Part shown: positions 1 to 64,000 of the stretch, piece after piece
Layout: each line of letters starts with the position of its first letter
How positions within the stretch are numbered: position 1 is the stretch's first letter
DNA from: Halpernia frigidisoli
GTDB taxonomy: Bacteria; Bacteroidota; Bacteroidia; Flavobacteriales; Weeksellaceae
DNA length: 64,000 bases
Assembly: GCF_900113805.1 (NCBI RefSeq)
Contig: NZ_FOQT01000001.1
Coordinates: forward strand, 310,001-374,000
Direction: 5' to 3'
Translations under genes and position numbers: made by a program
Notes under the pieces: model-generated
What the model saw: the letters and a program-made list of their open reading frames with translations, nothing else
The model's database searches: none
Told to the model about the DNA's origin: nothing

Positions 1-899
1 ACTTCTACATTTTTATTTTCGGTGATAGAATCTGCAAAACTTTCTAGTTCATCTAAAATTGCGTTATTTGGTGTAATTGGCGGATATTCAAACAGGATCT
101 GGTTTTTTTCACCTTCTGCATTTTCAATGATCATATCAAAATCACTTGGATTTTCCGGCGCTTCCTTCATGCGAATTACTTCAGATTTTTTCTCTAAAAA
201 GTCAACAGAAATATAAGCGTCTTTCTGGAAAAAACGTGATTTGCGCATGGCTTTCATAGAAATTCGAGACGTTGTTAAATTCGCAACACAACCGTTTTCA
301 AACTCAATTCTCGCATTACAAATGTCCGGTGATTTTGAAACCACTGAAACGCCGGAAGCGTGAATAACTTTAACTTTTGATTTTACCAAACTGAGCAAAA
401 TATCCAGATCGTGGATCATTAAATCTAAAACTACAGAAACATCAGTTCCGCGCGGATTAAATTCTGCCAAACGGTGAATCTCAATAAACATCGGATCTTT
501 GATGTAATCTTTTGATCCAATAAAAGCAGGATTGTATCTTTCAACATGACCAACTTGCGCTTTTATATTATATTCTCTGCATTTAAAAAGAATTTCTTCC
601 GCTTCCTTTAAATTTTGAGTCACCGGTTTTTCAATGAAAAAAGGAATTCTATGTTCGATGGCTTTCATGGCGTAATCATAATGATAAACTGTCGGCGTTA
701 CAATATCAAGCATTTCGATTTCCGCCAAAAGATCTTCGAAATTTTCAAAATATTTGTAGCCAAATTCTGCTTCTATTTTTTTCCCGTTTGCCACATCTTT
801 ATCGTGAAAACCAACCAAATTATATTTTTCAGATTGGTTCAATAATTTTAAATGAATTTTACCCAAATGACCTGCGCCAACTAAACCTGCATTCAACAT
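1..899 (-). CDS. Gfo/Idh/MocA family NAD(P)-dependent oxidoreductase (C-terminus outside the window)
   Basis: The minus-strand frame opens with ATG at 899 and stays open to the window edge, giving 299 codons. The N-terminus shows a Rossmann dinucleotide loop, GAGHLG, at residues 8-13. About 90 residues in comes the IEKP motif whose Lys is the usual catalytic or cofactor-contacting residue of this family, followed by a GHVERYNP stretch typical of UDP-sugar or myo-inositol-type dehydrogenases. Family knowledge supports a cytosolic NAD(P)-linked oxidoreductase acting on a sugar or sugar nucleotide. The substrate cannot be read from the sequence. It diverges from the methyltransferase gene across a 240-base gap with repeat-like DNA. 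The C-terminal end is missing only because the window ends. Confidence 0.85.
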   Translation of the reverse strand, partial: MLNAGLVGAGHLGKIHLKLLNQSEKYNLVGFHDKDVANGKKIEAEFGYKYFENFEDLLAEIEMLDIVTPTVYHYDYAMKAIEHRIPFFIEKPVTQNLKEAEEILFKCREYNIKAQVGHVERYNPAFIGSKDYIKDPMFIEIHRLAEFNPRGTDVSVVLDLMIHDLDILLSLVKSKVKVIHASGVSVVSKSPDICNARIEFENGCVANLTTSRISMKAMRKSRFFQKDAYISVDFLEKKSEVIRMKEAPENPSDFDMIIENAEGEKNQILFEYPPITPNNAILDELESFADSITENKNVE

Positions 900-937
900 A
901 GAAAATTTATTTTTTTAAGTTTTGTAAAGATAATAAT

Positions 938-1137
938 TAGTTGATAGTTGTCGGTTGTCCGTTGTCGGAAAAACTTAGAAATTATGGAATAATAATTCTT
1001 ATCTCGAAAATTAACAGGCAAATTGCAAGATAAAACTGGAATCTTTATATTTGTTAATCATTCAATTTGGTAAATGATTTTTTATTGTTAATCCAAATGT
1101 AATATACTCACAACTATCAACTGACAACCAACAACTA
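938..1137. repeat. Inverted pair of short 7-bp-period repeats flanking the intergenic gap
   Basis: Around 938-968 the + strand reads as degenerate TTGTCGG-like heptamers. At 1111-1137 the complementary pattern of CAACTGA/CAACCAA heptamers appears, so the two could pair across the gap. Related heptamer runs occur at 3943-3970 and 35970-36004. Confidence 0.6.
1023..1053 (+). promoter_or_regulatory. Bacteroidetes-type promoter for pcm
   Basis: TTG at 1023-1025 is followed after 20 bases by TATATTTG at 1046-1053. This is a full match to the -33 TTG and -7 TAnnTTTG elements of Bacteroidetes primary-sigma promoters. It lies about 85 bases upstream of the pcm start. Assigned by pattern only. Confidence 0.55.
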
Positions 1138-1139
1138 AA

Positions 1140-1790
1140 GTGACGGACTCTTTTGTACATAAAGGCAAGCGAAAATTTTTGGTAGAATATCTGAGGAATA
1201 AAATCGGGATTTCTGATGAAAATGTTTTAAATGCAATTAATGAAGTGCCTCGCCATCTTTTTATCCAAAGTATTTTTGAAGAATTTGCCTACGAAGACCG
1301 CGCTTTTCCAATTGCTTCGCATCAAACTATTTCTCATCCATCGACAGTTGCCGAACAAAGTGAACTTTTAGAATTGAAAAAAGATGAAAAAGTCATGGAA
1401 ATTGGCACTGGTTGCGGTTATCAAACCATGGTTTTAATGAAAATGAATGCTTTGGTTTACACAGTCGAAAGACAAAAAGATTTGTTTGAATATTCTAAAA
1501 ATAAATTACGAGAATTGCATTCTAGACCAAAATTCCAAAGTTTTGGTGATGGTTTTGCCGGACTTCCAACTTTCGCACCTTTTGATAAAATTTTAGTGAC
1601 TTGTGGCGCAGAAAATTTGCCGACAGAACTTTTACATCAATTAAAAATTGGTGGAAAAATGGTTATTCCAATGGGAAAAACTGACGAACAGATTCTTTAC
1701 AGATTTACAAAAGTTTCAGAAAAAGAAATTCATAAAGAAGCATTTGGCGCGTATAAATTTGTGCCAATGCTTGGAAATACAAATATTTAA
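1140..1790 (+). CDS. pcm: Protein-L-isoaspartate O-methyltransferase
   Basis: This enzyme uses S-adenosylmethionine to methylate L-isoaspartyl residues in damaged proteins, allowing their repair in the cytosol. The 216-residue product has the family length. SAM motif I, EIGTGCGYQ, lies near residues 82-90, and the PCMT signatures SHPSTVAEQ and GDGFAGLP flank it. The only in-frame start that keeps the conserved KGKR..LVEYLR opening is GTG at 1140, directly after a repeat run and about 85 bases downstream of a TTG/TATATTTG promoter. It is a single-gene unit, with the next gene on the same strand 133 bases away beyond a hairpin. Confidence 0.93.
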   Translation: MTDSFVHKGKRKFLVEYLRNKIGISDENVLNAINEVPRHLFIQSIFEEFAYEDRAFPIASHQTISHPSTVAEQSELLELKKDEKVMEIGTGCGYQTMVLMKMNALVYTVERQKDLFEYSKNKLRELHSRPKFQSFGDGFAGLPTFAPFDKILVTCGAENLPTELLHQLKIGGKMVIPMGKTDEQILYRFTKVSEKEIHKEAFGAYKFVPMLGNTNI

Positions 1791-1806
1791 AATCACAATT
1801 GTGAAT

Positions 1807-1890
1807 TTTTTTTCTCTCTGATTTATTTTATTTGGCAGATTTTAATTTAAAATAAATCTGCATCATCTGTGTAATCTGCGAGAGAAAAAT
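1807..1890. repeat. Hairpin-forming repeat built on ATCTGYG units
   Basis: The left arm begins TTTTTCTCTC and the right arm ends GAGAGAAAAA. Inside are CAGATTT on one side and several AATCTGCG/ATCTGTG units on the other. The same design recurs at 2938-3016 and 22745-22852. It lies between pcm and the dehydrogenase gene and could also end pcm transcription. Confidence 0.55.
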
Positions 1891-1923
1891 ATTAGTTTTT
1901 TGAAATAAATAAATAAAATCAAA

Positions 1924-2895
1924 ATGAAAATATTCCTAAATAAAGCCATTCCACAAGTGGGAATGAAAATTTTAAATGATTCAAACAACGAAATTATCAT
2001 TCCTGCAAAAGAAAATATTTCTGATGTAGAATTCTTAAAATATTGCAAAAATGCAGACGTCATTTTAAACGTCGGCGGAAATAAACTGGACAAAGAATTT
2101 TTTGATAATTGTCCAAACTTAAAAGCGATTTCGTTATTTTCAGTCGGTTATAATTCTGTTGATATTGCTGAAGCAACAAAAAGAAAAATTCCTGTGGGAA
2201 ATACGCCGGATGTTCTGAGTCGTGCAACTTCTGATATTGCTTTTTTGCTGATGCAATCTGTTTCACGATTGGCAAGTCATAATTTTCAAAAAGTAAAAGA
2301 CGGAAACTGGGGAAGTTTTGATCCGATGGAAAATTTAGGTCAGGAACTGTATGGCAAAACTTTGGGTGTTTTTGGTTTGGGAAGAATTGGTTTTGAAATG
2401 GCAAAAAAATGCAAAGCCGCTTTTGATATGGAAATTATTTACCACAACAGAAGTAGAAATGAAGAAGTAGAAAAAGAACTTGGGGCAAAATATGTTTCTT
2501 TTGAAGAATTGGTGAAAAATTCTGATGTTTTAAGTATTCATGCGAATTTCGAGGCTAAAGATTCTAATTTATTTAATGCTGAAATTTTCGCAAAAATGAA
2601 ACCCAATTTAATTTTCATAAATACTGCACGGGGCGGTTTTCAAAATGAAAAAGATTTATACAAAGCATTAAAAAACGGAACAATTTGGGGCGCAGGTTTA
2701 GATGTTACAAACCCTGAACCGATGGAAAAATCAAATTCATTATTACAACTTTCAAACGTTTGTGTTTTGCCGCATATCGGTTCTGCAACAATTGAAGCAA
2801 GAAATGGAATGGCAAAAATTGCGGCTGAAAATGCGGTCAGTTTTACAAAAGGCGAGAAGATGAAAACTTGTGTAAATCCGGAAGTTTATATTTAA
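1924..2895 (+). CDS. D-isomer-specific 2-hydroxyacid dehydrogenase (glyoxylate/hydroxypyruvate reductase-like)
   Basis: The 323-residue product belongs to the D-2-hydroxyacid dehydrogenases, cytosolic NAD(P)H enzymes that reduce 2-keto acids. The Rossmann loop GLGRIG sits near residue 153. The catalytic Arg lies in INTARGG, the Glu in the NPEPM loop, and the His in LPHIGSAT near residue 290, all in family order and spacing. The length fits glycerate dehydrogenase or glyoxylate reductase better than SerA, because there is no C-terminal ACT domain. The exact substrate is not decidable here. The ATG at 1924 follows an AT-rich leader downstream of an ATCTGCG hairpin repeat. Confidence 0.88.
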   Translation: MKIFLNKAIPQVGMKILNDSNNEIIIPAKENISDVEFLKYCKNADVILNVGGNKLDKEFFDNCPNLKAISLFSVGYNSVDIAEATKRKIPVGNTPDVLSRATSDIAFLLMQSVSRLASHNFQKVKDGNWGSFDPMENLGQELYGKTLGVFGLGRIGFEMAKKCKAAFDMEIIYHNRSRNEEVEKELGAKYVSFEELVKNSDVLSIHANFEAKDSNLFNAEIFAKMKPNLIFINTARGGFQNEKDLYKALKNGTIWGAGLDVTNPEPMEKSNSLLQLSNVCVLPHIGSATIEARNGMAKIAAENAVSFTKGEKMKTCVNPEVYI

Positions 2896-2937
2896 AATTT
2901 CAGCAGCTAATTTTCAACTAAATACTTTATATAAAAA

Positions 2938-3016
2938 AATATCTAGTAGATTTTACAGATTGAGCAGATTTTTTTTAATTTAAATCTGCGAAATCAGCAA
3001 AATCTGCGAGAAAATA
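2938..3016. repeat. Hairpin-forming repeat built on 9-bp AATCTGCGA units
   Basis: The left arm carries CAGATT units. The right arm reads AATCTGCGA, AATCAGCAA, AATCTGCGA at a 9-bp period. The outer ends are AAATATC and GAAAATATTT. It lies between two convergent genes and may act as a bidirectional terminator. Confidence 0.6.
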
Positions 3017-3067
3017 TTTTAAGTATTTTGAAAAATTACTTATTACCAATTTCTCATTACAAATAAT

Positions 3068-3892
3068 CTATCCCATAATATGAAAACCACCATCAACATG
3101 ACGAATTTCCCCCGTAATTCTGGTTTCGGGACGAAATAAATGCACGATTTCATGCGCCAGATCTTCCGGCAAAGCGTTTCCAAGCGGACTGATTCTGTGC
3201 GCTCTTTCTACATCTTCGTCTTTTAAAGTCGCGTTTCCCGCCTTGCTTCCCATGTAAGGTGAAAATCTCAAAGCATTTGCTCTGATTCCGTATTTGTTTC
3301 CCAGTTCATAAGCCATTTCAATCGTCAATCTTTCTAATGCCGCCTTCGCGATGCTCATATTGATGTAAGGAAAAAAGGACACTTTTTCGGCTGCAATGTA
3401 ACTTAAAGAAACAATTGAAGCGCCATTTTGCAGAACACCGCCATAAAGCAAGGCGTGGCAGAGCGAAACTAAAGAAAACGCGGACACGTTCATCGTGTCA
3501 TTAAACTCTTCCGGCGTTACTTCCAGCATTGGTTTTACCGATTTATTTCTAATGGTTTTGTCCATTGCGATGGCATGTAAAAAGCCATTTAATTCGATGT
3601 TTTTTTCCTTTAAATCTGTCGCTAAAAAAGTCAAACTTTCCGGGATTGTAACATCCAAAGGCTCAGTATAAATGTCTTTACCTAAAACTTTTTCGACGGC
3701 ACTTTTAAAATCATCATAATTTTTATTTAAAAAATCACTCGCTTTTTCAGATAAATTTTGATGAAATTGCGTTACGCCAAGTCCTGTGCAAACAACGTTT
3801 CCGTTGTTTTGTAAGACTTTTTCCGCCGTTTTCATGGCCAAGGAATTTTCATCTGCAATTCCGGTGATTAAAAATGTATTGTTTGAAAGCAT
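3068..3892 (-). CDS. fabI: Enoyl-[acyl-carrier-protein] reductase-like SDR (FabI type)
   Basis: FabI reduces trans-2-enoyl-ACP with NAD(P)H in the last step of each fatty-acid elongation cycle. The 274-residue protein has the FabI arrangement: an N-terminal GIADENSLAM loop corresponding to the divergent FabI cofactor-binding loop, Tyr165, and the Tyr176-x6-Lys183 active-site pair in the context FFPYINMSIAKAALE. The C-terminal ITGEIRHVDGGFHIMG matches the family end. It lies 74 bases downstream of a KAS III gene on the same strand, so the two may form a small lipid unit. Another FabI may exist elsewhere, so a role in a special lipid rather than bulk synthesis remains possible. Confidence 0.82.
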   Translation of the reverse strand: MLSNNTFLITGIADENSLAMKTAEKVLQNNGNVVCTGLGVTQFHQNLSEKASDFLNKNYDDFKSAVEKVLGKDIYTEPLDVTIPESLTFLATDLKEKNIELNGFLHAIAMDKTIRNKSVKPMLEVTPEEFNDTMNVSAFSLVSLCHALLYGGVLQNGASIVSLSYIAAEKVSFFPYINMSIAKAALERLTIEMAYELGNKYGIRANALRFSPYMGSKAGNATLKDEDVERAHRISPLGNALPEDLAHEIVHLFRPETRITGEIRHVDGGFHIMG

Positions 3893-3897
3893 AATTT

Positions 3898-3970
3898 TTT
3901 AGTAAAAAGTAAAAAGTAAAAAGTAAAAAGTTTTTTATTTATTTTCCGACAACCGACAACCGACAACTAA
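3898..3970. repeat. Two adjacent heptamer tandem repeats
   Basis: Four GTAAAAA units run through 3900-3931. Three ACAACCG-type units follow at 3943-3966, reaching into the stop of the neighbouring KAS III gene. Both have a 7-bp period although their sequences are unrelated. Confidence 0.7.
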
Positions 3971-4944
3971 ACTTTATAAAGCGCTGTTCCCCAGGTCCAT
4001 CCTGAACCAACCGCTGCGAAAAGTAATAAATTTCCTGGTTGAATTTTTCCGCTTCTGTAGGTTTCATCCAACACAATTGGGATTGTTCCGCCAGAAGTAT
4101 TGGCGTATTTATCCATATTCGTCATCACTTTTTCAAAAGGAATATTGACTTTTCTTGCCGTTTCCTGTAAAATCCTGATACTCGGTTGATGCGGTATTAC
4201 CCAATCAACATTATCTGATGTTAATTGATTGGCTTCCAGGATTTCCGTAATCACTTCAGGTAAAACTTTGGTTGCGGTTTCATAAACTTCCTTGCCGTTC
4301 ATTTGAAAATAATGCTGTCTGTTTTTCAATGTTTCTTCCGATGCAGGAATTTCCGATCCTCCCGCAGGAATATTAAAATGCATTTTTCCGCGTCCATCCG
4401 CATGAAGTTTAAAATCCATAAAACCTTTATCTTCAGTCGTTGCAGAGATTAAGATTGCACCTGCACCATCACCAAAAAACACAGAATCTTTTCGTTCCCA
4501 ATCTGTGATCGTTGAAAAAGTATCTGCGCCAATTACCAAAACATTTTTATATAATCCTGTTTGCACAAACTGACATGCGATCGTAATTCCATAAAGTCCG
4601 CCCGAGCAAACAGCAGAAATATCAAAAGCAACTGCTTGAAATGCACCCATTTTTTCCTGTACAAAACACGCTGTAGAAGGCGCTTGTCTGTCTGGCGTGG
4701 AAGTCGCAACAATAATTAAATTTAGATCTTCGGGTTTCACGTCAGTTCCTTCCAACGCGCGTAAACCTGCTTTATAAGCCAAATCGCTTGTTACTTCGCC
4801 CACCGCAATTCTGCGCTCCCTGATTCCTAAATTTTTAAAAATCCACTCATCTGAAGAACCAACGGCTTCAAAAAAGTCATTTTTTAAAATTTTTGGCGGA
4901 ACATAAGAACCAGTTCCTTTTATGTAAGCGTTTATCTTCGTCAT
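3967..4944 (-). CDS. 3-oxoacyl-ACP synthase III family protein (KAS III/FabH-like)
   Basis: KAS III enzymes start fatty-acid or polyketide chains by condensing an acyl-CoA or acyl-ACP with malonyl-ACP. The 325-residue protein carries the full triad: Cys113 in SAVCSGG, His252 in PHQPS, and Asn282 in NTSGG. The GDGAGA and FAAVGSGWTWG loops are also typical. FabI-like reductase follows 74 bases downstream. The usual flavobacterial fabH is linked to rpmF, which is not seen here, so this may be a second, specialised KAS III. That is inference. Confidence 0.85.
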   Translation of the reverse strand: MTKINAYIKGTGSYVPPKILKNDFFEAVGSSDEWIFKNLGIRERRIAVGEVTSDLAYKAGLRALEGTDVKPEDLNLIIVATSTPDRQAPSTACFVQEKMGAFQAVAFDISAVCSGGLYGITIACQFVQTGLYKNVLVIGADTFSTITDWERKDSVFFGDGAGAILISATTEDKGFMDFKLHADGRGKMHFNIPAGGSEIPASEETLKNRQHYFQMNGKEVYETATKVLPEVITEILEANQLTSDNVDWVIPHQPSIRILQETARKVNIPFEKVMTNMDKYANTSGGTIPIVLDETYRSGKIQPGNLLLFAAVGSGWTWGTALYKV

Positions 4945-5118
4945 TTTTTATAATTGTTTGCAAATATCAAATAAATATTTAAAATCTTTGTCTTTTTATT
5001 AGTAAAAGTTACTAAGTATTATATAAATTGGATTTAAATAAATAAAATGTCATATAAAAATTATTTCGTCCTAAATAATGTTGTGGCAAAAAAATTGTTA
5101 CGTTTTAAAAAAAATATT

Positions 5119-5409
5119 ATGAGCACAGAAAACAACGAAAACGAAATAGAAAAAAATCTTGAAGAACTTGATTATCCAAAAAGCGAAGATATTTTCGCGA
5201 AGGAAGATCACATTTCTATCGACGCAAATGGAAATTTGACTGAGAACGAAAATATTTTGGACGGCATGGAAGCTAATTTAGATGTTCCTGGTTCGGAACT
5301 TGACAATGCGCAGGAAGAAATTGGTTCTGAAGACGAGGAGAATAATTATTACAGCACAAGTGATAATAATGACAATCATGAGGAAGTAAATGATGATTTA
5401 ATTTCTTAA
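5119..5409 (+). CDS. Small acidic hypothetical protein
   Basis: I do not recognise a family. Starting at ATG 5119 gives 96 residues, extremely rich in Glu, Asp and Asn, with no signal peptide, membrane segment or cysteine. It is probably a soluble, largely disordered polyanion. An in-frame ATG at 5047 would add 24 basic and hydrophobic residues quite unlike the rest, and a TTG/TACGTTTT promoter-like pair (5081-5106) sits between the two, so 5119 is preferred. A strong bidirectional terminator follows directly. Confidence 0.6.
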   Translation: MSTENNENEIEKNLEELDYPKSEDIFAKEDHISIDANGNLTENENILDGMEANLDVPGSELDNAQEEIGSEDEENNYYSTSDNNDNHEEVNDDLIS

Positions 5410-5428
5410 ATTTCACCAAATAAATAAA

Positions 5429-5458
5429 AAAAACCGGAAAATTTTCCGGTTTTTTTTT
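5429..5458. terminator. Bidirectional intrinsic terminator
   Basis: AACCGGAAAA pairs with TTTTCCGGTT, flanked by an A tract on the left and eight T on the right. It can end both the small acidic gene on + and the lipoprotein gene on -. Confidence 0.85.
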
Positions 5459-5471
5459 AATTTGAAAGTAA

Positions 5472-5900
5472 TTATTTCACTTTATCTTCCACTTTTCCAG
5501 CTGTTTTTTCAACTTCTTTTAGTTGCTCTTTGGCTGCATCGTTTGTGTTGTCCAGTTGCTTGTTAGCACCTTTCATATCGCCATTTGTCGCGCGAATTGT
5601 CTCACCAGCGCTTTTTTTCACGGCATCTAATTTTGCCTGAAGTTCATCCAGTTTTGTCTGCGCAGCGCCCAATAAAACCTGATCGCCTTTTGCTTTCGCC
5701 TCATCAAGTTCTTTTTGCGCTTGATTCACCGCATCTTGTGCATCTGCAACATTTTCATTAAGATCTTTTTGTGCATCAGCCACATTTTCGCCCGTCACAG
5801 TTGCCACATCAGTTGGCACGGTTTCCATTTTTGCATCTTTATTACAAGATGTAAGGAATGTAAAACCTGCTGCCGCAGCAATTAACCATACTTTTTTCAT
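5472..5900 (-). CDS. Small coiled-coil lipoprotein
   Basis: The 142-residue product begins with a basic and hydrophobic signal ending in the lipobox FLTSC, so Cys19 should be lipidated and the protein anchored in a membrane facing the periplasm or surface. The mature part is almost entirely Ala/Lys/Glu/Asp/Gln heptads with repeated NVADAQ units near residues 39-55, predicting a long helical coiled coil much like Lpp or YgdI-type lipoproteins. No catalytic residues are evident. It stands alone between two terminator or spacer regions. A structural or envelope-spacing role is inference. Confidence 0.75.
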   Translation of the reverse strand: MKKVWLIAAAAGFTFLTSCNKDAKMETVPTDVATVTGENVADAQKDLNENVADAQDAVNQAQKELDEAKAKGDQVLLGAAQTKLDELQAKLDAVKKSAGETIRATNGDMKGANKQLDNTNDAAKEQLKEVEKTAGKVEDKVK

Positions 5901-5984
5901 AGTTTATTTTTTTAAATAATTAAATTTAAAGATATAAAATAAAGGTTAAAAATTTTATCTGTTGATCAAATTTTATCCGAAAAT

Positions 5985-6368
5985 TTAAAAAATAGAACTT
6001 GGTTTTTTATCCTCATCAATCGCAACCAATGTAAAATCCCCTGACACGGCTCTTTCTCGACTTTCGCCATACATTTCTTCCACAAAAATCTCAACATTTA
6101 CTTTCAGACTTGTGTTTCCCACATATTTCACTTTCCCGATCAATTCCACCAAAGTATCGGCAGGAATGGGTTTTTTAAAATCAATGCGATCGCAACTTAC
6201 CGTCACAAAGGCTTTTCTGGCAAATCTCGTTGCCGTCATAAACGCCACTTCATCCATCATTTCCATCACTTTTCCGCCAAACATCGTGTTGTGATGATTG
6301 GTCGTATTGGGGAAAACCACTTTAAAAACTTTGGTAATAGACTTTTGAATTTCTGTCTCGTAATTCAT
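5985..6368 (-). CDS. Acyl-CoA thioesterase, hotdog fold (YciA/BACH type)
   Basis: The 127-residue product matches single-domain acyl-CoA thioesterases, which hydrolyse acyl-CoA to free acid and CoA in the cytosol. Diagnostic features are the N-terminal PNTTNHHNTMFGGKVMEMMDE segment, where Asn/His and the Asp-Glu pair line the active site, the central VSCDRIDFKKPI strand, and the closing FTLVAID strand. Length and motif order fit one hotdog domain. It appears to be transcribed alone. Substrate chain length cannot be predicted. Confidence 0.85.
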   Translation of the reverse strand: MNYETEIQKSITKVFKVVFPNTTNHHNTMFGGKVMEMMDEVAFMTATRFARKAFVTVSCDRIDFKKPIPADTLVELIGKVKYVGNTSLKVNVEIFVEEMYGESRERAVSGDFTLVAIDEDKKPSSIF

Positions 6369-6760
6369 TTAATTAAAATTTTAAAATTAAAAATGAATAG
6401 AAAACCTCATGTTTTCTACTTCACCCGCGAAAGTTTTTGGGGATCTGACTTACCGAAAATTCAGTTTACAGTTGCGCGACAGTTCGTGATTTCCACACGA
6501 TTCACCCATTTTTTGAATGGCGAAGATAAAGTTTTATCATGGACTTTGAAGCAACACAATTATTTCTTCTTTCAATCGTCGTCCGGCTATCCATTCCAAT
6601 CTTTTTTTTCGTCAAATGCACGAAAAAAAAGGATTTCCATTCCTATTCGGGCTAAGAAGTTCAGGTATTTTCTCTTTCGAAAGGAAGTTCTGTACAAATT
6701 TAACTGCAGTAATATGAAATTTGAATACCTTTAAACCATAAGAATTTTAATACTTCTCGA
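6369..6760. other. Gene-free spacer with a dispersed hairpin repeat
   Basis: No convincing gene lies in this 392-base gap. At 6590-6660 a palindrome, TCTTTTTTTTCG at 6600-6610 against CGAAAAAAAAGGA at 6621-6633, is flanked by GGCTATCC on the left and TTCGGGCT on the right. This is the same layout as the repeats at 28.5-28.9 kb, 35.8 kb and 55.4 kb. The open frame across the region has no gene-like composition. Confidence 0.5.
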
Positions 6761-8746
6761 ATGACTTTCCAAGAACAAATTCAACAAGGAATTCCCGCAG
6801 AATTACCAAAAATAAAACCTTACGAAACTCAGATCAACCACGCGCCAAAGCGAAAAGATATTCTCAACGAAGAAGAAAAAATACTGGCTTTAAAAAATGC
6901 CTTGCGTTATTTTGAACCAAAATTTCACGCTGAATTATTACCTGAATTTCGTCAAGAATTAGAAGATTTCGGCAGAATTTATATGTATCGTTTTCGTCCA
7001 GATTATGAAATGAAAGCGAGACCAATTTCAGAGTATCCCGGAAAATCTTTACAGGCAAAAGCAATAATGTTGATGATTCAAAATAATTTGGATTATGCAG
7101 TTGCGCAACATCCGCACGAACTCATCACTTACGGTGGAAACGGCGCGGTTTTTCAAAATTGGGCGCAATATCTTTTGACGATGAAATATTTGTCAGAAAT
7201 GACGAATGAACAAACATTAACGATGTATTCCGGTCATCCGATGGGATTATTTCCTTCCTCAAAGGATGCGCCGAGAGTTGTCGTAACCAACGGAATGGTC
7301 ATTCCAAATTATTCCAAACCCGACGATTGGGAAAAAATGAATGCTTTAGGCGTTTCGCAATACGGACAAATGACCGCGGGAAGTTATATGTACATCGGTC
7401 CGCAAGGAATTGTTCACGGAACGACAATTACGGTTTTAAATGCTTTTAGAAAAATAAAAAAATCCCCAAAGGGTGGACTTTTCTTGACTTCAGGTTTAGG
7501 CGGAATGTCCGGTGCTCAACCAAAGGCTGGAAATATTGCTGGTTGCATCACGGTGATTTCCGAAGTTAATCCTAAAATTGCAAAAATTCGCCACGAACAA
7601 AAATGGGTGGATGAAATCCATGAACATTTAGATCAACTGGTATCCAGAGTAAAAAAGGCAAAGGAAAATAGGGAAGTTGTTTCGCTTGCTTATCTTGGAA
7701 ATGTGGTGGAAGTTTGGGAAAAATTCGATCAGGAAAATATTAGAATTGATATTGGTTCAGATCAAACTTCACTTCACAATCCTTTTGCCGGCGGTTATTA
7801 TCCGGCGGGAATTTCATTTGAAGATTCCAATAAAATGATGGCAGAAGATCCCGAAATTTTTAAGGAAAAAGTTTACGAAAGTTTGAGGCGACAAACCGAT
7901 GCCATCAACAAACACACGGAAAAAGGTACTTATTTTTTCGATTATGGAAATGCTTATTTATTGGAAGCGAGTCGGGCAGGAGCAGATATTTTAGCAGAAA
8001 ATCCAACTTTAGGCCGGGAATTTAAATATCCAAGTTATGTACAGGATATTATGGGACCAATGTGTTTTGATTTTGGTTTTGGCCCATTTCGCTGGGTTTG
8101 CGCTAGTGGAAAACCAGAAGATTTAGCAAAAACAGATCAAATTGCTTGTGAAGTTTTAGAGGAAATTATGAAAAATTCGCCGTCTGAAATTCAGCAGCAA
8201 ATGCAGGATAATATTACCTGGATAAAAGGCGCGCAGGAAAATAATTTGGTGGTTGGTTCGCAAGCCAGAATTCTTTACGTCGATGCGGAAGGAAGAATGA
8301 AAATTGCCGAATCGTTTAATAATGCCATAAAAAACGGTGAAATTGGTGAAGTCATTTTAGGTCGCGACCACCACGATGTTTCGGGGACAGATTCGCCGTA
8401 TCGGGAAACTTCAAATATTTATGACGGTTCCAGATTTACGGCAGATATGGCGATTCAGAATGTAATTGGCGACAGTTTTCGTGGCGCAACCTGGGTTTCA
8501 ATTCACAACGGCGGCGGCGTTGGTTGGGGCGAAGTAATTAACGGCGGTTTCGGAATGTTGCTTGATGGAAGCGCAGAAGCAGAACGAAAATTAAAATCGA
8601 TGCTTTTTTGGGACGTGAATAATGGAATTTCCCGCAGAAGTTGGGCAAGAAATGAAAACTCAGTTTTTGCCATCAAACGTGCCATGGAACATGAACCCAA
8701 CTTGAAAGTGACTTTGCCGAATTTTGTGGATGAGAGTTTGTTTTAA
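6761..8746 (+). CDS. hutU: Urocanate hydratase
   Basis: Urocanase converts urocanate to 4-imidazolone-5-propionate in histidine degradation, using NAD+ as an electrophilic cofactor. The 661-residue product shows the urocanase signatures YSGHPMGLFP, the NAD-binding TSGLGGMSGAQPKA near residue 240, and HNGGGVGWGE near residue 585. It is about 100 residues longer than the classic 550-residue enzymes, with additional N-terminal and internal sequence, as in other Bacteroidetes long-form urocanases. No hutH, hutI or hutG lies nearby, so the pathway is dispersed or elsewhere. Confidence 0.93.
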   Translation: MTFQEQIQQGIPAELPKIKPYETQINHAPKRKDILNEEEKILALKNALRYFEPKFHAELLPEFRQELEDFGRIYMYRFRPDYEMKARPISEYPGKSLQAKAIMLMIQNNLDYAVAQHPHELITYGGNGAVFQNWAQYLLTMKYLSEMTNEQTLTMYSGHPMGLFPSSKDAPRVVVTNGMVIPNYSKPDDWEKMNALGVSQYGQMTAGSYMYIGPQGIVHGTTITVLNAFRKIKKSPKGGLFLTSGLGGMSGAQPKAGNIAGCITVISEVNPKIAKIRHEQKWVDEIHEHLDQLVSRVKKAKENREVVSLAYLGNVVEVWEKFDQENIRIDIGSDQTSLHNPFAGGYYPAGISFEDSNKMMAEDPEIFKEKVYESLRRQTDAINKHTEKGTYFFDYGNAYLLEASRAGADILAENPTLGREFKYPSYVQDIMGPMCFDFGFGPFRWVCASGKPEDLAKTDQIACEVLEEIMKNSPSEIQQQMQDNITWIKGAQENNLVVGSQARILYVDAEGRMKIAESFNNAIKNGEIGEVILGRDHHDVSGTDSPYRETSNIYDGSRFTADMAIQNVIGDSFRGATWVSIHNGGGVGWGEVINGGFGMLLDGSAEAERKLKSMLFWDVNNGISRRSWARNENSVFAIKRAMEHEPNLKVTLPNFVDESLF

Positions 8747-8761
8747 AAGAAAAATATTACA

Positions 8762-9508
8762 ATGAAAGTTGAAGGAATTTGTCATATTTGTAGAAAATGG
8801 AATTTGTTGAATTATGAGCATTTTCCACCTCGATCTGCATATAATAAGCAAACCAGATTTTTTTCTGTTCCATCAGATGATTATTACCAAAATTTTACTG
8901 AATATATAAATGGCAAAAGACCAAAAGCCAAATTAAATCAGGGTGGATTGGGAAAATATTGTTTATGCGAAGATTGTAATAATTTTTTAGGGCTAAAATA
9001 TGTTAATGATTATGTCAGTTTTGCTAAAATAGCATACGGGTTAATTAGAACTGTTTAAGATTTTAAAGCAGTTGAATTTAAAATTTTTAGTCATGAAGTT
9101 AATTTAAAGAATTTTTTAAAGCAGATCACATCAATTTTCTTATGTAATAATTCTGATTGGTTCGCAGAATCATATCCAGAATTATTAGAATTTGTGAGAA
9201 ATGAAAATTACATTAATTTACCAGATAATTTCAGATTTTATATGTATTTGAACGATGAAGGACAAATAAAAAATGGCAATTGGACATTTGATAATATCAA
9301 TGGCGGCATATGTGAATTTGTATTTCCACCTTTTGGGTTCGTTTTAAATATCGGAAATCAAAACCCTATTTTGGAACTTTCTGAAATTTCTACTTTTAAA
9401 TTTTTTGATTCATCAAATTTCACAGAAGTTAGTTTGATTTTAAATAAGTATCCAACCTATTCACCGATACCGCTCGACTTTCGAGATAAAGAAACTTTTA
9501 TAAAATAA
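8762..9508 (+). pseudogene. HNH-type nuclease-like gene broken by an in-frame TAA
   Basis: From ATG 8762 the frame encodes a CxxC at Cys7/Cys10, an EHFPPRSAY block with His20, a GGLGKYCLCEDCNN block with Cys69/Cys72, and then meets TAA at 9056-9058. The same frame continues without another stop to 9508, and the downstream 149 codons read as ordinary protein. Two zinc-type CxxC pairs around an E-H-x-P-P motif resemble HNH-endonuclease-like proteins. One base change would restore a protein of about 248 residues. It directly abuts the M23 gene (TAA then ATG). It is either a recent pseudogene or a read error. Function is inference. Confidence 0.6.
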
Positions 9509-10186
9509 ATGAAAAAATTAGAGAATATCCTTCAAAACCAAACCAACATAAAAGTAATCGATGCAACCATCGATTACAAAAATTACGTCGCAATTGATCT
9601 TTCCGAATCAAGAACAGATAAACTCAATTTAGACTTAACAGACGCCAGTAAATTCGAAGAATTTATAGAAAAACATCTTTCAGAAAACAATGCAAAAGTC
9701 GCTTTCGGGGGTTATTTAGAAAAAAGAAATCTTTATAAAAGAAGTGAAAATTTTAACCAGGAAAATGTTGAAGAACGAAATATTCACATCGGTTTAGATC
9801 TCTGGATAAAAGCCGGAACTTCGGTTTTAAGCGCTTTAGACGGAAAAATTCACAGTTTTCAAAATAATACAGCGCACGGCGATTATGGTCCGACAATTAT
9901 TTTAGAGCATGAAATGGAAGACGTTATTTTTTATACTTTATACGGCCATTTAAGTCTGGAAAGTTTGGATGGAAAAAAGGAAGGACAAATTGTTAAGAAA
10001 GGCGAAAAGATCGCAGAACTGGGAAAACCACCAATTAACGGCGATTATGCACCACATTTACATTTTCAAATTATTAAAGATATTGAAGGTAAAAAAGGCG
10101 ATTATCCCGGCGTTTGCAGTTCTAAAGATTTAGATTTTTACACAGAAAATTGCTCGGATCCGAATTTATTATTGAAAATTTATTGA
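9509..10186 (+). CDS. M23-type peptidoglycan metallopeptidase-like protein without signal peptide
   Basis: The C-terminal half is a LytM/M23 domain. His93 and Asp97 in HIGLD, His147 in LYGHLS, and His183/His185 in HLHF are the expected zinc ligands and catalytic histidines, and the glycine-rich AHGDYGPTIILEH strand fits. M23 enzymes cut peptide bridges in peptidoglycan or serve as scaffolds. Here the first 90 residues contain no signal peptide or membrane segment, which is unusual for a wall hydrolase and suggests a cytosolic or differently exported role. The start abuts the stop of the broken HNH-like gene, so they may be co-transcribed. Confidence 0.8.
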   Translation: MKKLENILQNQTNIKVIDATIDYKNYVAIDLSESRTDKLNLDLTDASKFEEFIEKHLSENNAKVAFGGYLEKRNLYKRSENFNQENVEERNIHIGLDLWIKAGTSVLSALDGKIHSFQNNTAHGDYGPTIILEHEMEDVIFYTLYGHLSLESLDGKKEGQIVKKGEKIAELGKPPINGDYAPHLHFQIIKDIEGKKGDYPGVCSSKDLDFYTENCSDPNLLLKIY

Positions 10187-10215
10187 CAAAGTAGTTTATC
10201 AAATCTAAAATGTAT

Positions 10216-10239
10216 TAAATTTGTATCATAAAATGATAC
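10216..10239 (+). promoter_or_regulatory. -7 box and palindromic operator of the toxin-antitoxin unit
   Basis: TAAATTTG at 10216-10223 matches the -7 consensus. It abuts a perfect 7-bp inverted repeat, GTATCAT (10223-10229) and ATGATAC (10233-10239), with a 3-base loop. The placement just before the antitoxin gene suggests autoregulation. No good -33 TTG is seen at the usual spacing. Confidence 0.5.
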
Positions 10240-10255
10240 TTAAAATTATAATAAA

Positions 10256-10591
10256 ATGATAGCAGAAATAGAAAAATATATTGAAATTCAAAATAATATC
10301 GATGTCATTTTGAAGAATTCGCCAGTGAAATTATCTTTTATAATTGAAAAATCAGGAATTAAAAAACCAACTTTCTTCAAGAAATTAAAGGAAAAAAGAT
10401 TTACAGCAGAAGAACTTTTAACAATCGCCCAAAATGTAGAACCTAAAACGTGGCGAAACGAAACAAAGGAAGAAATTTTGGAATCGTTGAAACGTTCAGA
10501 AGAAGATTTTAAAAATGGAAGAGTGCATTCTTATGAAGAAGTGAAAGAAAGAAGTAAAAAAAGGTTAGAAAATTACAGAAATGGAAATTGA
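10256..10591 (+). CDS. Putative antitoxin of a ParE/RelE-type module
   Basis: The 111-residue product has an N-terminal helix-turn-helix-like segment (residues 20-65, with KKPTFFKKLKEKRFTAEELL) and a charged C-terminal tail, FKNGRVHSYEEVKERSKKRLE, of the kind antitoxins use to wrap their toxin. The gene overlaps the downstream toxin reading frame by 11 bases, the usual antitoxin-first arrangement, and follows a palindromic operator. By family logic it binds DNA and neutralises its toxin. Since the toxin frame is broken, it may now act only as a repressor or solitary antitoxin. The subfamily cannot be named from sequence alone. Confidence 0.6.
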   Translation: MIAEIEKYIEIQNNIDVILKNSPVKLSFIIEKSGIKKPTFFKKLKEKRFTAEELLTIAQNVEPKTWRNETKEEILESLKRSEEDFKNGRVHSYEEVKERSKKRLENYRNGN

Positions 10592-10876
10592 CTTTAGTAA
10601 AGAAGCCTTCGATGATTTAGATAAAATAGAAGATTATCTATTATATAGTGAAACGATAAAGTTTTGGAAGATTTTAACTTTAAATTAGACCATTGTTTAC
10701 AAATCATAATGGGTGGATTTGTAGTTTTTCAAAAATATGAAGAGACAATTTATCGTAAAATATTAATTACAAAACATAATACGTTAATCTATGTAATAAA
10801 AGATGACGTTATAAGAATTATACAAAACTTTCAGGATCCGGAAGAAAATTACAAAGATATTTTAAGAGAAGGATAA
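10581..10876 (+). pseudogene. ParE/RelE-like toxin with a 1-bp deletion
   Basis: ATG 10581 opens a frame reading MEIDFSKEAFDDLDKIEDYLL, typical of ParE/RelE toxins, but it ends at a TAG by 10685. The rest of the toxin, including VVFQKYEETIYRKIL and TLIYVIKDDVIRI, lies in the frame that ends at 10876. The switch must occur at about 10645-10653 and is explained by loss of one base where an S-W-N-D-K sequence would be expected. Intact family members cleave ribosome-bound mRNA or poison gyrase. Here the toxin is probably inactive. A terminator follows directly. Confidence 0.65.
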
Positions 10877-10878
10877 TT

Positions 10879-10907
10879 AAAAAAACCTGCCAAACAGCAG
10901 GTTTTTA
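10879..10907 (+). terminator. Intrinsic terminator after the toxin-antitoxin pair
   Basis: ACCTGC and GCAGGT enclose a 6-base loop, with A6 on the left and T5 on the right. It can also serve the convergent thiol peroxidase gene. Confidence 0.8.
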
Positions 10908-10931
10908 TTGAATATTTTAAATGAAAAATTC

Positions 10932-11552
10932 TTAACCTTTTACCGCTTTTATTGCCGCTTCGTAATTTGGTTCGTGAGAAATATCGCTTACCTGTTCTTC
11001 ATAAACAATTTTTCCTTCGGGATTAATCACCACAACTGCACGGCTCAAAAGTCCTCGCATTGGCGAATCAGTAAGTTGAACGCCGTAAGTTTTTCCAAAA
11101 TCTGAACGGTAATCTGAGAGCATCACGACATTTTTAATGCCTTCTGCGCCACAAAATCTTTTCTGTGCTAATGGAAGATCTTTAGAAATACACAAAACAA
11201 CCGCGTTCGGAAGGTTGGCTGCTTCTTTATTAAATTTTCTTACAGAAGCCGAACAAACGCCTGTGTCAACACTTGGAAAGATATTTAAAATTATAGATTT
11301 TCCTTTAAAATCATCAAGCGTTTTATCACCCATTTCAACATCTGCCAAAGTAAAAGCCGGTGCTTCTGTGCCTGTCGCAGGTAGTTTCCCCACAGTATGA
11401 ACAGTTTTGCCACCCATTAAAACTGAATTTTCAGATTTCATGTTTGCTGTAGAATCGGTTGAGGTTGCGGCCACAGTTTTATCCGTTGAGGTTTTGTTGC
11501 AGGAAGATAAAGCGAAAAGCAAAACGGCGCTGTAAATTAATTTTGAAAACAT
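10932..11552 (-). CDS. Exported lipoprotein thiol peroxidase (Tpx-type peroxiredoxin)
   Basis: Atypical 2-Cys peroxiredoxins of the Tpx family reduce alkyl hydroperoxides and H2O2 with thioredoxin. The catalytic motif SVDTGVC and the resolving Cys in KRFCGAEG are both present, as are the DSPMRGLLSRAVVV end motifs. Starting at ATG 11552 gives 206 residues with a signal ending in LFALSSC, a lipobox. The peroxidase domain is therefore probably tethered in the periplasm by a 40-residue Ser/Thr/Lys linker. An upstream in-frame start at 11600 adds 16 residues that spoil the signal. A cytosolic paralogue without a signal lies at 18172-18669. Confidence 0.87.
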   Translation of the reverse strand: MFSKLIYSAVLLFALSSCNKTSTDKTVAATSTDSTANMKSENSVLMGGKTVHTVGKLPATGTEAPAFTLADVEMGDKTLDDFKGKSIILNIFPSVDTGVCSASVRKFNKEAANLPNAVVLCISKDLPLAQKRFCGAEGIKNVVMLSDYRSDFGKTYGVQLTDSPMRGLLSRAVVVINPEGKIVYEEQVSDISHEPNYEAAIKAVKG

Positions 11553-11649
11553 ATTTGTAATTTTTAACAAATGTATTGTTTTGCGCGAGATAAATGCCAT
11601 TAAATGACTTTCATATATAAAATCAATTCAAAAAAAGTCTTTAAAATTT

Positions 11650-13173
11650 TCACTTTTGATTTGCAATATCATTTAAAATCCATTCCAATTCAATATCTTT
11701 TTTCTGCAAAACTTCAGAAATTGTTGGAATAATTTCTTTGTCAGGAACAACGCCTTTTTCAGTGTTTGTAAAAGTGATATTTGGCTGAAAAAGCATCAAG
11801 CTAATTGGTAATTTGAGTTTTGAATTGGGTAATGTTATTGTTGAATATCTTCCTGCGACGCTTCCATCATTCGCGCCGCCAGTTTCTTCGCCGACTAAAA
11901 AGGCGCGTTTATCACCTTTTAATTTTGAAGGTAAAATGGACGCCGCAGAAAAACTGCCACCATTAATTAAGACATACAGTTTTCCCTTAAAATTATCTTC
12001 TTTGATTTTTCTGATCTTATAATTTGCTCTTAAATAATGCTTTCCATCTTTTTCTTTATTTGAAAAAGCCGTTCCCACCAGATAAAAAGGGTAGGCGATC
12101 GCTGCCAAAGGTTTAATTAAATTCGGAACCTGGTTAAAATAATCCGCGTGATACATTGATTTATTGGATGTCACTTCAATATCATTTAGGAATTTTAATT
12201 TTTCGTCGGTCAGATAAGAATATAGATTATTAATTTCCGCGACGCTTCCGCCAAAATTATTGCGCATATCAATGATCAAATATTTCGTTTTTGCTTTTTT
12301 TAAAGTCGCGAAACTTTCTTTGTAAAATTTTGCTGAACGCGTATTTGAAAAAGAATTTATTTTCATAAAAGCAATGCTGCTGTCTTTTTTCTCAAAGGTC
12401 AAACTACGGTTGTATAATTTCCTGGCAACATTATAATCACTGTTTTTATTTTGCTGCTGCTTTTTTTTGACTTCTACTTTTTCTACTTTTTTCTCAACTT
12501 TTGATATTTTCTCACGTTTTAAATAAAAAGTTTTGATCTCATTTTGGTATTTTGTTTCCAGTTTTACACTGTCTAAAATACCGTTTTCATAAGTAAAAAA
12601 TGATGACCAGGATTTTGCTAAATAATATTTTTGAAATGTCTGATTTTTGCCATCGCTGGTAATTAATTTCCTGTATTTTTTTAAATAATCAAGTGTTGGA
12701 TGATCATTGATTTTTAAAATTTCCGTCCCGACCTGCATATTTGGAACTTTTTCGGCATTGTCTAAAACAAATAATTGATCACCATCAATTGCGAAATTAT
12801 AACGACCAAAAAGTCCTTTTTGAGTTAAAAGGTATTTTTGTTCTTTTTTAGTCAACCTTCTTGTGGGAATTGTCACGCGCAAATGACCTTCTCTGATTTT
12901 TGCTACAACAGGTTCTAATTTCAAATAAAATTCTAATGGTTTTAAAGGTTTATTGATGGTTGTTTTTAGGGAATCAAACTTATAATCCAATGAATCTTTG
13001 GAAATATACCAATAAAGATTTGGGTGAAATTGATGAAGTTTTAAATAAGCAAAATTTACATCTTCCTTTAATTTGTCGGCCGCGATTGGTTTTTCTAAAT
13101 TTTCATTATAGTTTTTCACCGAAACACACGAAGTAAAAAGGCAAACTATCAGAAAATAAACTGTTTTTTTCAA
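11650..13173 (-). CDS. S41-family C-terminal processing peptidase-like lipoprotein
   Basis: The 507-residue protein starts with a lipoprotein signal (CLFTSCVSV). An N-terminal domain carries the R-EGHLRVTIPTRR region. The C-terminal half is an S41 core: the LIIDMRNNFGGS strand near 300, NGGSFSAAS at about 404-412 containing the nucleophilic Ser, and GEETGG near 430. S41 enzymes cut at protein C-termini using a Ser/Lys dyad. A Lys-rich segment near 225-245 interrupts the usual PDZ position, so no clear PDZ domain is visible. Location should be periplasmic or outer-membrane. It diverges from the ECF sigma gene. Confidence 0.82.
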   Translation of the reverse strand: MKKTVYFLIVCLFTSCVSVKNYNENLEKPIAADKLKEDVNFAYLKLHQFHPNLYWYISKDSLDYKFDSLKTTINKPLKPLEFYLKLEPVVAKIREGHLRVTIPTRRLTKKEQKYLLTQKGLFGRYNFAIDGDQLFVLDNAEKVPNMQVGTEILKINDHPTLDYLKKYRKLITSDGKNQTFQKYYLAKSWSSFFTYENGILDSVKLETKYQNEIKTFYLKREKISKVEKKVEKVEVKKKQQQNKNSDYNVARKLYNRSLTFEKKDSSIAFMKINSFSNTRSAKFYKESFATLKKAKTKYLIIDMRNNFGGSVAEINNLYSYLTDEKLKFLNDIEVTSNKSMYHADYFNQVPNLIKPLAAIAYPFYLVGTAFSNKEKDGKHYLRANYKIRKIKEDNFKGKLYVLINGGSFSAASILPSKLKGDKRAFLVGEETGGANDGSVAGRYSTITLPNSKLKLPISLMLFQPNITFTNTEKGVVPDKEIIPTISEVLQKKDIELEWILNDIANQK

Positions 13174-13247
13174 ATCTAAATTTTAACCAAAACTAATAAA
13201 ACCAAAACTATTTTGTAACAAAATTTGCAATTATCTACTAACCAAAT

Positions 13248-13754
13248 ATGGCGGTGAAAAACACTTCTGCGGAACAGGAATTTTTAACACAGATCGAAAA
13301 GCACAAAGGAATTTTATTTAAAATTTCTAAAATGTATATGGATGATGCCGAAGATCAGAAAGATCTTTTTCAGGAAATAACTTATCAAGCCTGGAAATCA
13401 TTACACAATTTTCGTGGGGAAAGTCAGTTTTCGACTTGGGTTTACAGAATTGCTTTAAATACGGCGATAATTTTCCTTAAAAAAGGAAAGCGAAAACTAA
13501 CTGTAAGTTCTGATCAAATTGAAAATTTTACAATTTTAAATGAGGAAAGTAATTCAGAGAAAGAAGAAAATTTAAGTAAAATGTACGCAGCAATTAATCA
13601 GTTAAATAATATCGACAAAGCATTAATTTTTTACTATTTAGAAAATTTTAGCGGAAAAGAAATTGCCGAAGAAATGGGAATTACAGAAGTGAACGTTCGG
13701 GTAAAACTGAACCGCGCGAAAACAAAATTAAAAGAACTTTTAAACCAAAATTAA
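13248..13754 (+). CDS. ECF-type RNA polymerase sigma factor
   Basis: The 168-residue protein has sigma region 2 (DLFQEITYQAWKSLHNF then FSTWVYRIALNTAI, residues 40-75) and region 4 with a helix-turn-helix (SGKEIAEEMGITEVNVRVKLNRAKTKLKE, residues 135-163), and lacks regions 1 and 3. It should direct polymerase to a small alternative regulon. The next gene starts 1 base after its stop and encodes a membrane protein, the normal setting for an anti-sigma partner. An A+T-rich leader with a near-consensus -7 box precedes it. The signal sensed is unknown. Confidence 0.9.
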   Translation: MAVKNTSAEQEFLTQIEKHKGILFKISKMYMDDAEDQKDLFQEITYQAWKSLHNFRGESQFSTWVYRIALNTAIIFLKKGKRKLTVSSDQIENFTILNEESNSEKEENLSKMYAAINQLNNIDKALIFYYLENFSGKEIAEEMGITEVNVRVKLNRAKTKLKELLNQN

Positions 13755-13755
13755 A

Positions 13756-14349
13756 ATGGATTTAGATAATATAAAAGGTATTTGGAACGAAGAAAGACCA
13801 GATATTATGCCGGAAATTTCTTTGGAAAAACAAAAAGAATTGCATTTTCCTTTAGAAAAATTGCGCAAAAATATGAGAAAAGAATTTTGGTCAACTTCTA
13901 TAATGTTTGTTTTCATCATTATATTTTTATCGGTTGTAGATTTTCATTTTTTTAAATTTAAAATATACATTATTACTTTAGTAGTTTCTATGATGCTTGT
14001 AACAGCCTTTTATTACTACAAATTTTTTCTTCTTTATAAAAATTTAAGTGCAGTTGATTTAAATGTTTTAGACAATTTAAAAGATCTTAAATTTCAATTT
14101 AAATTAAATGAGCAATATTATCTGGCGTATTATATCGCTTTTGTCCCATTTTCTATTGCCGAAATTTTATTGATTTATGAATTTGTGCCAAATTTTAAAA
14201 CAATGGACGGTTTCGCATTTGTCGCTTCATTTTTACTATTTTGCCTTTTGATGTTAAGTGCTTTGTATGTCGTTGGAAAATGGTGGTTTCAGAAATTTTA
14301 TGGTAGATATTTTATCATGATCACCAAATTAATTGATGATTTAAAATAG
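13756..14349 (+). CDS. Four-helix membrane protein, probable anti-sigma partner
   Basis: The 197-residue product has a soluble N-terminus of about 45 residues starting MDLDNIKGIWNEE, then four hydrophobic segments at about residues 48-66, 71-90, 122-142 and 152-172, and a basic C-terminus. It begins 1 base after the ECF sigma gene stop, so translation is likely coupled. In Bacteroidetes such short membrane proteins after an ECF sigma factor usually hold the sigma at the membrane. No zinc anti-sigma HxxxCxxC motif is seen, so the assignment rests on context. Confidence 0.65.
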   Translation: MDLDNIKGIWNEERPDIMPEISLEKQKELHFPLEKLRKNMRKEFWSTSIMFVFIIIFLSVVDFHFFKFKIYIITLVVSMMLVTAFYYYKFFLLYKNLSAVDLNVLDNLKDLKFQFKLNEQYYLAYYIAFVPFSIAEILLIYEFVPNFKTMDGFAFVASFLLFCLLMLSALYVVGKWWFQKFYGRYFIMITKLIDDLK

Positions 14350-14469
14350 AATTTTTTTCGATAAATCGTTTTTATCAATGTTTAGTTTATTTGTTCTTTA
14401 GTCAATTTATCCATAAAAAAACAGGATTTTTGCAGCTTGATTTATTTAAATTAAATCTTGACTTAAAAA

Positions 14470-15660
14470 ATGAGTGCTCTAAAAGAAAAAAACAAATACA
14501 TCGCGACGATTTTGGCCTTTGCCGTAATTCCGATGTCGGGATTATCAACCGATATTTACTTGCCGTCAATGCCGGAAATGGCGAAACAGTTGGGACAACA
14601 GGAAAGCAGCATTCAATTGACTCTTTCAATTTTTCTGATCAGTTACGGTTTTACGCAATTTTTTGCGGGAAGCGTGGTAGATGCTTTTGGCAGATATAAA
14701 ATTTCACTCATTTCCCTGGCATTATTTGTAGTCAGTTTTATTATTACCGGAACAACGGAAAGTGTTATGGTGATTTACGCCATGCGCGTTATACAGGGCG
14801 CTTTAGCGGGAATTGTTGTTGTCTCCAAACGTGCATTTTTTGTGGATGTTTATGAGGGCGTAAAACGTAAGCATTATCTCAGTATAATGACGATTGTTTG
14901 GTCTGTAGGACCAATTATTGCGCCTTTTATTGGTGGTTATTTGCAGAAACATTTTGGCTGGCAATCAAATTTTTATATTTTGGCGGGTTACAGTTTTCTT
15001 TTGCTCATTTTAGAATTTATTTTTTCCGGTGAAACTTTAAAAACTAAAAATCCTTTTAAAGTTGATTATTTGATCAAAGAATACAATATGATGTTCCGGA
15101 CGCGCGATTTTTTCTACGGAATGTTAATGTGCGGTTTGAGTTACGGTATAGTAATTTTTTTCAATCTTTGCGGCGCTTTTATCATCGAGCACAAAATGGG
15201 TTATTCTGAAGTCGTTGCCGGTTACGTGTCTTTATTTCTAGGTTTAGCCTGGATGGCTGGCGGTTTTTTAGGCAAATTTCTAATTGATAAACCTTTTATG
15301 CCGAAAATAAAAACAGCAAATTATATCCAGTTGGCTGTAATTATTGCCATGTTTTTTGCATCATTTTTCACAAATACGATTTACAGTCTGGTGGCTTTTG
15401 CCTTTCTGATTCATATTACCGCCGGTTTTATTTTTAATAATTATTTTGCATTCTGCATCGGAAGATTTCCGGATTCTGCAGGTATTGCAGGCGGTTTAAC
15501 GGGCGGCGTTGCGTTTATCCTTACGTCAGCAGTCAGTTATGGAATTGTTGCCGTTTTAAAACCTGAAATCCAAATTAAAGTGGCTGAAGGTTACTTTGTT
15601 TTGGCGATTTTGGGATTTTTAGTTTTGCTCGTAACAAAAATTCGGAAAGCCAATATTTAA
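14470..15660 (+). CDS. MFS multidrug exporter, Bcr/CflA type
   Basis: The 396-residue protein has about 12 hydrophobic helices and the drug:H+ antiporter signature GLSTDIYLPSMPEMA in helix 1, followed by the MFS loop VVDAFGRYK between helices 2 and 3 and GPIIAPFIGGYLQ in helix 5. Bcr/CflA transporters sit in the inner membrane and export drugs or dipeptides in exchange for protons. It lies 120 bases after the anti-sigma-like gene on the same strand and is followed by a strong terminator, so co-transcription with the sigma unit is possible but not shown. Confidence 0.88.
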   Translation: MSALKEKNKYIATILAFAVIPMSGLSTDIYLPSMPEMAKQLGQQESSIQLTLSIFLISYGFTQFFAGSVVDAFGRYKISLISLALFVVSFIITGTTESVMVIYAMRVIQGALAGIVVVSKRAFFVDVYEGVKRKHYLSIMTIVWSVGPIIAPFIGGYLQKHFGWQSNFYILAGYSFLLLILEFIFSGETLKTKNPFKVDYLIKEYNMMFRTRDFFYGMLMCGLSYGIVIFFNLCGAFIIEHKMGYSEVVAGYVSLFLGLAWMAGGFLGKFLIDKPFMPKIKTANYIQLAVIIAMFFASFFTNTIYSLVAFAFLIHITAGFIFNNYFAFCIGRFPDSAGIAGGLTGGVAFILTSAVSYGIVAVLKPEIQIKVAEGYFVLAILGFLVLLVTKIRKANI

Positions 15661-15688
15661 TTATTATTTATCTAAATAATTCCTCATA

Positions 15689-15725
15689 AAAAAGCCATTT
15701 TCTAAGTTAAGAAAATGGCTTTTAA
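15689..15725. terminator. Bidirectional intrinsic terminator
   Basis: AAAAGCCATTTTCT (15689-15702) pairs with AGAAAATGGCTTTT (15710-15723) around a 7-base loop. It serves the MFS gene and the convergent icd gene. Confidence 0.9.
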
Positions 15726-15741
15726 ATTTGATTATTAAATT

Positions 15742-18027
<2,286 letters not shown>

Positions 18028-18142
18028 TCATGTTTGTAAATTTTTAATAAAAATGGAATTGATTTTAGCCATATTTGTTTTCTTCTTTAATTTTTAAGAA
18101 TTATTTAACCTTTAAAAGCGAAATTTTACAGGCATTTTTAAC

Positions 18143-18150
18143 TAAATTTG
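18143..18150 (+). promoter_or_regulatory. -7 box upstream of tpx
   Basis: TAAATTTG matches TAnnTTTG and lies 21 bases before the tpx ATG. No clear -33 TTG is present. Confidence 0.4.
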
Positions 18151-18171
18151 AAACACAAAAAATAAATTATT

Positions 18172-18669
18172 ATGGCAAATATTACACTTGGTGGAAATCC
18201 AATTCACTCTGTTGGGGAACTTCCAAAGAATGGTTCAGATCTAAAAGATTTTAAACTAACCAACTCTGATCTTAATGAAAAATCTCTGTCAGACTTTTCA
18301 GGAAAAAGAAAAATATTAAATATTTTCCCAAGTATTGATACTGGCGTTTGCGCAAAATCTGCACGTGAATTTAATGAAAAAGCCGGAGATGTAGAAAACA
18401 CGGTTGTCATTAATGTTTCAAAGGATCTGCCTTTTGCCTTAAGTCGTTTTTGTGCAGCAGAAGGTTTAGACCATGTTGAAAGTCTTTCAGATTTTAGAGG
18501 AAGTTTTGGACAGGATTATGGAGTAGAGTTGGTAGATTCACCGATGAAAGGTTTGCTAAGTCGCGCTGTCATCGTTGCCGATGAAAATAATAAAGTTATT
18601 TATACGGAACAAGTACCGGAAATCGCGCAGGAACCAAATTATGAAGCGGCACTTTCATCTTTAAAATAA
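18172..18669 (+). CDS. tpx: Thiol peroxidase (cytosolic Tpx)
   Basis: The 165-residue protein is a full-length Tpx-type peroxiredoxin that reduces hydroperoxides with thioredoxin. The peroxidatic Cys is in SIDTGVCAKS, the resolving Cys in SRFCAAEG, and DSPMKGLLSRAVIV completes the family pattern. There is no signal peptide, in contrast to the lipoprotein paralogue at 10932-11552, so this is the cytoplasmic copy. A TAAATTTG -7 box lies just upstream and a terminator follows. Confidence 0.95.
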   Translation: MANITLGGNPIHSVGELPKNGSDLKDFKLTNSDLNEKSLSDFSGKRKILNIFPSIDTGVCAKSAREFNEKAGDVENTVVINVSKDLPFALSRFCAAEGLDHVESLSDFRGSFGQDYGVELVDSPMKGLLSRAVIVADENNKVIYTEQVPEIAQEPNYEAALSSLK

Positions 18670-18690
18670 AAAGATATTTTAAGATTTTAA

Positions 18691-18732
18691 AAAGAGAATT
18701 ATAGAAATTAACTGTAATTCTCTTTTTTTATT
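18691..18732. terminator. Bidirectional intrinsic terminator
   Basis: AAAGAGAATTA (18691-18701) pairs with TAATTCTCTTT starting at 18715, with A and T tracts outside. It overlaps the stop of the convergent flavoprotein gene. Confidence 0.8.
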
Positions 18733-19900
18733 TTAAAGATTTTGCAATTGAATTTGCGACCCAACTTCCCGTGCTAAAACAAGCCTGCAAAAGATATCCG
18801 CCAGTTGGTGCTTCCCAATCAATCATTTCGCCGGCACAAAAAACATTGGGACATTTTTTAAGTTCCAAATTTTCATTTAATTCCGAAAAAGCAACGCCAC
18901 CCGAAGTTGAAATGACTTCATCAATTGGTCTAAAACTTTGAATTTCTATGGGAAATTGTTTGATCGTTTTAGCAAGATTCTCAATATCCATATAACTTTC
19001 TTTATCTAAAGCTTTTAGCAAATTAAGACCAGTTGTAGAGATTTTTATTTTCTTTTTTAAAATTGAACTGGTTTTTTCAGTTCCTTTCAAGTGGTTCAAA
19101 ATTTCATTTTCAGATAAATTTGGTTTTAAATCAATAAATAAAGTCAAAGGAAAATCGAAATTTCTGGTAAAGCGATTCATGAAATAAACCGGACTTCCTT
19201 CAATGCCATATTTTGTGAAAACTATTTCGCCAATTTTATGGTTTTCATTAAAGGAAATCTTTATGTTTTTTAAATATTGACCTTGCAATTGATGAAAAAG
19301 TATTAGCGTTTCATAACCAGAATTTGCAGATTGCAAAGGTGTAATTTCAATATTTTTCTTGCTTAAAGTTTCAATCCATTTTGCATCAGAGCCGGTTTTT
19401 TTCCAACTTCCGCCGCCCATTGCGAGAATTAATTTTGAATAATTAATTTTAATTTCGCCAAAATCATTTTTTACATAAACAGAATTTTCATCAAAATCTA
19501 AAAAAGTATGGCCGTAATAAATTTCAACTCCTAATTTTTCTAAATGATCCAACCAAGCCCTTAAAACTTGAATTGGTTTAAAATTTTTAGTCGGAAAAAT
19601 TTTACCGGAACTTCCCACATAAGTCGTAATTCCAAGATTTGAAAGCCATTGAATTACTTTTTGATTATCAAATTTTTCAACAATCTCCTGAATTTCTTTT
19701 GAATCATATTTTTCTAAAAATGACTTAATTTCTTCGCTGTGTGTCAAATTAAATCCGCCATTTCCAGCCACCAAAAATTTTCTTGCTGCGGCTTTATTTT
19801 GTTCGTAAACGCAAACTTTAAGACCTTTTTCGGCTAAAATTTGCGCTGCCATTAATCCAGCGGGACCGGCGCCTATGATTATAATTTGATTGTTTTGCAT
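18728..19900 (-). CDS. HI0933/BaiN-family FAD-dependent flavoprotein
   Basis: The 390-residue protein has an N-terminal FAD-binding loop GAGPAGLMAA, then the HI0933 signatures RKFLVAGNGGFNLTHS and MGGGSWKKTGSDAKW. The C-terminal FCAGEMIDWEAPTGGYLLQACFSTGSW is the second FAD contact. Family members are two-Rossmann flavin oxidoreductases, some acting on steroid or unsaturated substrates. The physiological substrate here is unknown. It is the most downstream gene of a minus-strand run that includes a CYTH protein and two photolyase-like genes, but gaps of 45-75 bases make a single operon uncertain. Confidence 0.82.
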   Translation of the reverse strand: MQNNQIIIIGAGPAGLMAAQILAEKGLKVCVYEQNKAAARKFLVAGNGGFNLTHSEEIKSFLEKYDSKEIQEIVEKFDNQKVIQWLSNLGITTYVGSSGKIFPTKNFKPIQVLRAWLDHLEKLGVEIYYGHTFLDFDENSVYVKNDFGEIKINYSKLILAMGGGSWKKTGSDAKWIETLSKKNIEITPLQSANSGYETLILFHQLQGQYLKNIKISFNENHKIGEIVFTKYGIEGSPVYFMNRFTRNFDFPLTLFIDLKPNLSENEILNHLKGTEKTSSILKKKIKISTTGLNLLKALDKESYMDIENLAKTIKQFPIEIQSFRPIDEVISTSGGVAFSELNENLELKKCPNVFCAGEMIDWEAPTGGYLLQACFSTGSWVANSIAKSLK

Positions 19901-19945
19901 CTCTCTGCAAAAGTACTCATTCTGATTTCCGAGAAGCTATTTAAT

Positions 19946-20419
19946 TTATATTTTCCAATCTTTAAAAGGTTTCAGAACCAAATTAGAATTATAATATTTT
20001 TCATCTTCCGTCACTTCTCTATCTATCCATTCAGGAATTGTAAAATTTTCTTCTTCAGTTTTCAACTCAATTTCTGCGACAATTAAACCTTTATTATCTC
20101 CGAAAAATTCGTCAATTTCCCAAATGTGATTATCAAACAAAATTTTATATCTGATTTTTGAAAGTTCAGCAACTGAAAATTGGTCTAATAATTCTCGTGC
20201 TTCTTCAAACGGAATTTCATATTCAAATTCTGATCTTTTTGCGCCTATTGAAATTCCTTTTATTGTCAAAAAACCTTTATCAATCGTTTGCCTTACGCGA
20301 ATCGTTTTTTTTGGATCAGTAACTAAATAACCTTGTCTGTATTTTTCGCCAGTTGGTTTTTCAATATATTGCCATTTTTCCCTATTTACCAAAAATTTTC
20401 TCTCAATTTCAATTCCCAC
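19946..20419 (-). CDS. CYTH-domain protein (triphosphate tunnel metalloenzyme family)
   Basis: The 157-residue product begins with EIERKFL, the hallmark ExExK motif of the CYTH fold. Alternating Arg/Lys/Glu strands follow (TIRVRQT, FLTIKG, FEYEIPF, WEIDEF, IVAEIEL) and line a tunnel that binds triphosphate with Mg2+ or Mn2+. Bacterial relatives hydrolyse inorganic triphosphate. Some act as adenylate or thiamine-triphosphate-related enzymes. A single compact CYTH domain without a CHAD domain suggests tripolyphosphatase activity, but this is inference. It lies 75 bases downstream of the photolyase gene on the same strand. Confidence 0.85.
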   Translation of the reverse strand: MGIEIERKFLVNREKWQYIEKPTGEKYRQGYLVTDPKKTIRVRQTIDKGFLTIKGISIGAKRSEFEYEIPFEEARELLDQFSVAELSKIRYKILFDNHIWEIDEFFGDNKGLIVAEIELKTEEENFTIPEWIDREVTEDEKYYNSNLVLKPFKDWKI

Positions 20420-20494
20420 TATGTGAATTTTTTAAAATGAATATTATCAATTATTTTTTCTTTTTAAAATCAGATTTAATATTAACTTTTTTAT

Positions 20495-21970
20495 TTAAAG
20501 TTTTAATAAAAAATCCTCCGCATTTTTATGATGCAATTTTCGTTTTTCTTCATCCATTTTTTGATAAGAATAGTACATCATGGAAACGCGTTGATTTCCT
20601 TTAAAAAACTCTCGATGTTCGCCAACAAATCGCCAAAAAAGTCCGTCCCAAATGGCTTCCCATTCGCCTTTTCCGTAATCGCTCATTTTTTTAATATAAT
20701 TTGAACCACTTAAATAAGGTTTTGTCGCAAAAGTTCCGCCGTCTGCAAACTGGCTCATTCCGTAAATATTAGGCACCATTACCCAATCATAAGCGTCAAT
20801 AAATAATTCCATAAACCATTGATAAACAGCGTCGGGGTGAATTTCGCAAAGCAACATAAAATTCCCTAAAACCATCAATCTTTCAATATGATGGCAGTAT
20901 CCGGTTTCTAAAACCTTTTTAATAGTTTCATCAATTGGTGAAATTCCCGTAGTTCCGTCATAGAAACTTTTAGGCATTTTTCTCTTAAAACCAAAGTAAT
21001 TTTTTGTGCGGGAATAAATGCCTTTAAACAGATACATCCCATGCATAAATTCGCGCCAACCAATTATCTGCCTAATAAAACCTTCCAAAGAATTGAGTGG
21101 AATTTTATTTTTCTTTGCAAAATCGAGCGTTTTTTCGATGACTTCGATTGGCGTCAATAAACCGGAATTAATTAATGGCGAAAGCAAACTGTGATTTAAA
21201 ATGATTTCTTTTTCTACAATTGCATCTTCGTAAATTCCAAAATCTATAAATCTGTATTCTAAAAATTGTTCCAGCCAACTTTCCGCTGCTTCGTGAGAAG
21301 TAGGGTAGAAGGTGTTTTCTGAGATTTTGCCTAAATTATTTTCAAAATTTTCTTCGGTGTATTTTACGGCGTCGTCCCAAATTTTGGATCTTTCAGGGAA
21401 ATGAATAGAAGGCGGCGTTTTTCCTTTTGGATATTTCTTGCGGTTATCCACGTCATAAGTCCAGTTTCCACCTTCGGGATTTTTATTTTCATCCACCAAA
21501 ATATTAAGGCGAATACGTTCTTGTTTATAAAAGGCCGTTTGGAAATATGACTTTTTATCAGGATTAAAAAATACCTCTAAATCTTTTTTATTATTAATAA
21601 ATTGCGGTGATTCTAAAATGTTGATTTTAATACTTTTAGCAATTTCTTTCAGTCTTTTTTCAAGATAAAAATCTGCGGGATAAATGACATTTATTTCCGT
21701 AATATCCTTTTCTAAAATTTCTTTTCTAAAATTACGAATATCTGATAATGGATTTTCACACTCAATATAAACAACATTTAAACCTTTTTCTTCTAAATAT
21801 TTTTGATAAAATTTCATAGAAGAGCGATGGAAAGCGATTTTCTGCTTGTGAAATTTATACTGTTTAAAAAAAAGATATTCTTCAATTAAATAAAAATCAC
21901 CTTCATTTTCAAATAAAGGATTATTTTTAAATAACTGATTTGGAAAAATTAAATTAACAGTTTTAAACAT
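20495..21970 (-). CDS. Cryptochrome/photolyase of the FeS-BCP (PhrB-like) lineage, lacking cluster cysteines
   Basis: The 491-residue product has an N-terminal alpha/beta antenna-type domain (NLIFPNQLF) and a C-terminal FAD-binding domain with IGWREFMHGMYLF, HHIERLMVLGNFMLL and VPNIYGMSQFADGG, the signatures of deoxyribodipyrimidine photolyase-related proteins. These repair UV photoproducts, typically (6-4) lesions, or act as light sensors. In PhrB-type members four Cys hold a 4Fe-4S cluster. The C-terminal CxxC position here reads DYGKGEW, and neither the CPF-like Cys nor the earlier one is apparent. ATG 21970 is chosen over an upstream GTG because DUF2256 ends 1 base before it. DUF2256 and flavin reductase precede it. 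Confidence 0.85.
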   Translation of the reverse strand: MFKTVNLIFPNQLFKNNPLFENEGDFYLIEEYLFFKQYKFHKQKIAFHRSSMKFYQKYLEEKGLNVVYIECENPLSDIRNFRKEILEKDITEINVIYPADFYLEKRLKEIAKSIKINILESPQFINNKKDLEVFFNPDKKSYFQTAFYKQERIRLNILVDENKNPEGGNWTYDVDNRKKYPKGKTPPSIHFPERSKIWDDAVKYTEENFENNLGKISENTFYPTSHEAAESWLEQFLEYRFIDFGIYEDAIVEKEIILNHSLLSPLINSGLLTPIEVIEKTLDFAKKNKIPLNSLEGFIRQIIGWREFMHGMYLFKGIYSRTKNYFGFKRKMPKSFYDGTTGISPIDETIKKVLETGYCHHIERLMVLGNFMLLCEIHPDAVYQWFMELFIDAYDWVMVPNIYGMSQFADGGTFATKPYLSGSNYIKKMSDYGKGEWEAIWDGLFWRFVGEHREFFKGNQRVSMMYYSYQKMDEEKRKLHHKNAEDFLLKL

Positions 21971-21971
21971 T

Positions 21972-22100
21972 TTACTTATTTCTTCGGCATTTTTCACTGC
22001 AATATTTCACTTCATCCCAATTTTTTTCCCATTTTTTTCGCCAGGAAAAAGGACGTTTGCAAGCGGGACATATTTTTGTGGGAAGATGTTCTTTTTTCAT
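21972..22100 (-). CDS. DUF2256 zinc-ribbon-like small protein
   Basis: This 42-residue protein has the DUF2256 pattern: CPACKRPF, then [20 protein letters not shown], so Cys11/Cys14 and Cys34/Cys38 probably bind one zinc. DUF2256 genes are often next to FeS-BCP-type photolyase genes, although their role is unknown. The ATG overlaps the flavin reductase stop by one base (TAATG), and the stop is 1 base before the photolyase ATG, a tightly coupled three-gene unit. Basic and aromatic residues would suit nucleic-acid or protein contact. That is inference. Confidence 0.88.
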
Positions 22101-22726
22101 TAAAATTTAGGAATTTCATTACTTCTTACGTATGGAAATGTATCCAATTTTTTCAAAGAATAATAGGTATTTAAACCTGAAATTCCAGAAGTTTTGCAAC
22201 TTTCCAAATCAATTTGTCCTAGTTCATTGACAGTTTCGTCAGATAAAATTAATTTTTGAACAGTCCCAATAATAAATCGGCAATTATTTGGTAAATCAAT
22301 CATTGTATCTAATTTCATCCCAATTTTTACCGGACTTTCTTTTACAAATGGTGCGAAGAAATCATCGATATATTCTTTCTCGATATTCATTTTTTCAAAC
22401 TCAGAAACATCGTGAGAAACTTTTGCGGATGTGTAATGTGCGTTTTTAATTAAATTTTCTGGAACGTGATTGATGGTGTAAACTTCCGTCTCTTTTATAT
22501 TTTTAAAAGTGTCTGTTTCGCGTTCTTCTTGTGGACGAAGCACAATTGCTAATTGCGCTGGATGGGAACCCAAATGCACAACTGACGAAAATATTGCCAA
22601 ATTTTCCTGTCCTGTTTTTGATTTTGTTCCGATTAAATTGGCTGGTTTGATTCCGGTTATTGAGTTTATTAAATTTAAGCGGTATTTTCTCTCCAGATTT
22701 TCTATTTCTGTTTTATTTAAATTCAT
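22100..22726 (-). CDS. Flavin reductase-like FMN-binding protein
   Basis: The 208-residue product resembles the flavin reductase/FMN-binding split-barrel family: residues 10-60 carry the [17 protein letters not shown] and [21 protein letters not shown] strands that cradle FMN, and [16 protein letters not shown] follows in the middle. Members reduce flavins with NAD(P)H or simply bind FMN. It is first in a translationally coupled unit with DUF2256 and the photolyase (TAATG overlap), so it may supply reduced flavin to the photolyase. That partnership is inference from position. Confidence 0.83.
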
Positions 22727-22744
22727 AGTTCAAGTTTTTAAAAA

Positions 22745-22852
22745 TTTTCTTACTGATTCCAAAGATTTCCACAGATTTTTTATTGATAAGTTTATTCAAA
22801 AAGTATTTCTTACATCTGTGCAAATCCGTGAAATCTGTGCGCGAAAGAATTG
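22745..22852. repeat. Hairpin-forming ATCTGTG repeat
   Basis: GATTTCCACAGATTTTTT on the left can pair with ATCTGTGCAAATCCGTGAAATC on the right. The 9-bp period matches the elements at 1807 and 2938. It lies between the permuted photolyase-like gene and the flavin reductase gene. Confidence 0.55.
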
Positions 22853-22864
22853 ACGGTGTAATTT

Positions 22865-23968
22865 TTAATTCGTTTCAAAATCCTTTTGCAAACCCTTTTT
22901 TACTTTTTTCCAGTAAGAAAAGAACGATGAGCATTCTGTCTCAACAGTAAATAAGTTCGAAATTTTTTCTGAATTTCCTTCGTAATGTAAATTTAGAGGA
23001 TGTTCTTTAAAACTAATGTTTTCAGCAGAAATTTCAGAAACTAAATCAGAAAATTCACCAATAAAAATTTTAATGTTTGGAATGTTTTCAGATAATTTTA
23101 AAGCAAATTCAATACATTTTTCTGAAACTGGAAATTTCTCAAAAATAGACGGTTCAAGCAAAAATACTTTTTGAAAATCTTTGTCTTTGTGCCATTTAAA
23201 ATCAAGATTATAATAATTAAAAAGTAATGTTTTTTTATTTTCTAAGTTTGGTTTTGGAAGAATCGGAAGAATTGTCATTAAATTTAATTTCTGACTTTCT
23301 TTCAAGATTTCTGGCACTTTTAAATCGTCAAATTCAGAATAATCGACATCTAAAAATGTATTTTTTTGTTTGCTATTGAAGTATTTATTTAGATTATCCT
23401 GATTCGCAAAATATTTTTTACTCGAAAAAGTTCCGCAAACCCATTGCCAACTCAAATGATTGCTCGCCAAATCTCCGTCAAGCAAATTGTAATACAACCA
23501 TTTTGCAGATTCAAACCAATGAAAATGCGCAATATTAGTGCAAACTGAAGACAAATACATTCTCAAATGATTGTGAATATAGCCAGTTTCGTAAAGTTCA
23601 TTTACAGCATCATCCAAAACTTCAATTCCAGTTTCTGCATTCAAAACAGCCTTTGGAATTCCAGAATTTTCATCATTAATTTGTTGGTTTTTTATGTCAG
23701 AAAAAATGCCGTCTTTTTTATGTGACCAAACATTTTGGAAAAATTCCCGCCACGCTAATTCCTGAACCAATCTTTCAACTTCAAACCATTTTAAATTTAA
23801 TGTTTTCAAATGCAGATAAACTTCAAAAGTGGAGATAACGCCGCGCGAAATGTATGGACTCAGTTTTGTGACTGCGCCATTTTTGAAGTTTCGTGTAGAG
23901 GCATATTTTACCGGATTTATCGCCGAAATTCTTGCTTCGATTTGTAATATGGAAGTATGGAAGTCTAT
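22865..23968 (-). CDS. Photolyase-like FAD-binding protein with permuted domain order; ATA is the best start candidate
   Basis: From codon 23966-23968 the frame encodes about 367 residues. The first 200 are a photolyase/cryptochrome FAD domain (RNFKNGAVTKLSPYISRGVIS, ERLVQELAWREFF, YIHNHLRMYLSS, NHLSWQWVCGTFSSKKYFAN). After a linker, residues from about 255 to the end look like the alpha/beta antenna domain (LLFNYY, VFLLEPS, IKIFIGEF), which in ordinary photolyases comes first. The frame is open back to a stop at 23981-23983 but has no ATG, GTG or TTG before the conserved N-terminus. ATA overlaps the upstream stop (ATAG). The first standard start, TTG 23809, would delete 53 conserved residues. 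Substrate unknown. Confidence 0.72.
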   Translation of the reverse strand: MDFHTSILQIEARISAINPVKYASTRNFKNGAVTKLSPYISRGVISTFEVYLHLKTLNLKWFEVERLVQELAWREFFQNVWSHKKDGIFSDIKNQQINDENSGIPKAVLNAETGIEVLDDAVNELYETGYIHNHLRMYLSSVCTNIAHFHWFESAKWLYYNLLDGDLASNHLSWQWVCGTFSSKKYFANQDNLNKYFNSKQKNTFLDVDYSEFDDLKVPEILKESQKLNLMTILPILPKPNLENKKTLLFNYYNLDFKWHKDKDFQKVFLLEPSIFEKFPVSEKCIEFALKLSENIPNIKIFIGEFSDLVSEISAENISFKEHPLNLHYEGNSEKISNLFTVETECSSFFSYWKKVKKGLQKDFETN

Positions 23969-24243
23969 CGTTTTGAGATTTTATTGTGGGAGATTGTTCG
24001 TTGTCTTGAACATTTAAACCGGGAAATTTCTTCACTTCTTTTCTTCAAATGTTTTTTGCTCACACCAGAATTCACTCTTTTTCGCCATAATTTAAACGAA
24101 CTTTCTTTCAATTCTGTTCGCATCAAAGTAATCACTTCCGCTTCGGAAATCCCGAATTGAAAGGTGATTGCTTCAAACGGCGTTCTGTCTTCCCACGCCA
24201 TTTCGATGATTCTGTCGCTTTCTCTTAATGTAAATTCTTTCAT
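23965..24243 (-). CDS. TIGR03643-family (DUF2805) small protein
   Basis: The 92-residue product has the family core: RIIEMAWEDRTPFEAI, FGISEAEVITLMR, SSFKLWRKRV, and the basic C-terminus FKCSRQRTISHNKISKR. The family is uncharacterised. The helix-turn-helix-like middle and basic tail suggest nucleic-acid contact. In Bacteroidetes it is often encoded near photolyase-like genes, as here, where its stop TAG overlaps the first codon of the permuted photolyase gene. ATG 24243 is used because the upstream extension is a hydrophobic shadow. Confidence 0.82.
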   Translation of the reverse strand: MKEFTLRESDRIIEMAWEDRTPFEAITFQFGISEAEVITLMRTELKESSFKLWRKRVNSGVSKKHLKKRSEEISRFKCSRQRTISHNKISKR

Positions 24244-24299
24244 TAATTTTTTATTTAAAGTTTCAAAAATTAAAATTAATCTCTTTTTAATTTTTGTAA

Positions 24300-25064
24300 T
24301 TAAATTTTTTCCGTTAAATATTTCCAATATCTTTTTGGAACATGTTGATAATGTAATTTTAAATTTTTTCTTTCCGGAATATTTGTTTTAAAAAAATAGC
24401 GCTGCCACAATTTTTGATATCTGATTTCTTCCTCGTGGAATAATTTTTCTATTTTTTTAAAATTAAAATCCTGATCTTTTTCGGGATAAAAAACTTCCGT
24501 TGTTTTCAAATCATAAAACACGCCGTAATGTCTTTTAATGTCAAATATCATCCATTTTTGATCTTGATAACGGTCTTTAAAATGTTTCACAATTAATGGT
24601 AAAACATTAAAATCTGGTTCAATCTTTGAAAAATAAACATCGTCTTTCAGTTTTTCAAATCTCACAAACGCGTGCATTCTGTGAATTTCACGATTTATTG
24701 ATTTATTAATTTTTGCAATTTCCAGGATCTGTTCATCAGCGTAATTTTGCAAAATATTCTGCGTTGGATTTTTCAACGATTTTTGGATCGCATCTAAAAT
24801 TAAAAACTCTAAATCATTTCTTTCTGATAAATAAACTTTTAGCAATTGAGAAATTCCTGACTTTTCTAAATTTATTTCCAGTTTTTTTAAAACGCGTTCC
24901 GATTTTTCCTTTGACGTAAAAACTTCGTGAACTTCCGAAAACATATTTTCACTTTGATAGTTTTCTTTTGAAATGATTTCAGCGGGCGAAAATTTATATT
25001 CAAAAACCTCGAAAACCGACGTCAAAAGTCCTTCAAAACTGCCATCATAAAGTAAAGTCGTCAT
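24300..25064 (-). CDS. TIGR03915-family putative DNA metabolism protein (DUF4130)
   Basis: The 254-residue protein begins TTLLYDGSFEGLLTSVFEVFE, the characteristic opening of the TIGR03915 partner of a radical SAM DNA-repair protein. The second half contains INREIHRMHAFVRFEKL and HFKDRYQDQKWMIFDIKRHYGVFYD, the DUF4130 part that in some bacteria is fused to a UdgX uracil-DNA glycosylase. It starts 2 bases after the radical SAM gene stop, so the two are surely co-translated. Biochemical activity is unknown. Confidence 0.87.
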   Translation of the reverse strand: MTTLLYDGSFEGLLTSVFEVFEYKFSPAEIISKENYQSENMFSEVHEVFTSKEKSERVLKKLEINLEKSGISQLLKVYLSERNDLEFLILDAIQKSLKNPTQNILQNYADEQILEIAKINKSINREIHRMHAFVRFEKLKDDVYFSKIEPDFNVLPLIVKHFKDRYQDQKWMIFDIKRHYGVFYDLKTTEVFYPEKDQDFNFKKIEKLFHEEEIRYQKLWQRYFFKTNIPERKNLKLHYQHVPKRYWKYLTEKI

Positions 25065-25066
25065 TT

Positions 25067-26326
25067 TTAAAATAAACTTAACTGTTCTGAAAATGGATTC
25101 TGAAATTTAGATTTCATTCCAGTCATGATGATTTTTTTGAAATCCTGCTGTTCAATATATTTGTTGAAAATATTATGCGTATCAAATTCTACAAAGTACT
25201 TTGCGCGGTTCAAGGCAACACCCATTTTCTTTAAATTATCTAAATTTAATTTTTGAAAACGTCTTGCGCTTATAATTTTATTAACCGATTTCCCGCCAAT
25301 TCCGGGAATTCTGAGCAACATTTGTTTTGTCGCGGTATTTACATTGACTGGAAACTGCTCGCGGTGACGCAACGCCCAAGCCAATTTTGGATCGACTTCC
25401 AGATCTAAAAATGGATTTTCTTTTTCTAAAATTTCATCAGCCTGAAAACCATAAAACCGCATCAACCAATCTGCCTGATATAATCTGTTTTCCCGCAACA
25501 TCGGGACCTGCGAATCAATCGACGGCAATCTTGCGTCCGTCAACATCGGAACATAACCGGAATAATAAACACGTTTCAGATTAAAATTCTGGTAAAAATG
25601 ATCCGCAACTTTAATAATTTTTAAATCCGTTTCATCGGTTGCGCCGACAATCATTTGCGTGGATTGTCCAGCAGGTGCAAACTTCGGAACTTTTCTGAAT
25701 AATTTTTTTTCTTCCTTATAAAGCATCAATTCATTTTTTACAAAACCCATTGGTTTTATCATTTCAGAATGTGATTTATCAGGCGCCAAAAGTTTTAAAC
25801 CTTTTTCTGTGGGAATTTCAATATTGATGGACAATCTATCGGCGTAAAGTCCGGCTTCTTTCATGATCTCATCGCTCGCGCCGGGAATGGATTTTAAATG
25901 TATGTAACCGTTAAAATTGTGTTCCTGGCGTAATTTTTTTGCCACATGAACTAATCTTTCCATGGTCGTATCGGCATCTTTAAAGATCCCGGAACTTAAA
26001 AATAAACCTTCAATATAATTTCTTCGGTAAAAATTAATGGTCAGATCGACAACTTCTTCTACTGTAAAAGCGGCGCGTTTGATATCGTTGGTTTTTCGGG
26101 AAACGCAATAAGCGCAATCGTAAATGCAATGGTTGGTCAAAAGAATTTTTAAAAGCGAAACGCATCTGCCGTCTTCTGTGTAAGTGTGGCAAATCCCGGA
26201 AGCGTGACTGTCGCCCAAACCACCGTTTTTATTTTTACGATTTCCACCGCTGGAAGAGCAGGAAACATCATACTTTGCAGCATCTGCCAGTATTTCTAAT
26301 TTCTCTTTTATTCGCTCTAAATTCAT
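25067..26326 (-). CDS. Putative DNA modification/repair radical SAM protein (TIGR03916 family)
   Basis: The 419-residue protein carries the radical SAM triad Cys67-x3-Cys71-x2-Cys74 in NHCIYDCAYC. It has an upstream Cys pair in the region SCSSSGG..GICHTYTEDGRC and a C-terminal helix-hairpin-helix, LLRIPGIGGKSVNKI, that should bind DNA. This architecture defines the TIGR03916 family, whose substrate is unknown. TIGR03915 follows 2 bases later and photolyase-like genes lie beyond, supporting a role in damaged-base processing (inference). It is the first gene of the minus-strand repair block. Confidence 0.9.
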   Translation of the reverse strand: MNLERIKEKLEILADAAKYDVSCSSSGGNRKNKNGGLGDSHASGICHTYTEDGRCVSLLKILLTNHCIYDCAYCVSRKTNDIKRAAFTVEEVVDLTINFYRRNYIEGLFLSSGIFKDADTTMERLVHVAKKLRQEHNFNGYIHLKSIPGASDEIMKEAGLYADRLSINIEIPTEKGLKLLAPDKSHSEMIKPMGFVKNELMLYKEEKKLFRKVPKFAPAGQSTQMIVGATDETDLKIIKVADHFYQNFNLKRVYYSGYVPMLTDARLPSIDSQVPMLRENRLYQADWLMRFYGFQADEILEKENPFLDLEVDPKLAWALRHREQFPVNVNTATKQMLLRIPGIGGKSVNKIISARRFQKLNLDNLKKMGVALNRAKYFVEFDTHNIFNKYIEQQDFKKIIMTGMKSKFQNPFSEQLSLF

Positions 26327-26487
26327 TTACTTTGAAGATTTTTCAATAAGTAAATTTACAAAATTTTAGTAAAACTATTTACTAAAATTTTAAAAATGAT
26401 GGAAAATTGCTATAGATTTTAGCAAGATTTATTTAGAATAAAGTTTATTAGTAGATGGTTATTTTATTTATATCTTTTTTAATCCTT

Positions 26488-27417
26488 TTATTTTATCGTC
26501 CTATACCTTTTTATTAGAACTAATATTTCTTTTTGATCTAATTGAATTTTATTTTTCTTGCAAATTGATAATACATATTTAAATTTTGAAGATTGATTAA
26601 ATGATAAAAATGCTTTTTTTTCCATAACGGTCATAACTTCTGTAATATTTAAATCGAATTCCTCTTTAGACATATTCACATTTTTGATGAAGTCGTTTAT
26701 TATTTCTTTAATATTAGCACTTGTCATTTCAATTTTAATATTTTCCATTTCTTTGAATTCAGACTTGTGAAGAGAATCTTGTTTTTCAGAAAACCATTTA
26801 TAAAAATTATTCACCTTGTTGAAATAAGTTGTAGACACTAAAAATAAATCGATGTTTTTGTCATGTTTTGAAATGTATTCTTTCGCTAATGATTTCCAAC
26901 CTGAAAATTGTTGCAAATCTGAAACAGAAATCATTACTCTACGTTGGTAATTTCTATCTTTTGATAATAAATTGGTAACAACTGAAATACTTGGTGCTTT
27001 GAAATGCTGAAGATATTGTCGAAAATTTCTAATAAATGTAGAAACTTCGTCATTTGTAAATGTTAGTTCTATTTTTTTAATAAATTCTTTCTTAAATAAT
27101 TCGTTATCATCATATAAATCATTTACAAAAACCCGAGTGTGATCAATTAAAGATTGTGCGGATGCAAGAAAGTTATGTAAAAATCTTAAAGTTTCAATTT
27201 GAACTTCCCTTAATTTTTCTCTATTTTCAACTGAATGAATTTCTTGGGAGCCTTTAGGATTAGTTTGTAATTCTATCTGATTAATAAGTTGATTGTAATT
27301 TTCGGTAAATATGTAAGTCGATAGTGAAAATAAATTTATTTTTTTACTAATGATATAACCTTTACTCTGTTTAAGTTTTTCTAAAAGTTGAAAATATCTA
27401 AGTACTTTATCTTCCAT
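26488..27417 (-). CDS. Hypothetical protein with a HEPN-like RNxxxxxxH segment
   Basis: I do not recognise a named family. The 309-residue protein is soluble, mostly helical by composition and rich in Lys, Asn and Phe. Residues 130-138 read RNFRQYLQH, giving an R-x4-H motif like the catalytic motif of HEPN ribonucleases. It is followed by KAPSISV, and preceded at residues 84-94 by an LASAQSLIDHT helix of the sort found in HEPN four-helix bundles. It lies downstream of a tiny membrane-peptide gene and has lower GC than its neighbours. A defence or toxin role is possible but only inferred. Confidence 0.55.
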   Translation of the reverse strand: MEDKVLRYFQLLEKLKQSKGYIISKKINLFSLSTYIFTENYNQLINQIELQTNPKGSQEIHSVENREKLREVQIETLRFLHNFLASAQSLIDHTRVFVNDLYDDNELFKKEFIKKIELTFTNDEVSTFIRNFRQYLQHFKAPSISVVTNLLSKDRNYQRRVMISVSDLQQFSGWKSLAKEYISKHDKNIDLFLVSTTYFNKVNNFYKWFSEKQDSLHKSEFKEMENIKIEMTSANIKEIINDFIKNVNMSKEEFDLNITEVMTVMEKKAFLSFNQSSKFKYVLSICKKNKIQLDQKEILVLIKRYRTIK

Positions 27418-27447
27418 AAAATTTTATTTATTCTTATCATCTAAAAA

Positions 27448-27558
27448 TTATGCAGGATGCAAAGCAAAGCAATACGAAACATATAAATCTATTAAATAAT
27501 ATAATATCAGAATAGTTAAAATAACCACACAAATAATTTTAAAATATTTTTTATTCAT
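27448..27558 (-). CDS. Possible 36-residue single-pass membrane peptide
   Basis: A short minus-strand frame from ATG 27558 encodes MNKKYFK, a hydrophobic stretch of about 17 residues, then DLYVSYCFALHPA. It has the basic N-terminus and one membrane helix typical of small hydrophobic proteins. It ends 30 bases upstream of the 309-residue hypothetical on the same strand, so they could be co-transcribed. Short AT-rich frames like this can arise by chance. Confidence 0.35.
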   Translation of the reverse strand: MNKKYFKIICVVILTILILYYLIDLYVSYCFALHPA

Positions 27559-27569
27559 TTTTTTAAAAT

Positions 27570-28328
27570 CTAAATCTCCACCAATATCGGACAATGATCA
27601 GAATGTTTTACCTGTCCTAAAATTTCAGCAGATTTTATTTTTTTCGCTAATCCTTTGGTGACGAAATGGTAGTCCAAACGCCAACCTTTGTTATTTGCAC
27701 GGGAATTGGCGCGGTAACTCCACCAGGAAAATTGTTGGGAATCCGGATTCATTTCGCGGAAACTGTCTGTGAGATTGCATTCTTTCATAAAGTTGGTCAT
27801 CCATTCTCTTTCCATGGGTAAAAATCCGGAAGTGTTTGCTAAACCTTTTGGATTGTGAATGTCAATGGCTTCATGGCAAATATTGAAATCGCCGCAAATA
27901 ATAAGATTGGGAATTTTGTTTTGTAATTCTTTGATGTAATTTAAAAAATCATGGCAAAACTGCATTTTAAATTCTAATCGGTCAATATTTGACGCCGAAG
28001 GAACGTAAACTGAAAGCACCGAAAAATCTTCAAAATCAGCGCGCATAATTCTGCCTTCATTGTCGTAACTTTCTATGCCGCAACCAATTTCAATGTGTTT
28101 TGGGGCAACTTTAGACGCAATTCCAACACCGCTGTAACCTTTTTTTTGCGCAGAATGCCAGGTGCTGAAATAACCGGCTTTTTCTAAACTTTCAATATCG
28201 ATCTGGTCAGATCCGGCTTTGCTTTCCTGAATGCAGATGACGTCTGGATCTTCGGTTTTTAGCCAACCGAGAAAGTCTTTTGTAAAAGCAGCGCGGATTC
28301 CGTTGACGTTATAGGAAATTATTTTCAT
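27570..28328 (-). CDS. xth: Exodeoxyribonuclease III
   Basis: The 252-residue protein is an EEP-family exonuclease III/AP endonuclease, which cuts abasic sites and trims 3' ends during base-excision repair. The metal-binding YNVNGIRAA and CIQESK motifs at the N-terminus, GDFNI in the middle, and the C-terminal WRLDYHFVTKGL and SDHCPI motifs are all present. The length fits. It stands alone on the minus strand, followed upstream by 678 bases of repeats. Confidence 0.94.
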   Translation of the reverse strand: MKIISYNVNGIRAAFTKDFLGWLKTEDPDVICIQESKAGSDQIDIESLEKAGYFSTWHSAQKKGYSGVGIASKVAPKHIEIGCGIESYDNEGRIMRADFEDFSVLSVYVPSASNIDRLEFKMQFCHDFLNYIKELQNKIPNLIICGDFNICHEAIDIHNPKGLANTSGFLPMEREWMTNFMKECNLTDSFREMNPDSQQFSWWSYRANSRANNKGWRLDYHFVTKGLAKKIKSAEILGQVKHSDHCPILVEI

Positions 28329-29006
28329 GTTTTTTATTATTTGTTTTTGTCATTCTGACGATGGAAGAATCTTTATTAGCCAAATATTCTCCGTTTCGAT
28401 TTTCTATATTCAGAATGACAATGTTAAATTTTAATTATTTAAAACCAAATTTACAAATATCTTTTATGAAAATTTCTTGTATTTATTTTGTTCTTTTTTC
28501 TTGATAAAAAAGAACCAAAAAATCAAGAGTGGAATCTCACCTAAAAATTAAAATTTAAACCTAAAATTTTTGAATTGACTCACAGAACTTCGTCGAATCA
28601 CTTCGTTAGGTTTCGGGCGGAAAGTTCAATTTTTTTCTGAGTTATTTGTTATTTGCCGCCACTCAAACAGAAAAAATTTCATAAAGGTTTAAAATCAAAT
28701 ATTCTTAACGGCTCCGTTTCCGAGGTCGTATATGAATGTTATTTGATACTTATTCTCCTTTCGGAAAATGAAAAAATCTTCTTTTTTAGCCGCGGCTGAA
28801 ACGGCATCCTTTTTTGGCGCGAGCGAAGCGAGCGCCAAAAAAGATAGAGTGGAAGACGGGAAGACTTTTCGGAAAAAGCAAAATCTTCTTGCTCCTAAAT
28901 TTCCCACTAATTAAGTTTTCGAAAATCTTTAAGCGAATTGTTTTTCCAGCGTTGATTTTATGTGATTTTTTTGGTTTATATTTATTTAAAATTTTCAATT
29001 TAAGAC
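28329..29006. other. 678-base gene-free region filled with repeat elements
   Basis: No gene is supported. At 28349-28421 GTCATTCTGA and TCAGAATGAC form widely spaced inverted arms. At 28480-28525 TTGATAAAAAAGAACC and nearby ATCAAG recall a common flavobacterial dispersed repeat. At 28809-28843 a hairpin CTTTTTTGGCGC / GCGCCAAAAAAG encloses a GAGCGAAGCGA loop. The flanks GTGGAAGACGGG and CGGCTCCG suggest one composite repeat with several stems. Confidence 0.6.
28809..28843. repeat. Strong palindrome with GC-rich stem (dispersed repeat core)
   Basis: CTTTTTTGGCGC at 28809-28820 pairs exactly with GCGCCAAAAAAG at 28832-28843 around an 11-base loop. It resembles a bidirectional terminator but sits inside a longer repeat-like sequence rather than right after a gene. 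Confidence 0.7.
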
Positions 29007-29645
29007 ATGAAGAACTTTTATATATTTCTATTTTTTCTGATTTTTTCTAACAGCTTTGCACAAAAATCCACGATTAATTTCGACGATATAAAAACGAATG
29101 TGAATGATTCTGCATCAAAATATTTTTATGACCGATTGGTTTACAGATTTCAGTATGACCCGACAATGCTGGATTCTTTGGAAATGAAACATCTGTATTA
29201 CGGTAAATTTTATTCAAAATATAAGAGTGCGCCGCTTAATGTGGACAAGTTAAATTTTGTAAAAAGTTTTAAAAAAGCCAGTCTTACTGAGAATGTAAAA
29301 GCGGCGGACGCTTTGTTATTTAAAGATCCAACTGATCTGGAAGTTTTGGCAATTTTGCTACAGGTTTATTCACGGGAAAGTGAGGAAGCTGCTGATTTTG
29401 GTTTGCGCGCGATGCAATTGAAACTTTTGATAGAAACCATTTTGAAATCTGGGACGAATGATAATGAAAATCTTGAGTTTACGGTAATGTCGATTCCGGA
29501 TGAATATGTTTTGGCGGGTTTTTTAAAAGTAAATCTGCAAACTTATAGACGATCTTCAAAAATGGCTGAAGATGCTACGTACGACCGTTGGAAAGACGGT
29601 AAAAAGCAATTGATCTTTAAAGTGATGCAGGATAATGAACTTTAA
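29007..29645 (+). CDS. DUF4919-domain exported protein
   Basis: The 212-residue product starts with a Sec signal peptide ending NSFAQ, so it is exported to the periplasm or beyond. The mature part contains YDPTMLDSLEMKHLYYGKFYSKY and a TPR-like helical region (ADALLFKDPTDLEVLAILLQVYSR) characteristic of the uncharacterised Bacteroidetes family DUF4919. No catalytic residues are apparent. It stands alone and converges on a thioesterase-like gene 4 bases beyond its stop. Confidence 0.7.
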   Translation: MKNFYIFLFFLIFSNSFAQKSTINFDDIKTNVNDSASKYFYDRLVYRFQYDPTMLDSLEMKHLYYGKFYSKYKSAPLNVDKLNFVKSFKKASLTENVKAADALLFKDPTDLEVLAILLQVYSRESEEAADFGLRAMQLKLLIETILKSGTNDNENLEFTVMSIPDEYVLAGFLKVNLQTYRRSSKMAEDATYDRWKDGKKQLIFKVMQDNEL

Positions 29646-29649
29646 AAAA

Positions 29650-30099
29650 TCAGTTTTTCACTTTAAAACTCCATTTAAAAGAGAATTTTGAAACAATTTC
29701 ACCCATCTCATTAATGCCGGTTGAAAATAACATCAGTTCGACGCCTTCGCCAGTTTCAATCGCTTGTTGAATTGCGTTGTCAATATCTCTTCCCTGATTA
29801 CATTTAAAAATAATTTTTCCGGTTGCTTTTTTGGTGAATTCGGCATCTTGTTCAGTTACCAGCATTGAAATTTTTTGTTTGGATTTTCTGATTTTTTCCG
29901 CGCACATTATTCCGGTAGAAAATTCTGCGGCCATTCCCTGAACCGCCCAGAACATAGAATTGAATGGGTTTTGGCTAAACCAGCTTAATTTTACTTTCGT
30001 CTGACATTCTTCCTTTTTTAAAGATTCTAAACGAACGCCCGCCAAATAGGAAATGGGGATTTTTGCCAGTAAATAAAGGTGGAATTGAAGCTTTGTCAT
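29650..30099 (-). CDS. DUF4442-domain hotdog-fold protein (thioesterase-like)
   Basis: The 149-residue protein matches the DUF4442 branch of hotdog-fold proteins: an N-terminal LAKIPISYLAGVRLESL helix, NPFNSMFWAVQGMAAEFSTGIMC as the central hotdog helix, and KISMLVTEQDAEFTKKATGKIIF as the following strands. Relatives are probable acyl-CoA thioesterases, but catalytic residues are not established for this subfamily. It is encoded opposite and nearly touching the DUF4919 gene. Confidence 0.78.
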   Translation of the reverse strand: MTKLQFHLYLLAKIPISYLAGVRLESLKKEECQTKVKLSWFSQNPFNSMFWAVQGMAAEFSTGIMCAEKIRKSKQKISMLVTEQDAEFTKKATGKIIFKCNQGRDIDNAIQQAIETGEGVELMLFSTGINEMGEIVSKFSFKWSFKVKN

Positions 30100-30160
30100 T
30101 AAACAAATTTATATATTTTTAGAAAAGAAAGCGAAGAATTCTTTATCCGTTAAATAGTAT

Positions 30161-30385
30161 TTAAACTTCGAAATCATCTGATTCAAATTTTTCGTTTTGA
30201 ATTTCAACCGCTTTTTCAAAATCGCTTTCATTCACAAGCAATTCTTAATTCTGCAAAAATGATAAACCGTAAGCTACATTATTTATAAATTCGTTTTCTA
30301 TAAAAGAATCAATATTTCTGGAAGAAAGTTTTGATTTTAAAAGTTCAATCTCATAAAGAAAGGAAGATTGCAATATTTTTTTCAT
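30161..30385 (-). pseudogene. Small DUF2007-like protein gene broken by an in-frame TAA
   Basis: ATG 30385 opens a 75-codon frame reading MKKILQSSFLYEIELLKSKL and later ELLVNESDFEKAVEIQNEKFE, ending at TAA 30161. Codon 47 (30245-30247) is TAA. The ends of the product resemble DUF2007 putative signal-transducing proteins, where an ELxVxExDFEKA tail is usual. The resemblance continues past the stop in the same frame, so the gene looks recently broken. A terminator for the M3 peptidase gene lies 25 bases to the right. Confidence 0.5.
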
Positions 30386-30410
30386 TAAATAAAGATAAGG
30401 TATTTTTTAA

Positions 30411-30445
30411 AAAAAACCGCTCTACAGAATGTAGAACGGTTTAAG
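30411..30445 (-). terminator. Intrinsic terminator downstream of the M3 peptidase gene
   Basis: AAACCG-TCTAC and GTAGA-CGGTTT form an imperfect stem around AGAAT. On the minus strand it is followed by a T run. Confidence 0.65.
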
Positions 30446-30457
30446 ATATTTGTAAAA

Positions 30458-32611
30458 TTATTTTATAAAACCTTTGTCTTTCAGCAAAGGCGTTATGGTT
30501 GGATTTCTTTCTGCAAAATCTTTGTAAGCTTCATTCAGGTCTTTTGAATTCCCGACAGATAAAATATATTTTCTAAATCTATCACCATTTTCACGCGTCA
30601 TTCCGCCATGTTTGGTGATATAATCCCAGGCGTCAGATTTCAGAAGATCGCTCCACATATAAGCATAATAGCCAGCTGCGTAACCGCCGCCCCAAATATG
30701 AGCAAAATAAGGCGTATGATATCTCGGCGGAACTGCCTCTAAAGTAAAACCATATTGATCTAATATAGTTTTTTCCATCTCTAAAGCCGGTTTAAACTGA
30801 GATTTGTCGGTCACAGAATGCCAGGCCATATCTAAAGTTGCAGCAGAAACTAATTCCGTACTTGCATAACCTTCATTAAAAGTAGCTGCTTTTTTAATTT
30901 TATCAATTAAAACCTGCGGAATTGGCTGTTTTGTTTGATACTGTAAAGCGTAATTTTTTAGAATTGAAGGTTCCAAAGCAAAAAACTCATTTATTTGAGA
31001 AGGGAATTCTACGAAATCTCTTGGAACTGAAGTTCCGGAAATAGTTTCATATTTCTGACTTGCAAACATACCGTGCAAACTATGTCCAAATTCGTGGAAC
31101 ATCGTTGTCACATCATCAAAAGAAATTAATGAAGGTTTTCCCGGGGCAGGTTTTTGGAAATTAAAAACATTTACAATTACTGGTTTTGTGCCGTTCACGT
31201 AAGATTGATTTACAAAATTATTCATCCACGCGCCGCCGCCTTTATTGCTTCTTGTAAAGAAATCAAGGTAGTAAATAGCGAGTGATTTTCCGTCTCTGTC
31301 AAAAACTTCATAGGCTTTAACGTCTGACTGATAAACTGGAAGATCTTTTCTTTCTTTAAAAGTAATGCCGTAAAATTCTTTTGCAGCATAAAAAACACCT
31401 TTTTCTAAAACCGTATTGACTTCAAAATATGGTTTTATCTCGCTTTCATCAAGGTCATATTTTGCTTTTCGAACCTGCTCAGAATAAAAATTCCAGTCCC
31501 ACGGTTCTACTTTAAAACCACCTTTTTGTTTGTCAATTATTGCCTGAATATCTGCTGCTTCTACTTTTGCCTGAGCCACAGCAGGAGTTCCCAATTGTGA
31601 TAAAAGGTTTAAAGCATTTTCTGGTTTTTTTGCCATTTGATCTAAAAGGTTCAATTCTGCGTAAGATTTTTTACCCATCAGATGTGCTTTTTCCATTCTG
31701 AGCAAAGCAATTTTTTCTAAAGTCGAACGTGTGTCATTTGCATCACCTTTTTGAGCTCTTACAACGGAAGCTTTAAATAACTTCTCACGCGTTGCTCTTA
31801 CTTTTAAATTTTGAAGTAACGGTTGCTGAGTTGTATTTAATAAAGTTAGTTGGTACATTCCGTCGTGTCCAGCATCTGTTGCATCTTTTTTTGCCGCAGC
31901 CAATTCATCAGCGGATAAACCGTCTAATTCTTTAACGTTAGAAATTAAAACCGCACCGTTTTTTCTAGCTTCAAGTAATTTTGTTGTAAAAGTGGTAGAA
32001 AGTGTTGCTAATTCTGCATTGATCTTTTTCATCTCCACTTTTTGCGCATCGGTAAGATTTGCGCCAGCCAGTTCGAATCGTTCTTTGTAAACCTCTATCA
32101 AACGCAGATCTTCAGCATCAAGACCTTTTGTGTCAAGTGCTTTCATTCTGTTTAAAATAGAAGAATTTAAATAAATTTTATCATTGTGTGCTGCAAAAAC
32201 CGGTGCATAATCAGCTTCTATTTTTTGCAAAGTCGGGTTGGTATTTGAACCTGATAAATTGTAGAAAACGATCATTGCCCGCTTCAAAACCTGTCCGCTG
32301 TTTTCTAAAGCCAGAACTGTATTTTGGAAAGTTGGAGTTGCTTTGTTATTTGCAATTGCATCAATTTCCTGCTCATTAATTTTTAAACCGTAGTCAAAAG
32401 CAGGTTTAAAATCAGAATCTTTTATCTTATCAAATTCCGGTGCTTCATATTGAAGCTGACTTTTTTTAGCAAAAGGATTTACAAAAACTGAATCACTTTG
32501 CATTGTGGTAGAATTTTTCATAACTGGTTTCGGTGGAATTGGTTTAACGCTGGAACAGGAAATGCCAAGTCCCAAAGAAGAAATCAAAACTACAGATGTA
32601 ATATTTTTCAT
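30458..32611 (-). CDS. M3-family metallopeptidase lipoprotein (peptidyl-dipeptidase Dcp-like)
   Basis: The 717-residue protein has a lipoprotein signal (SLGLGISC) and an all-helical M3 peptidase body. The zinc site is His506-Glu-Phe-Gly-His510 in MFHEFGHSLHGMF, with the third ligand region EFPSQINEFFALEP downstream. The late GGGYAAGYYAYMWSDLL segment is diagnostic of Dcp/oligopeptidase A relatives. Dcp removes C-terminal dipeptides. The lipid anchor implies periplasmic or outer-membrane peptide digestion. It is divergent from the head-GIN gene and complements the M13 peptidase at 33.6 kb. Confidence 0.92.
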   Translation of the reverse strand: MKNITSVVLISSLGLGISCSSVKPIPPKPVMKNSTTMQSDSVFVNPFAKKSQLQYEAPEFDKIKDSDFKPAFDYGLKINEQEIDAIANNKATPTFQNTVLALENSGQVLKRAMIVFYNLSGSNTNPTLQKIEADYAPVFAAHNDKIYLNSSILNRMKALDTKGLDAEDLRLIEVYKERFELAGANLTDAQKVEMKKINAELATLSTTFTTKLLEARKNGAVLISNVKELDGLSADELAAAKKDATDAGHDGMYQLTLLNTTQQPLLQNLKVRATREKLFKASVVRAQKGDANDTRSTLEKIALLRMEKAHLMGKKSYAELNLLDQMAKKPENALNLLSQLGTPAVAQAKVEAADIQAIIDKQKGGFKVEPWDWNFYSEQVRKAKYDLDESEIKPYFEVNTVLEKGVFYAAKEFYGITFKERKDLPVYQSDVKAYEVFDRDGKSLAIYYLDFFTRSNKGGGAWMNNFVNQSYVNGTKPVIVNVFNFQKPAPGKPSLISFDDVTTMFHEFGHSLHGMFASQKYETISGTSVPRDFVEFPSQINEFFALEPSILKNYALQYQTKQPIPQVLIDKIKKAATFNEGYASTELVSAATLDMAWHSVTDKSQFKPALEMEKTILDQYGFTLEAVPPRYHTPYFAHIWGGGYAAGYYAYMWSDLLKSDAWDYITKHGGMTRENGDRFRKYILSVGNSKDLNEAYKDFAERNPTITPLLKDKGFIK

Positions 32612-32687
32612 TGTTAAGTTGTTATATTTTTAGAGGTCTAAATATACTATTTTTATCTAAAATTAATTAACCAATAAAACAACAGCT

Positions 32688-33515
32688 ATGAAAACCAACA
32701 AAATTCTTTTTTTAATTCCTTTTGCTTTGCTCACATCGTGCAGCATTAAAATAAATGACAAAGGACAGGATTCTGACAGCATGGGGAATCTCTTCTCAAA
32801 TTCAAAATCAATTAATGGAACAGGTGATGTTCAGGAAAAAACTTACAATTTAAGTTTTGATGAATTAAAAGTTTCCAGCAGTATTAATGCGGAAGTTATA
32901 AAATCAGATGTTGAAAAAATTGTTATTTCGGCGCCATCGGATTTATTAAATGAAGTTTGGGTCGAGCAAAGCGGCAATAAGGTTCACATTCATTTTAAAC
33001 CAAATTTAAATATCAGAAATTCTGACAGGGTAAAAGCAACCATTTACGCGAAAGATTTTAGTAAATTATCAGCAAGTTCCAGCGGGATAATTGTGGTAAA
33101 AGATAAATTTACACAAGATAATATGGATATTGATGTTTCAAGTTCCGGAAGTATCGAAGGCGATCTGGAAGCTAATAATTTAAATCTTCAAATCTCCAGC
33201 AGCGGAGATTTTAAAGGAAAATTATGGGCGGTGGATTTTAGCGGAGAGATTTCATCTTCGGGAGATGCTACAATTTCCGGGTCTTCTACAAATTCTAAAT
33301 TTAGAGTTTCTTCTTCAGGAAAGTTAGATGCGAGAAATTTTACTACAAAAAATGCTGATTTACAAGCTTCAAGTTCTGGTGATATTGCGATGAAAGTTTC
33401 CAATACATTAAATGCTTCAGCAAGTTCCAGCGGAGGTATTGATATTCAAAAAACAGGAAATTTAAATATTCAAAACAGAAAAGAGAGTAGTGGCGGCTCT
33501 GTAAATGTGAGATAA
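32688..33515 (+). CDS. DUF2807 head-GIN-domain lipoprotein
   Basis: The 275-residue product starts with a lipoprotein signal (ALLTSCS) and then has repeated short beta units built around SSSG (LSASSSGIIVV, DVSSSGSIEG, QISSSGDFKG, RVSSSGKLDA, QASSSGDIAM). This is the right-handed beta-helix of the putative auto-transporter adhesin head-GIN family (DUF2807). These proteins are exported and their role is unknown; surface binding is often suggested. It diverges from the M3 peptidase gene by 76 bases and is followed by a long terminator hairpin. Confidence 0.87.
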   Translation: MKTNKILFLIPFALLTSCSIKINDKGQDSDSMGNLFSNSKSINGTGDVQEKTYNLSFDELKVSSSINAEVIKSDVEKIVISAPSDLLNEVWVEQSGNKVHIHFKPNLNIRNSDRVKATIYAKDFSKLSASSSGIIVVKDKFTQDNMDIDVSSSGSIEGDLEANNLNLQISSSGDFKGKLWAVDFSGEISSSGDATISGSSTNSKFRVSSSGKLDARNFTTKNADLQASSSGDIAMKVSNTLNASASSSGGIDIQKTGNLNIQNRKESSGGSVNVR

Positions 33516-33535
33516 CTTATAAATGATAATTTGGC

Positions 33536-33595
33536 ATTCAGGTACTATTTAAATTTTTTTTATCAAATTTAAATATTACCTGAATTTTTTTTATT
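33536..33595 (+). terminator. Long intrinsic terminator
   Basis: ATTCAGGTA-TATTTAAATTT pairs with AAATTTAAATA-TACCTGAAT around an 8-base loop and ends in eight T. It follows the DUF2807 gene. Confidence 0.85.
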
Positions 33596-33653
33596 TAATA
33601 CGTAACATATTAAAACTACCTCCGACTATTATAGTAAAATAAACCCTTTCAAT

Positions 33654-35738
33654 ATGAAAAATTTTAATATTGGTGTTTTAGCTTTTTTAGGAATTATTTC
33701 ATTTAGTAATGTCACAGCGCAAAAAACTAAAATGACGAAAAATACTTCTCAAAAACAATTTAAAGCAATGCCACAAGTTTCAGAAGCAGGTCTTAATCTT
33801 GCTGAAATGGACAAATCTGTGCGTCCGCAGGACAATTTTTACGATTATGTAAACGGTTCCTGGATGAAAACTGCAAAAATTCCTTCCGATAAAACCAGTT
33901 GGGGAAGTTTCAACAAATTAGCCGAAGACACAGATGATCATTCTATGTCTATCTTAAATTCTCTTCTTTCTGAAAAATTTGCTGCAAACAGTGAAGGTCA
34001 GAAAATTCAGGATCTTTATGCCTCTTATATGGATACTTCAAAAAGAGATGCCGACGGAATTAATCCAATAAAATCTGATTTAGCGCAAATTGATGCCATT
34101 CAGAATCTTGCAGATTTTCAAAAATATATTGATGCTGCTACAGCAAAAGGCGATAATCCTTTCTACGGTTGGGGAATTGATGCAGATTTGAAAGACTCAA
34201 AAATGAACGCTGTTTATTTAGGCGATGCAAGTCTTGGTCTTGGTAGAGATTATTACCAAAAAACAAGTCCGAGAAATACGGAAGTTTTAGCGGAATATAC
34301 CAAATATGTTTCAACAATGTTGGGTAAATTAGGCTATACAAATTCTTCAGAAACAGCTGCAAAAATTGTTGCTTTTGAAAACAGCATGGCGCAAACTTTA
34401 CTTACGAACGAAAAACTTCGTGATTCTAATTTACAATATAACCCAAAAACTTTACCTGAACTTTCCGGGTTGGTTAATAATGTAAATCTTCCTGATTATT
34501 TAAAAAGTATCGGCGTAGATACAAACCGCGTGATCGTTGGTGAGATCAATTATTACCAAAATTTAGATAAATTTATCAATACTGCAAATCTGCCTTTAAT
34601 CAAAGATTACATGAAATTTCATTTGCTTTCCGGCAATGCACAATTTTTAAGTACAGATCTTGGTGATGCTAAATTTGATTTTTACAGCAAATATTTGAAT
34701 GGCCAAAAAGAACAACGCGCTTTAAACAAAAGAGGTTATCAATTGATTAACGGTGTTTTAGGGGAAGCTTTTGGAAAATTATATGTTGATAAATATTTTC
34801 CATCAGAAGCGAAAACTCAGATGGTAGAATTGATCGGTTATTTGAAGAAAAGTTTTACCATGCATATTAATAATTTGCAATGGATGTCTTCTACGACAAA
34901 AGAAAAAGCATTAGATAAATTAAATAAATTCACCGTAAAAGTAGCTTATCCGGATACGTGGAAAGATTATTCTAAATTAGATATAAAATCTGAGGCAAAT
35001 GGCGGTTCACTTTACAGTAATTTAGCAAATGTTGCAGCTTGGCAAAACACCAAAAATCTTGCTAAAATCGGTAAACCAGTTGACAAATCAGAGTGGGGAA
35101 TGACGCCACAAACGGTTAATGCGTATTATAATCCGGTAAATAACGAGATCGTTTTCCCGGCCGCTATTTTACAGACGCCATTCTTTAATCCAAAAGCAGA
35201 TCCTGCCGTTAATTTTGGTGGAATTGGTGCCGTTATTGGTCACGAGATGACTCATGGTTTTGATGATTCCGGCGCCCAGTTTGATGGTGACGGAAATTTA
35301 AAAGACTGGTGGACGCCGGCTGACAAAGCAAATTTTGATAAAGTAACAAAAGCATTGGCATCTCAATACAACACTTACGAACCTGTAAAAGGAACTTTCG
35401 TGAACGGAACTTTTACGAATGGTGAAAATATAGCCGATCTTGGTGGTGTAAATATCGCTTTTGATGCGCTTCAAATGTATCTAAAAGACCACGGCGCTCA
35501 ACCAAAAATCAGCGGTTATACGCAAAACCAAAGATTTTTCCTTTCCTGGGCAACCGTTTGGAGAACATTAGCGACAGATCAAAGCAAAATGAATGCAGCG
35601 AAAACAGATCCACACTCGCCTGGTTACTACAGATCTTTCGGTCCGTTGGTAAATACGGATGCTTTCTATAAGGCTTTTGATGTAAAAGCCGGCGACAAAC
35701 TTTACAAAACACCGGAGAATAGAATTAAGATCTGGTAA
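33654..35738 (+). CDS. M13-family metallopeptidase (PepO/neprilysin-like)
   Basis: The 694-residue protein has a Sec signal ending NVTAQ and is therefore periplasmic or secreted. The zinc motif His530-Glu-Met-Thr-His534 in IGHEMTHGFDDSGAQFDGDG, the ENIADLGG third-ligand motif near 580, and the closing YKTPENRIKIW are all neprilysin-family hallmarks. The early VRPQDNFYDYVNGSWMK is also typical. It degrades oligopeptides. It is transcribed alone between two strong terminators, close to the M3 peptidase, suggesting peptide scavenging. Confidence 0.94.
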   Translation: MKNFNIGVLAFLGIISFSNVTAQKTKMTKNTSQKQFKAMPQVSEAGLNLAEMDKSVRPQDNFYDYVNGSWMKTAKIPSDKTSWGSFNKLAEDTDDHSMSILNSLLSEKFAANSEGQKIQDLYASYMDTSKRDADGINPIKSDLAQIDAIQNLADFQKYIDAATAKGDNPFYGWGIDADLKDSKMNAVYLGDASLGLGRDYYQKTSPRNTEVLAEYTKYVSTMLGKLGYTNSSETAAKIVAFENSMAQTLLTNEKLRDSNLQYNPKTLPELSGLVNNVNLPDYLKSIGVDTNRVIVGEINYYQNLDKFINTANLPLIKDYMKFHLLSGNAQFLSTDLGDAKFDFYSKYLNGQKEQRALNKRGYQLINGVLGEAFGKLYVDKYFPSEAKTQMVELIGYLKKSFTMHINNLQWMSSTTKEKALDKLNKFTVKVAYPDTWKDYSKLDIKSEANGGSLYSNLANVAAWQNTKNLAKIGKPVDKSEWGMTPQTVNAYYNPVNNEIVFPAAILQTPFFNPKADPAVNFGGIGAVIGHEMTHGFDDSGAQFDGDGNLKDWWTPADKANFDKVTKALASQYNTYEPVKGTFVNGTFTNGENIADLGGVNIAFDALQMYLKDHGAQPKISGYTQNQRFFLSWATVWRTLATDQSKMNAAKTDPHSPGYYRSFGPLVNTDAFYKAFDVKAGDKLYKTPENRIKIW

Positions 35739-35757
35739 AAATTAAATTATATATTTC

Positions 35758-35791
35758 AAACCACTTTCATTTAATTGAAAGTGGTTTTTTT
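35758..35791 (+). terminator. Intrinsic terminator after the M13 peptidase gene
   Basis: AAACCACTTTCA pairs with TGAAAGTGGTTT around a 6-base loop, followed by more T. Confidence 0.9.
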
Positions 35792-35794
35792 GGG

Positions 35795-36004
35795 CAGACA
35801 ATTGATTTCATCGAATGCTTAATATATATTTTTTCTGGGCAGCTTTATCCGCCTTCCGTTCCCGCTTTTTTCCACTTCGCTTTGCTTCGTGTAAAAAGAG
35901 CTTCACTCAAGTCGGGCTGCAATTTATCGCAAAAATCAAGTTTTATTTTTTAAATTTGATATTTATTTACTGACAACTAACAACTAACAACCGACAACCG
36001 AAAA
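35795..36004. repeat. Dispersed repeat plus heptamer run
   Basis: GGGCAGCTTTATCCGCCTTC at 35837 onward, the TTCGCTTTGCTTCG core and AAGTCGGGCTGC at the right have the layout of the hairpin repeats at 6.6, 28.5 and 55.4 kb. At 35970-36004 four AACTA/ACCGA heptamers follow directly before the next gene. Confidence 0.55.
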
Positions 36005-36012
36005 CCAAAAAT

Positions 36013-36366
36013 ATGCAAGCCGAAGAAATCCAAAATTGCTGCTTACAAAAAAAAGGCGTGACGGAATCTTTTCCTTTTGAAAATGAAACTTTGGTTTTTA
36101 AAGTGGGTGGAAAAATTTTTTTGTTGATGTCACTAGAATCTCAACCTTTAAAAATTTCTTTAAAGAATACAACTGAAAAAAATATCGAACTGCGCACAAA
36201 GTATTACCAGATCGAAGGCGCTTATCACATGAATAAAACCCACTGGAACACCGTCATTTGTGAAGGAATTAAACCAGATTTAATAAAAGAATTAATTGAT
36301 AGATCTTATGATATCATATTTCAGTCTTTAACTAAGAAAATAAAAGATGAGGTTGTAAACCCGTAA
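36013..36366 (+). CDS. MmcQ/YjbR-family protein
   Basis: The 117-residue product has the MmcQ/YjbR (CyaY-like) pattern: a start with KKGVTESFPFENETLVFKVGGKIF, the middle SLKNTTEKNIELRTKY, and the end HMNKTHWNTVI followed by an LIDRSYDII helix. Members are small, often called DNA-binding because of their fold, with no defined pathway. The ATG at 36013 follows a heptamer repeat. A 193-base AT-rich gap separates it from the GLPGLI array. Confidence 0.87.
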   Translation: MQAEEIQNCCLQKKGVTESFPFENETLVFKVGGKIFLLMSLESQPLKISLKNTTEKNIELRTKYYQIEGAYHMNKTHWNTVICEGIKPDLIKELIDRSYDIIFQSLTKKIKDEVVNP

Positions 36367-36462
36367 TTTAGATATAATTTAACTATAGTTAATCTTTAGT
36401 ATTTAAAAACTATTTTTTAGTATTTTTATTTGAAGAATAAATAAAATAAATTAAAATTTCTC

Positions 36463-36530
36463 TTGCATATCTGTTTTTTTTTTTTTTTTTACAAGGTTGA
36501 AAATAAGTGTACAATTATTGGTAACAAAAA
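36463..36530 (+). promoter_or_regulatory. Conserved leader of array unit 1 with a T17 tract
   Basis: CTTGCATATCTG is followed by 17 T (36474-36490), then ACAAGGTTGAAAATAAGTG and an ATTATTGG block. Nearly the same block recurs at 37809-37870 (T13) and 39110-39210 (T45). It ends 30 bases before the peptide ATG. No perfect -7 box can be assigned. Confidence 0.6.
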
Positions 36531-36559
36531 TTTAGTTTAAACCTTAAAAATTTATTAAA

Positions 36560-36880
36560 ATGAAAAAAATTATTTTAGGACTGTTTATGACAGTTGGTGT
36601 CTCAGCATTTGCAATGGCAAATACATCCGTTTTTGTTAAAAATTATAAAGAATTTTCAAAAATTGAAAAAAAAATTAATATTAAAAATGTTTTAGAAACT
36701 ACTAATTTAGTAGACTGTTACCACGGTTTCAAAGCCACGTTGATTGACTGTGCAGGAAACTCGCACAGCGTAGATATGGGTGGTTTTCCGGGCGAATGCG
36801 GAAATAGTGAAGATGGGTCGGTTGTCCTGCATTATATGGGAACCTTTTTATCGGAAGATTGCATAGGACAAACAAATTAA
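36560..36880 (+). CDS. Small secreted Cys-containing peptide, array unit 1
   Basis: The 106-residue product starts MKKIILGLF with a 21-residue Sec signal ending AFAMAN. The mature peptide contains four Cys (VDCYHG, IDCAG, GECGN, EDCIG) and the shared pattern DC...G.C..(D)DGSV seen in units 2 and 3. There is no double-glycine leader and no modification enzyme nearby. Signal and leader DNA are almost identical to unit 3 while the mature part is divergent. The GLPGLI gene starts 4 bases after the stop. Function unknown; disulfide bonding and partnership with GLPGLI are inferred. Confidence 0.75.
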   Translation: MKKIILGLFMTVGVSAFAMANTSVFVKNYKEFSKIEKKINIKNVLETTNLVDCYHGFKATLIDCAGNSHSVDMGGFPGECGNSEDGSVVLHYMGTFLSEDCIGQTN

Positions 36881-36884
36881 TTGT

Positions 36885-37655
36885 ATGAAACGATTTTTGT
36901 TATTTTTATATGTATTAAGCGCAATATTTTCTTTCTCGCAAAATTCAATAGTTATTAAATACGATTTTGTACAAAATACAGATAACACTTCTAAAATATA
37001 CGGTCAGTTTTTAGTTTCAAATAAAACGGAAAGTTATTACATAATGCCTTTTCATAAAGTATTTAAAAATTATGATGAATTATTAAATGATCAGGATTAT
37101 GCAGATTCTGGAAGATATATGAATTCTTTAAAAAAAACAGATAATTACATTTTAGGAGTTGCTTATATACCAAATAATCCAATAATAAAGATTTATAAAG
37201 ATTTTACACCTGAAATCAAATGGAAAATACTTAGCGAAACTAAATTAATTTTTAATTTTAATTGCCAATCAGCAGTTGGAAATTTTAGGGGTAGAGATTA
37301 TAAAGTGTGGTTTACAACTGAAATTCCTATTTCAGATGGTCCTTGGAAACTTAGCGGTCTGCCAGGTCTGATACTTGAAGCAACTGACTCAAATGGCTAT
37401 TTTAGTTTTACTGCATCTGGAATTAGTTCAAATTCTAGTTATGTTATTCCCCGGAAATTAATTAATTTTTATAGTGAGAATGATAAAAAAATAATTAAAT
37501 ATTCAGAATTTATCTTCGAAGAAAACAATGCACTGTCTGTATTTAGACAAAAGATGATGGCTAATTTGCCGAAAGGTGTACAATTGACAAATATTCCACC
37601 TATTAGAAAATTAGAAATTGAAGCTAATTTTGAATGGGAAAATGAAAAGCAGTAA
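36885..37655 (+). CDS. GLPGLI family protein, array unit 1
   Basis: The 256-residue product has a Sec signal (YVLSAIFSFSQ) and the family-defining motif GPWKLSGLPGLILEA in mid-protein. It is preceded by NCQSAVGNFRGRDYKVWFTTEIP, and the end reads NFEWENE. GLPGLI proteins (TIGR01200) are exported Bacteroidetes proteins with no known function, frequently next to TonB-receptor-like barrels. It starts 4 bases after the secreted-peptide gene. Units 2 and 3 carry paralogues with the same FRGR-Y-VW and GLPGLILEA blocks. A terminator follows. Confidence 0.92.
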   Translation: MKRFLLFLYVLSAIFSFSQNSIVIKYDFVQNTDNTSKIYGQFLVSNKTESYYIMPFHKVFKNYDELLNDQDYADSGRYMNSLKKTDNYILGVAYIPNNPIIKIYKDFTPEIKWKILSETKLIFNFNCQSAVGNFRGRDYKVWFTTEIPISDGPWKLSGLPGLILEATDSNGYFSFTASGISSNSSYVIPRKLINFYSENDKKIIKYSEFIFEENNALSVFRQKMMANLPKGVQLTNIPPIRKLEIEANFEWENEKQ

Positions 37656-37675
37656 TGTTAGATTTCATTATCAAC

Positions 37676-37712
37676 AAAAAGAAGGTAGAAAAGTTCTGCC
37701 TTCTTTTATTTT
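37676..37712 (+). terminator. Intrinsic terminator after GLPGLI unit 1
   Basis: AAAGAAGG-AGA and TCT-CCTTCTTT form an imperfect stem around a short AAGT loop, followed by a T-rich run. Confidence 0.75.
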
Positions 37713-37724
37713 TAAAAATCATTT

Positions 37725-37781
37725 GTGAAATTTTTCTTTATTTTTTGGTTTAAGATTTTAGCACAAACTGAATTAAAAGGT
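37725..37781 (+). pseudogene. Fragment of the TonB-receptor gene's 5' end (between units 1 and 2)
   Basis: From GTG 37725 the frame reads KFFFIFWFKILAQTELKG, matching the signal peptide and first residues (LKISAQTEIRG) of the intact receptor at 40416. It then fuses abruptly to the leader DNA of the next array unit at GGT|CTGC. The identical junction occurs at 39083. It is a deletion remnant, not a gene. Confidence 0.7.
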
Positions 37782-37808
37782 CTGCTTTTAAAATTATTAA
37801 GAATTTAT

Positions 37809-37870
37809 CTTGCAAATCTGTTTTTTTTTTTTTCTTTACAAGGTTGAAAATAAGTGTACAATAATTGGCA
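37809..37870 (+). promoter_or_regulatory. Conserved leader of array unit 2 with a T13 tract
   Basis: CTTGCAAATCTG, 13 T at 37821-37833, then CTTTACAAGGTTGAAAATAAG and ATAATTGGCAAC. It is homologous to the leaders of units 1 and 3 except for tract length. Confidence 0.6.
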
Positions 37871-37909
37871 ACAAAAAATTAAATTTTAACCTTTAAAAAT
37901 TTATTAATT

Positions 37910-38188
37910 TTAAAAAAAATTACCTTCGGACTTTTTATCACAGTTGGTATGACAACTTTTGCTTTTGCAAAAAATGATGGTAATGCAGAGCGTCTTTTGA
38001 AGAAAGATTTTTTAAAAGTTGCAGATTGTAACATTAGCGCAAATGTTAAAACTTATGATCAGGGTGGGACACTATTATCTAATATAACATATAAAACCAC
38101 TGGGTCAGGTTCAGAATGTGATGGCGCTACTGATGGTCTAGTACTAATTAATACTAAAAGAGTTGTAGAAGGAATTACCGCTCCTTAA
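37910..38188 (+). pseudogene. Secreted-peptide gene of array unit 2 with lost start codon
   Basis: Aligned with units 1 and 3, the signal peptide here reads LKKITFGLFITVGMTTFAFAK, but the position of the ATG (37910-37912) is TTA. The rest of the frame is open to 38188 and keeps two Cys (ADCNIS, SECDG) and the DGLV end. An internal ATG at 37949 would leave only half a signal peptide, without its basic start. Either expression is off or a rare start (an in-frame ATT just upstream) is used. A hairpin separates it from the GLPGLI gene. Confidence 0.6.
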
Positions 38189-38197
38189 ATTTTAAAT

Positions 38198-38224
38198 TGA
38201 GGCTTTCAGTGAGCCTCAGATTTT
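38198..38224 (+). terminator. Hairpin between peptide 2 and GLPGLI 2
   Basis: TGAGGCT (38198-38204) pairs with AGCCTCA (38212-38218) around a 7-base loop, followed by a short ATTTTAT run. It is absent from units 1 and 3, where the genes are only 4 bases apart. Confidence 0.5.
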
Positions 38225-38237
38225 ATAAATAAAAAAA

Positions 38238-39014
38238 ATGAAAATAAGATTTATTACTTTCTTTCTTTTCCTTTCTCTTGTAATGTTTTCCCAAGGAGTA
38301 AAAAATTTGGTAGTAGAGTATTCTATGGTTCAGGACGAAAACGGAGCTAATGATAGTTTTAATGAGTTTTTAATTTCGTCAGATAATGAGAATTTGTATT
38401 TTAATTACGGTAAAAGTAACGCTGTACTAAGTATTGATCAAGTTTTTGCCAATTTTGATTTACAAAAGTTAAACTATGTAATTAAGCGCGAAAATTCTGG
38501 TGATATTATTGAATCTGGATGGCGTGTTTTACCAAAAGTAGAATTTATAAAGGATGAACAAACTGTAATAAATTGGAAATTATTAGTTGATGCAAAGAAA
38601 ATCTTAAATTATAATTGTAATAAAGCGCAATGTATTTTTAGAGGTAGAACATATACGGTTTGGTATACTATGGAAATCCCATCCAAAATCGGTCCCTGGA
38701 AACTTTCTGGCTTACCAGGTTTAATTTTGGAAGCGATTGATAGTAAAAATCTGTATAATTATTATGCAAGAAAGGTGATGCAAAATTATACGTTAAAAAC
38801 CCCGGATAAGTTTAATGAATTTACGAAAAAAATGGAAAAAAATCCAATCCCTTTAAAATCCTATATCAAAATACAAAATGATTTTTTAAAGGATCTTAAT
38901 AGAAGAAATTTAGCCAATATGCCTGCTGGAAGTATTATGGCACCTAACCAAAACCTTCGCGAAGCTCTGAAAGAAATAACTTTTGAATGGGAAATTTTTC
39001 CAGAAAAACTGTAA
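38238..39014 (+). CDS. GLPGLI family protein, array unit 2
   Basis: The 258-residue product has a Sec signal (FLFLSLVMFSQ), the FRGRTYTVWYTMEIP block and GPWKLSGLPGLILEA. The C-terminal FEWEIFPEK matches the paralogues. Unlike units 1 and 3 it begins 49 bases after the peptide stop, beyond a hairpin, so it may be expressed apart from the broken peptide gene. Its TAA is directly followed by a GTG that begins a receptor-gene fragment, showing that a receptor gene once lay immediately downstream. Confidence 0.92.
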   Translation: MKIRFITFFLFLSLVMFSQGVKNLVVEYSMVQDENGANDSFNEFLISSDNENLYFNYGKSNAVLSIDQVFANFDLQKLNYVIKRENSGDIIESGWRVLPKVEFIKDEQTVINWKLLVDAKKILNYNCNKAQCIFRGRTYTVWYTMEIPSKIGPWKLSGLPGLILEAIDSKNLYNYYARKVMQNYTLKTPDKFNEFTKKMEKNPIPLKSYIKIQNDFLKDLNRRNLANMPAGSIMAPNQNLREALKEITFEWEIFPEKL

Positions 39015-39083
39015 GTGAATAAAATATTTTTATTTTTTTTACTTTTTTGCATTAAAATCTCTGCACAAACTGAAATAAAAGGT
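39015..39083 (+). pseudogene. Fragment of the TonB-receptor gene's 5' end (between units 2 and 3)
   Basis: GTG 39015 abuts the GLPGLI stop and encodes NKIFLFFLLFCIKISAQTEIKG, clearly the receptor signal peptide and first residues. It then joins the next unit leader at exactly the same GGT|CTGC junction as the fragment at 37781. It reads on into the T45 tract as polyphenylalanine, so it is not a functional gene. Confidence 0.75.
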
Positions 39084-39109
39084 CTGCTTTTAAAATTATT
39101 AAGAATTTA

Positions 39110-39215
<106 letters not shown>

Positions 39216-39240
39216 ATTTAACCTTAAAAAATTTATTAAA

Positions 39241-39555
39241 ATGAAAAAATTAATTTTAGGACTGTTTTTGACAGTTGGAATTTCTAGTTTTGCAATGGCA
39301 AATTCTTCTGTTGCAAAAAAAAGTTCTTTGGATTTGTCAACATCTGAAAAACAATTAAGTATCGGTAAATATTTAAAATTAAAATATACTATGGACTGTT
39401 GGAATAGTACAACCTGGAATGACTATGATTCTTCAGGTCATCTTACTTCTAGTATCACTGTTGCTTATGCAGGAGCATGCTTACCTGGAGATGCAGATGG
39501 CACGGTACATATGACAATTCATAATAACAAACCAGCAATTGCTGCTATTAATTAG
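39241..39555 (+). CDS. Small secreted Cys-containing peptide, array unit 3
   Basis: The 104-residue product starts MKKLILGLFLTVG with a signal ending FAMANSS, nearly identical to unit 1. The mature part holds two Cys (TMDCWN and GACLPG), separated by a Ser/Thr/Tyr-rich stretch, and the DADGTVHM motif. The pair probably forms one disulfide outside the cytoplasm. The GLPGLI gene follows 4 bases after the stop, as in unit 1. No family name known to me. It does not resemble radical-SAM or double-glycine peptide precursors. Confidence 0.75.
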   Translation: MKKLILGLFLTVGISSFAMANSSVAKKSSLDLSTSEKQLSIGKYLKLKYTMDCWNSTTWNDYDSSGHLTSSITVAYAGACLPGDADGTVHMTIHNNKPAIAAIN

Positions 39556-39559
39556 TTAG

Positions 39560-40333
39560 ATGAAATGTCTTTTCTTTCTCTTATTATTTTTTTCAAATTT
39601 TATTTATTCACAAAATAGAGTTGGAGTTGAATATCAATTTGTTTTTAATAATGATGATAAGTTTAGTGAATATCTTTTTATTGAAGATGGTTTTTCGTAT
39701 TATTTTGGTGTTGGAGGTATTTATGATCATTTTGATAAAACAGATTATAAAAGTGCTCTAACAGAATTAAACGAAAATAAAGATCTAGGAACTGTTAGGT
39801 TATTTTATTCTGCAAATACTGGTAAACTTTTTGAATATAAAGTGGCAGTTAAACCAAAACCACTTTTAGCTTGGGAATTATTACCTAAAATTCCGTGGAA
39901 AATAGACGCAGACCATAAAGAGATTTTAGGTTATGATTGTCAAAAAGCAAGTTGCATTTTTAGAGGAAGAACTTATATAGTTTGGTTTGCCCAAGATATT
40001 CCTGTGAGTGAAGGACCATGGAAATTAAAAGGTCTTCCAGGATTGGTTTTGGAAGCCCGTGATGTTGAAGGGCAATATAATTATCTTGCGAAATCTATTA
40101 TTATCAGTTCTGATTTAGAAGAACCAATAATCGAAAAAGAATATTTTGATAAAGAAATTCCTAATTCGAAAAATCTCAAAGAAGTTATTTTGCTTGAGAA
40201 TAAGTATTTAAATGGTAGAAGAAGTGAAATAATGGCATCTTATCCTTCTGGAACTGTTTTTCAAAATCCCCCAATTAGAAATAGCTCTAAAGAAACGGAA
40301 TTTGAGTGGGAAAATGAACCTGAAAAACCTTAA
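39560..40333 (+). CDS. GLPGLI family protein, array unit 3
   Basis: The 257-residue product has a Sec signal (LLFFSNFIYSQ), FRGRTYIVWFAQDIP, GPWKLKGLPGLVLEA and the FEWENEPEK end. It is slightly diverged in the motif (GLPGLVLEA). It sits 4 bases after the peptide gene and upstream of the only intact receptor gene, from which it is separated by 82 bases and a terminator-like hairpin. The ancestral unit was probably peptide, GLPGLI, receptor. Function unknown. Confidence 0.92.
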   Translation: MKCLFFLLLFFSNFIYSQNRVGVEYQFVFNNDDKFSEYLFIEDGFSYYFGVGGIYDHFDKTDYKSALTELNENKDLGTVRLFYSANTGKLFEYKVAVKPKPLLAWELLPKIPWKIDADHKEILGYDCQKASCIFRGRTYIVWFAQDIPVSEGPWKLKGLPGLVLEARDVEGQYNYLAKSIIISSDLEEPIIEKEYFDKEIPNSKNLKEVILLENKYLNGRRSEIMASYPSGTVFQNPPIRNSSKETEFEWENEPEKP

Positions 40334-40359
40334 TTTTAAAATCTATAATTATTAAATTT

Positions 40360-40389
40360 ATGGCAAATAAAATCTGCCATTTTTATTTT
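40360..40389 (+). terminator. Terminator-like hairpin between GLPGLI 3 and the receptor gene
   Basis: ATGGCA (40360-40365) pairs with TGCCAT (40375-40380), followed by TTTTATTTT. Readthrough or attenuation could set the receptor level. Confidence 0.65.
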
Positions 40390-40415
40390 CTCAAATTTTT
40401 TTCTCAAATTTCTGA

Positions 40416-43067
40416 ATGAAGTTTTTTACAATATTATTTATTATTTTTTCACTTAAAATTTCTGCACAAACAGAAATTAGAGGATCGGTAATTGATGATC
40501 ATAAAAGACCGTTAGCAAGTGTAAATATTATTTTGCTCAACTCAAAGGATAATATTATCACTTTCGTCTTTAGCAGTAAAGACGGAAGTTTTGTTATAAA
40601 CAGTCAAAAAACCGGCGATTTTAAATTAAAAATAACAGCACTTAATTTTCACCCAAACATTTTAGATATTTCAATTATCAATAAAAATAAACCTATTGAT
40701 TTAGGTAAAATTACCTTGGTTCAATTAAAAGAAACCGAAATAAAAGAAGTAGTAATCTCACGGAAAATACCAATTCGTGTTAAAAAAGACACCATAGAAT
40801 ATTCGGTAAAAAGTTTCTCAAACGGTACCGAGCAAAATGTAGAAGATCTGCTAAAAAAACTACCGGGAATTAAAATAGATAAAGACGGAAAAATAAAATA
40901 TGGGGACAAAGAAGTAGATCACGTCTTGGTAGAAAACGACGATCTTTTTGAGAGAGGTTACCAAACTTTAACGCAAAATATGCCGTCCCAACCATTAAAA
41001 TCTGTGCAGGTTTTAAAACATTATTCTAAAAATAAATTACTAAAAGGCGTAGAAAACTCGGAAAGTATCGCGCTAAATCTTACCCTAAAAGAAGATGCGA
41101 AAGACCAGTGGTTTGGCAGCGTTTTGCTGGCTTCCACGAGTTATAAGGAAGATATGAGGCAGGCAAAATTCAACCTGATGAATTTTTCTAAAAAGAAAAA
41201 ATTCTACTTGTTATTCAATGGCAATAATCTGGGTCTGGATGAAATGAATGGCGTAGAGTATCTCATAAATCCTTCTTCAGACAAAGACGTAGAAAATGTG
41301 GGTGGAAATATAAATACACTTTCGATTTTAAATCTTCATCAAAAAAATTACCAGTTTGAGGATAAAAGAACCAATTTTAATAATGATAAACTGGCGTCGC
41401 TAAACTACATCAACAATTTTAAAAACAACTGGAAATTAAAATTTGTCACCATTTTTAATCAGACGGAAAATAGAAATTTTACCGAAAGTCTCTACAGGTA
41501 TAATTACCAGGGTTTAAATTTTACAAACACGCAAAGTAAAACCTGGCAGCAGCAGAAACAGAACATTGTCGCAAAAATAGAACTCGTAAAGGATTTCAAG
41601 CAAGAGGCAAGCCTTAAGTTTTACAATAAATTTTCCTGGTTGCAGGAAGATAATGATAACAGCTTTATCTTCAACGGTACGCCAAATAACCAACTTGGGG
41701 ATAACCGTCTTTTTTCGAGCGAAAATAAAGCGGTTTATACCAAAAAGATAGATTCTTCACAGGCATTTGTCGCTGTGGTAAAATTTATTTCGCAGAACCG
41801 ACCTTACCATTTTAGAGAAAAAAGCAATGTTTTTCAGTCTTTGTTAAAAAATGAAAATGCGCAAAATATTTTAGAAAACATCAATTCTGATATGTATTTT
41901 GGTGGTGGAAAATTATCTTACTTAAAGAAATATGCAGAAGATCATAATCTTGAAATCCAGATAGGCGATGAGTTCCGTAATAATAATCTAACATCTGATA
42001 TTTCTGTTTTCAGCGATTCGGGGTCAGAAATTAATTTTGAAAAAAGCGCCTTTAAAAACAATATTCATTTTAGGCAAAACAAATTGTTCGCACAGGGAAA
42101 ATATAACCGGAAAATTAAAAAGTTATCATTTGGTGGAAATCTTTTAACCCAGATAATTTCCACTAATTTTAATGAAAATAAAGACAATCAATTTATTGTT
42201 TCACCAATTTTAAATATAAGTTTTGAAAGCAAAAATTTTGGAAGTCTCTCCCTGTCGGGCGGCAGAAGTTTTTCCCAAACAAATATTAATGATCTAAATA
42301 TCAACTATATTTACAGCGGAAACAGGAGTTTTCAAAAGAGCGATGTTGGTTTTAGGTTATTGCCTTCTTACAATTTTAATATTGGTTACAGCATAGGGAG
42401 TGAACTTTCAGACCAGTTAATTTTTAATGCTTCCTATTTTAGAAACGAAGATTATCTGTCTAATAATGTGATCGTTAATCCAGATTACAGTTTGTTCCAA
42501 AAAATACTAGTAAAAAATAATCACAATATCTCTGGCAATTTACAGGCAAAGCGTTATATAAAATTTATAAGTTCGAGGTTTAGTTTAATTGGTTCTTATT
42601 TTAATTCTGACTATCAAAACAGCGTTAATAAACAACCGTTAATTACCACTAAATTCTCAAATGCAAAAGCAGGTTTCGAAATGAAATCAGGCTGGACAAA
42701 ATTTTTAAATTACGAACTTGGCTATAATTTCACATTTAATAATATACGGTCCGATATTAATTCAAACAAATACACGGATCAGAAAGGATTTGTAAATCTG
42801 TATTTTAGAATTTCGCAAGTGTTTAATTTACTATCAAACTACGAGATTTACAGATATGGAAGTACGGCGCAGAGATCCATTCAGTTTTTAGATCTAAATT
42901 TAGATTATAAATGGACAAAGTATAAAATGAATTTATTCATTAAAGGCAATAATTTATTAAATGTCAGATCTATACAAAGATATTCTATTGATAATATCAG
43001 CGAAAGTCTTTATACACAAAGGTTAATTTCAAGAAATATTCTTTTCGGAATAAATAAGAATTTTTAA
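40416..43067 (+). CDS. TonB-receptor-like outer-membrane beta-barrel protein with carboxypeptidase-regulatory-like domain
   Basis: The 883-residue product has a Sec signal ending KISAQ and a CarboxypepD_reg-like domain (TEIRGSVIDDHKRPLASVNIILL, residues 19-100). A plug-like region follows (DTIEYSVKSF...NVEDLLKKLPGIKIDKDGKI, residues 125-160), then a long run of amphipathic barrel strands. It resembles SusC-like barrels in plan but lacks a typical TonB box and belongs to the outer-membrane beta-barrel group that accompanies GLPGLI proteins. It presumably sits in the outer membrane and takes up or binds a ligand. Its stop overlaps the convergent ribF stop by 4 bases. Confidence 0.85.
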   Translation: MKFFTILFIIFSLKISAQTEIRGSVIDDHKRPLASVNIILLNSKDNIITFVFSSKDGSFVINSQKTGDFKLKITALNFHPNILDISIINKNKPIDLGKITLVQLKETEIKEVVISRKIPIRVKKDTIEYSVKSFSNGTEQNVEDLLKKLPGIKIDKDGKIKYGDKEVDHVLVENDDLFERGYQTLTQNMPSQPLKSVQVLKHYSKNKLLKGVENSESIALNLTLKEDAKDQWFGSVLLASTSYKEDMRQAKFNLMNFSKKKKFYLLFNGNNLGLDEMNGVEYLINPSSDKDVENVGGNINTLSILNLHQKNYQFEDKRTNFNNDKLASLNYINNFKNNWKLKFVTIFNQTENRNFTESLYRYNYQGLNFTNTQSKTWQQQKQNIVAKIELVKDFKQEASLKFYNKFSWLQEDNDNSFIFNGTPNNQLGDNRLFSSENKAVYTKKIDSSQAFVAVVKFISQNRPYHFREKSNVFQSLLKNENAQNILENINSDMYFGGGKLSYLKKYAEDHNLEIQIGDEFRNNNLTSDISVFSDSGSEINFEKSAFKNNIHFRQNKLFAQGKYNRKIKKLSFGGNLLTQIISTNFNENKDNQFIVSPILNISFESKNFGSLSLSGGRSFSQTNINDLNINYIYSGNRSFQKSDVGFRLLPSYNFNIGYSIGSELSDQLIFNASYFRNEDYLSNNVIVNPDYSLFQKILVKNNHNISGNLQAKRYIKFISSRFSLIGSYFNSDYQNSVNKQPLITTKFSNAKAGFEMKSGWTKFLNYELGYNFTFNNIRSDINSNKYTDQKGFVNLYFRISQVFNLLSNYEIYRYGSTAQRSIQFLDLNLDYKWTKYKMNLFIKGNNLLNVRSIQRYSIDNISESLYTQRLISRNILFGINKNF

Positions 43068-43984
43068 AACTCAAACTTTTCCATTAAAATTTTATCTTCA
43101 TCCAGTCTTTCGATTAATTTTTCAAGGCTTTCAAATTTTATTTCCTCATGTAAGAAATCCCGAAATTTTAGAGTTAAAGTTTCACCGTAAATAGTTAAAT
43201 TGAAATCCAAAATATAAACTTCAACAGTTTTGGTTTCACCATTGACAGTTGGGTTTGTACCAATACTCAACATGCCTTTGTAGAATTTATTTTCATGAAA
43301 AACCTCAACAATATAAGCGCCATTTTTCGGTAACAATTTAATGTCATCAACTTCTAAATTTGCCGTCGGATAACCAATTGTTCGTCCTAATTTTTTACCA
43401 TCTACAACTTTTCCTGAAAGTGAATATTTGTAACCCAACATTTCATTGGCCTCTAAAATATTTCCGGTTGAAAGCGCATTTCTAATTTGCGTAGAACTGA
43501 TGTGTTTGTGGTGAAAATCTACGGCAGGTAGTTGAGAAAATTCGAAACCTAATTCGGGTGCTAATTTTTGCAATAATTTAAAATCTCCGGATTTGTCTTT
43601 TCCAAAAGTATGGTCATAACCGATAATTAAATATTTTACATTTAATTTTTCAACCAAAATTTTTCGTACAAATTCTTCTCCCGAAAGATTGCGAAAATCT
43701 TCATCAAATTTTTGCAAAAATAAATTTTGAATCCTATTTTCCTGAAGTAAATTTCCCTTTTCTTCAATTGTGTTTAATAATTTCAGATCACAATCCGGAT
43801 CAAAAAAAGTTCTTGGATGTGGCCAAAAAGTAAAAATTGCAGATTCTAAATTTAAACTTTCTGCGACTTTATTTAAATGTGAAATGATAAACTGATGACC
43901 TTTATGAACACCATCAAACATTCCGATCGACAATGCAAGTGGTTTTTTTGAAGAGTATAAATCCAGATTTTTAAAGGTTTCCAA
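43064..43984 (-). CDS. ribF: Bifunctional riboflavin kinase/FAD synthetase
   Basis: RibF phosphorylates riboflavin to FMN and then adenylates it to FAD. The N-terminal nucleotidyltransferase has GMFDGVHKGHQ and the ISSTQIRNALSTG motif. The C-terminal kinase has GRTIGYPTANLEV and the end DEDKILMEKF. A TTG at 43984 is chosen as start, giving 306 residues. It begins just before the conserved KPLALSIGMFDG, and the -7 box on this strand (44005-44012) would place transcription start at about 43998, upstream of 43984 but downstream of the other TTG at 44035. The gene is divergent from atpD. Confidence 0.92.
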   Translation of the reverse strand: METFKNLDLYSSKKPLALSIGMFDGVHKGHQFIISHLNKVAESLNLESAIFTFWPHPRTFFDPDCDLKLLNTIEEKGNLLQENRIQNLFLQKFDEDFRNLSGEEFVRKILVEKLNVKYLIIGYDHTFGKDKSGDFKLLQKLAPELGFEFSQLPAVDFHHKHISSTQIRNALSTGNILEANEMLGYKYSLSGKVVDGKKLGRTIGYPTANLEVDDIKLLPKNGAYIVEVFHENKFYKGMLSIGTNPTVNGETKTVEVYILDFNLTIYGETLTLKFRDFLHEEIKFESLEKLIERLDEDKILMEKFEF

Positions 43985-44004
43985 AGACGGTTTTTTTCGG
44001 TATG

Positions 44005-45594
<1,590 letters not shown>

Positions 45595-45596
45595 GA

Positions 45597-45675
45597 GAAA
45601 CAAGATTTTAGAATCAAGAATCAAGATTAACTTTTTAGGTTAAAATCTTGTTTCTTGTCTCTTGACTCTTATATC
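45597..45675. repeat. Inverted heptamer repeats between atpD and atpC
   Basis: On the left AGAATCA/AGAATCA/AGAT-type heptamers; on the right TCTTGTT, TCTTGTC, TCTTGAC, TCTTATA. The two sides are complementary and can fold into a hairpin. All units are 7 bases. Confidence 0.65.
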
Positions 45676-45685
45676 TATTTAAAAA

Positions 45686-45967
45686 ATGAATATAAAAATA
45701 TTAACACCAGAACACGTTATTTTTGAAGGTGAGATCAACTCGGTTTTGATTCCCGGGAAAAATGGTGATTTTCAAATCATGAATAATCACGTTGCCATTG
45801 TTTCTTCATTGGTTGCTGGAAAAGTTAAACTTTACACTTCTGCGATTGCTGATGAATATTCAAAATTTTTCACGAAAGAGAAAGAAAATGACAGCGTTTA
45901 TTCATTTCAGGTTAAAAGTGGTGTGATAGAATTTAACCATAATAAAGGAATTATTTTAGCAGAATAA
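45686..45967 (+). CDS. atpC: ATP synthase F1 subunit epsilon (short form)
   Basis: The 93-residue product matches the N-terminal beta-sandwich of epsilon: ILTPEHVIFEGEINSVLIPGKNGDFQIMNNHVAIVSSL. It lacks the C-terminal two-helix inhibitory domain, as do the short epsilon subunits of other Bacteroidetes. It couples rotation of gamma to the c-ring. It is downstream of atpD after a repeat hairpin. Confidence 0.93.
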   Translation: MNIKILTPEHVIFEGEINSVLIPGKNGDFQIMNNHVAIVSSLVAGKVKLYTSAIADEYSKFFTKEKENDSVYSFQVKSGVIEFNHNKGIILAE

Positions 45968-45985
45968 TTATCTTAATTAAATAAA

Positions 45986-46021
45986 AAAATCCCGCTGAGT
46001 TCTAAACTTAGCGGGATTTTA
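45986..46021. terminator. Bidirectional intrinsic terminator
   Basis: AAAATCCCGCTGAGTT pairs with AACTTAGCGGGATTTT. It serves atpC and the convergent membrane-protein gene. Confidence 0.9.
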
Positions 46022-46030
46022 TTTTTATAA

Positions 46031-46798
46031 CTATCTCGTTAAAGCTTCCCGCTTTTTATGATTTCGATGTACGATAATAATCATAACGGTAATTAAACCG
46101 ATAGAAACTGCAGAAGCGTTTAATGTTCCCAGATCCAAACCACCTTTTGCTAAAGGCTTCGTTAAAAAATCTCCGAATGTGGCGCCAAATGGACGTGTAA
46201 AAATGAAGGCGATCCAAAATAAAAGGATCTCATTAAGTTTTGTGAAATAGTGCAGTAAAACGACAACTAAAATAATTCCACCGGAAATGATAGCGCCAGT
46301 AAGATAACTTAATTCGAGATTGTCACTTAGAAAATCGCCAAAAGCAGTTCCTAAACTATTAGAAAAAAGCACAGCGATCCAAAAATAAATTTCTTTATTT
46401 CTCACAAAAATCGGATAGACTTTGAGATCTTTAAATTTTTTGTACCATAAAAACAAAGTTAAAAGTAAGGCGGCAATCAGAATTAAACTTCCCAAAGCGT
46501 AACCTAAACCCAAACTTCTGTCCATAAAATCTGAGATTTCTGTCCCTAAAGTGGTCGTTCCAATGATCACAAGCCAGTAAAAAGCCGGAGTATATTTTTT
46601 TACAGAGAGTTGAATTCCTAAAACAATTAAGAAAAAAACCAATGTTATTCCGATTCCAATGGCGTAACCTAAGTTTAAAGTTTGAGCAAAAAAATCACCT
46701 AATGTTTCGCCCAATGTTGTGGCGACTATCTTCATTAACCAAAATAGTAAAGTAATTTCGGCCACTTTATTAAATGTTGTTTTTGTAGATGAATCCAT
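46031..46798 (-). CDS. COG4705-like multi-pass membrane protein with fourfold internal repeat
   Basis: The 255-residue protein has about eight hydrophobic helices and four copies of a short motif, each just before or within a helix: TTLGETLGDFF, TTLGTEISDFM, NSLGTAFGDFL and RPFGATFGDFL. Each is followed by a G/Y/L-rich helix. This regular repeat with conserved Gly-Asp suggests four-fold pseudosymmetry and conserved polar sites in the membrane, as in channels or transporters. The family is uncharacterised. It lies between atpC (convergent) and the radical SAM gene, with a 36-base gap to the latter. Confidence 0.75.
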   Translation of the reverse strand: MDSSTKTTFNKVAEITLLFWLMKIVATTLGETLGDFFAQTLNLGYAIGIGITLVFFLIVLGIQLSVKKYTPAFYWLVIIGTTTLGTEISDFMDRSLGLGYALGSLILIAALLLTLFLWYKKFKDLKVYPIFVRNKEIYFWIAVLFSNSLGTAFGDFLSDNLELSYLTGAIISGGIILVVVLLHYFTKLNEILLFWIAFIFTRPFGATFGDFLTKPLAKGGLDLGTLNASAVSIGLITVMIIIVHRNHKKREALTR

Positions 46799-46834
46799 AT
46801 TTTTGTGGGTTGAATTTTCTTTTAAAGGAAATAA

Positions 46835-49030
46835 TTAAACACTTAAAATTACGCCATTTTCTTTCAGTTTTTGCATAGGTTTTGAAAACCAGAATAATTC
46901 AAAATCTTCAAAATTTTCTTCAAAGTTATTTTTGAGTTGTTGAAGTGTTATTTTTTTCGGATTTTCTAAAGGATTTTCAGAAATAATTTTTTGAAACCAA
47001 TCTGATTTTTCCTTTTGCAATTCTATCTTTAAAATATTGGTTTTTAAATGAAAAGTAAGTTGCGAGAATTCGAAAGAATTTCCTTTTTTGGTTTTTGTAT
47101 AATTTTCGATTTGTGGATTTTTAGCCAAAAATAATAACTTAGTATTTCCTTTAAATTCAAAATTGTCAACTTCCAAAAGACAATCGTGGATGTAATTTGA
47201 ATCGATCGACGTTTTTGGAATTCTAAAATCAAACCAATCTTTTAGCGGCAATTCGAAATTGATTCCGTGCATATAATTAAATAAAGATTTTTTTAAACCA
47301 AAACTAAATTGGTTATGATCAATTCCGGTTTCGTCCGTAAAATCAATATCATTGTGTGCGAAATTGATTTCTTTCAAAATTGGCGTCACACCAAATTCCT
47401 CAGGATTTTTACCAATCGGTGAATGCGCTGTCATTGCAAACTGATGCCAAAAACCACTTTGCAAAATTCCCATTTCAAAAAGTTGACGCACCATTTCTAA
47501 AGAATCTACCGTTTCCTGAATCGTTTGTGTCGGATAACCGTACATTAAATAGGCGTGAACCATCACGCCGGCTTCAGTGAAATTTCTTGTGACTTGCGCC
47601 ACCTGTTCGACAGAAACACCTTTATCAATTAGTTTTAAAAGTCGGTCACTTGCCACTTCCAAACCACCGGAAACGGCGATGCACCCAGAAATTTTTAATA
47701 GAAAACAAAGATCTCTGGTAAAACTTTTTTCAAATCTAATATTTGCCCACCAGGTTACGACCAAATTTCTGCGTAAAATTTCTAAGGCAACTTCACGCAT
47801 TAATGCTGGAGGCGCGGCTTCATCTACAAAATGAAAACCGGATTCTCCAGTTTGTGAAATTAATTCTTCCATTCTATCTACTAAAATTTTAGCAGAAATT
47901 GGTTCGTAGATTTTTATGTAGTCTAAAGAAATATCGCAGAAAGTACATTTTCCCCAATAGCAACCGTGCGCCATTGTGAGTTTATTCCAGCGTCCGTCAC
48001 TCCAAAGACTGTGCATGGGGTTTGCGATTTCTATCACCGAAATATAACTATCCAGTTTTAAATCTGAATAATCTGGCGTTCCGACAAAAGCCTGTTTATA
48101 ATCTGAACGTGTAGAATTATTTTTATAAACAACTTCACCATTTTGAAGTAAAAAAGTTCTTTTAAATTGCGATTCTTTAATTTGTTCAGAATGAAAAACA
48201 TTTTCGAAAAGCAGTTCTAAAGGTAATTCTCCATCATCTAAAGTAATAAAATCAAAAAACTCAAAAACGCGTTTGTCTTTTAATTCGCGCAATTCTGTGT
48301 TTGGAAAACCGCCACCCATTGCGACTTTTATGTTTGGAAAATTTAATTTAATGAACTGCGCGCATTTGAAAGCCGAATATAAATTTCCTGGAAATGGAAC
48401 AGAAAAACAAACCAGTTTTGGCTGAATTTGATCTAGTTTTTTTTCTAATATTTTTAAGGTAAAATCATCAATGAAAGACTTTTCACCAATTAATTTTAAA
48501 TACAATTCATCAAAAGAATTGGCGCTTTGTCCGATTCTTTCTGCATATCGACTAAAGCCAAAATCAGCGTCAATATTTTCAACAATGTAATCTGAAATAT
48601 CCTCTAAATAAAGTGTAGCAAGATGTTTCGCCTTATCTTGCAAACCCATATTTCCGAAGGAATATTCAAGATCGTCAAGTTGGTTAAAACGCGAGGCTTC
48701 CGGCAAAAAATTCATGCTGCAAATCTGTCGTGCTAAAGTTGAATTTTTATTTTGAAGAAATAAAATGACTTGCCCAATTGTTGAAATATAATCTTCTTTT
48801 AAAGCAAAAATACGTTGAGAATTTTCTGAAACTGTTTTAAGATCAATTATTTTTAAAAATATTTTTTGTAAACCTTCTTTCGAAAATAACTGTAAAATAA
48901 CCTCAATTCCCAGGTCCATTTGATAACTCGAAATACCTTTTGTATTCAGAAATCCTTTGATATAGGCACTTGCAGGATACGGCGTATTGAGTTGCGTAAA
49001 AGGTGGTGTGATTATTAAAAGATCTTTCAA
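46835..49030 (-). CDS. B12-binding-domain radical SAM protein
   Basis: The 731-residue product has an N-terminal cobalamin-binding-like Rossmann domain (residues 1-330, with LVCFSVPFPGNLYSAFKCAQFIK and VAMGGGFPNT), then a radical SAM domain with Cys357-x4-Cys362-x2-Cys365 in HGCYWGKCTFCDIS. The spacing is one residue longer than the common CX3CX2C. VSGGLEVASDRLLKLIDKGVSVEQV and AYLMYGYPTQTIQET follow as SAM-binding strands. Members methylate or rearrange unactivated carbons. The substrate here is unknown. It is not clearly linked to either neighbour. Confidence 0.85.
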   Translation of the reverse strand: MKDLLIITPPFTQLNTPYPASAYIKGFLNTKGISSYQMDLGIEVILQLFSKEGLQKIFLKIIDLKTVSENSQRIFALKEDYISTIGQVILFLQNKNSTLARQICSMNFLPEASRFNQLDDLEYSFGNMGLQDKAKHLATLYLEDISDYIVENIDADFGFSRYAERIGQSANSFDELYLKLIGEKSFIDDFTLKILEKKLDQIQPKLVCFSVPFPGNLYSAFKCAQFIKLNFPNIKVAMGGGFPNTELRELKDKRVFEFFDFITLDDGELPLELLFENVFHSEQIKESQFKRTFLLQNGEVVYKNNSTRSDYKQAFVGTPDYSDLKLDSYISVIEIANPMHSLWSDGRWNKLTMAHGCYWGKCTFCDISLDYIKIYEPISAKILVDRMEELISQTGESGFHFVDEAAPPALMREVALEILRRNLVVTWWANIRFEKSFTRDLCFLLKISGCIAVSGGLEVASDRLLKLIDKGVSVEQVAQVTRNFTEAGVMVHAYLMYGYPTQTIQETVDSLEMVRQLFEMGILQSGFWHQFAMTAHSPIGKNPEEFGVTPILKEINFAHNDIDFTDETGIDHNQFSFGLKKSLFNYMHGINFELPLKDWFDFRIPKTSIDSNYIHDCLLEVDNFEFKGNTKLLFLAKNPQIENYTKTKKGNSFEFSQLTFHLKTNILKIELQKEKSDWFQKIISENPLENPKKITLQQLKNNFEENFEDFELFWFSKPMQKLKENGVILSV

Positions 49031-49076
49031 GAGAAATTTTTTTACAAATTTATTTTAAAATTTTTAAGTAAATAAA

Positions 49077-49104
49077 AAACCGCTTGAAAATATTCAAACG
49101 GTTT
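49077..49104 (-). terminator. Intrinsic terminator after the PLP acyltransferase gene
   Basis: AAACCG-TTGAA pairs with TTCAA-CGGTTT around a short loop. On the minus strand it is followed by T6. Confidence 0.7.
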
Positions 49105-49124
49105 ATGTTTTATTATCTTACAAT

Positions 49125-50399
49125 TTATTTAGACTCCTTAAAAGCCAAATTGTTTTCCGTTAAAAACGCTTCTGCCTGTGCTTTATATTGACCTGAAACC
49201 AATTTTTCATGGATCGCATCAAATGCATCCAACGTTTCATTAATTTCGGCATCAGTATGAGAAGCGGTTGGAATTAATCTAAGCAAAATCATGCCTTTTG
49301 GAATTACCGGATAAATCACCACAGAGGTAAAAATACCATAATTTTCACGTAGATCGCGCACTAGAATAGTAGCTTCGATCGTTTCACCTTTCATCATTAC
49401 AGGCGTTACGCAAGTATTTGTATTGCCAATATCAAAACCTCTTTCTCTTAAACCGTTTTGAAGTTTGTTAACGTTGTCCCACAATTTTTGTTTCAATTCC
49501 GGATTAGAACGTAAAAGATCTAATCTTTTTAAACCACCAATTACCATAGGCATTGTTAAAGATTTAGCAAAAATCTGAGAACGCATGTTGTATTTTAAAA
49601 AACGAATAATTTCTTTATCACCTGCGATAAATGCACCGAATCCAGCCATTGATTTGGCAAAAGTCGAGAAGTAGATATCAATTTGATCCTGACAATTTTG
49701 CTCTTCGCCAACACCTGCTCCAGTTGCTCCTAAAGTTCCGAAACCATGTGCGTCATCAACAAAAAGTCTGAAACTGTATTTAGATTTTAAATCTGTGATT
49801 TCTTTTACTTTTCCCTGCATACCGCGCATTCCGAATACACCTTCGGTGATTACTAGAATTCCGCCACCTGTTTCTGCAACAACTTTTTCCGCACGTTGAA
49901 GATTTTTTTCTAAGCTTTCAAGGTCATTGTGTTTAAAAGTAAAACTTTTCCCCATGTGTAAACGGATACCATCTACGATACAAGCGTGCGAGTCAGAATC
50001 ATAAACCACAACATCATGTCTTGTAAGAAGGGAATCAATAGTAGAAACCATTCCCTGATAGCCGAAATTTAATAAATAAGCTGCTTCTTCTTTAACGAAT
50101 GAGGCTAATTCTCTTTCTAATTGTTGGTGTTGATCTGTTTCTCCGGACATCGCTCTTGCGCCCATTGGATAAAATAAACCATATTTTGCTGCAGCTTTTG
50201 CATCAGCTTCTAATACCTCAGGATGATTGCAAAGTCCTAAATAATCATTAGCACTCCAATAAATAACTTCTCTTCCCTGAAATATCATTCTTGGACCGAT
50301 CGGACCTTCAAGTTTTGGGAACACAAAATAACCTTCTGCATAATCTGCGAACTGACCTAAAGGGCCTGGATTTTGTCTAATACGTTCAAATATATCCAT
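49125..50399 (-). CDS. Alpha-oxoamine synthase: probable cysteate acyltransferase or serine palmitoyltransferase
   Basis: The 424-residue PLP enzyme belongs to the alpha-oxoamine synthases, which join an amino acid to an acyl thioester with loss of CO2. His138 (DSDSHAC), the DDAHG motif at 215-219, and the PLP Lys249 in STFAKSMAGFGAF are in the expected order. Serine palmitoyltransferase makes the sphingolipid base. The related enzyme in sulfonolipid-producing Bacteroidetes uses cysteate to make capnine. The cysteine-synthase-like gene 107 bases upstream on the same strand favours the capnine route, but substrate choice cannot be read from sequence with certainty. Confidence 0.82.
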   Translation of the reverse strand: MDIFERIRQNPGPLGQFADYAEGYFVFPKLEGPIGPRMIFQGREVIYWSANDYLGLCNHPEVLEADAKAAAKYGLFYPMGARAMSGETDQHQQLERELASFVKEEAAYLLNFGYQGMVSTIDSLLTRHDVVVYDSDSHACIVDGIRLHMGKSFTFKHNDLESLEKNLQRAEKVVAETGGGILVITEGVFGMRGMQGKVKEITDLKSKYSFRLFVDDAHGFGTLGATGAGVGEEQNCQDQIDIYFSTFAKSMAGFGAFIAGDKEIIRFLKYNMRSQIFAKSLTMPMVIGGLKRLDLLRSNPELKQKLWDNVNKLQNGLRERGFDIGNTNTCVTPVMMKGETIEATILVRDLRENYGIFTSVVIYPVIPKGMILLRLIPTASHTDAEINETLDAFDAIHEKLVSGQYKAQAEAFLTENNLAFKESK

Positions 50400-50457
50400 T
50401 TAATTTTTTTCTATATAAATTTGCAATTGCAAAGTTAATGAAATATACGATAAATAA

Positions 50458-50486
50458 AAAGCCTTAAGTTTTCACAAAAGGCTGAT
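50458..50486 (-). terminator. Intrinsic terminator after the cysteine-synthase-like gene
   Basis: On the minus strand AGCCTTT and AAGGCT form a stem around a 12-base loop, followed by TTTTTATTT. It lies between the two sulfonolipid candidate genes, so they are either separately transcribed or joined by readthrough. Confidence 0.65.
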
Positions 50487-50506
50487 TTATCTTATATAAA
50501 TATGTT

Positions 50507-51544
50507 TTATTTTTCCATTTCGGTTTTTAAAACAGCATCATAACTGCTAAATCCATTTTTTGAGAAGCCTTGTTCAGCCATCCAATCATCGCTATAGACT
50601 TTAGAAATATATCTGGAACCGTGATCTGGAAAGATCAAAACAATAATATCTTTTTCTGTTAAAGTATTATTTTGTGCATACTGAATTAAAGCCTGAACAA
50701 CTGCACCTGTCGTATAACCACCCATAATTGCTTCTCTTAATGCAATTTCTCTTGTTCTGTAAGCGCTGTCTTCATCATTCACACGAACAAACTCATCGAT
50801 TTTGTCAAATAATAGGGCGCCAGGAATTAAATTTTTACCTAAACCTTCGATTTGATAGGAATGGATTTCAGATTCGTCAACTTTTCCGGTTTCGTGGTAT
50901 GTTTTTAAAATAGATCCATCTGCATCAACGCCAATAACTTTAATATCCGGATTTTTTTCCTTTAAAAATTTTGCAGAACCTGAAAGTGTACCGCCAGTTC
51001 CTGTACAACCAAAAATATGGGTAATTTTTCCGTCTGTTTGTTCCCAGATTTCCGGACCCGTACTTTGGTAGTGTGCATCAATATTCAGTTCATTAAAATA
51101 TTGATTGATGTAAATTGAATTTGGAGTTTCTTTGGCAATTCTTTTTGCCACTTCGTAATATGATCTTGGATCATCAGCTGGAACTGAAGCCGGACAAATA
51201 TAAACTTTTGCGCCAAGTGCTTTTAAATAAGCTATTTTCTCCGGTTTTGTTTTATCGCTAACAGATAAGATGCATTTATAACCTTTTATAATGCTTACCA
51301 TCGCGATAGAAAATCCTGTGTTGCCCGAAGTGGTTTCTATGATAGTGGAACCTGGTGTCAAAAGTCCTCTTTTTTCAGCGGCTTCTATGATATGAAGAGC
51401 AATTCTGTCTTTAGTTGAGTGTCCAGGGTTAGAAGATTCCAGTTTTGCATAAACTTTCGCCGGGATATGTTTCGTAACCTGGTTGAGCCTAACCATTGGT
51501 GTATTACCAATTAATCCCAGAATATTATCGTGTACATTAGTCAT
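50507..51544 (-). CDS. PLP-dependent cysteine-synthase-family enzyme, probable cysteate synthase
   Basis: The 345-residue product is a fold-type II PLP enzyme: LIGNTPMVRL at the N-terminus, PLP Lys45 in GHSTKDR, the TTSGNTGFSIAM substrate loop, and FGCTGTGGTLSGSAKFL for the PLP phosphate. Cysteine synthase normally has N-P-x-G-S-V-K-D-R; here the order is N-P-G-H-S-T-K-D-R. The C-terminal extension (VYSDDWMAEQGF) is longer than in CysK/CysM. Beside an alpha-oxoamine synthase this suggests cysteate synthase for sulfonolipid synthesis. An ordinary O-acetylserine sulfhydrylase or cystathionine beta-synthase-like enzyme remains possible. Confidence 0.78.
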   Translation of the reverse strand: MTNVHDNILGLIGNTPMVRLNQVTKHIPAKVYAKLESSNPGHSTKDRIALHIIEAAEKRGLLTPGSTIIETTSGNTGFSIAMVSIIKGYKCILSVSDKTKPEKIAYLKALGAKVYICPASVPADDPRSYYEVAKRIAKETPNSIYINQYFNELNIDAHYQSTGPEIWEQTDGKITHIFGCTGTGGTLSGSAKFLKEKNPDIKVIGVDADGSILKTYHETGKVDESEIHSYQIEGLGKNLIPGALLFDKIDEFVRVNDEDSAYRTREIALREAIMGGYTTGAVVQALIQYAQNNTLTEKDIIVLIFPDHGSRYISKVYSDDWMAEQGFSKNGFSSYDAVLKTEMEK

Positions 51545-51868
51545 TTTTATTCATTTTGTCTCTAAAAAACTGAATGCAAAAATAACAAAAAAAATTCAAC
51601 CAAAAAAAAATCGACTTCTAAATCTGAAATGTGGTTTTAAAGCAAAGAGAAAGAATGTTTAGCAAAAGAATTTTTTTAAAGGAAGTCTTTCTAAAGATAT
51701 TTTTTTTACTTAAATCTTTAAAATTTGTTAAATAATACAATCTGTAAGTTAAAATCATTAATTTCGCTGCATTATAAAAAAACAGAAGCTTTCCTGTATA
51801 AAACGCGAATTATTTTGCAAAAATTGGGAGTTCGAATCTGTTTTAATTTAAATAAATAAATCATTTGT
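51545..51868. other. Gene-free AT-rich leader of the DUF2723 gene
   Basis: This 324-base gap separates two divergent genes. It has several A and T runs and a TAATTTCG box near 51759-51766, one mismatch from TAnnTTTG. No ORF, repeat or RNA gene is supported. The TTCGAATC at 51831 is not part of a foldable tRNA. Confidence 0.5.
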
Positions 51869-54800
51869 ATGAAAAACTGGTCTTTTAGAAAATGGAACAA
51901 CATTTTAGGATGGTCTGTATTTGTTATTTCATTTTTCACTTACCTTTCTACCATAGAACCCAATTTTAGTTTTTGGGATTGCGGTGAATATATATCTTCT
52001 GCCGTAAAATTGCAGGTGACGCATGCTCCGGGTGCGGCATTATTTCAATTAGTTGGTGCAGTTTTCGCGATGTTTGCCTTGGGAAATCCTGACCATTATT
52101 CTATAGTGATCAATGCTATGTCTGCGTTATTTAGTGCTTTTACGATATTATTTTTATTTTGGACAGTTACGCATTTGATTAGAAGAATGTTTCATAAAGA
52201 ATTCGCTGAAGTGACAAGAAGTGAAGAAATCACTATTTTGTTTTCCGGTTTGGTAGGCGCTTTGTGTTTTGCTTTTTCTGATAGTTTTTGGTTTTCTGCA
52301 GTTGAAGGTGAAGTATATTCGATGGCTTCTCTTTTTATTGCTTTAATTTTATGGTTGATCACAAAATGGGAAAATGAATTTCACGATGATGATAATGAAC
52401 GTTGGATCATTCTTATATTTTTTATCGTTGGTCTTTCAGTAGGTGTTCACATGATGTGTATGTTGGTAATTCCTGCGGTTTGTTTAATTTATTATGCGAG
52501 AAATTATACCTTCAGTTGGAAAAGTTTTCTGATTGCAAATTTTGTTACACTAATTATCTTAGCGCTTGTTTTTAAAGGTGTTTTTCCTTTCGTAATGGCA
52601 ATGTTCGGCAAACTTGAGATATTCTTCGTCAATGGATTAGGTTTACCTTTCCACTCCGGGACAATATTAGGATTTCTTATTTTAATAGGATTGTCTTATT
52701 TAATTATTAGAATATCACGAAAATCTTCTAAAAGAATTTATCAAACTATTTCCCTATCGCTGGTTTATATGATCATTGGTTTTTCTTGCTGGATGGTAAT
52801 TCCTATCCGCGCCAATGCAAATCCGCCAATGAATTTAAATAATCCCGACAATGCAATTGGTATGCTAGATTATTATAATCGTGCTCAATATGGTGACTGG
52901 CCGACGTCTTACGGTCAAAACTACACCGCTTATCTTGATCCAAACGGTATTCAAAAAAACGAAGACGGTAGTTTTAAAACCAAGAAAACTGATGACGTTT
53001 ACGAAAAAGATGAATCAACCGGAACTTACAGAAAAACAGGTGAGAGATTTGATTATATTTTCTCCAAGGAACAGGTCAGTTTTATGCCAAGAATGTTTTC
53101 TGAAGATAAAGATGTGATGTCTAACTATATTTCTATGTATGGAGCGCCAGATTTCAGCTTCAATTATGATAATCCTGATATTGCAGATAATCCACAGGCA
53201 AAACAGGCTTTTGATGAAATGCGTAAAAAATACGAGGACGGTTCAATAAAAGTTTCTGATTATATGCAGGCAAAATCGTATGATCTTGTCAATGTTCAGC
53301 GACCGTCATTAGGTCAAAATCTTAATTATTTTTTCACTTTTCAGAATGGATATTATTTCGCGAGATATTTAATGTGGAATTTCGTCGGCCGACAAAATGA
53401 CCTTCAGGGACAAATGGAAAATACCAATGGAAACTGGATTTCCGGTATACCATTCATTGACAATTATTTTTGGGGAAATCAACAAAATATGCCTGCGAAA
53501 TTTAAAAATGAAAGTACTGTTGCCTTTTTCTTTTTACCTTTTTTATTGGGTTTAATTGGTTTTTTCTTTCAGTTAAATAAAGATTTTGGTCGTTTTTATG
53601 CCATTCTTGCATTGTTTGTGCTTACGAGTGTCGGAATAATTTTTTATACCGGAATGAAACCTTTCGAGCCTCGTGAAAGAGATTATGCTTTGGTCGGATC
53701 GTTTTACGCCTTTGCAATCTGGATCGGATTAGGTGCCGCAGCGGTTATCTGGTTTTTAAATAAAAAAGTTAAAAATAATACCGCAAACATAGTTGCAGGA
53801 GTTGTGCTTTTAGGAGTTCCTTTTATGATGGGTTACCAGAATTATAATGTACATGACAGAAGCAACCGCTACACGGCATATGACTATTCTTACTCAAGTT
53901 TAAAATCTCTCCCAAAAGATGACATTTTGTTTGTTTATGGGGATAATGATACTTATCCCGTTTGGGCTTTACAGGAAACCTCAGAATTCCGTCCTGATGT
54001 AAAAGTCGTAAATTTTACACTTCTTTCAACACCCTGGAATATTGATCAGGTTAAAAGACGAACGTACAATTCTATGCCCGTTCCTTCCCAGTTAAATCAT
54101 CTTGATTACCGGGACGGTACGAATGACCAGATTTATTTAATGACGAAAAAAGACTGGCAAACTATTTTTTCTAATTTAAAAGAATCCGGCGCCCCTGATA
54201 CTGCGATGTCAGAATACAGAAAATATTTAACTCAGGATTCCATGACTTTTAAAGATGCTATGAATTTCATTAAAAGTAAATCTGAAGATAAAAATGATAT
54301 TTTAAAAATGGTCTTTGGCGACGAAAAATATGATAAATATAATTTCATTCCTTGTAGTAAATTTATTTTGCCTGTCAATAAAGCAAATGCTGTAAAATCC
54401 GGCATTTTAAAACCACACGATGCCGCAAAAGCAGTTGACCAAATTATGATCACTTATAAAAGCAACAGTATGTTTAAAAATAATCTGTTGATGATGGATA
54501 TTTTGGCAAACTTTGACTGGAACCGACCAATTAATTTCTCTTCTGGTGGAATCTATGATGATGAAAATATTTTCTATATGCAGGATTTCCTTCAGTTTGA
54601 CGGGTTTAGTTATCGCCTCACACCTTTAGAAACCAAACAGACAGAGTCTGGCGATATGGGAAGAGTAGATGCTGATAATCTTTATAAAATCGTAAAAAAT
54701 TACCGTTGGGGTAATTTTAAAGATTTAAATGCTCACTTTGACGAAACCTGTACACAAAATATAATCAGTTATAGAAATTCCGCAAGTCGTGCTGCTGAAG

Positions 54801-55354
54801 CATTAGCGCTGAATGGCGAAAAAAATAAAGCGATTGAAATTTTAGATCTTGCAGCCAAAGAAATTCCGGTGAAGAAATATAACGATCCAAGATCATTAAG
54901 TTCAATGGTTTACGGGTATATAGTTTCGGGACAGGAGCAAAAAGGTTTAAAATTAGCCGAAGAATTGAAAAAAGGAATTTTCACTGAATATGATTATTAC
55001 GCCTCATTAACTCCGCAGGATCAGAAATATTTAGGTCGACAAATGCGCACAAAACCAATGGAATATTCAATTGTAGTCGGCGCTGTTGCTGATGCTTACA
55101 AGAAAATAGGCAATGAAACTAAAGCTTACGATTATTTGGTGAAGTCGATTATTCCGATCGATAAAAGATTTAGTACTTTTATTAAAGATCTAAAAGAAAT
55201 GGGTAAAGTAAAAGCCATGGATAAATCTGAAGATGTGCAAAAAATAACGCCATTTTACCAATATTTATTTGAGGTAATGAAACCTTACGATTCCACTTAC
55301 ACCAATGAAAAACTGGACCAGATCAGTAACGATTTAATAAAAGCAACGCAATAA
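51869..55354 (+). CDS. DUF2723 membrane protein, O-mannosyltransferase-like (GT-C type)
   Basis: The 1161-residue protein has about 12-14 hydrophobic segments in its first 700 residues. It opens with the DUF2723 signature YLSTIEPNFSFWDCGEYISSAVKLQVTHAPGAALFQLVGAVFA, in which D/E residues of the first loop resemble the catalytic acidic loop of GT-C glycosyltransferases. EGEVYSMASLF and KPFEPRERDYALVGSFYAFAIW are further family motifs. The C-terminal 450 residues are soluble and helical, perhaps TPR-like. Bacteroidetes members are thought to be protein O-mannosyltransferases acting at the inner membrane on exported proteins. It forms a single-gene unit with a terminator. Confidence 0.87.
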   Translation: MKNWSFRKWNNILGWSVFVISFFTYLSTIEPNFSFWDCGEYISSAVKLQVTHAPGAALFQLVGAVFAMFALGNPDHYSIVINAMSALFSAFTILFLFWTVTHLIRRMFHKEFAEVTRSEEITILFSGLVGALCFAFSDSFWFSAVEGEVYSMASLFIALILWLITKWENEFHDDDNERWIILIFFIVGLSVGVHMMCMLVIPAVCLIYYARNYTFSWKSFLIANFVTLIILALVFKGVFPFVMAMFGKLEIFFVNGLGLPFHSGTILGFLILIGLSYLIIRISRKSSKRIYQTISLSLVYMIIGFSCWMVIPIRANANPPMNLNNPDNAIGMLDYYNRAQYGDWPTSYGQNYTAYLDPNGIQKNEDGSFKTKKTDDVYEKDESTGTYRKTGERFDYIFSKEQVSFMPRMFSEDKDVMSNYISMYGAPDFSFNYDNPDIADNPQAKQAFDEMRKKYEDGSIKVSDYMQAKSYDLVNVQRPSLGQNLNYFFTFQNGYYFARYLMWNFVGRQNDLQGQMENTNGNWISGIPFIDNYFWGNQQNMPAKFKNESTVAFFFLPFLLGLIGFFFQLNKDFGRFYAILALFVLTSVGIIFYTGMKPFEPRERDYALVGSFYAFAIWIGLGAAAVIWFLNKKVKNNTANIVAGVVLLGVPFMMGYQNYNVHDRSNRYTAYDYSYSSLKSLPKDDILFVYGDNDTYPVWALQETSEFRPDVKVVNFTLLSTPWNIDQVKRRTYNSMPVPSQLNHLDYRDGTNDQIYLMTKKDWQTIFSNLKESGAPDTAMSEYRKYLTQDSMTFKDAMNFIKSKSEDKNDILKMVFGDEKYDKYNFIPCSKFILPVNKANAVKSGILKPHDAAKAVDQIMITYKSNSMFKNNLLMMDILANFDWNRPINFSSGGIYDDENIFYMQDFLQFDGFSYRLTPLETKQTESGDMGRVDADNLYKIVKNYRWGNFKDLNAHFDETCTQNIISYRNSASRAAEALALNGEKNKAIEILDLAAKEIPVKKYNDPRSLSSMVYGYIVSGQEQKGLKLAEELKKGIFTEYDYYASLTPQDQKYLGRQMRTKPMEYSIVVGAVADAYKKIGNETKAYDYLVKSIIPIDKRFSTFIKDLKEMGKVKAMDKSEDVQKITPFYQYLFEVMKPYDSTYTNEKLDQISNDLIKATQ

Positions 55355-55377
55355 TTTATTTAAATTATATTTAAAAT

Positions 55378-55414
55378 CAAACCGGTTCAATATTTTTGAG
55401 TCGGTTTTTTTTTG
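55378..55414 (+). terminator. Intrinsic terminator after the DUF2723 gene
   Basis: AACCGGTTCA pairs with TGAGTCGGTT around a T-rich loop, followed by nine T. Confidence 0.75.
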
Positions 55415-55545
55415 GAGCATGAAGTTATTGATTTTGCGCGAAAACCCTTCCTGCTCTTCGTTTCTACCACTTACTTCTTTTCAGACGTAAGCGGTATCCA
55501 CTGCGATCAGGGCTAGAAGTAGAGGCATTTCTTCTTTCATATTTT
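55415..55545. repeat. Dispersed hairpin repeat between DUF2723 and dnaX
   Basis: Starts GGAGCATGAAG, carries CCTTCCTGCTCTTCG, ACTTACTTCTTTTCAGACGTAAG (partly self-complementary) and TATCCACTGCGATCAGGGCTAGAAG. The TATCC...GGGCTA framework matches the repeats at 6.6, 28.6 and 35.8 kb. Confidence 0.5.
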
Positions 55546-55621
55546 TTTATTTTTGGCTAAATTTTATATCAAATTTCAAAATCCATTTTTTATTCCTCAC
55601 TAATTTCCCTATTTTTGAACA

Positions 55622-56707
55622 ATGGAAAATTTCGTGGTTTCTGCAAGAAAATACCGTCCGCAAGAGTTTGATACTGTTGTCGGACAATCCCACATTACAG
55701 ACACTCTCGACCACGCCATTGAAAATAATCAACTGGCACAAGCTCTACTTTTTTGTGGACCGCGAGGCGTTGGTAAAACCACTTGCGCAAGGATTTTAGC
55801 AAGAAAAATCAACGAAAAAGACGGTTCAACTTCTGAAGATAATTTCGCTTATAATATTTTTGAACTCGATGCCGCTTCTAATAATTCCGTTGATGATATT
55901 CGAAATTTAACGGATCAGGTTCGTTTTGCGCCGCAAGTAGGGAAGTATAAAATTTATATCATTGATGAGGTTCACATGTTGTCTTCAGCGGCTTTTAATG
56001 CCTTTTTGAAGACTTTGGAAGAACCGCCGGAACATGCCATATTTATTTTAGCAACAACGGAAAAGCACAAAATTATTCCAACAATTTTGTCGCGTTGCCA
56101 GATTTATGATTTTAAAAGAATTCAAATTGAAGATATTCAAAGTCATTTAAAAGGAATTGCCGAAAAAGAGAAAGTAAATTATGAAGAAGACGCTTTATTT
56201 TTAATTGCCCAAAAAGCCGATGGCGCTTTACGTGACGCACTTTCTATTTTTGATAGAATGGTGACTTTTTCTCAAAACAACATTACTTTAGAAAAAACTG
56301 CGGAAGTTTTAAATATTTTAGATTACGACCAGTATTTAAACATTGCAGATCTGGCAAAGGAAAATAAAATTCCGGAAGTACTTTCTGCTTTCAATGAAAT
56401 TGTCAAAAAAGGTTTTGATCCGCATATTTTTATCGCCGGTTTGGGAAGTCATTTCAGAGATTTAATGATGGCAAAAAATCCCATGACTTTAGCGTTGATC
56501 GAAGTTGGCGAGAAAAGTAAACAAAAATACAGCGAACAAAGTAAAAACTGGTCCGCGCAGGATGTAATTGATGCAGTTGAAATTTGCAATCACGCAGATA
56601 TCAATTATAAAAATTCTAAAAATCCCCGTTTGACTGTCGAAATTGCTTTAATGCAATTATCAAGTTTAAATCAAAATTCTTTAGATTCTAAAAAAAAAAA
56701 TTCTTAA
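55622..56707 (+). CDS. dnaX: DNA polymerase III gamma/tau subunit, zero-frame (gamma-like) product
   Basis: DnaX is the clamp-loader ATPase that loads the beta clamp. The 361-residue zero-frame product has the Walker A GPRGVGKTT at 46-54, Walker B IIDEVHMLS, the SRC sensor motif (TILSRCQIYDFKR) and the lid, enough for a complete gamma-type AAA+ module. The zinc-module cysteines of other DnaX proteins are absent; the segment NEKDGSTSEDNFAYN replaces them. After an A11 run (56690-56700) the frame ends within three codons at TAA 56705, while the tau C-terminus continues in the -1 frame. A TATTTTTG box lies only 4 bases before the ATG, hinting at a leaderless transcript. Confidence 0.9.
   Translation: MENFVVSARKYRPQEFDTVVGQSHITDTLDHAIENNQLAQALLFCGPRGVGKTTCARILARKINEKDGSTSEDNFAYNIFELDAASNNSVDDIRNLTDQVRFAPQVGKYKIYIIDEVHMLSSAAFNAFLKTLEEPPEHAIFILATTEKHKIIPTILSRCQIYDFKRIQIEDIQSHLKGIAEKEKVNYEEDALFLIAQKADGALRDALSIFDRMVTFSQNNITLEKTAEVLNILDYDQYLNIADLAKENKIPEVLSAFNEIVKKGFDPHIFIAGLGSHFRDLMMAKNPMTLALIEVGEKSKQKYSEQSKNWSAQDVIDAVEICNHADINYKNSKNPRLTVEIALMQLSSLNQNSLDSKKKNS
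56690..56700 (+). other. A11 slippage-type run in dnaX
   Basis: Eleven consecutive A at the end of the AAA+ module. In frame zero they are read AAA AAA AAA AAT TCT TAA. A -1 shift, or one extra A in the mRNA, moves reading to the frame open to 57336 and yields about 571 residues. dnaX is a known site of programmed frameshifting or transcriptional slippage in other bacteria. A fixed mutation or base-call error is the alternative. Confidence 0.65.
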
Positions 56708-57336
56708 TTCTAGCGCCGTTTCTTAGTGAAAAGTTAGATTTAAAAGTAGTTTCAGAGGTTTCAGGTAAAGTTTTGGAGAAAGAAATTTCACCAATTTTAA
56801 TTGTAAAAGAATCAGAAGCTGAATTAGAATTACCGGAAAAAAATTTAATTCAAACTGCAGAAAAACCTTTAATCCAAAAAAAGGAAAAATCGAAATTCAG
56901 CATTTCGGATGCATTAAAGGTTGAAGAAAAAAAGGAAGTAATTACCGAAGTTTTATCAACAAAAGATTTACCGCAAAATCACTTTTCAGAAACTGATCTA
57001 CAAAAAGAATGGCATTTATTTTTAGATGAAATGAAAGCCAGTAATACAATGGTTTTCAACGCCATAAATGGTTTTAAACTAACCAAAATTAACGAACATG
57101 ATATTGAAATTTGCTGTCCTTCAGATTCCGCAAAAGCTGAATTTAATAATGTGAGTGGAAAATTTTTAAACCATTTTAAACATCAGGTGAATAATTACCA
57201 TATCAACTTAAATTTTAAAATTGATATTAAGCTAAAAAAAGAAATACTCACAAAACGCAAAATTTTTGATAAATTTGCCGAGATAAATCCAGTTTTAAAT
57301 GATCTTAATGATCTTATGAAATTTGATTTTTCTTAA
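56701..57336 (+). CDS. dnaX: DnaX tau C-terminal region, reached only by frameshift
   Basis: From 56701 the -1 frame reads FLILAPFLSEKLDLK and continues open for about 211 residues. It contains a charged linker (KEISPILIVKESEAELELPEKN, many KKE stretches) and a folded end (EWHLFLDEMKASNTMVFNAINGFKLTKINEHDIEICCPSDSAKAEF) like tau C-termini that bind polymerase core and helicase. It has no convincing start of its own near 56701; the ATG at 56773 is weakly placed. It is thus best read as a tau extension made by slippage at the A11 run. Confidence 0.75.
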   Translation, partial: FLILAPFLSEKLDLKVVSEVSGKVLEKEISPILIVKESEAELELPEKNLIQTAEKPLIQKKEKSKFSISDALKVEEKKEVITEVLSTKDLPQNHFSETDLQKEWHLFLDEMKASNTMVFNAINGFKLTKINEHDIEICCPSDSAKAEFNNVSGKFLNHFKHQVNNYHINLNFKIDIKLKKEILTKRKIFDKFAEINPVLNDLNDLMKFDFS

Positions 57337-57371
57337 TTAATGATAAAAAAATTGGCAAAGCCAAAACTTAG

Positions 57372-58451
57372 ATGGAATTAAAAGAACTGAAAAATGAATG
57401 GGTAAATGAATTCCCAACACCGCTAATTATTGCCGGACCTTGTAGTGCAGAAAGTGAATCTCAAATGCTTCAAACGGCGAAAGAAATCAAAGAATCAAAT
57501 GCAGATATTCCAATTTTCCGTGCAGGAATCTGGAAACCTCGTACAAAACCAAACGGTTTTGAAGGCGTTGGTGTAATTGGTTTAAACTGGCTAAAAAAAG
57601 TAAAAGAAGAATACGGTTTTAAAACTGCGACTGAAGTTGCGAACGCAAATCACGTTTTTGCCGCTTTAGAAGCAGATGTTGATGTTTTGTGGATCGGTGC
57701 ACGTTCAACAGTGAATCCATTTACAGTTCAGGAAATCGCAGTTGCTTTAAGAGGAACTAAAAAACCAGTTTTTGTTAAAAATCCGGTAAATCCAGATTTG
57801 GCTTTATGGATCGGCGCCATGGAGAGACTTTTAGGTCAAGGTGTGGAAAATTTAGGCGCTATTCACCGTGGTTTTTCAACTTATCAGAAAACAAAATATA
57901 GAAATATTCCAAACTGGCAAATCGCTCTAGATTTCCGTCATCAGTTTCCAAATATCCCGATGATTGTTGATCCGTCTCATATTTGCGGAAATAGAACTGG
58001 TTTAGCGGCGATTACACAAGAAGCGTTAAACGTCGGTTATACAGGTGCGATGATTGAATCTCATTTTTCACCGAATGATGCCTGGAGCGATGCTTCACAG
58101 CAAATTACGCCTGCTGTTTTAGCGGATTTAATTTCAAATCTAAAAATTAGAAATTCTGATATTTCTAAAATGGATGATGAAATGACGCGTCACAGAACTT
58201 TGATCAGTGATATTGATTTTCAGTTAATTGATATTTTAAACCAAAGAATGAAAGTTTCTGAGAAGATCGGGACTTTAAAAAAGGAAAATAATATAGCAAT
58301 TTTTCAACCGGACAGATGGAAAATTATTACCGAATATGCTTCTCAAAAAGCGGAAGAAACTGGTATGAGCAGTGAATTTATCGAGAAAGTTTTTAAAGCA
58401 ATTCACGAAGAATCTATCGAAGTTCAGAATAGCATTATGATTAATAAATAA
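57372..58451 (+). CDS. Bifunctional DAHP synthase/chorismate mutase (type II mutase at C-terminus)
   Basis: The enzyme condenses phosphoenolpyruvate and erythrose-4-phosphate to DAHP and also converts chorismate to prephenate, joining the first and a late step of aromatic amino-acid synthesis. The N-terminal 265 residues are a DAHP synthase (IIAGPCSAES, RAGIWKPRTKP, WIGARSTVNPF, VDPSHICGNR). The C-terminal 95 residues are an AroQ-type mutase (RTLISDIDFQLIDILNQRMKVSEKIGTLK). The fusion is usual in Bacteroidetes and allows mutase-domain feedback control. The gene lies 35 bases after dnaX and 4 bases before a Fic gene. Confidence 0.94.
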   Translation: MELKELKNEWVNEFPTPLIIAGPCSAESESQMLQTAKEIKESNADIPIFRAGIWKPRTKPNGFEGVGVIGLNWLKKVKEEYGFKTATEVANANHVFAALEADVDVLWIGARSTVNPFTVQEIAVALRGTKKPVFVKNPVNPDLALWIGAMERLLGQGVENLGAIHRGFSTYQKTKYRNIPNWQIALDFRHQFPNIPMIVDPSHICGNRTGLAAITQEALNVGYTGAMIESHFSPNDAWSDASQQITPAVLADLISNLKIRNSDISKMDDEMTRHRTLISDIDFQLIDILNQRMKVSEKIGTLKKENNIAIFQPDRWKIITEYASQKAEETGMSSEFIEKVFKAIHEESIEVQNSIMINK

Positions 58452-58455
58452 ATTA

Positions 58456-59235
58456 ATGAAGTTCAAAATTCTCAATTCTGCAAATTTAGAAGAATTCAAA
58501 AATTCTGTAAATTTTGACTTAATGGAAAGAATTGAGAAGTTTGAGCAAAGAGAAATTTCTTTTGATTATTTTAAAACAAATCACGCCATTTCATCCGTGT
58601 TTTCGTCAAAAATCGAAGGTGAAGAAATAGAGTTGGACAGTTTTTTTAAGCATAAATTTCTCAACATTGATTTTCTTCCAGATTATACAAAACGTGCAGA
58701 TGATTTATTTGATGCTTATGAATGGATGCAAAATAACGTCTTGAATTATAAAAATTTCCTAAAAAGCCATAAAATTTTAAGCAAAAACCTATTGCCAATT
58801 TCACAGCAGGGAAAAATTCGGCAAAACCAGATGTTCATTATAAATAATAATGGACAAATAGAATATGTTGCGACAGATAAATCATTGGTGCAAAGCGAAA
58901 TAGAAAAGTTTTTTGATGATGTTAAAATTCTATTGTCGCAAGCTTTAGATATCAAAGAAATTTTTTATTTTTCTTCTCAAATTCATTTGATTTTTGTCAA
59001 AATTCATCCTTTTAATGATGGAAATGGAAGAAGTGGAAGACTGCTAGAAAAATGGTTTTTAAAAGAATTTTTAGGTAGAAAAGCCTTTTCAATTGCATTA
59101 GAAAGAAATTATTATCAAAATTTGGATCCTTATTATTTTAATTTAAAAAAAATCGGTTTAGAATATACCGAACTTGATTATTCCAAATCTTTGGATTTTT
59201 TATTAATGACCGTAAATAGTTTACAAAATGACTAA
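58456..59235 (+). CDS. Fic-domain protein (probable AMP-transferase, autoinhibited class II)
   Basis: The 259-residue product has the Fic core HPFNDGNGRSGR (His184 to Arg195), which transfers AMP from ATP to a target hydroxyl. Upstream, Ser50-x3-Glu54-Gly55 in SSKIEGEE matches the inhibitory helix motif (S/T)xxxE(G/N), so the enzyme is probably self-inhibited. Its stop overlaps the rsgA start by 8 bases, and it begins 4 bases after the DAHP synthase gene, so all three are likely co-expressed. Targets unknown. Confidence 0.9.
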   Translation: MKFKILNSANLEEFKNSVNFDLMERIEKFEQREISFDYFKTNHAISSVFSSKIEGEEIELDSFFKHKFLNIDFLPDYTKRADDLFDAYEWMQNNVLNYKNFLKSHKILSKNLLPISQQGKIRQNQMFIINNNGQIEYVATDKSLVQSEIEKFFDDVKILLSQALDIKEIFYFSSQIHLIFVKIHPFNDGNGRSGRLLEKWFLKEFLGRKAFSIALERNYYQNLDPYYFNLKKIGLEYTELDYSKSLDFLLMTVNSLQND

Positions 59236-60160
59236 AAAAGGTCTTATCATTAAATCTACCGGAAGTTGGTATCAGGTAAAAGAAGAAAATACTGAAAATA
59301 TTTTTGAAGCCAGAATTCGTGGGAAGTTTAAACTAATAAAAACCCGCTTAACGAATCCTTTGGCAGTCGGTGATAATGTAGAATTTCAACTTGAAATTGA
59401 TGATGTCGCGTGGATCACAAAAATTGAATCTCGCAGAAATTATTTAATTAGAAAAGCCGTAAATCTTTCCAGAGAATCTCATATTATTGCGTCAAATGTT
59501 GATGTCGCCTGTTTTATTTTTACTTTAAAACAACCTGAAACTTCTTTTGGATTTCTCGATCGATTTTTGGCTTGTTGTGAAGCTTACAATATTTTACCTT
59601 TAATTTTATTTAGTAAAGTTGACCTTTTATCGGAACCGGAAATTGATTTTGTCGAACAGATAAAAACGATGTATCAAAAAATTGGGTACGAAGGTTTGTT
59701 GATTTCTTCAGTTTCAGAGTTAAATTTAGAACAATTAAAAGAAAAAATTAAAGATAGAGTTTCTGTTTTTTTCGGTCATTCCGGAAGTGGGAAGTCAACT
59801 TTAGTTAATGCTTTACAACCAGGATTAGATCTAAGAACTGGATTAATTTCTGAAATTCATCAAAAAGGAAAACACACCACAACATTTGCCCAAATGCATT
59901 TCTGGAAATTTGGCGGAAGTGTTATTGACACGCCCGGCGTTCGCGAGTTTGCAATGATTGACGTTGAAAAAGAAGATATTCAACATTTTTTTCCCGAGAT
60001 TTTTAAACTTGGAAGATCTTGCAAATACCACAATTGTATGCATATTAATGAACCTAAATGTGCCGTTTTAGAAGGTTTAGAAAATGATATGATTCAGCAT
60101 TCTCGCTACATGAATTATTTAAAATTAATGGAAGAGGCGGAAGAATTGCAAAAAAATTAA
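59228..60160 (+). CDS. rsgA: Small-ribosomal-subunit biogenesis GTPase RsgA
   Basis: RsgA is a circularly permuted GTPase that checks 30S subunit maturation. The 310-residue product has an N-terminal OB fold, then G4 SKVD at 129-132, G1 GHSGSGKST at 183-191, G3 DTPG at 234-237 in permuted order, and a zinc site of Cys265, Cys270, His272 and Cys278 (CKYHNCMHINEPKC). The start overlaps the Fic gene by 8 bases, implying translational coupling. Confidence 0.96.
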   Translation: MTKKGLIIKSTGSWYQVKEENTENIFEARIRGKFKLIKTRLTNPLAVGDNVEFQLEIDDVAWITKIESRRNYLIRKAVNLSRESHIIASNVDVACFIFTLKQPETSFGFLDRFLACCEAYNILPLILFSKVDLLSEPEIDFVEQIKTMYQKIGYEGLLISSVSELNLEQLKEKIKDRVSVFFGHSGSGKSTLVNALQPGLDLRTGLISEIHQKGKHTTTFAQMHFWKFGGSVIDTPGVREFAMIDVEKEDIQHFFPEIFKLGRSCKYHNCMHINEPKCAVLEGLENDMIQHSRYMNYLKLMEEAEELQKN

Positions 60161-60175
60161 GTGTATATAAAATAA

Positions 60176-60197
60176 AACCCCAACCGAAGCTGGGGTA
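60176..60197 (+). terminator. Hairpin after rsgA, with a conserved-looking tail
   Basis: ACCCCA (60177-60182) pairs with TGGGGT (60191-60196). It is followed by AAAAACTAATAACC rather than T, so it is not a classic terminator. A short ATG frame (60211-60297, 28 residues, MKTQLNMRIEV...) follows. Confidence 0.4.
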
Positions 60198-60308
60198 AAA
60201 ACTAATAACCATGAAAACTCAATTAAACATGAGAATCGAGGTGAATGTTTCAAATGTTGTGCCAAGTTTTACTTTTAAACAAAGGTTTTTAATCTAACTT
60301 AAATTCAT

Positions 60309-60316
60309 TACTTTTG
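60309..60316 (+). promoter_or_regulatory. -7 box of ndk
   Basis: TACTTTTG matches TAnnTTTG and lies 21 bases before the ndk ATG at 60338. It argues against the upstream start at 60314, which would lie inside the box. Confidence 0.5.
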
Positions 60317-60337
60317 CGCCAAATTAAAACAGATATA

Positions 60338-60757
60338 ATGTCAGGAAAAATCACATTCACTATGATCAAGCCAGATGCAGTTGCAGACGGCCACATTGGT
60401 GCAATTTTAGGGAAAATAGCGGAAGCTGGTTTCAAAATCAAAGCTTTAAAATTAACTCAACTTACAGTTGCAGATGCTCAAAAATTTTATGAAGTTCATG
60501 CCGAAAGACCTTTCTACGGAGAATTAGTAGATTTTATGTCTTCCGGACCAATCGTTGCGGCGGTTTTAGAAGGAGAAAATGCAGTTGAAAGTTTTAGAAC
60601 TTTAATTGGAGCAACAAATCCTGCAGATGCAGCAGAAGGAACTATCAGAAAAATGTTTGCAAGATCTATTGGTGAAAATGCAGTTCATGGTTCAGATTCT
60701 GATGAGAATGCTCAAATTGAAGCGGAATTTCATTTCGCTGGAAAAGAAATCTTTTAG
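60338..60757 (+). CDS. ndk: Nucleoside diphosphate kinase
   Basis: Ndk transfers the gamma-phosphate between nucleoside di- and triphosphates through a phosphohistidine. The 139-residue product has [10 protein letters not shown] at the N-terminus, the catalytic His in NAVHGSDS, and [16 protein letters not shown] before it. ATG 60338 ([14 protein letters not shown]) is the family start, and the -7 box at 60309 supports it. Single-gene unit with a terminator. Confidence 0.96.
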
Positions 60758-60807
60758 ATAAAGAATCTAAAATCAAGAACAATGTTTTTGATTATTAAAG
60801 TAAAATT

Positions 60808-60838
60808 AAACCGCGAATTTTCGTGGTTTTTTTTATTT
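60808..60838 (+). terminator. Intrinsic terminator after ndk
   Basis: AAACCGCGAA pairs with TTCGTGGTTT and is followed by a long T run. Confidence 0.85.
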
Positions 60839-60936
60839 TTAAATTTGACTTTTCATGAATGAAATGTTTTTAGTAAAATTTCCTACTTCTTATTTAAATA
60901 TCGTAATTTCATAGTCTAAATCTTATTTCAAAAATT

Positions 60937-62559
60937 ATGCTGAGTACAATTACTGAAAATCACTTGTTTGAAATTTTTTCATCTGTAAATTCTAAAGAAA
61001 TTCCACAAATTAATCAGGAAGAATATCTTGTCGATGGGAAATTTAAACATTGGAATGGCCCTTTTAAAGAAGTAAATGCAGCAATCTGCAAACCAACAAC
61101 TGATGTAAAATTAGAGCGAATTTCTATTGGTAAGATCCCAAAGACGGGTTTGCCAGAAGCATTGGAATGTTTAGAAAGTTCCGAAAACGCTTATGATAAT
61201 GGTTTTGGCGAATGGCCAATGTTTTCCGTGGAGCAAAGAATTTTTCATGTCGAAAAATTTGTTGGCGAAATGATCAATTTACGATCCGAAGTGGTGAATT
61301 TATTGATGTGGGAAATCGGGAAATCTGAAAAAGATTCTGAAAAAGAATTCGACAGAACCATCAAATACATTTATGACACCATTGAATCTTTAAAAAAATT
61401 AGAAAGAAAATCTGCTTCTTTTACTATCGAAGAAGGCGTAATTGGACAAGTTCGACGTTCGCCTTTGGGCGTTACTTTGTGCATTGGTCCGTATAATTAT
61501 CCATTAAATGAAACTTATACTTTGCTGATTCCGGCGTTGATAATGGGAAATGTGATTTTATTTAAACCGCCAAAACATGGTTGTTTATTGCATTTCTCAC
61601 TTTCAAAAGCCATTCAAAAAAGTTTTCCGAAAGGTGTCATCAATTATTTATATGGAAAAGGAAATGAGATCATTGAACCTTTAATGAATACGGGGAAAAT
61701 TAATGTTTTGACTTTAATTGGTTCCAGTAAAGTAGCGTCAGATATTAAAAAAGCACATCCAAAAGTGAATCGTTTGCGTGCAATTTTAGGTTTAGATGCT
61801 AAAAATCCGGCGATTGTTTTAGAAAATGCCAATCTTGAAAACGCTGTTGAAGAATGTATTTTAGGAAGTTTATCTTTTAATGGTCAACGTTGCACAGCAT
61901 TGAAAATTTTGTTTGTTCATGAAAATATTAAAGATGAATTTTTAAAGAAATTTTGTGAAAAAGTAGATGCGCTAAAATTTGGAATGCCGTGGGATGAAAA
62001 AGTGCAAATTACGCCATTGCCAGAAGAAGATAAATTTAAATATTTGAATGATTGTATTTCTGATGCAGAAGCAAAAGGTGGCAAAATTATGAATGAAAAT
62101 GGCGCAATCCAAAATGGAAGTTTGTTTTTTCCAGCCGTAGTTTATCCGGTAAAAGATGGAATGAAATTATACCGCGAAGAGCAATTTGGTCCGATAGTTC
62201 CGATCGTTTCATTTACAGATATGCAGGAACCGATTGATTATATGATTTCTTCAAATTATGGACAACAGGTGAGTATTTTTGGAACGGACACCAAACAAAT
62301 CTCGCATTTACTTGATGGTTTGGTGAACCAAGTTTCCCGCGTAAATATCAATGTTCAATGCCAAAGAGGTCCCGACACTTTTCCGTTTACGGGTAGAAAA
62401 GATTCTGCTGAGGGAACACTGTCAGTTTATGATGCACTTCGCTCTTTTTCCATCAGAACGGTGGTTGCAACCAAAGAAACCATGGAAAATAAAGCAATTA
62501 TCAATAAAATTGTAAGCGAAGACGAATCAAGTTTTCTTTCGACTAAATTTATTTTTTAA
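60937..62559 (+). CDS. Aldehyde dehydrogenase-family protein, NADP-dependent glyceraldehyde-3-phosphate dehydrogenase (GapN)-like
   Basis: GapN oxidises glyceraldehyde-3-phosphate directly to 3-phosphoglycerate, producing NADPH. The 540-residue protein has the ALDH nucleotide region (GPYNYPLNETYTLLIPALIMGNVILFKPPK) and the catalytic Cys319 in FNGQRCTALK. The general-base Glu normally in an ELGGK motif is not visible: residues 282-290 read AILGLDAKN, with two extra residues and Ile where Glu is expected. Cys and cofactor sites favour a working ALDH with an altered deacylation step, or a different Glu. Long and lone gene. Confidence 0.8.
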   Translation: MLSTITENHLFEIFSSVNSKEIPQINQEEYLVDGKFKHWNGPFKEVNAAICKPTTDVKLERISIGKIPKTGLPEALECLESSENAYDNGFGEWPMFSVEQRIFHVEKFVGEMINLRSEVVNLLMWEIGKSEKDSEKEFDRTIKYIYDTIESLKKLERKSASFTIEEGVIGQVRRSPLGVTLCIGPYNYPLNETYTLLIPALIMGNVILFKPPKHGCLLHFSLSKAIQKSFPKGVINYLYGKGNEIIEPLMNTGKINVLTLIGSSKVASDIKKAHPKVNRLRAILGLDAKNPAIVLENANLENAVEECILGSLSFNGQRCTALKILFVHENIKDEFLKKFCEKVDALKFGMPWDEKVQITPLPEEDKFKYLNDCISDAEAKGGKIMNENGAIQNGSLFFPAVVYPVKDGMKLYREEQFGPIVPIVSFTDMQEPIDYMISSNYGQQVSIFGTDTKQISHLLDGLVNQVSRVNINVQCQRGPDTFPFTGRKDSAEGTLSVYDALRSFSIRTVVATKETMENKAIINKIVSEDESSFLSTKFIF

Positions 62560-62568
62560 TTTTTTTTA

Positions 62569-62695
62569 AACCACAAAAGGAACAAAAGTTTTAAGCCTTG
62601 TTTTAATTCTCAGTAAAGATAAAATTAGTCTTATCAACTTATTTTATCTTTTTAAGATTAATTTTTATTTTGTCTTTTGTTCCTTTTGTGGTTTA
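62569..62695. repeat. Long inverted repeat between the ALDH and rpe genes
   Basis: AAACCACAAAAGGAACAAAA at the left is repeated in reverse complement at 62671-62693, with about 80 AT-rich bases between. Inner sequences (AAGATAAAATTAGTCTT and AAGATTAATTTTTATTTT) are partly complementary too. It lies between the convergent ALDH and rpe stops and overlaps the rpe stop. Confidence 0.65.
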
Positions 62696-63343
62696 TATTT
62701 TCAAAAGTTCGATCATTTTTGCTGGATCTTCTGCAGAAAAAACCGCATTTCCAGCAACTAAAACATCTGCGCCGGCTTCGAAAAGTTTTGAAGCATTTTC
62801 AAGATTTACGCCGCCGTCAATTTCTATCAGGGCTCTGGAATTATTACTTAAAATCAGATCTTTGGTTTCTGCAATTTTTTTATAAGTGTTTTTAAGGAAT
62901 TTTTGTCCACCAAAACCTGGATTTACGCTCATTAATAAAACCAGATCAACGTCTTCAATAATATCTTCCAACATTAAAACTGGGGTCGATGGATTTAAAA
63001 CAACACCTGCTTTTGCGCCCAAACTTTGAATTAAATTAATGGTTCTGTTTAAATGAACGCAGGCTTCATAATGCACAGAAACTAGATCTGCACCAAGATT
63101 TATAAATTCTTCCACGTATTTTTCTGGTTCGAGAATCATTAAATGAACATCAACAAATTTAGTAGAATGTTGCTGTACGGTTTTCATCACAGGAAAGCCG
63201 AAAGAAATATTTGGGACAAATCTGCCGTCCATCACATCGACGTGAAGCCAGTCTGCCTGGGAATCATTGAGCATATTGATGTCGCGTTCCAGATTACCAA
63301 AATCTGCGGAAAGTAGGGATGGTGAGATTAGTTTTGTTTTCAT
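62693..63343 (-). CDS. rpe: Ribulose-phosphate 3-epimerase
   Basis: Rpe interconverts ribulose-5-phosphate and xylulose-5-phosphate in the pentose phosphate pathway. The 216-residue TIM barrel has ISPSLLSADF, HVDVMDGRFVPNISFG, VDVHLMI, MSVNPGFGGQKF and IEIDGGVN, all canonical metal and phosphate sites. The first 48 bases of its 5' region recur exactly 400 bases upstream at 63698-63745, flanking a small membrane-protein gene, so its original promoter has been displaced. Confidence 0.96.
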   Translation of the reverse strand: MKTKLISPSLLSADFGNLERDINMLNDSQADWLHVDVMDGRFVPNISFGFPVMKTVQQHSTKFVDVHLMILEPEKYVEEFINLGADLVSVHYEACVHLNRTINLIQSLGAKAGVVLNPSTPVLMLEDIIEDVDLVLLMSVNPGFGGQKFLKNTYKKIAETKDLILSNNSRALIEIDGGVNLENASKLFEAGADVLVAGNAVFSAEDPAKMIELLKI

Positions 63344-63745
63344 AAGTTTAAAATTTATCCAATTGAGAAACTGTTGTTGTGTGTAAAATAATAATAGATT
63401 AAAAACCCTATTATTAGTATTGCTTCTATAATCGACAACCTTTTCGTACTAAAATTTATAAGTGCTTTTCGGTCAAGATATATAATTGCCGATATAATTA
63501 AAAAAAATATTATTTCAATCATTAAACCTAAACTCGCAGCGCCGCCTAAATCTGTAAATAATATTTGGTAACACATTACAATTAAACTTAGCAAAAATAA
63601 AATGCTTCCAACAATTGAAACAAAAGTTGGTCTTTTATATAAATCTTTTATTGTTTCTTGAAAACTCATTTCTTTCAATATTCACTTTTTTGATTATCAA
63701 AATCTGCGGAAAGTAGGGAAGGTGAGATTAGTTTTGTTTTCATAA
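63298..63745. repeat. 48-bp direct repeat of the rpe 5' end at exact 400-bp spacing
   Basis: 63298-63345 and 63698-63745 are identical except for one base (T at 63320, A at 63720). The left copy is the start of rpe. The right copy is an orphan fragment of the same 14 codons plus ATG. Between them lies one small gene. Confidence 0.85.
63355..63669 (-). CDS. Small three-helix membrane protein inserted upstream of rpe
   Basis: I do not recognise a family. The 104-residue product (ATG 63669) starts MSFQETIKDLYKRPTFVSIVG and has three hydrophobic segments, about residues 17-36, 46-65 and 80-97, separated by short charged loops. It lies entirely within a 400-base segment bounded by a 48-base duplication of the rpe start, so it was probably acquired as cargo. 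It now ends 11 bases upstream of rpe and could drive its expression. Confidence 0.65.
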   Translation of the reverse strand: MSFQETIKDLYKRPTFVSIVGSILFLLSLIVMCYQILFTDLGGAASLGLMIEIIFFLIISAIIYLDRKALINFSTKRLSIIEAILIIGFLIYYYFTHNNSFSIG

Positions 63746-63799
63746 AATTAAAAACTTAAGAAATAATATATTGATGATTTTAAAATATTTAATCGACTT

Positions 63800-64000
63800 C
63801 TACAAATTTGAGTACCCAGAATTTTTGATAATTTTATATTCATCAAATTTTCCATCCCAATTTTCGCCGTAAGTTATAAATTCAATATATAAAATTTTTC
63901 CATCAGTAACATCAATAACGTAGCCGATTCCGTGTTTTAATTTTTGAATTTCAATATTTTCCTCGTTACTAAATAAAACATTAATATCTTCAAAATCTAT
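63800..64000 (-). CDS. Hypothetical protein, C-terminal part only
   Basis: The minus-strand frame is open from the window edge to TAG 63800-63802, giving the last 66 residues: a beta-rich domain with IEIQKLKHGIGYVIDVTDGKILYIEF and ENWDGKFDEYKIIKNSGYSNL. Composition is that of a real gene. No family is recognised and the N-terminus is outside the window. It converges on nothing and lies upstream of the inserted membrane-protein gene. Confidence 0.55.
   Translation of the reverse strand: MDFEDINVLFSNEENIEIQKLKHGIGYVIDVTDGKILYIEFITYGENWDGKFDEYKIIKNSGYSNL

What the first reader, a model, noticed from the sequence alone, without database searches (positions are those of the whole stretch)
36463..43067. 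Tandem array: poly-T leader, secreted Cys peptide, GLPGLI protein (three units) capped by one outer-membrane receptor
The same three-part unit occurs three times at about 1.3-kb spacing (T tracts at 36474, 37821, 39123). Each unit has a near-identical leader, a signal peptide with strongly conserved sequence but a divergent mature Cys peptide, and a GLPGLI protein. An intact receptor-like barrel follows the last unit. Conserved leader and signal with variable mature peptide is the pattern expected of a diversifying extracellular peptide system, for example ligand and receptor, toxin and immunity, or uptake bait. GLPGLI function is unknown; pairing with a small peptide would give it a testable partner. 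The functional model is inference.
Basis: partly seen in the sequence, partly recalled or inferred. Interest (0 to 1): 0.88.

Follow-up and report, generated by a model that had tools for sequence, protein, structure and literature searches.

The report
Phase-variable peptide–GLPGLI gene cassettes
A relative of Chryseobacterium carries a row of secreted small-protein genes, each paired with its own periplasmic partner of unknown function (GLPGLI) and each apparently switched on and off by a stuttering run of T's in its promoter; the same design recurs across many related bacteria and gives the mysterious GLPGLI family a testable partner.

Summary
The three-unit array is real. It recurs at homologous and other sites across Weeksellaceae, and peptide–GLPGLI pairs also occur in other Flavobacteriales. 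(1) The poly-T tract is not a generic leader: it sits between a Bacteroidota-type -33 TTG and a -7 (TAnnTTTG-like) box. Most homologous loci keep an 18–22 bp spacer; unit 3 (T45) and H. humi (T36) are far outside it. A blind search for this architecture in 316 genomes gave 21 sites; 13 directly precede a peptide–GLPGLI pair. Other lineages carry different repeats upstream. This is the signature of slippage-driven (phase-variable) promoters. (2) Mature peptide and adjacent GLPGLI co-vary (Mantel r=0.57, p=0.0002; unchanged after controlling for the receptor), although signal peptides are shared within arrays: pairs behave as exchangeable cassettes. (3) The GLPGLI model (pLDDT 90) has the LolA/RseB/PNGF-II 'bowl' fold. 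Unit 2's peptide has lost its start codon. Best explanation: phase-variable cassettes of a disulfide peptide plus its cognate periplasmic carrier, served by one TonB-type barrel. Whether the peptide is toxin, surface ligand or uptake bait is undecided. No Pfam or NCBIfam family covers the peptides; no description of the system was found.

The parts
36463..36491 (+). Unit 1 predicted promoter: TTG (-33) - 18-bp spacer holding most of T17 - TTTTTTTA (-7-like)
   Evidence: homologous spacers 18-22 bp
36560..36880 (+). Unit 1 peptide, 106 aa, signal peptide + 4-Cys mature part
   Evidence: model (three-stranded beta sheet in residues 53-97)
36885..37655 (+). Unit 1 GLPGLI protein, 256 aa
   Evidence: TIGR01200 3e-38; fold by homology to the unit 3 model
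37722..37790 (+). Remnant of the receptor 5' end (...FKILAQTELKG...) left by array growth
37810..37838 (+). Unit 2 predicted promoter: TTG - 18-bp spacer with most of T13 - TTTCTTTA
37913..38188 (+). Unit 2 peptide, start codon lost (frame open; first in-frame ATG 37949)
38238..39014 (+). Unit 2 GLPGLI protein, 258 aa
   Evidence: 4e-34
39015..39090 (+). Second receptor 5' remnant (MNKIFLFFLLFCIKISAQTEIKG...)
39112..39172 (+). Unit 3 predicted promoter: TTG - 50-bp spacer with most of T45 - TTTCTTTA (predicted OFF)
39241..39555 (+). Unit 3 peptide, 104 aa, 2 Cys in the mature part
39560..40333 (+). Unit 3 GLPGLI protein, 257 aa; modelled (pLDDT 90.2, pTM 0.86), LolA/RseB-like fold
40416..43067 (+). 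Receptor: CarboxypepD_reg + plug-like + outer-membrane barrel, 883 aa, 50-63% identical across genera

Best explanation
This is an array of phase-variable cassettes. Each cassette encodes a Sec-exported, disulfide-bonded small beta protein and its cognate GLPGLI protein, a periplasmic carrier or chaperone with the open-barrel 'bowl' fold of LolA, RseB and the PNGF-II N-domain. One conserved TonB-type outer-membrane barrel serves all cassettes. Slippage in a T tract (in other lineages a different short repeat) changes the spacing between the -33 and -7 promoter boxes, so each cassette is stochastically ON near 18-22 bp and OFF outside it; in this genome units 1 and 2 (18 bp) would be ON and unit 3 (50 bp) OFF. 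The ON peptide folds in the periplasm, is held by its own GLPGLI partner, and is displayed, released or recovered through the barrel. Shown here: gene order, recurrence, spacer geometry, repeat enrichment, peptide-GLPGLI co-variation, predicted fold. Inferred: length switching, ON/OFF states, physical binding of peptide and GLPGLI, barrel passage, biological role.
For: Promoter switch: at loci found by GLPGLI homology, spacers are 14, 15, 18,18,18,19,19,20,20,20,21,21,22,22, 41, 50 bp, and T-run length compensates for the length of the non-T part (Spearman -0.51, p 0.04 for all 16; -0.81 within 17-23 bp). A blind pattern search of 316 genomes gave 21 sites (reversed-pattern control 1), 13 of them directly upstream of a peptide-GLPGLI pair. 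Short repeats occur in 17 of 42 peptide upstreams against 3 of 121 other genes (p 4e-9). Different repeats are used elsewhere: TTTTAA and TTTTAG in this genome, ATTx10 in L103. Paralogous leaders with identical flanks differ in tract length (L084: T16 vs T9). Pairing: the peptide profile alone finds genes followed by GLPGLI in Weeksellaceae and a second family. Ordinary ~285-aa GLPGLI genes lack the peptide (4 of 35 have one, all of the short divergent kind). Mantel r=0.567, p=0.0002; partial given receptor 0.553. Fold: VIA Z 14.3 to PNGF-II N-domain, 9.2 RseB, about 8 LolA. Receptor: 45 of 79 relatives across the phylum have GLPGLI directly upstream.
Against: No within-species length variation or expression data could be examined. 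The Halpernia -7 boxes (TTTCTTTA, TTTTTTTA) depart from TAnnTTTG. TTG-to-TAnnTTTG spacing in ordinary promoters of the fetched loci showed no clear peak, so the optimum rests on the T-tract loci themselves. T45 and T36 could be mis-sized by assembly. Many peptide loci (most of the other two subtypes) have no repeat. No complex was predicted. 'Cognate' rests on distance correlation among 22 partly related pairs.
Confidence: 0.6

Rival explanations
1. Toxin-immunity array: the peptide is a secreted antibacterial protein, GLPGLI its cognate immunity protein in the periplasm, and the barrel the export or entry route.
For: Co-varying pairs shared across genera, arrays with homogenised signal peptides, and GLPGLI genes kept after the peptide decays: L080 has seven GLPGLI ORFs with mostly decayed peptides; L075 has a broken peptide beside an intact GLPGLI; unit 2 has lost its start codon. 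L078 unit 1, whose GLPGLI has an in-frame stop, has a predicted OFF spacer of about 15 bp.
Against: L081 has an intact peptide beside a frameshifted GLPGLI (its receptor is frameshifted too). No meaningful match to any PADLOC family. GLPGLI-receptor pairs without a peptide are widespread, so GLPGLI is not primarily immunity.
Confidence: 0.2
2. Surface-antigen or phage-receptor variation: the switch mainly serves to hide or change surface-exposed peptide and barrel, as phase-variable surface proteins do elsewhere.
For: Promoter repeats of this kind typically control surface structures (e.g. sabA, PMC2715451). The last cassette's GLPGLI gene overlaps or abuts the receptor gene in many loci, so the repeat probably switches the barrel too.
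Against: The barrel is conserved (50-63% identical across genera) rather than diversified. Surface exposure is not shown.
Confidence: 0.2
3. Uptake bait: the secreted Cys peptide captures a ligand (metal, glycan or peptide) and returns it through the TonB-type barrel to GLPGLI.
For: TonB-type barrel plus periplasmic binder is an uptake layout; GLPGLI-barrel pairs without the peptide exist across the phylum.
Against: Strong diversification of the peptide and co-variation with GLPGLI but not with the barrel is not expected if the barrel is the recognising part.
Confidence: 0.12
4. Ordinary AT-rich noise: T tracts are neutral or assembly artefacts and peptide-GLPGLI proximity is chance.
For: The genome is AT-rich; homopolymer lengths in assemblies can be wrong; the H. 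humi contig ends in the tract at the YjbR site.
Against: T>=16 is found nowhere else in 3.02 Mb; 13 of 21 blind sites in 316 genomes hit this gene pair; the pair recurs in many genera.
Confidence: 0.04

Closest known systems
Helicobacter pylori sabA promoter poly-T tract (PMC2715451, PMC4081817)
   Same: Poly-T of 13-19 nt in a promoter region, shown there to slip and to tune expression of a surface protein.
   Different: PMC4081817 argues that the sabA tract acts by changing RNA polymerase binding and is not merely a spacer; here the tract lies inside the -33/-7 spacer. The genes controlled are unrelated. Slippage here is not shown.
Mycoplasma hyorhinis vlp genes and Bordetella pertussis fim promoters (Yogev 1991, Willems 1990, cited in PMC4081817; details from general knowledge)
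   Same: Gene families or operons whose promoters carry a homopolymer that alters spacing; vlp also has conserved promoter and signal sequence with a variable mature part.
   Different: Different phylum, promoter type, repeat base and products; no GLPGLI-like partner or common receptor.
GLPGLI family (TIGR01200, PF09697 Porph_ging)
   Same: The three larger proteins are members by score.
   Different: They belong to a shorter (~255 aa), divergent subset coupled to a secreted peptide; ordinary members (~285 aa) are not.
LolA / RseB / PNGF-II N-domain fold
   Same: Predicted open beta-barrel with helices, VIA Z 14.3 to PNGF-II, 9.2 to RseB, about 8 to LolA.
   Different: Sequence identity only 6-17%; no lipoprotein, sigma-regulator or glycosidase function is implied.
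Bacteroides fragilis invertible promoters (reviewed in PMC11868660)
   Same: Stochastic on/off promoters in Bacteroidota, including for outer-membrane SusC/SusD proteins.
   Different: DNA inversion by recombinases, not repeat slippage.

Membership tests
GLPGLI family (TIGR01200) | Score above curated cut-off of 50 bits | tested here: met
   131.8, 118.3, 127.1 bits
GLPGLI family (TIGR01200) | GLPGLI motif in a Sec-exported protein | tested here: met
   GPWKLSGLPGLILEA in units 1 and 2, GPWKLKGLPGLVLEA in unit 3; N-terminal hydrophobic signal
LolA/RseB-like fold | Open beta-barrel with helices by structural comparison | tested here: met
   (predicted model; fold only)
LolA/RseB-like fold | Binds lipoprotein or protein ligand | not testable with these tools
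   needs biochemistry
Promoter-spacer phase variation (slipped-strand) | Repeat inside the spacer between promoter boxes | tested here: met
   box assignment by consensus, start sites not mapped
Promoter-spacer phase variation (slipped-strand) | Repeat length differs between otherwise near-identical copies | tested here: met
   units T17, T13+C+T3, T45+C+T3; L084 T16 vs T9 with identical flanks; H. humi T36. Paralogues and species, not strains.
Promoter-spacer phase variation (slipped-strand) | Reversible length change and expression switching within one strain | not testable with these tools
   needs clonal sequencing and reporters
Toxin-immunity (bacteriocin) system | Small exported protein with cognate, co-varying neighbour | tested here: met
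Toxin-immunity (bacteriocin) system | Match to a known toxin or defence family | tested here: not met
   no relevant match in Pfam, NCBIfam or PADLOC
Toxin-immunity (bacteriocin) system | Antibacterial activity neutralised by the partner | not testable with these tools
   needs growth assays
TonB-dependent receptor | Carboxypeptidase-regulatory-like domain, plug and C-terminal barrel | tested here: inconclusive
   PF13620 just above cut-off; plug and barrel read from sequence and relatives, no Pfam plug or barrel hit, TonB box not tested

The most novel reading that the evidence does not exclude
A previously undescribed class of bacterial peptide system: stochastic, slippage-switched cassettes in which each diversified secreted disulfide mini-protein has its own LolA/RseB-like GLPGLI partner, cassettes are exchanged between genera like specificity alleles, and all share one TonB-type barrel. 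This would give the large orphan GLPGLI family its first function, as cognate peptide carriers.
Probability: 0.4. Interest if true: 0.9.

Novelty: new variant of a known kind. Interest (0 to 1): 0.8.

Why it matters
GLPGLI proteins occur at up to 40 copies per genome in this family with no known function. A co-varying secreted partner, a predicted ligand-binding fold and a common barrel make the function directly testable. It would also add repeat-slippage promoter switching to Flavobacteriales, where I found no description (a search for phase variation + homopolymeric + Flavobacteriia gave no paper). The peptides fall outside every Pfam and NCBIfam model tested, so annotation pipelines do not name them.

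Tried and rejected
Known pheromone, RiPP or bacteriocin families for the peptide: no meaningful hit (one weak PhrK hit on the signal peptide). First genome-contig scan with the three GLPGLI proteins gave patterns that found no confirmed relative; repeated with the receptor. The exact Halpernia leader was not found outside the genus, which at first suggested a local oddity; the relaxed promoter architecture showed otherwise. I first read the -7 box as TACAAGGTTG; comparison with L075, L078, L083 and L085 placed it at the 3' end of the T tract. A TTG-spacing survey of ordinary promoters was uninformative. Peptide fold search: no significant PDB match. The regex that picked the nearest TTG mis-measured some spacers and was replaced. 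One of the three control repeats (L012) is in fact the peptide's own shared intergenic repeat. The spacing argument rests partly on loci chosen for T>=12, so the homology-found set is given separately.
Full report
WHAT IS THERE. The array is as described: T17, T13 and T45 tracts at 36474, 37821 and 39123, each followed by a small exported Cys protein and a GLPGLI gene, with an 883-aa receptor-like barrel at the end. Two corrections. The unit 2 peptide frame has no start codon. Units 2 and 3 are preceded by remnants of the receptor's first codons, so the array grew from a peptide-GLPGLI-receptor unit. The 3.02 Mb genome has no other run of 16 or more T. The sister species in the held genus is Halpernia humi (contig length 248574 in both G001 and L202), so the window is from a second Halpernia species (inference). 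H. humi has one complete unit with T36, elsewhere in its genome, and a contig that ends inside a T tract at the yjbR site orthologous to this window.

IT RECURS. A profile of the window's GLPGLI proteins found relatives in 29 of 33 genera of the family. In 40 fetched neighbourhoods the order signal-peptide Cys protein, GLPGLI, receptor is repeatedly seen, with arrays of 2-3 units in several genera (L075, L078, L084, L087) and of seven GLPGLI genes in L080; many sit between yjbR and the riboflavin kinase gene, as here. A profile built only from the peptides found, in 196 genomes of the order, genes that are followed by GLPGLI in this family and in a second family (L162, L164, L167, L173, L178, L183); weak signal-peptide-only matches elsewhere are not. 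The receptor, searched by its own sequence, has GLPGLI directly upstream in 45 of 79 relatives, reaching Cytophagales, Saprospirales and Bacteroidales, where no such peptide was seen. So receptor-GLPGLI looks like the older pair and the peptide an addition seen in Flavobacteriales. Ordinary high-scoring GLPGLI genes (~285 aa) have no peptide: 4 of 35 have one, all four of the short divergent type.

THE T TRACT IS A PROMOTER SPACER. In relatives the 3' end of the tract reads TATGTTTG, TAGGTTTG, TAAGTTTG, TTGCTTTG or TTTCTTTG, i.e. the Bacteroidota -7 box TAnnTTTG (PMC9723704, PMC2483708) or close to it, and a TTG lies upstream. Spacers at loci found by homology are 14, 15, 18-22 (twelve loci), 41 and 50 bp; the non-T part and the T part compensate. 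Units 1 and 2 both have 18 bp although their tracts differ (T17; T13CTTT). Unit 3 has 50 and H. humi 41. A blind search for TTGC-N3..10-T12-N0..4-TTTG in 316 genomes gave 21 distinct sites, against 1 for the reversed pattern. Thirteen precede a peptide-GLPGLI pair; one more has the same leader as L115 but is cut by the contig end; the rest include terminator-like sites and one lipoprotein gene. Short repeats are found in 17 of 42 peptide upstreams and 3 of 121 other upstreams. Other lineages use other repeats in the upstream region: TTTTAA and TTTTAG at two further peptide-GLPGLI loci of this same genome, ATTx10 in L103. Near-identical leaders in L084 differ in tract length, T16 against T9. 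Replacement of one repeat type by another at the same place is what selection for switching predicts; neutral AT-richness does not.

PAIRS ARE CASSETTES. Within arrays signal peptides are 50-100% identical, mature peptides 17-35% and GLPGLI 25-37%. Across 22 pairs, distances of mature peptide and GLPGLI correlate (Mantel r 0.567, p 0.0002), unchanged after controlling for the receptor (0.553), while both follow the receptor weakly (0.23, 0.15) and signal peptides follow it more (0.48). Unit 1's closest relative for both members is in another genus (L075), not its neighbours; L084a-L078c (for L084a) and L084b-L087a behave the same. This is the pattern of exchangeable specificity cassettes under a shared expression and secretion signal.

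FOLDS. The unit 3 GLPGLI model (61 sequences, pLDDT 90.2, pTM 0.86) matches the N-terminal bowl of PNGF-II (Z 14.3), RseB (9.2), ependymin-related proteins, VioE and LolA (about 8) (a sequence profile also hits PNGF-II at 7e-9). Several of these are open barrels that hold hydrophobic or protein ligands; a shared fold does not prove function. The peptide's mature region is predicted as a three-stranded sheet (pLDDT about 82-90 in residues 51-100; whole model only 0.41 pTM), with two Cys invariant in 35 peptides; no significant PDB match.

HOW IT PROBABLY WORKS. Slippage sets the spacer; ON cassettes export the peptide through Sec; its GLPGLI partner holds it in the periplasm; the barrel moves it out or back. 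The first step is supported by sequence pattern, the partner relation by co-variation, the rest is inference. GLPGLI genes outliving their peptides (L080, L075, unit 2) would suit immunity, but L081 shows the reverse in an otherwise degenerate operon, and peptide-less GLPGLI-receptor pairs suggest that GLPGLI has a role of its own. I therefore favour a carrier role and leave toxin, display and bait open.

NOVELTY. Homopolymer-controlled promoters are known (sabA, vlp, fim, opc); GLPGLI is a known orphan family. I found three papers in the searched library that mention GLPGLI; the one read lists them only as PhoP-regulated genes, and no model exists for the peptides in the libraries tested. The combination appears undescribed; the library is limited to open-access papers.

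Noticed in passing
window 36508-36513, 37855-37860, 39189-39194 and homologous leaders: About 16-20 nt after the -7 box most leaders carry a palindromic hexamer whose core changes in a self-complementary way (TGTACA here, TGCGCA, TGGCCA or TTGCAA elsewhere; 18 of 28 leaders). It looks like a dyad operator; not tested against chance.
   Followed up: partly
L012:5263-5580 and 13422-13736 (own genome, C3): Two further peptide genes, each followed by two GLPGLI genes, beside ribosomal-protein gene clusters, with TTTTAA and TTTTAG hexamer repeats right after TTGCATA.
   Followed up: partly
L010:2976-4883, L076, L091, L093, L096, L097, L099, L100, L108: A second subtype: peptide with a C-x-M/I-T-x-T-x-Y-like motif followed by two GLPGLI genes and usually no receptor.
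   Followed up: partly
L018:5405-5764 (own genome, C2): Peptide with an Ala/Gly-rich C-terminal part (bacteriocin-like composition) upstream of GLPGLI and a large receptor-like gene; no repeat in its promoter region.
   Followed up: no
L082, between 3209 and 3464: A 77-bp tandem array (TTATCTT x 11) between a divergent gene and yjbR, not linked to a peptide gene.
   Followed up: no
L039:6543-6575 (H. humi contig end): The assembly contig ends just after a T23 tract at the yjbR site, so an H. humi array at the orthologous place may be missing from the assembly.
   Followed up: partly
G002:C7:112467-112494 (L128): A second copy of the L115-type T-tract leader close to a contig end, cut before any peptide gene.
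   Followed up: no
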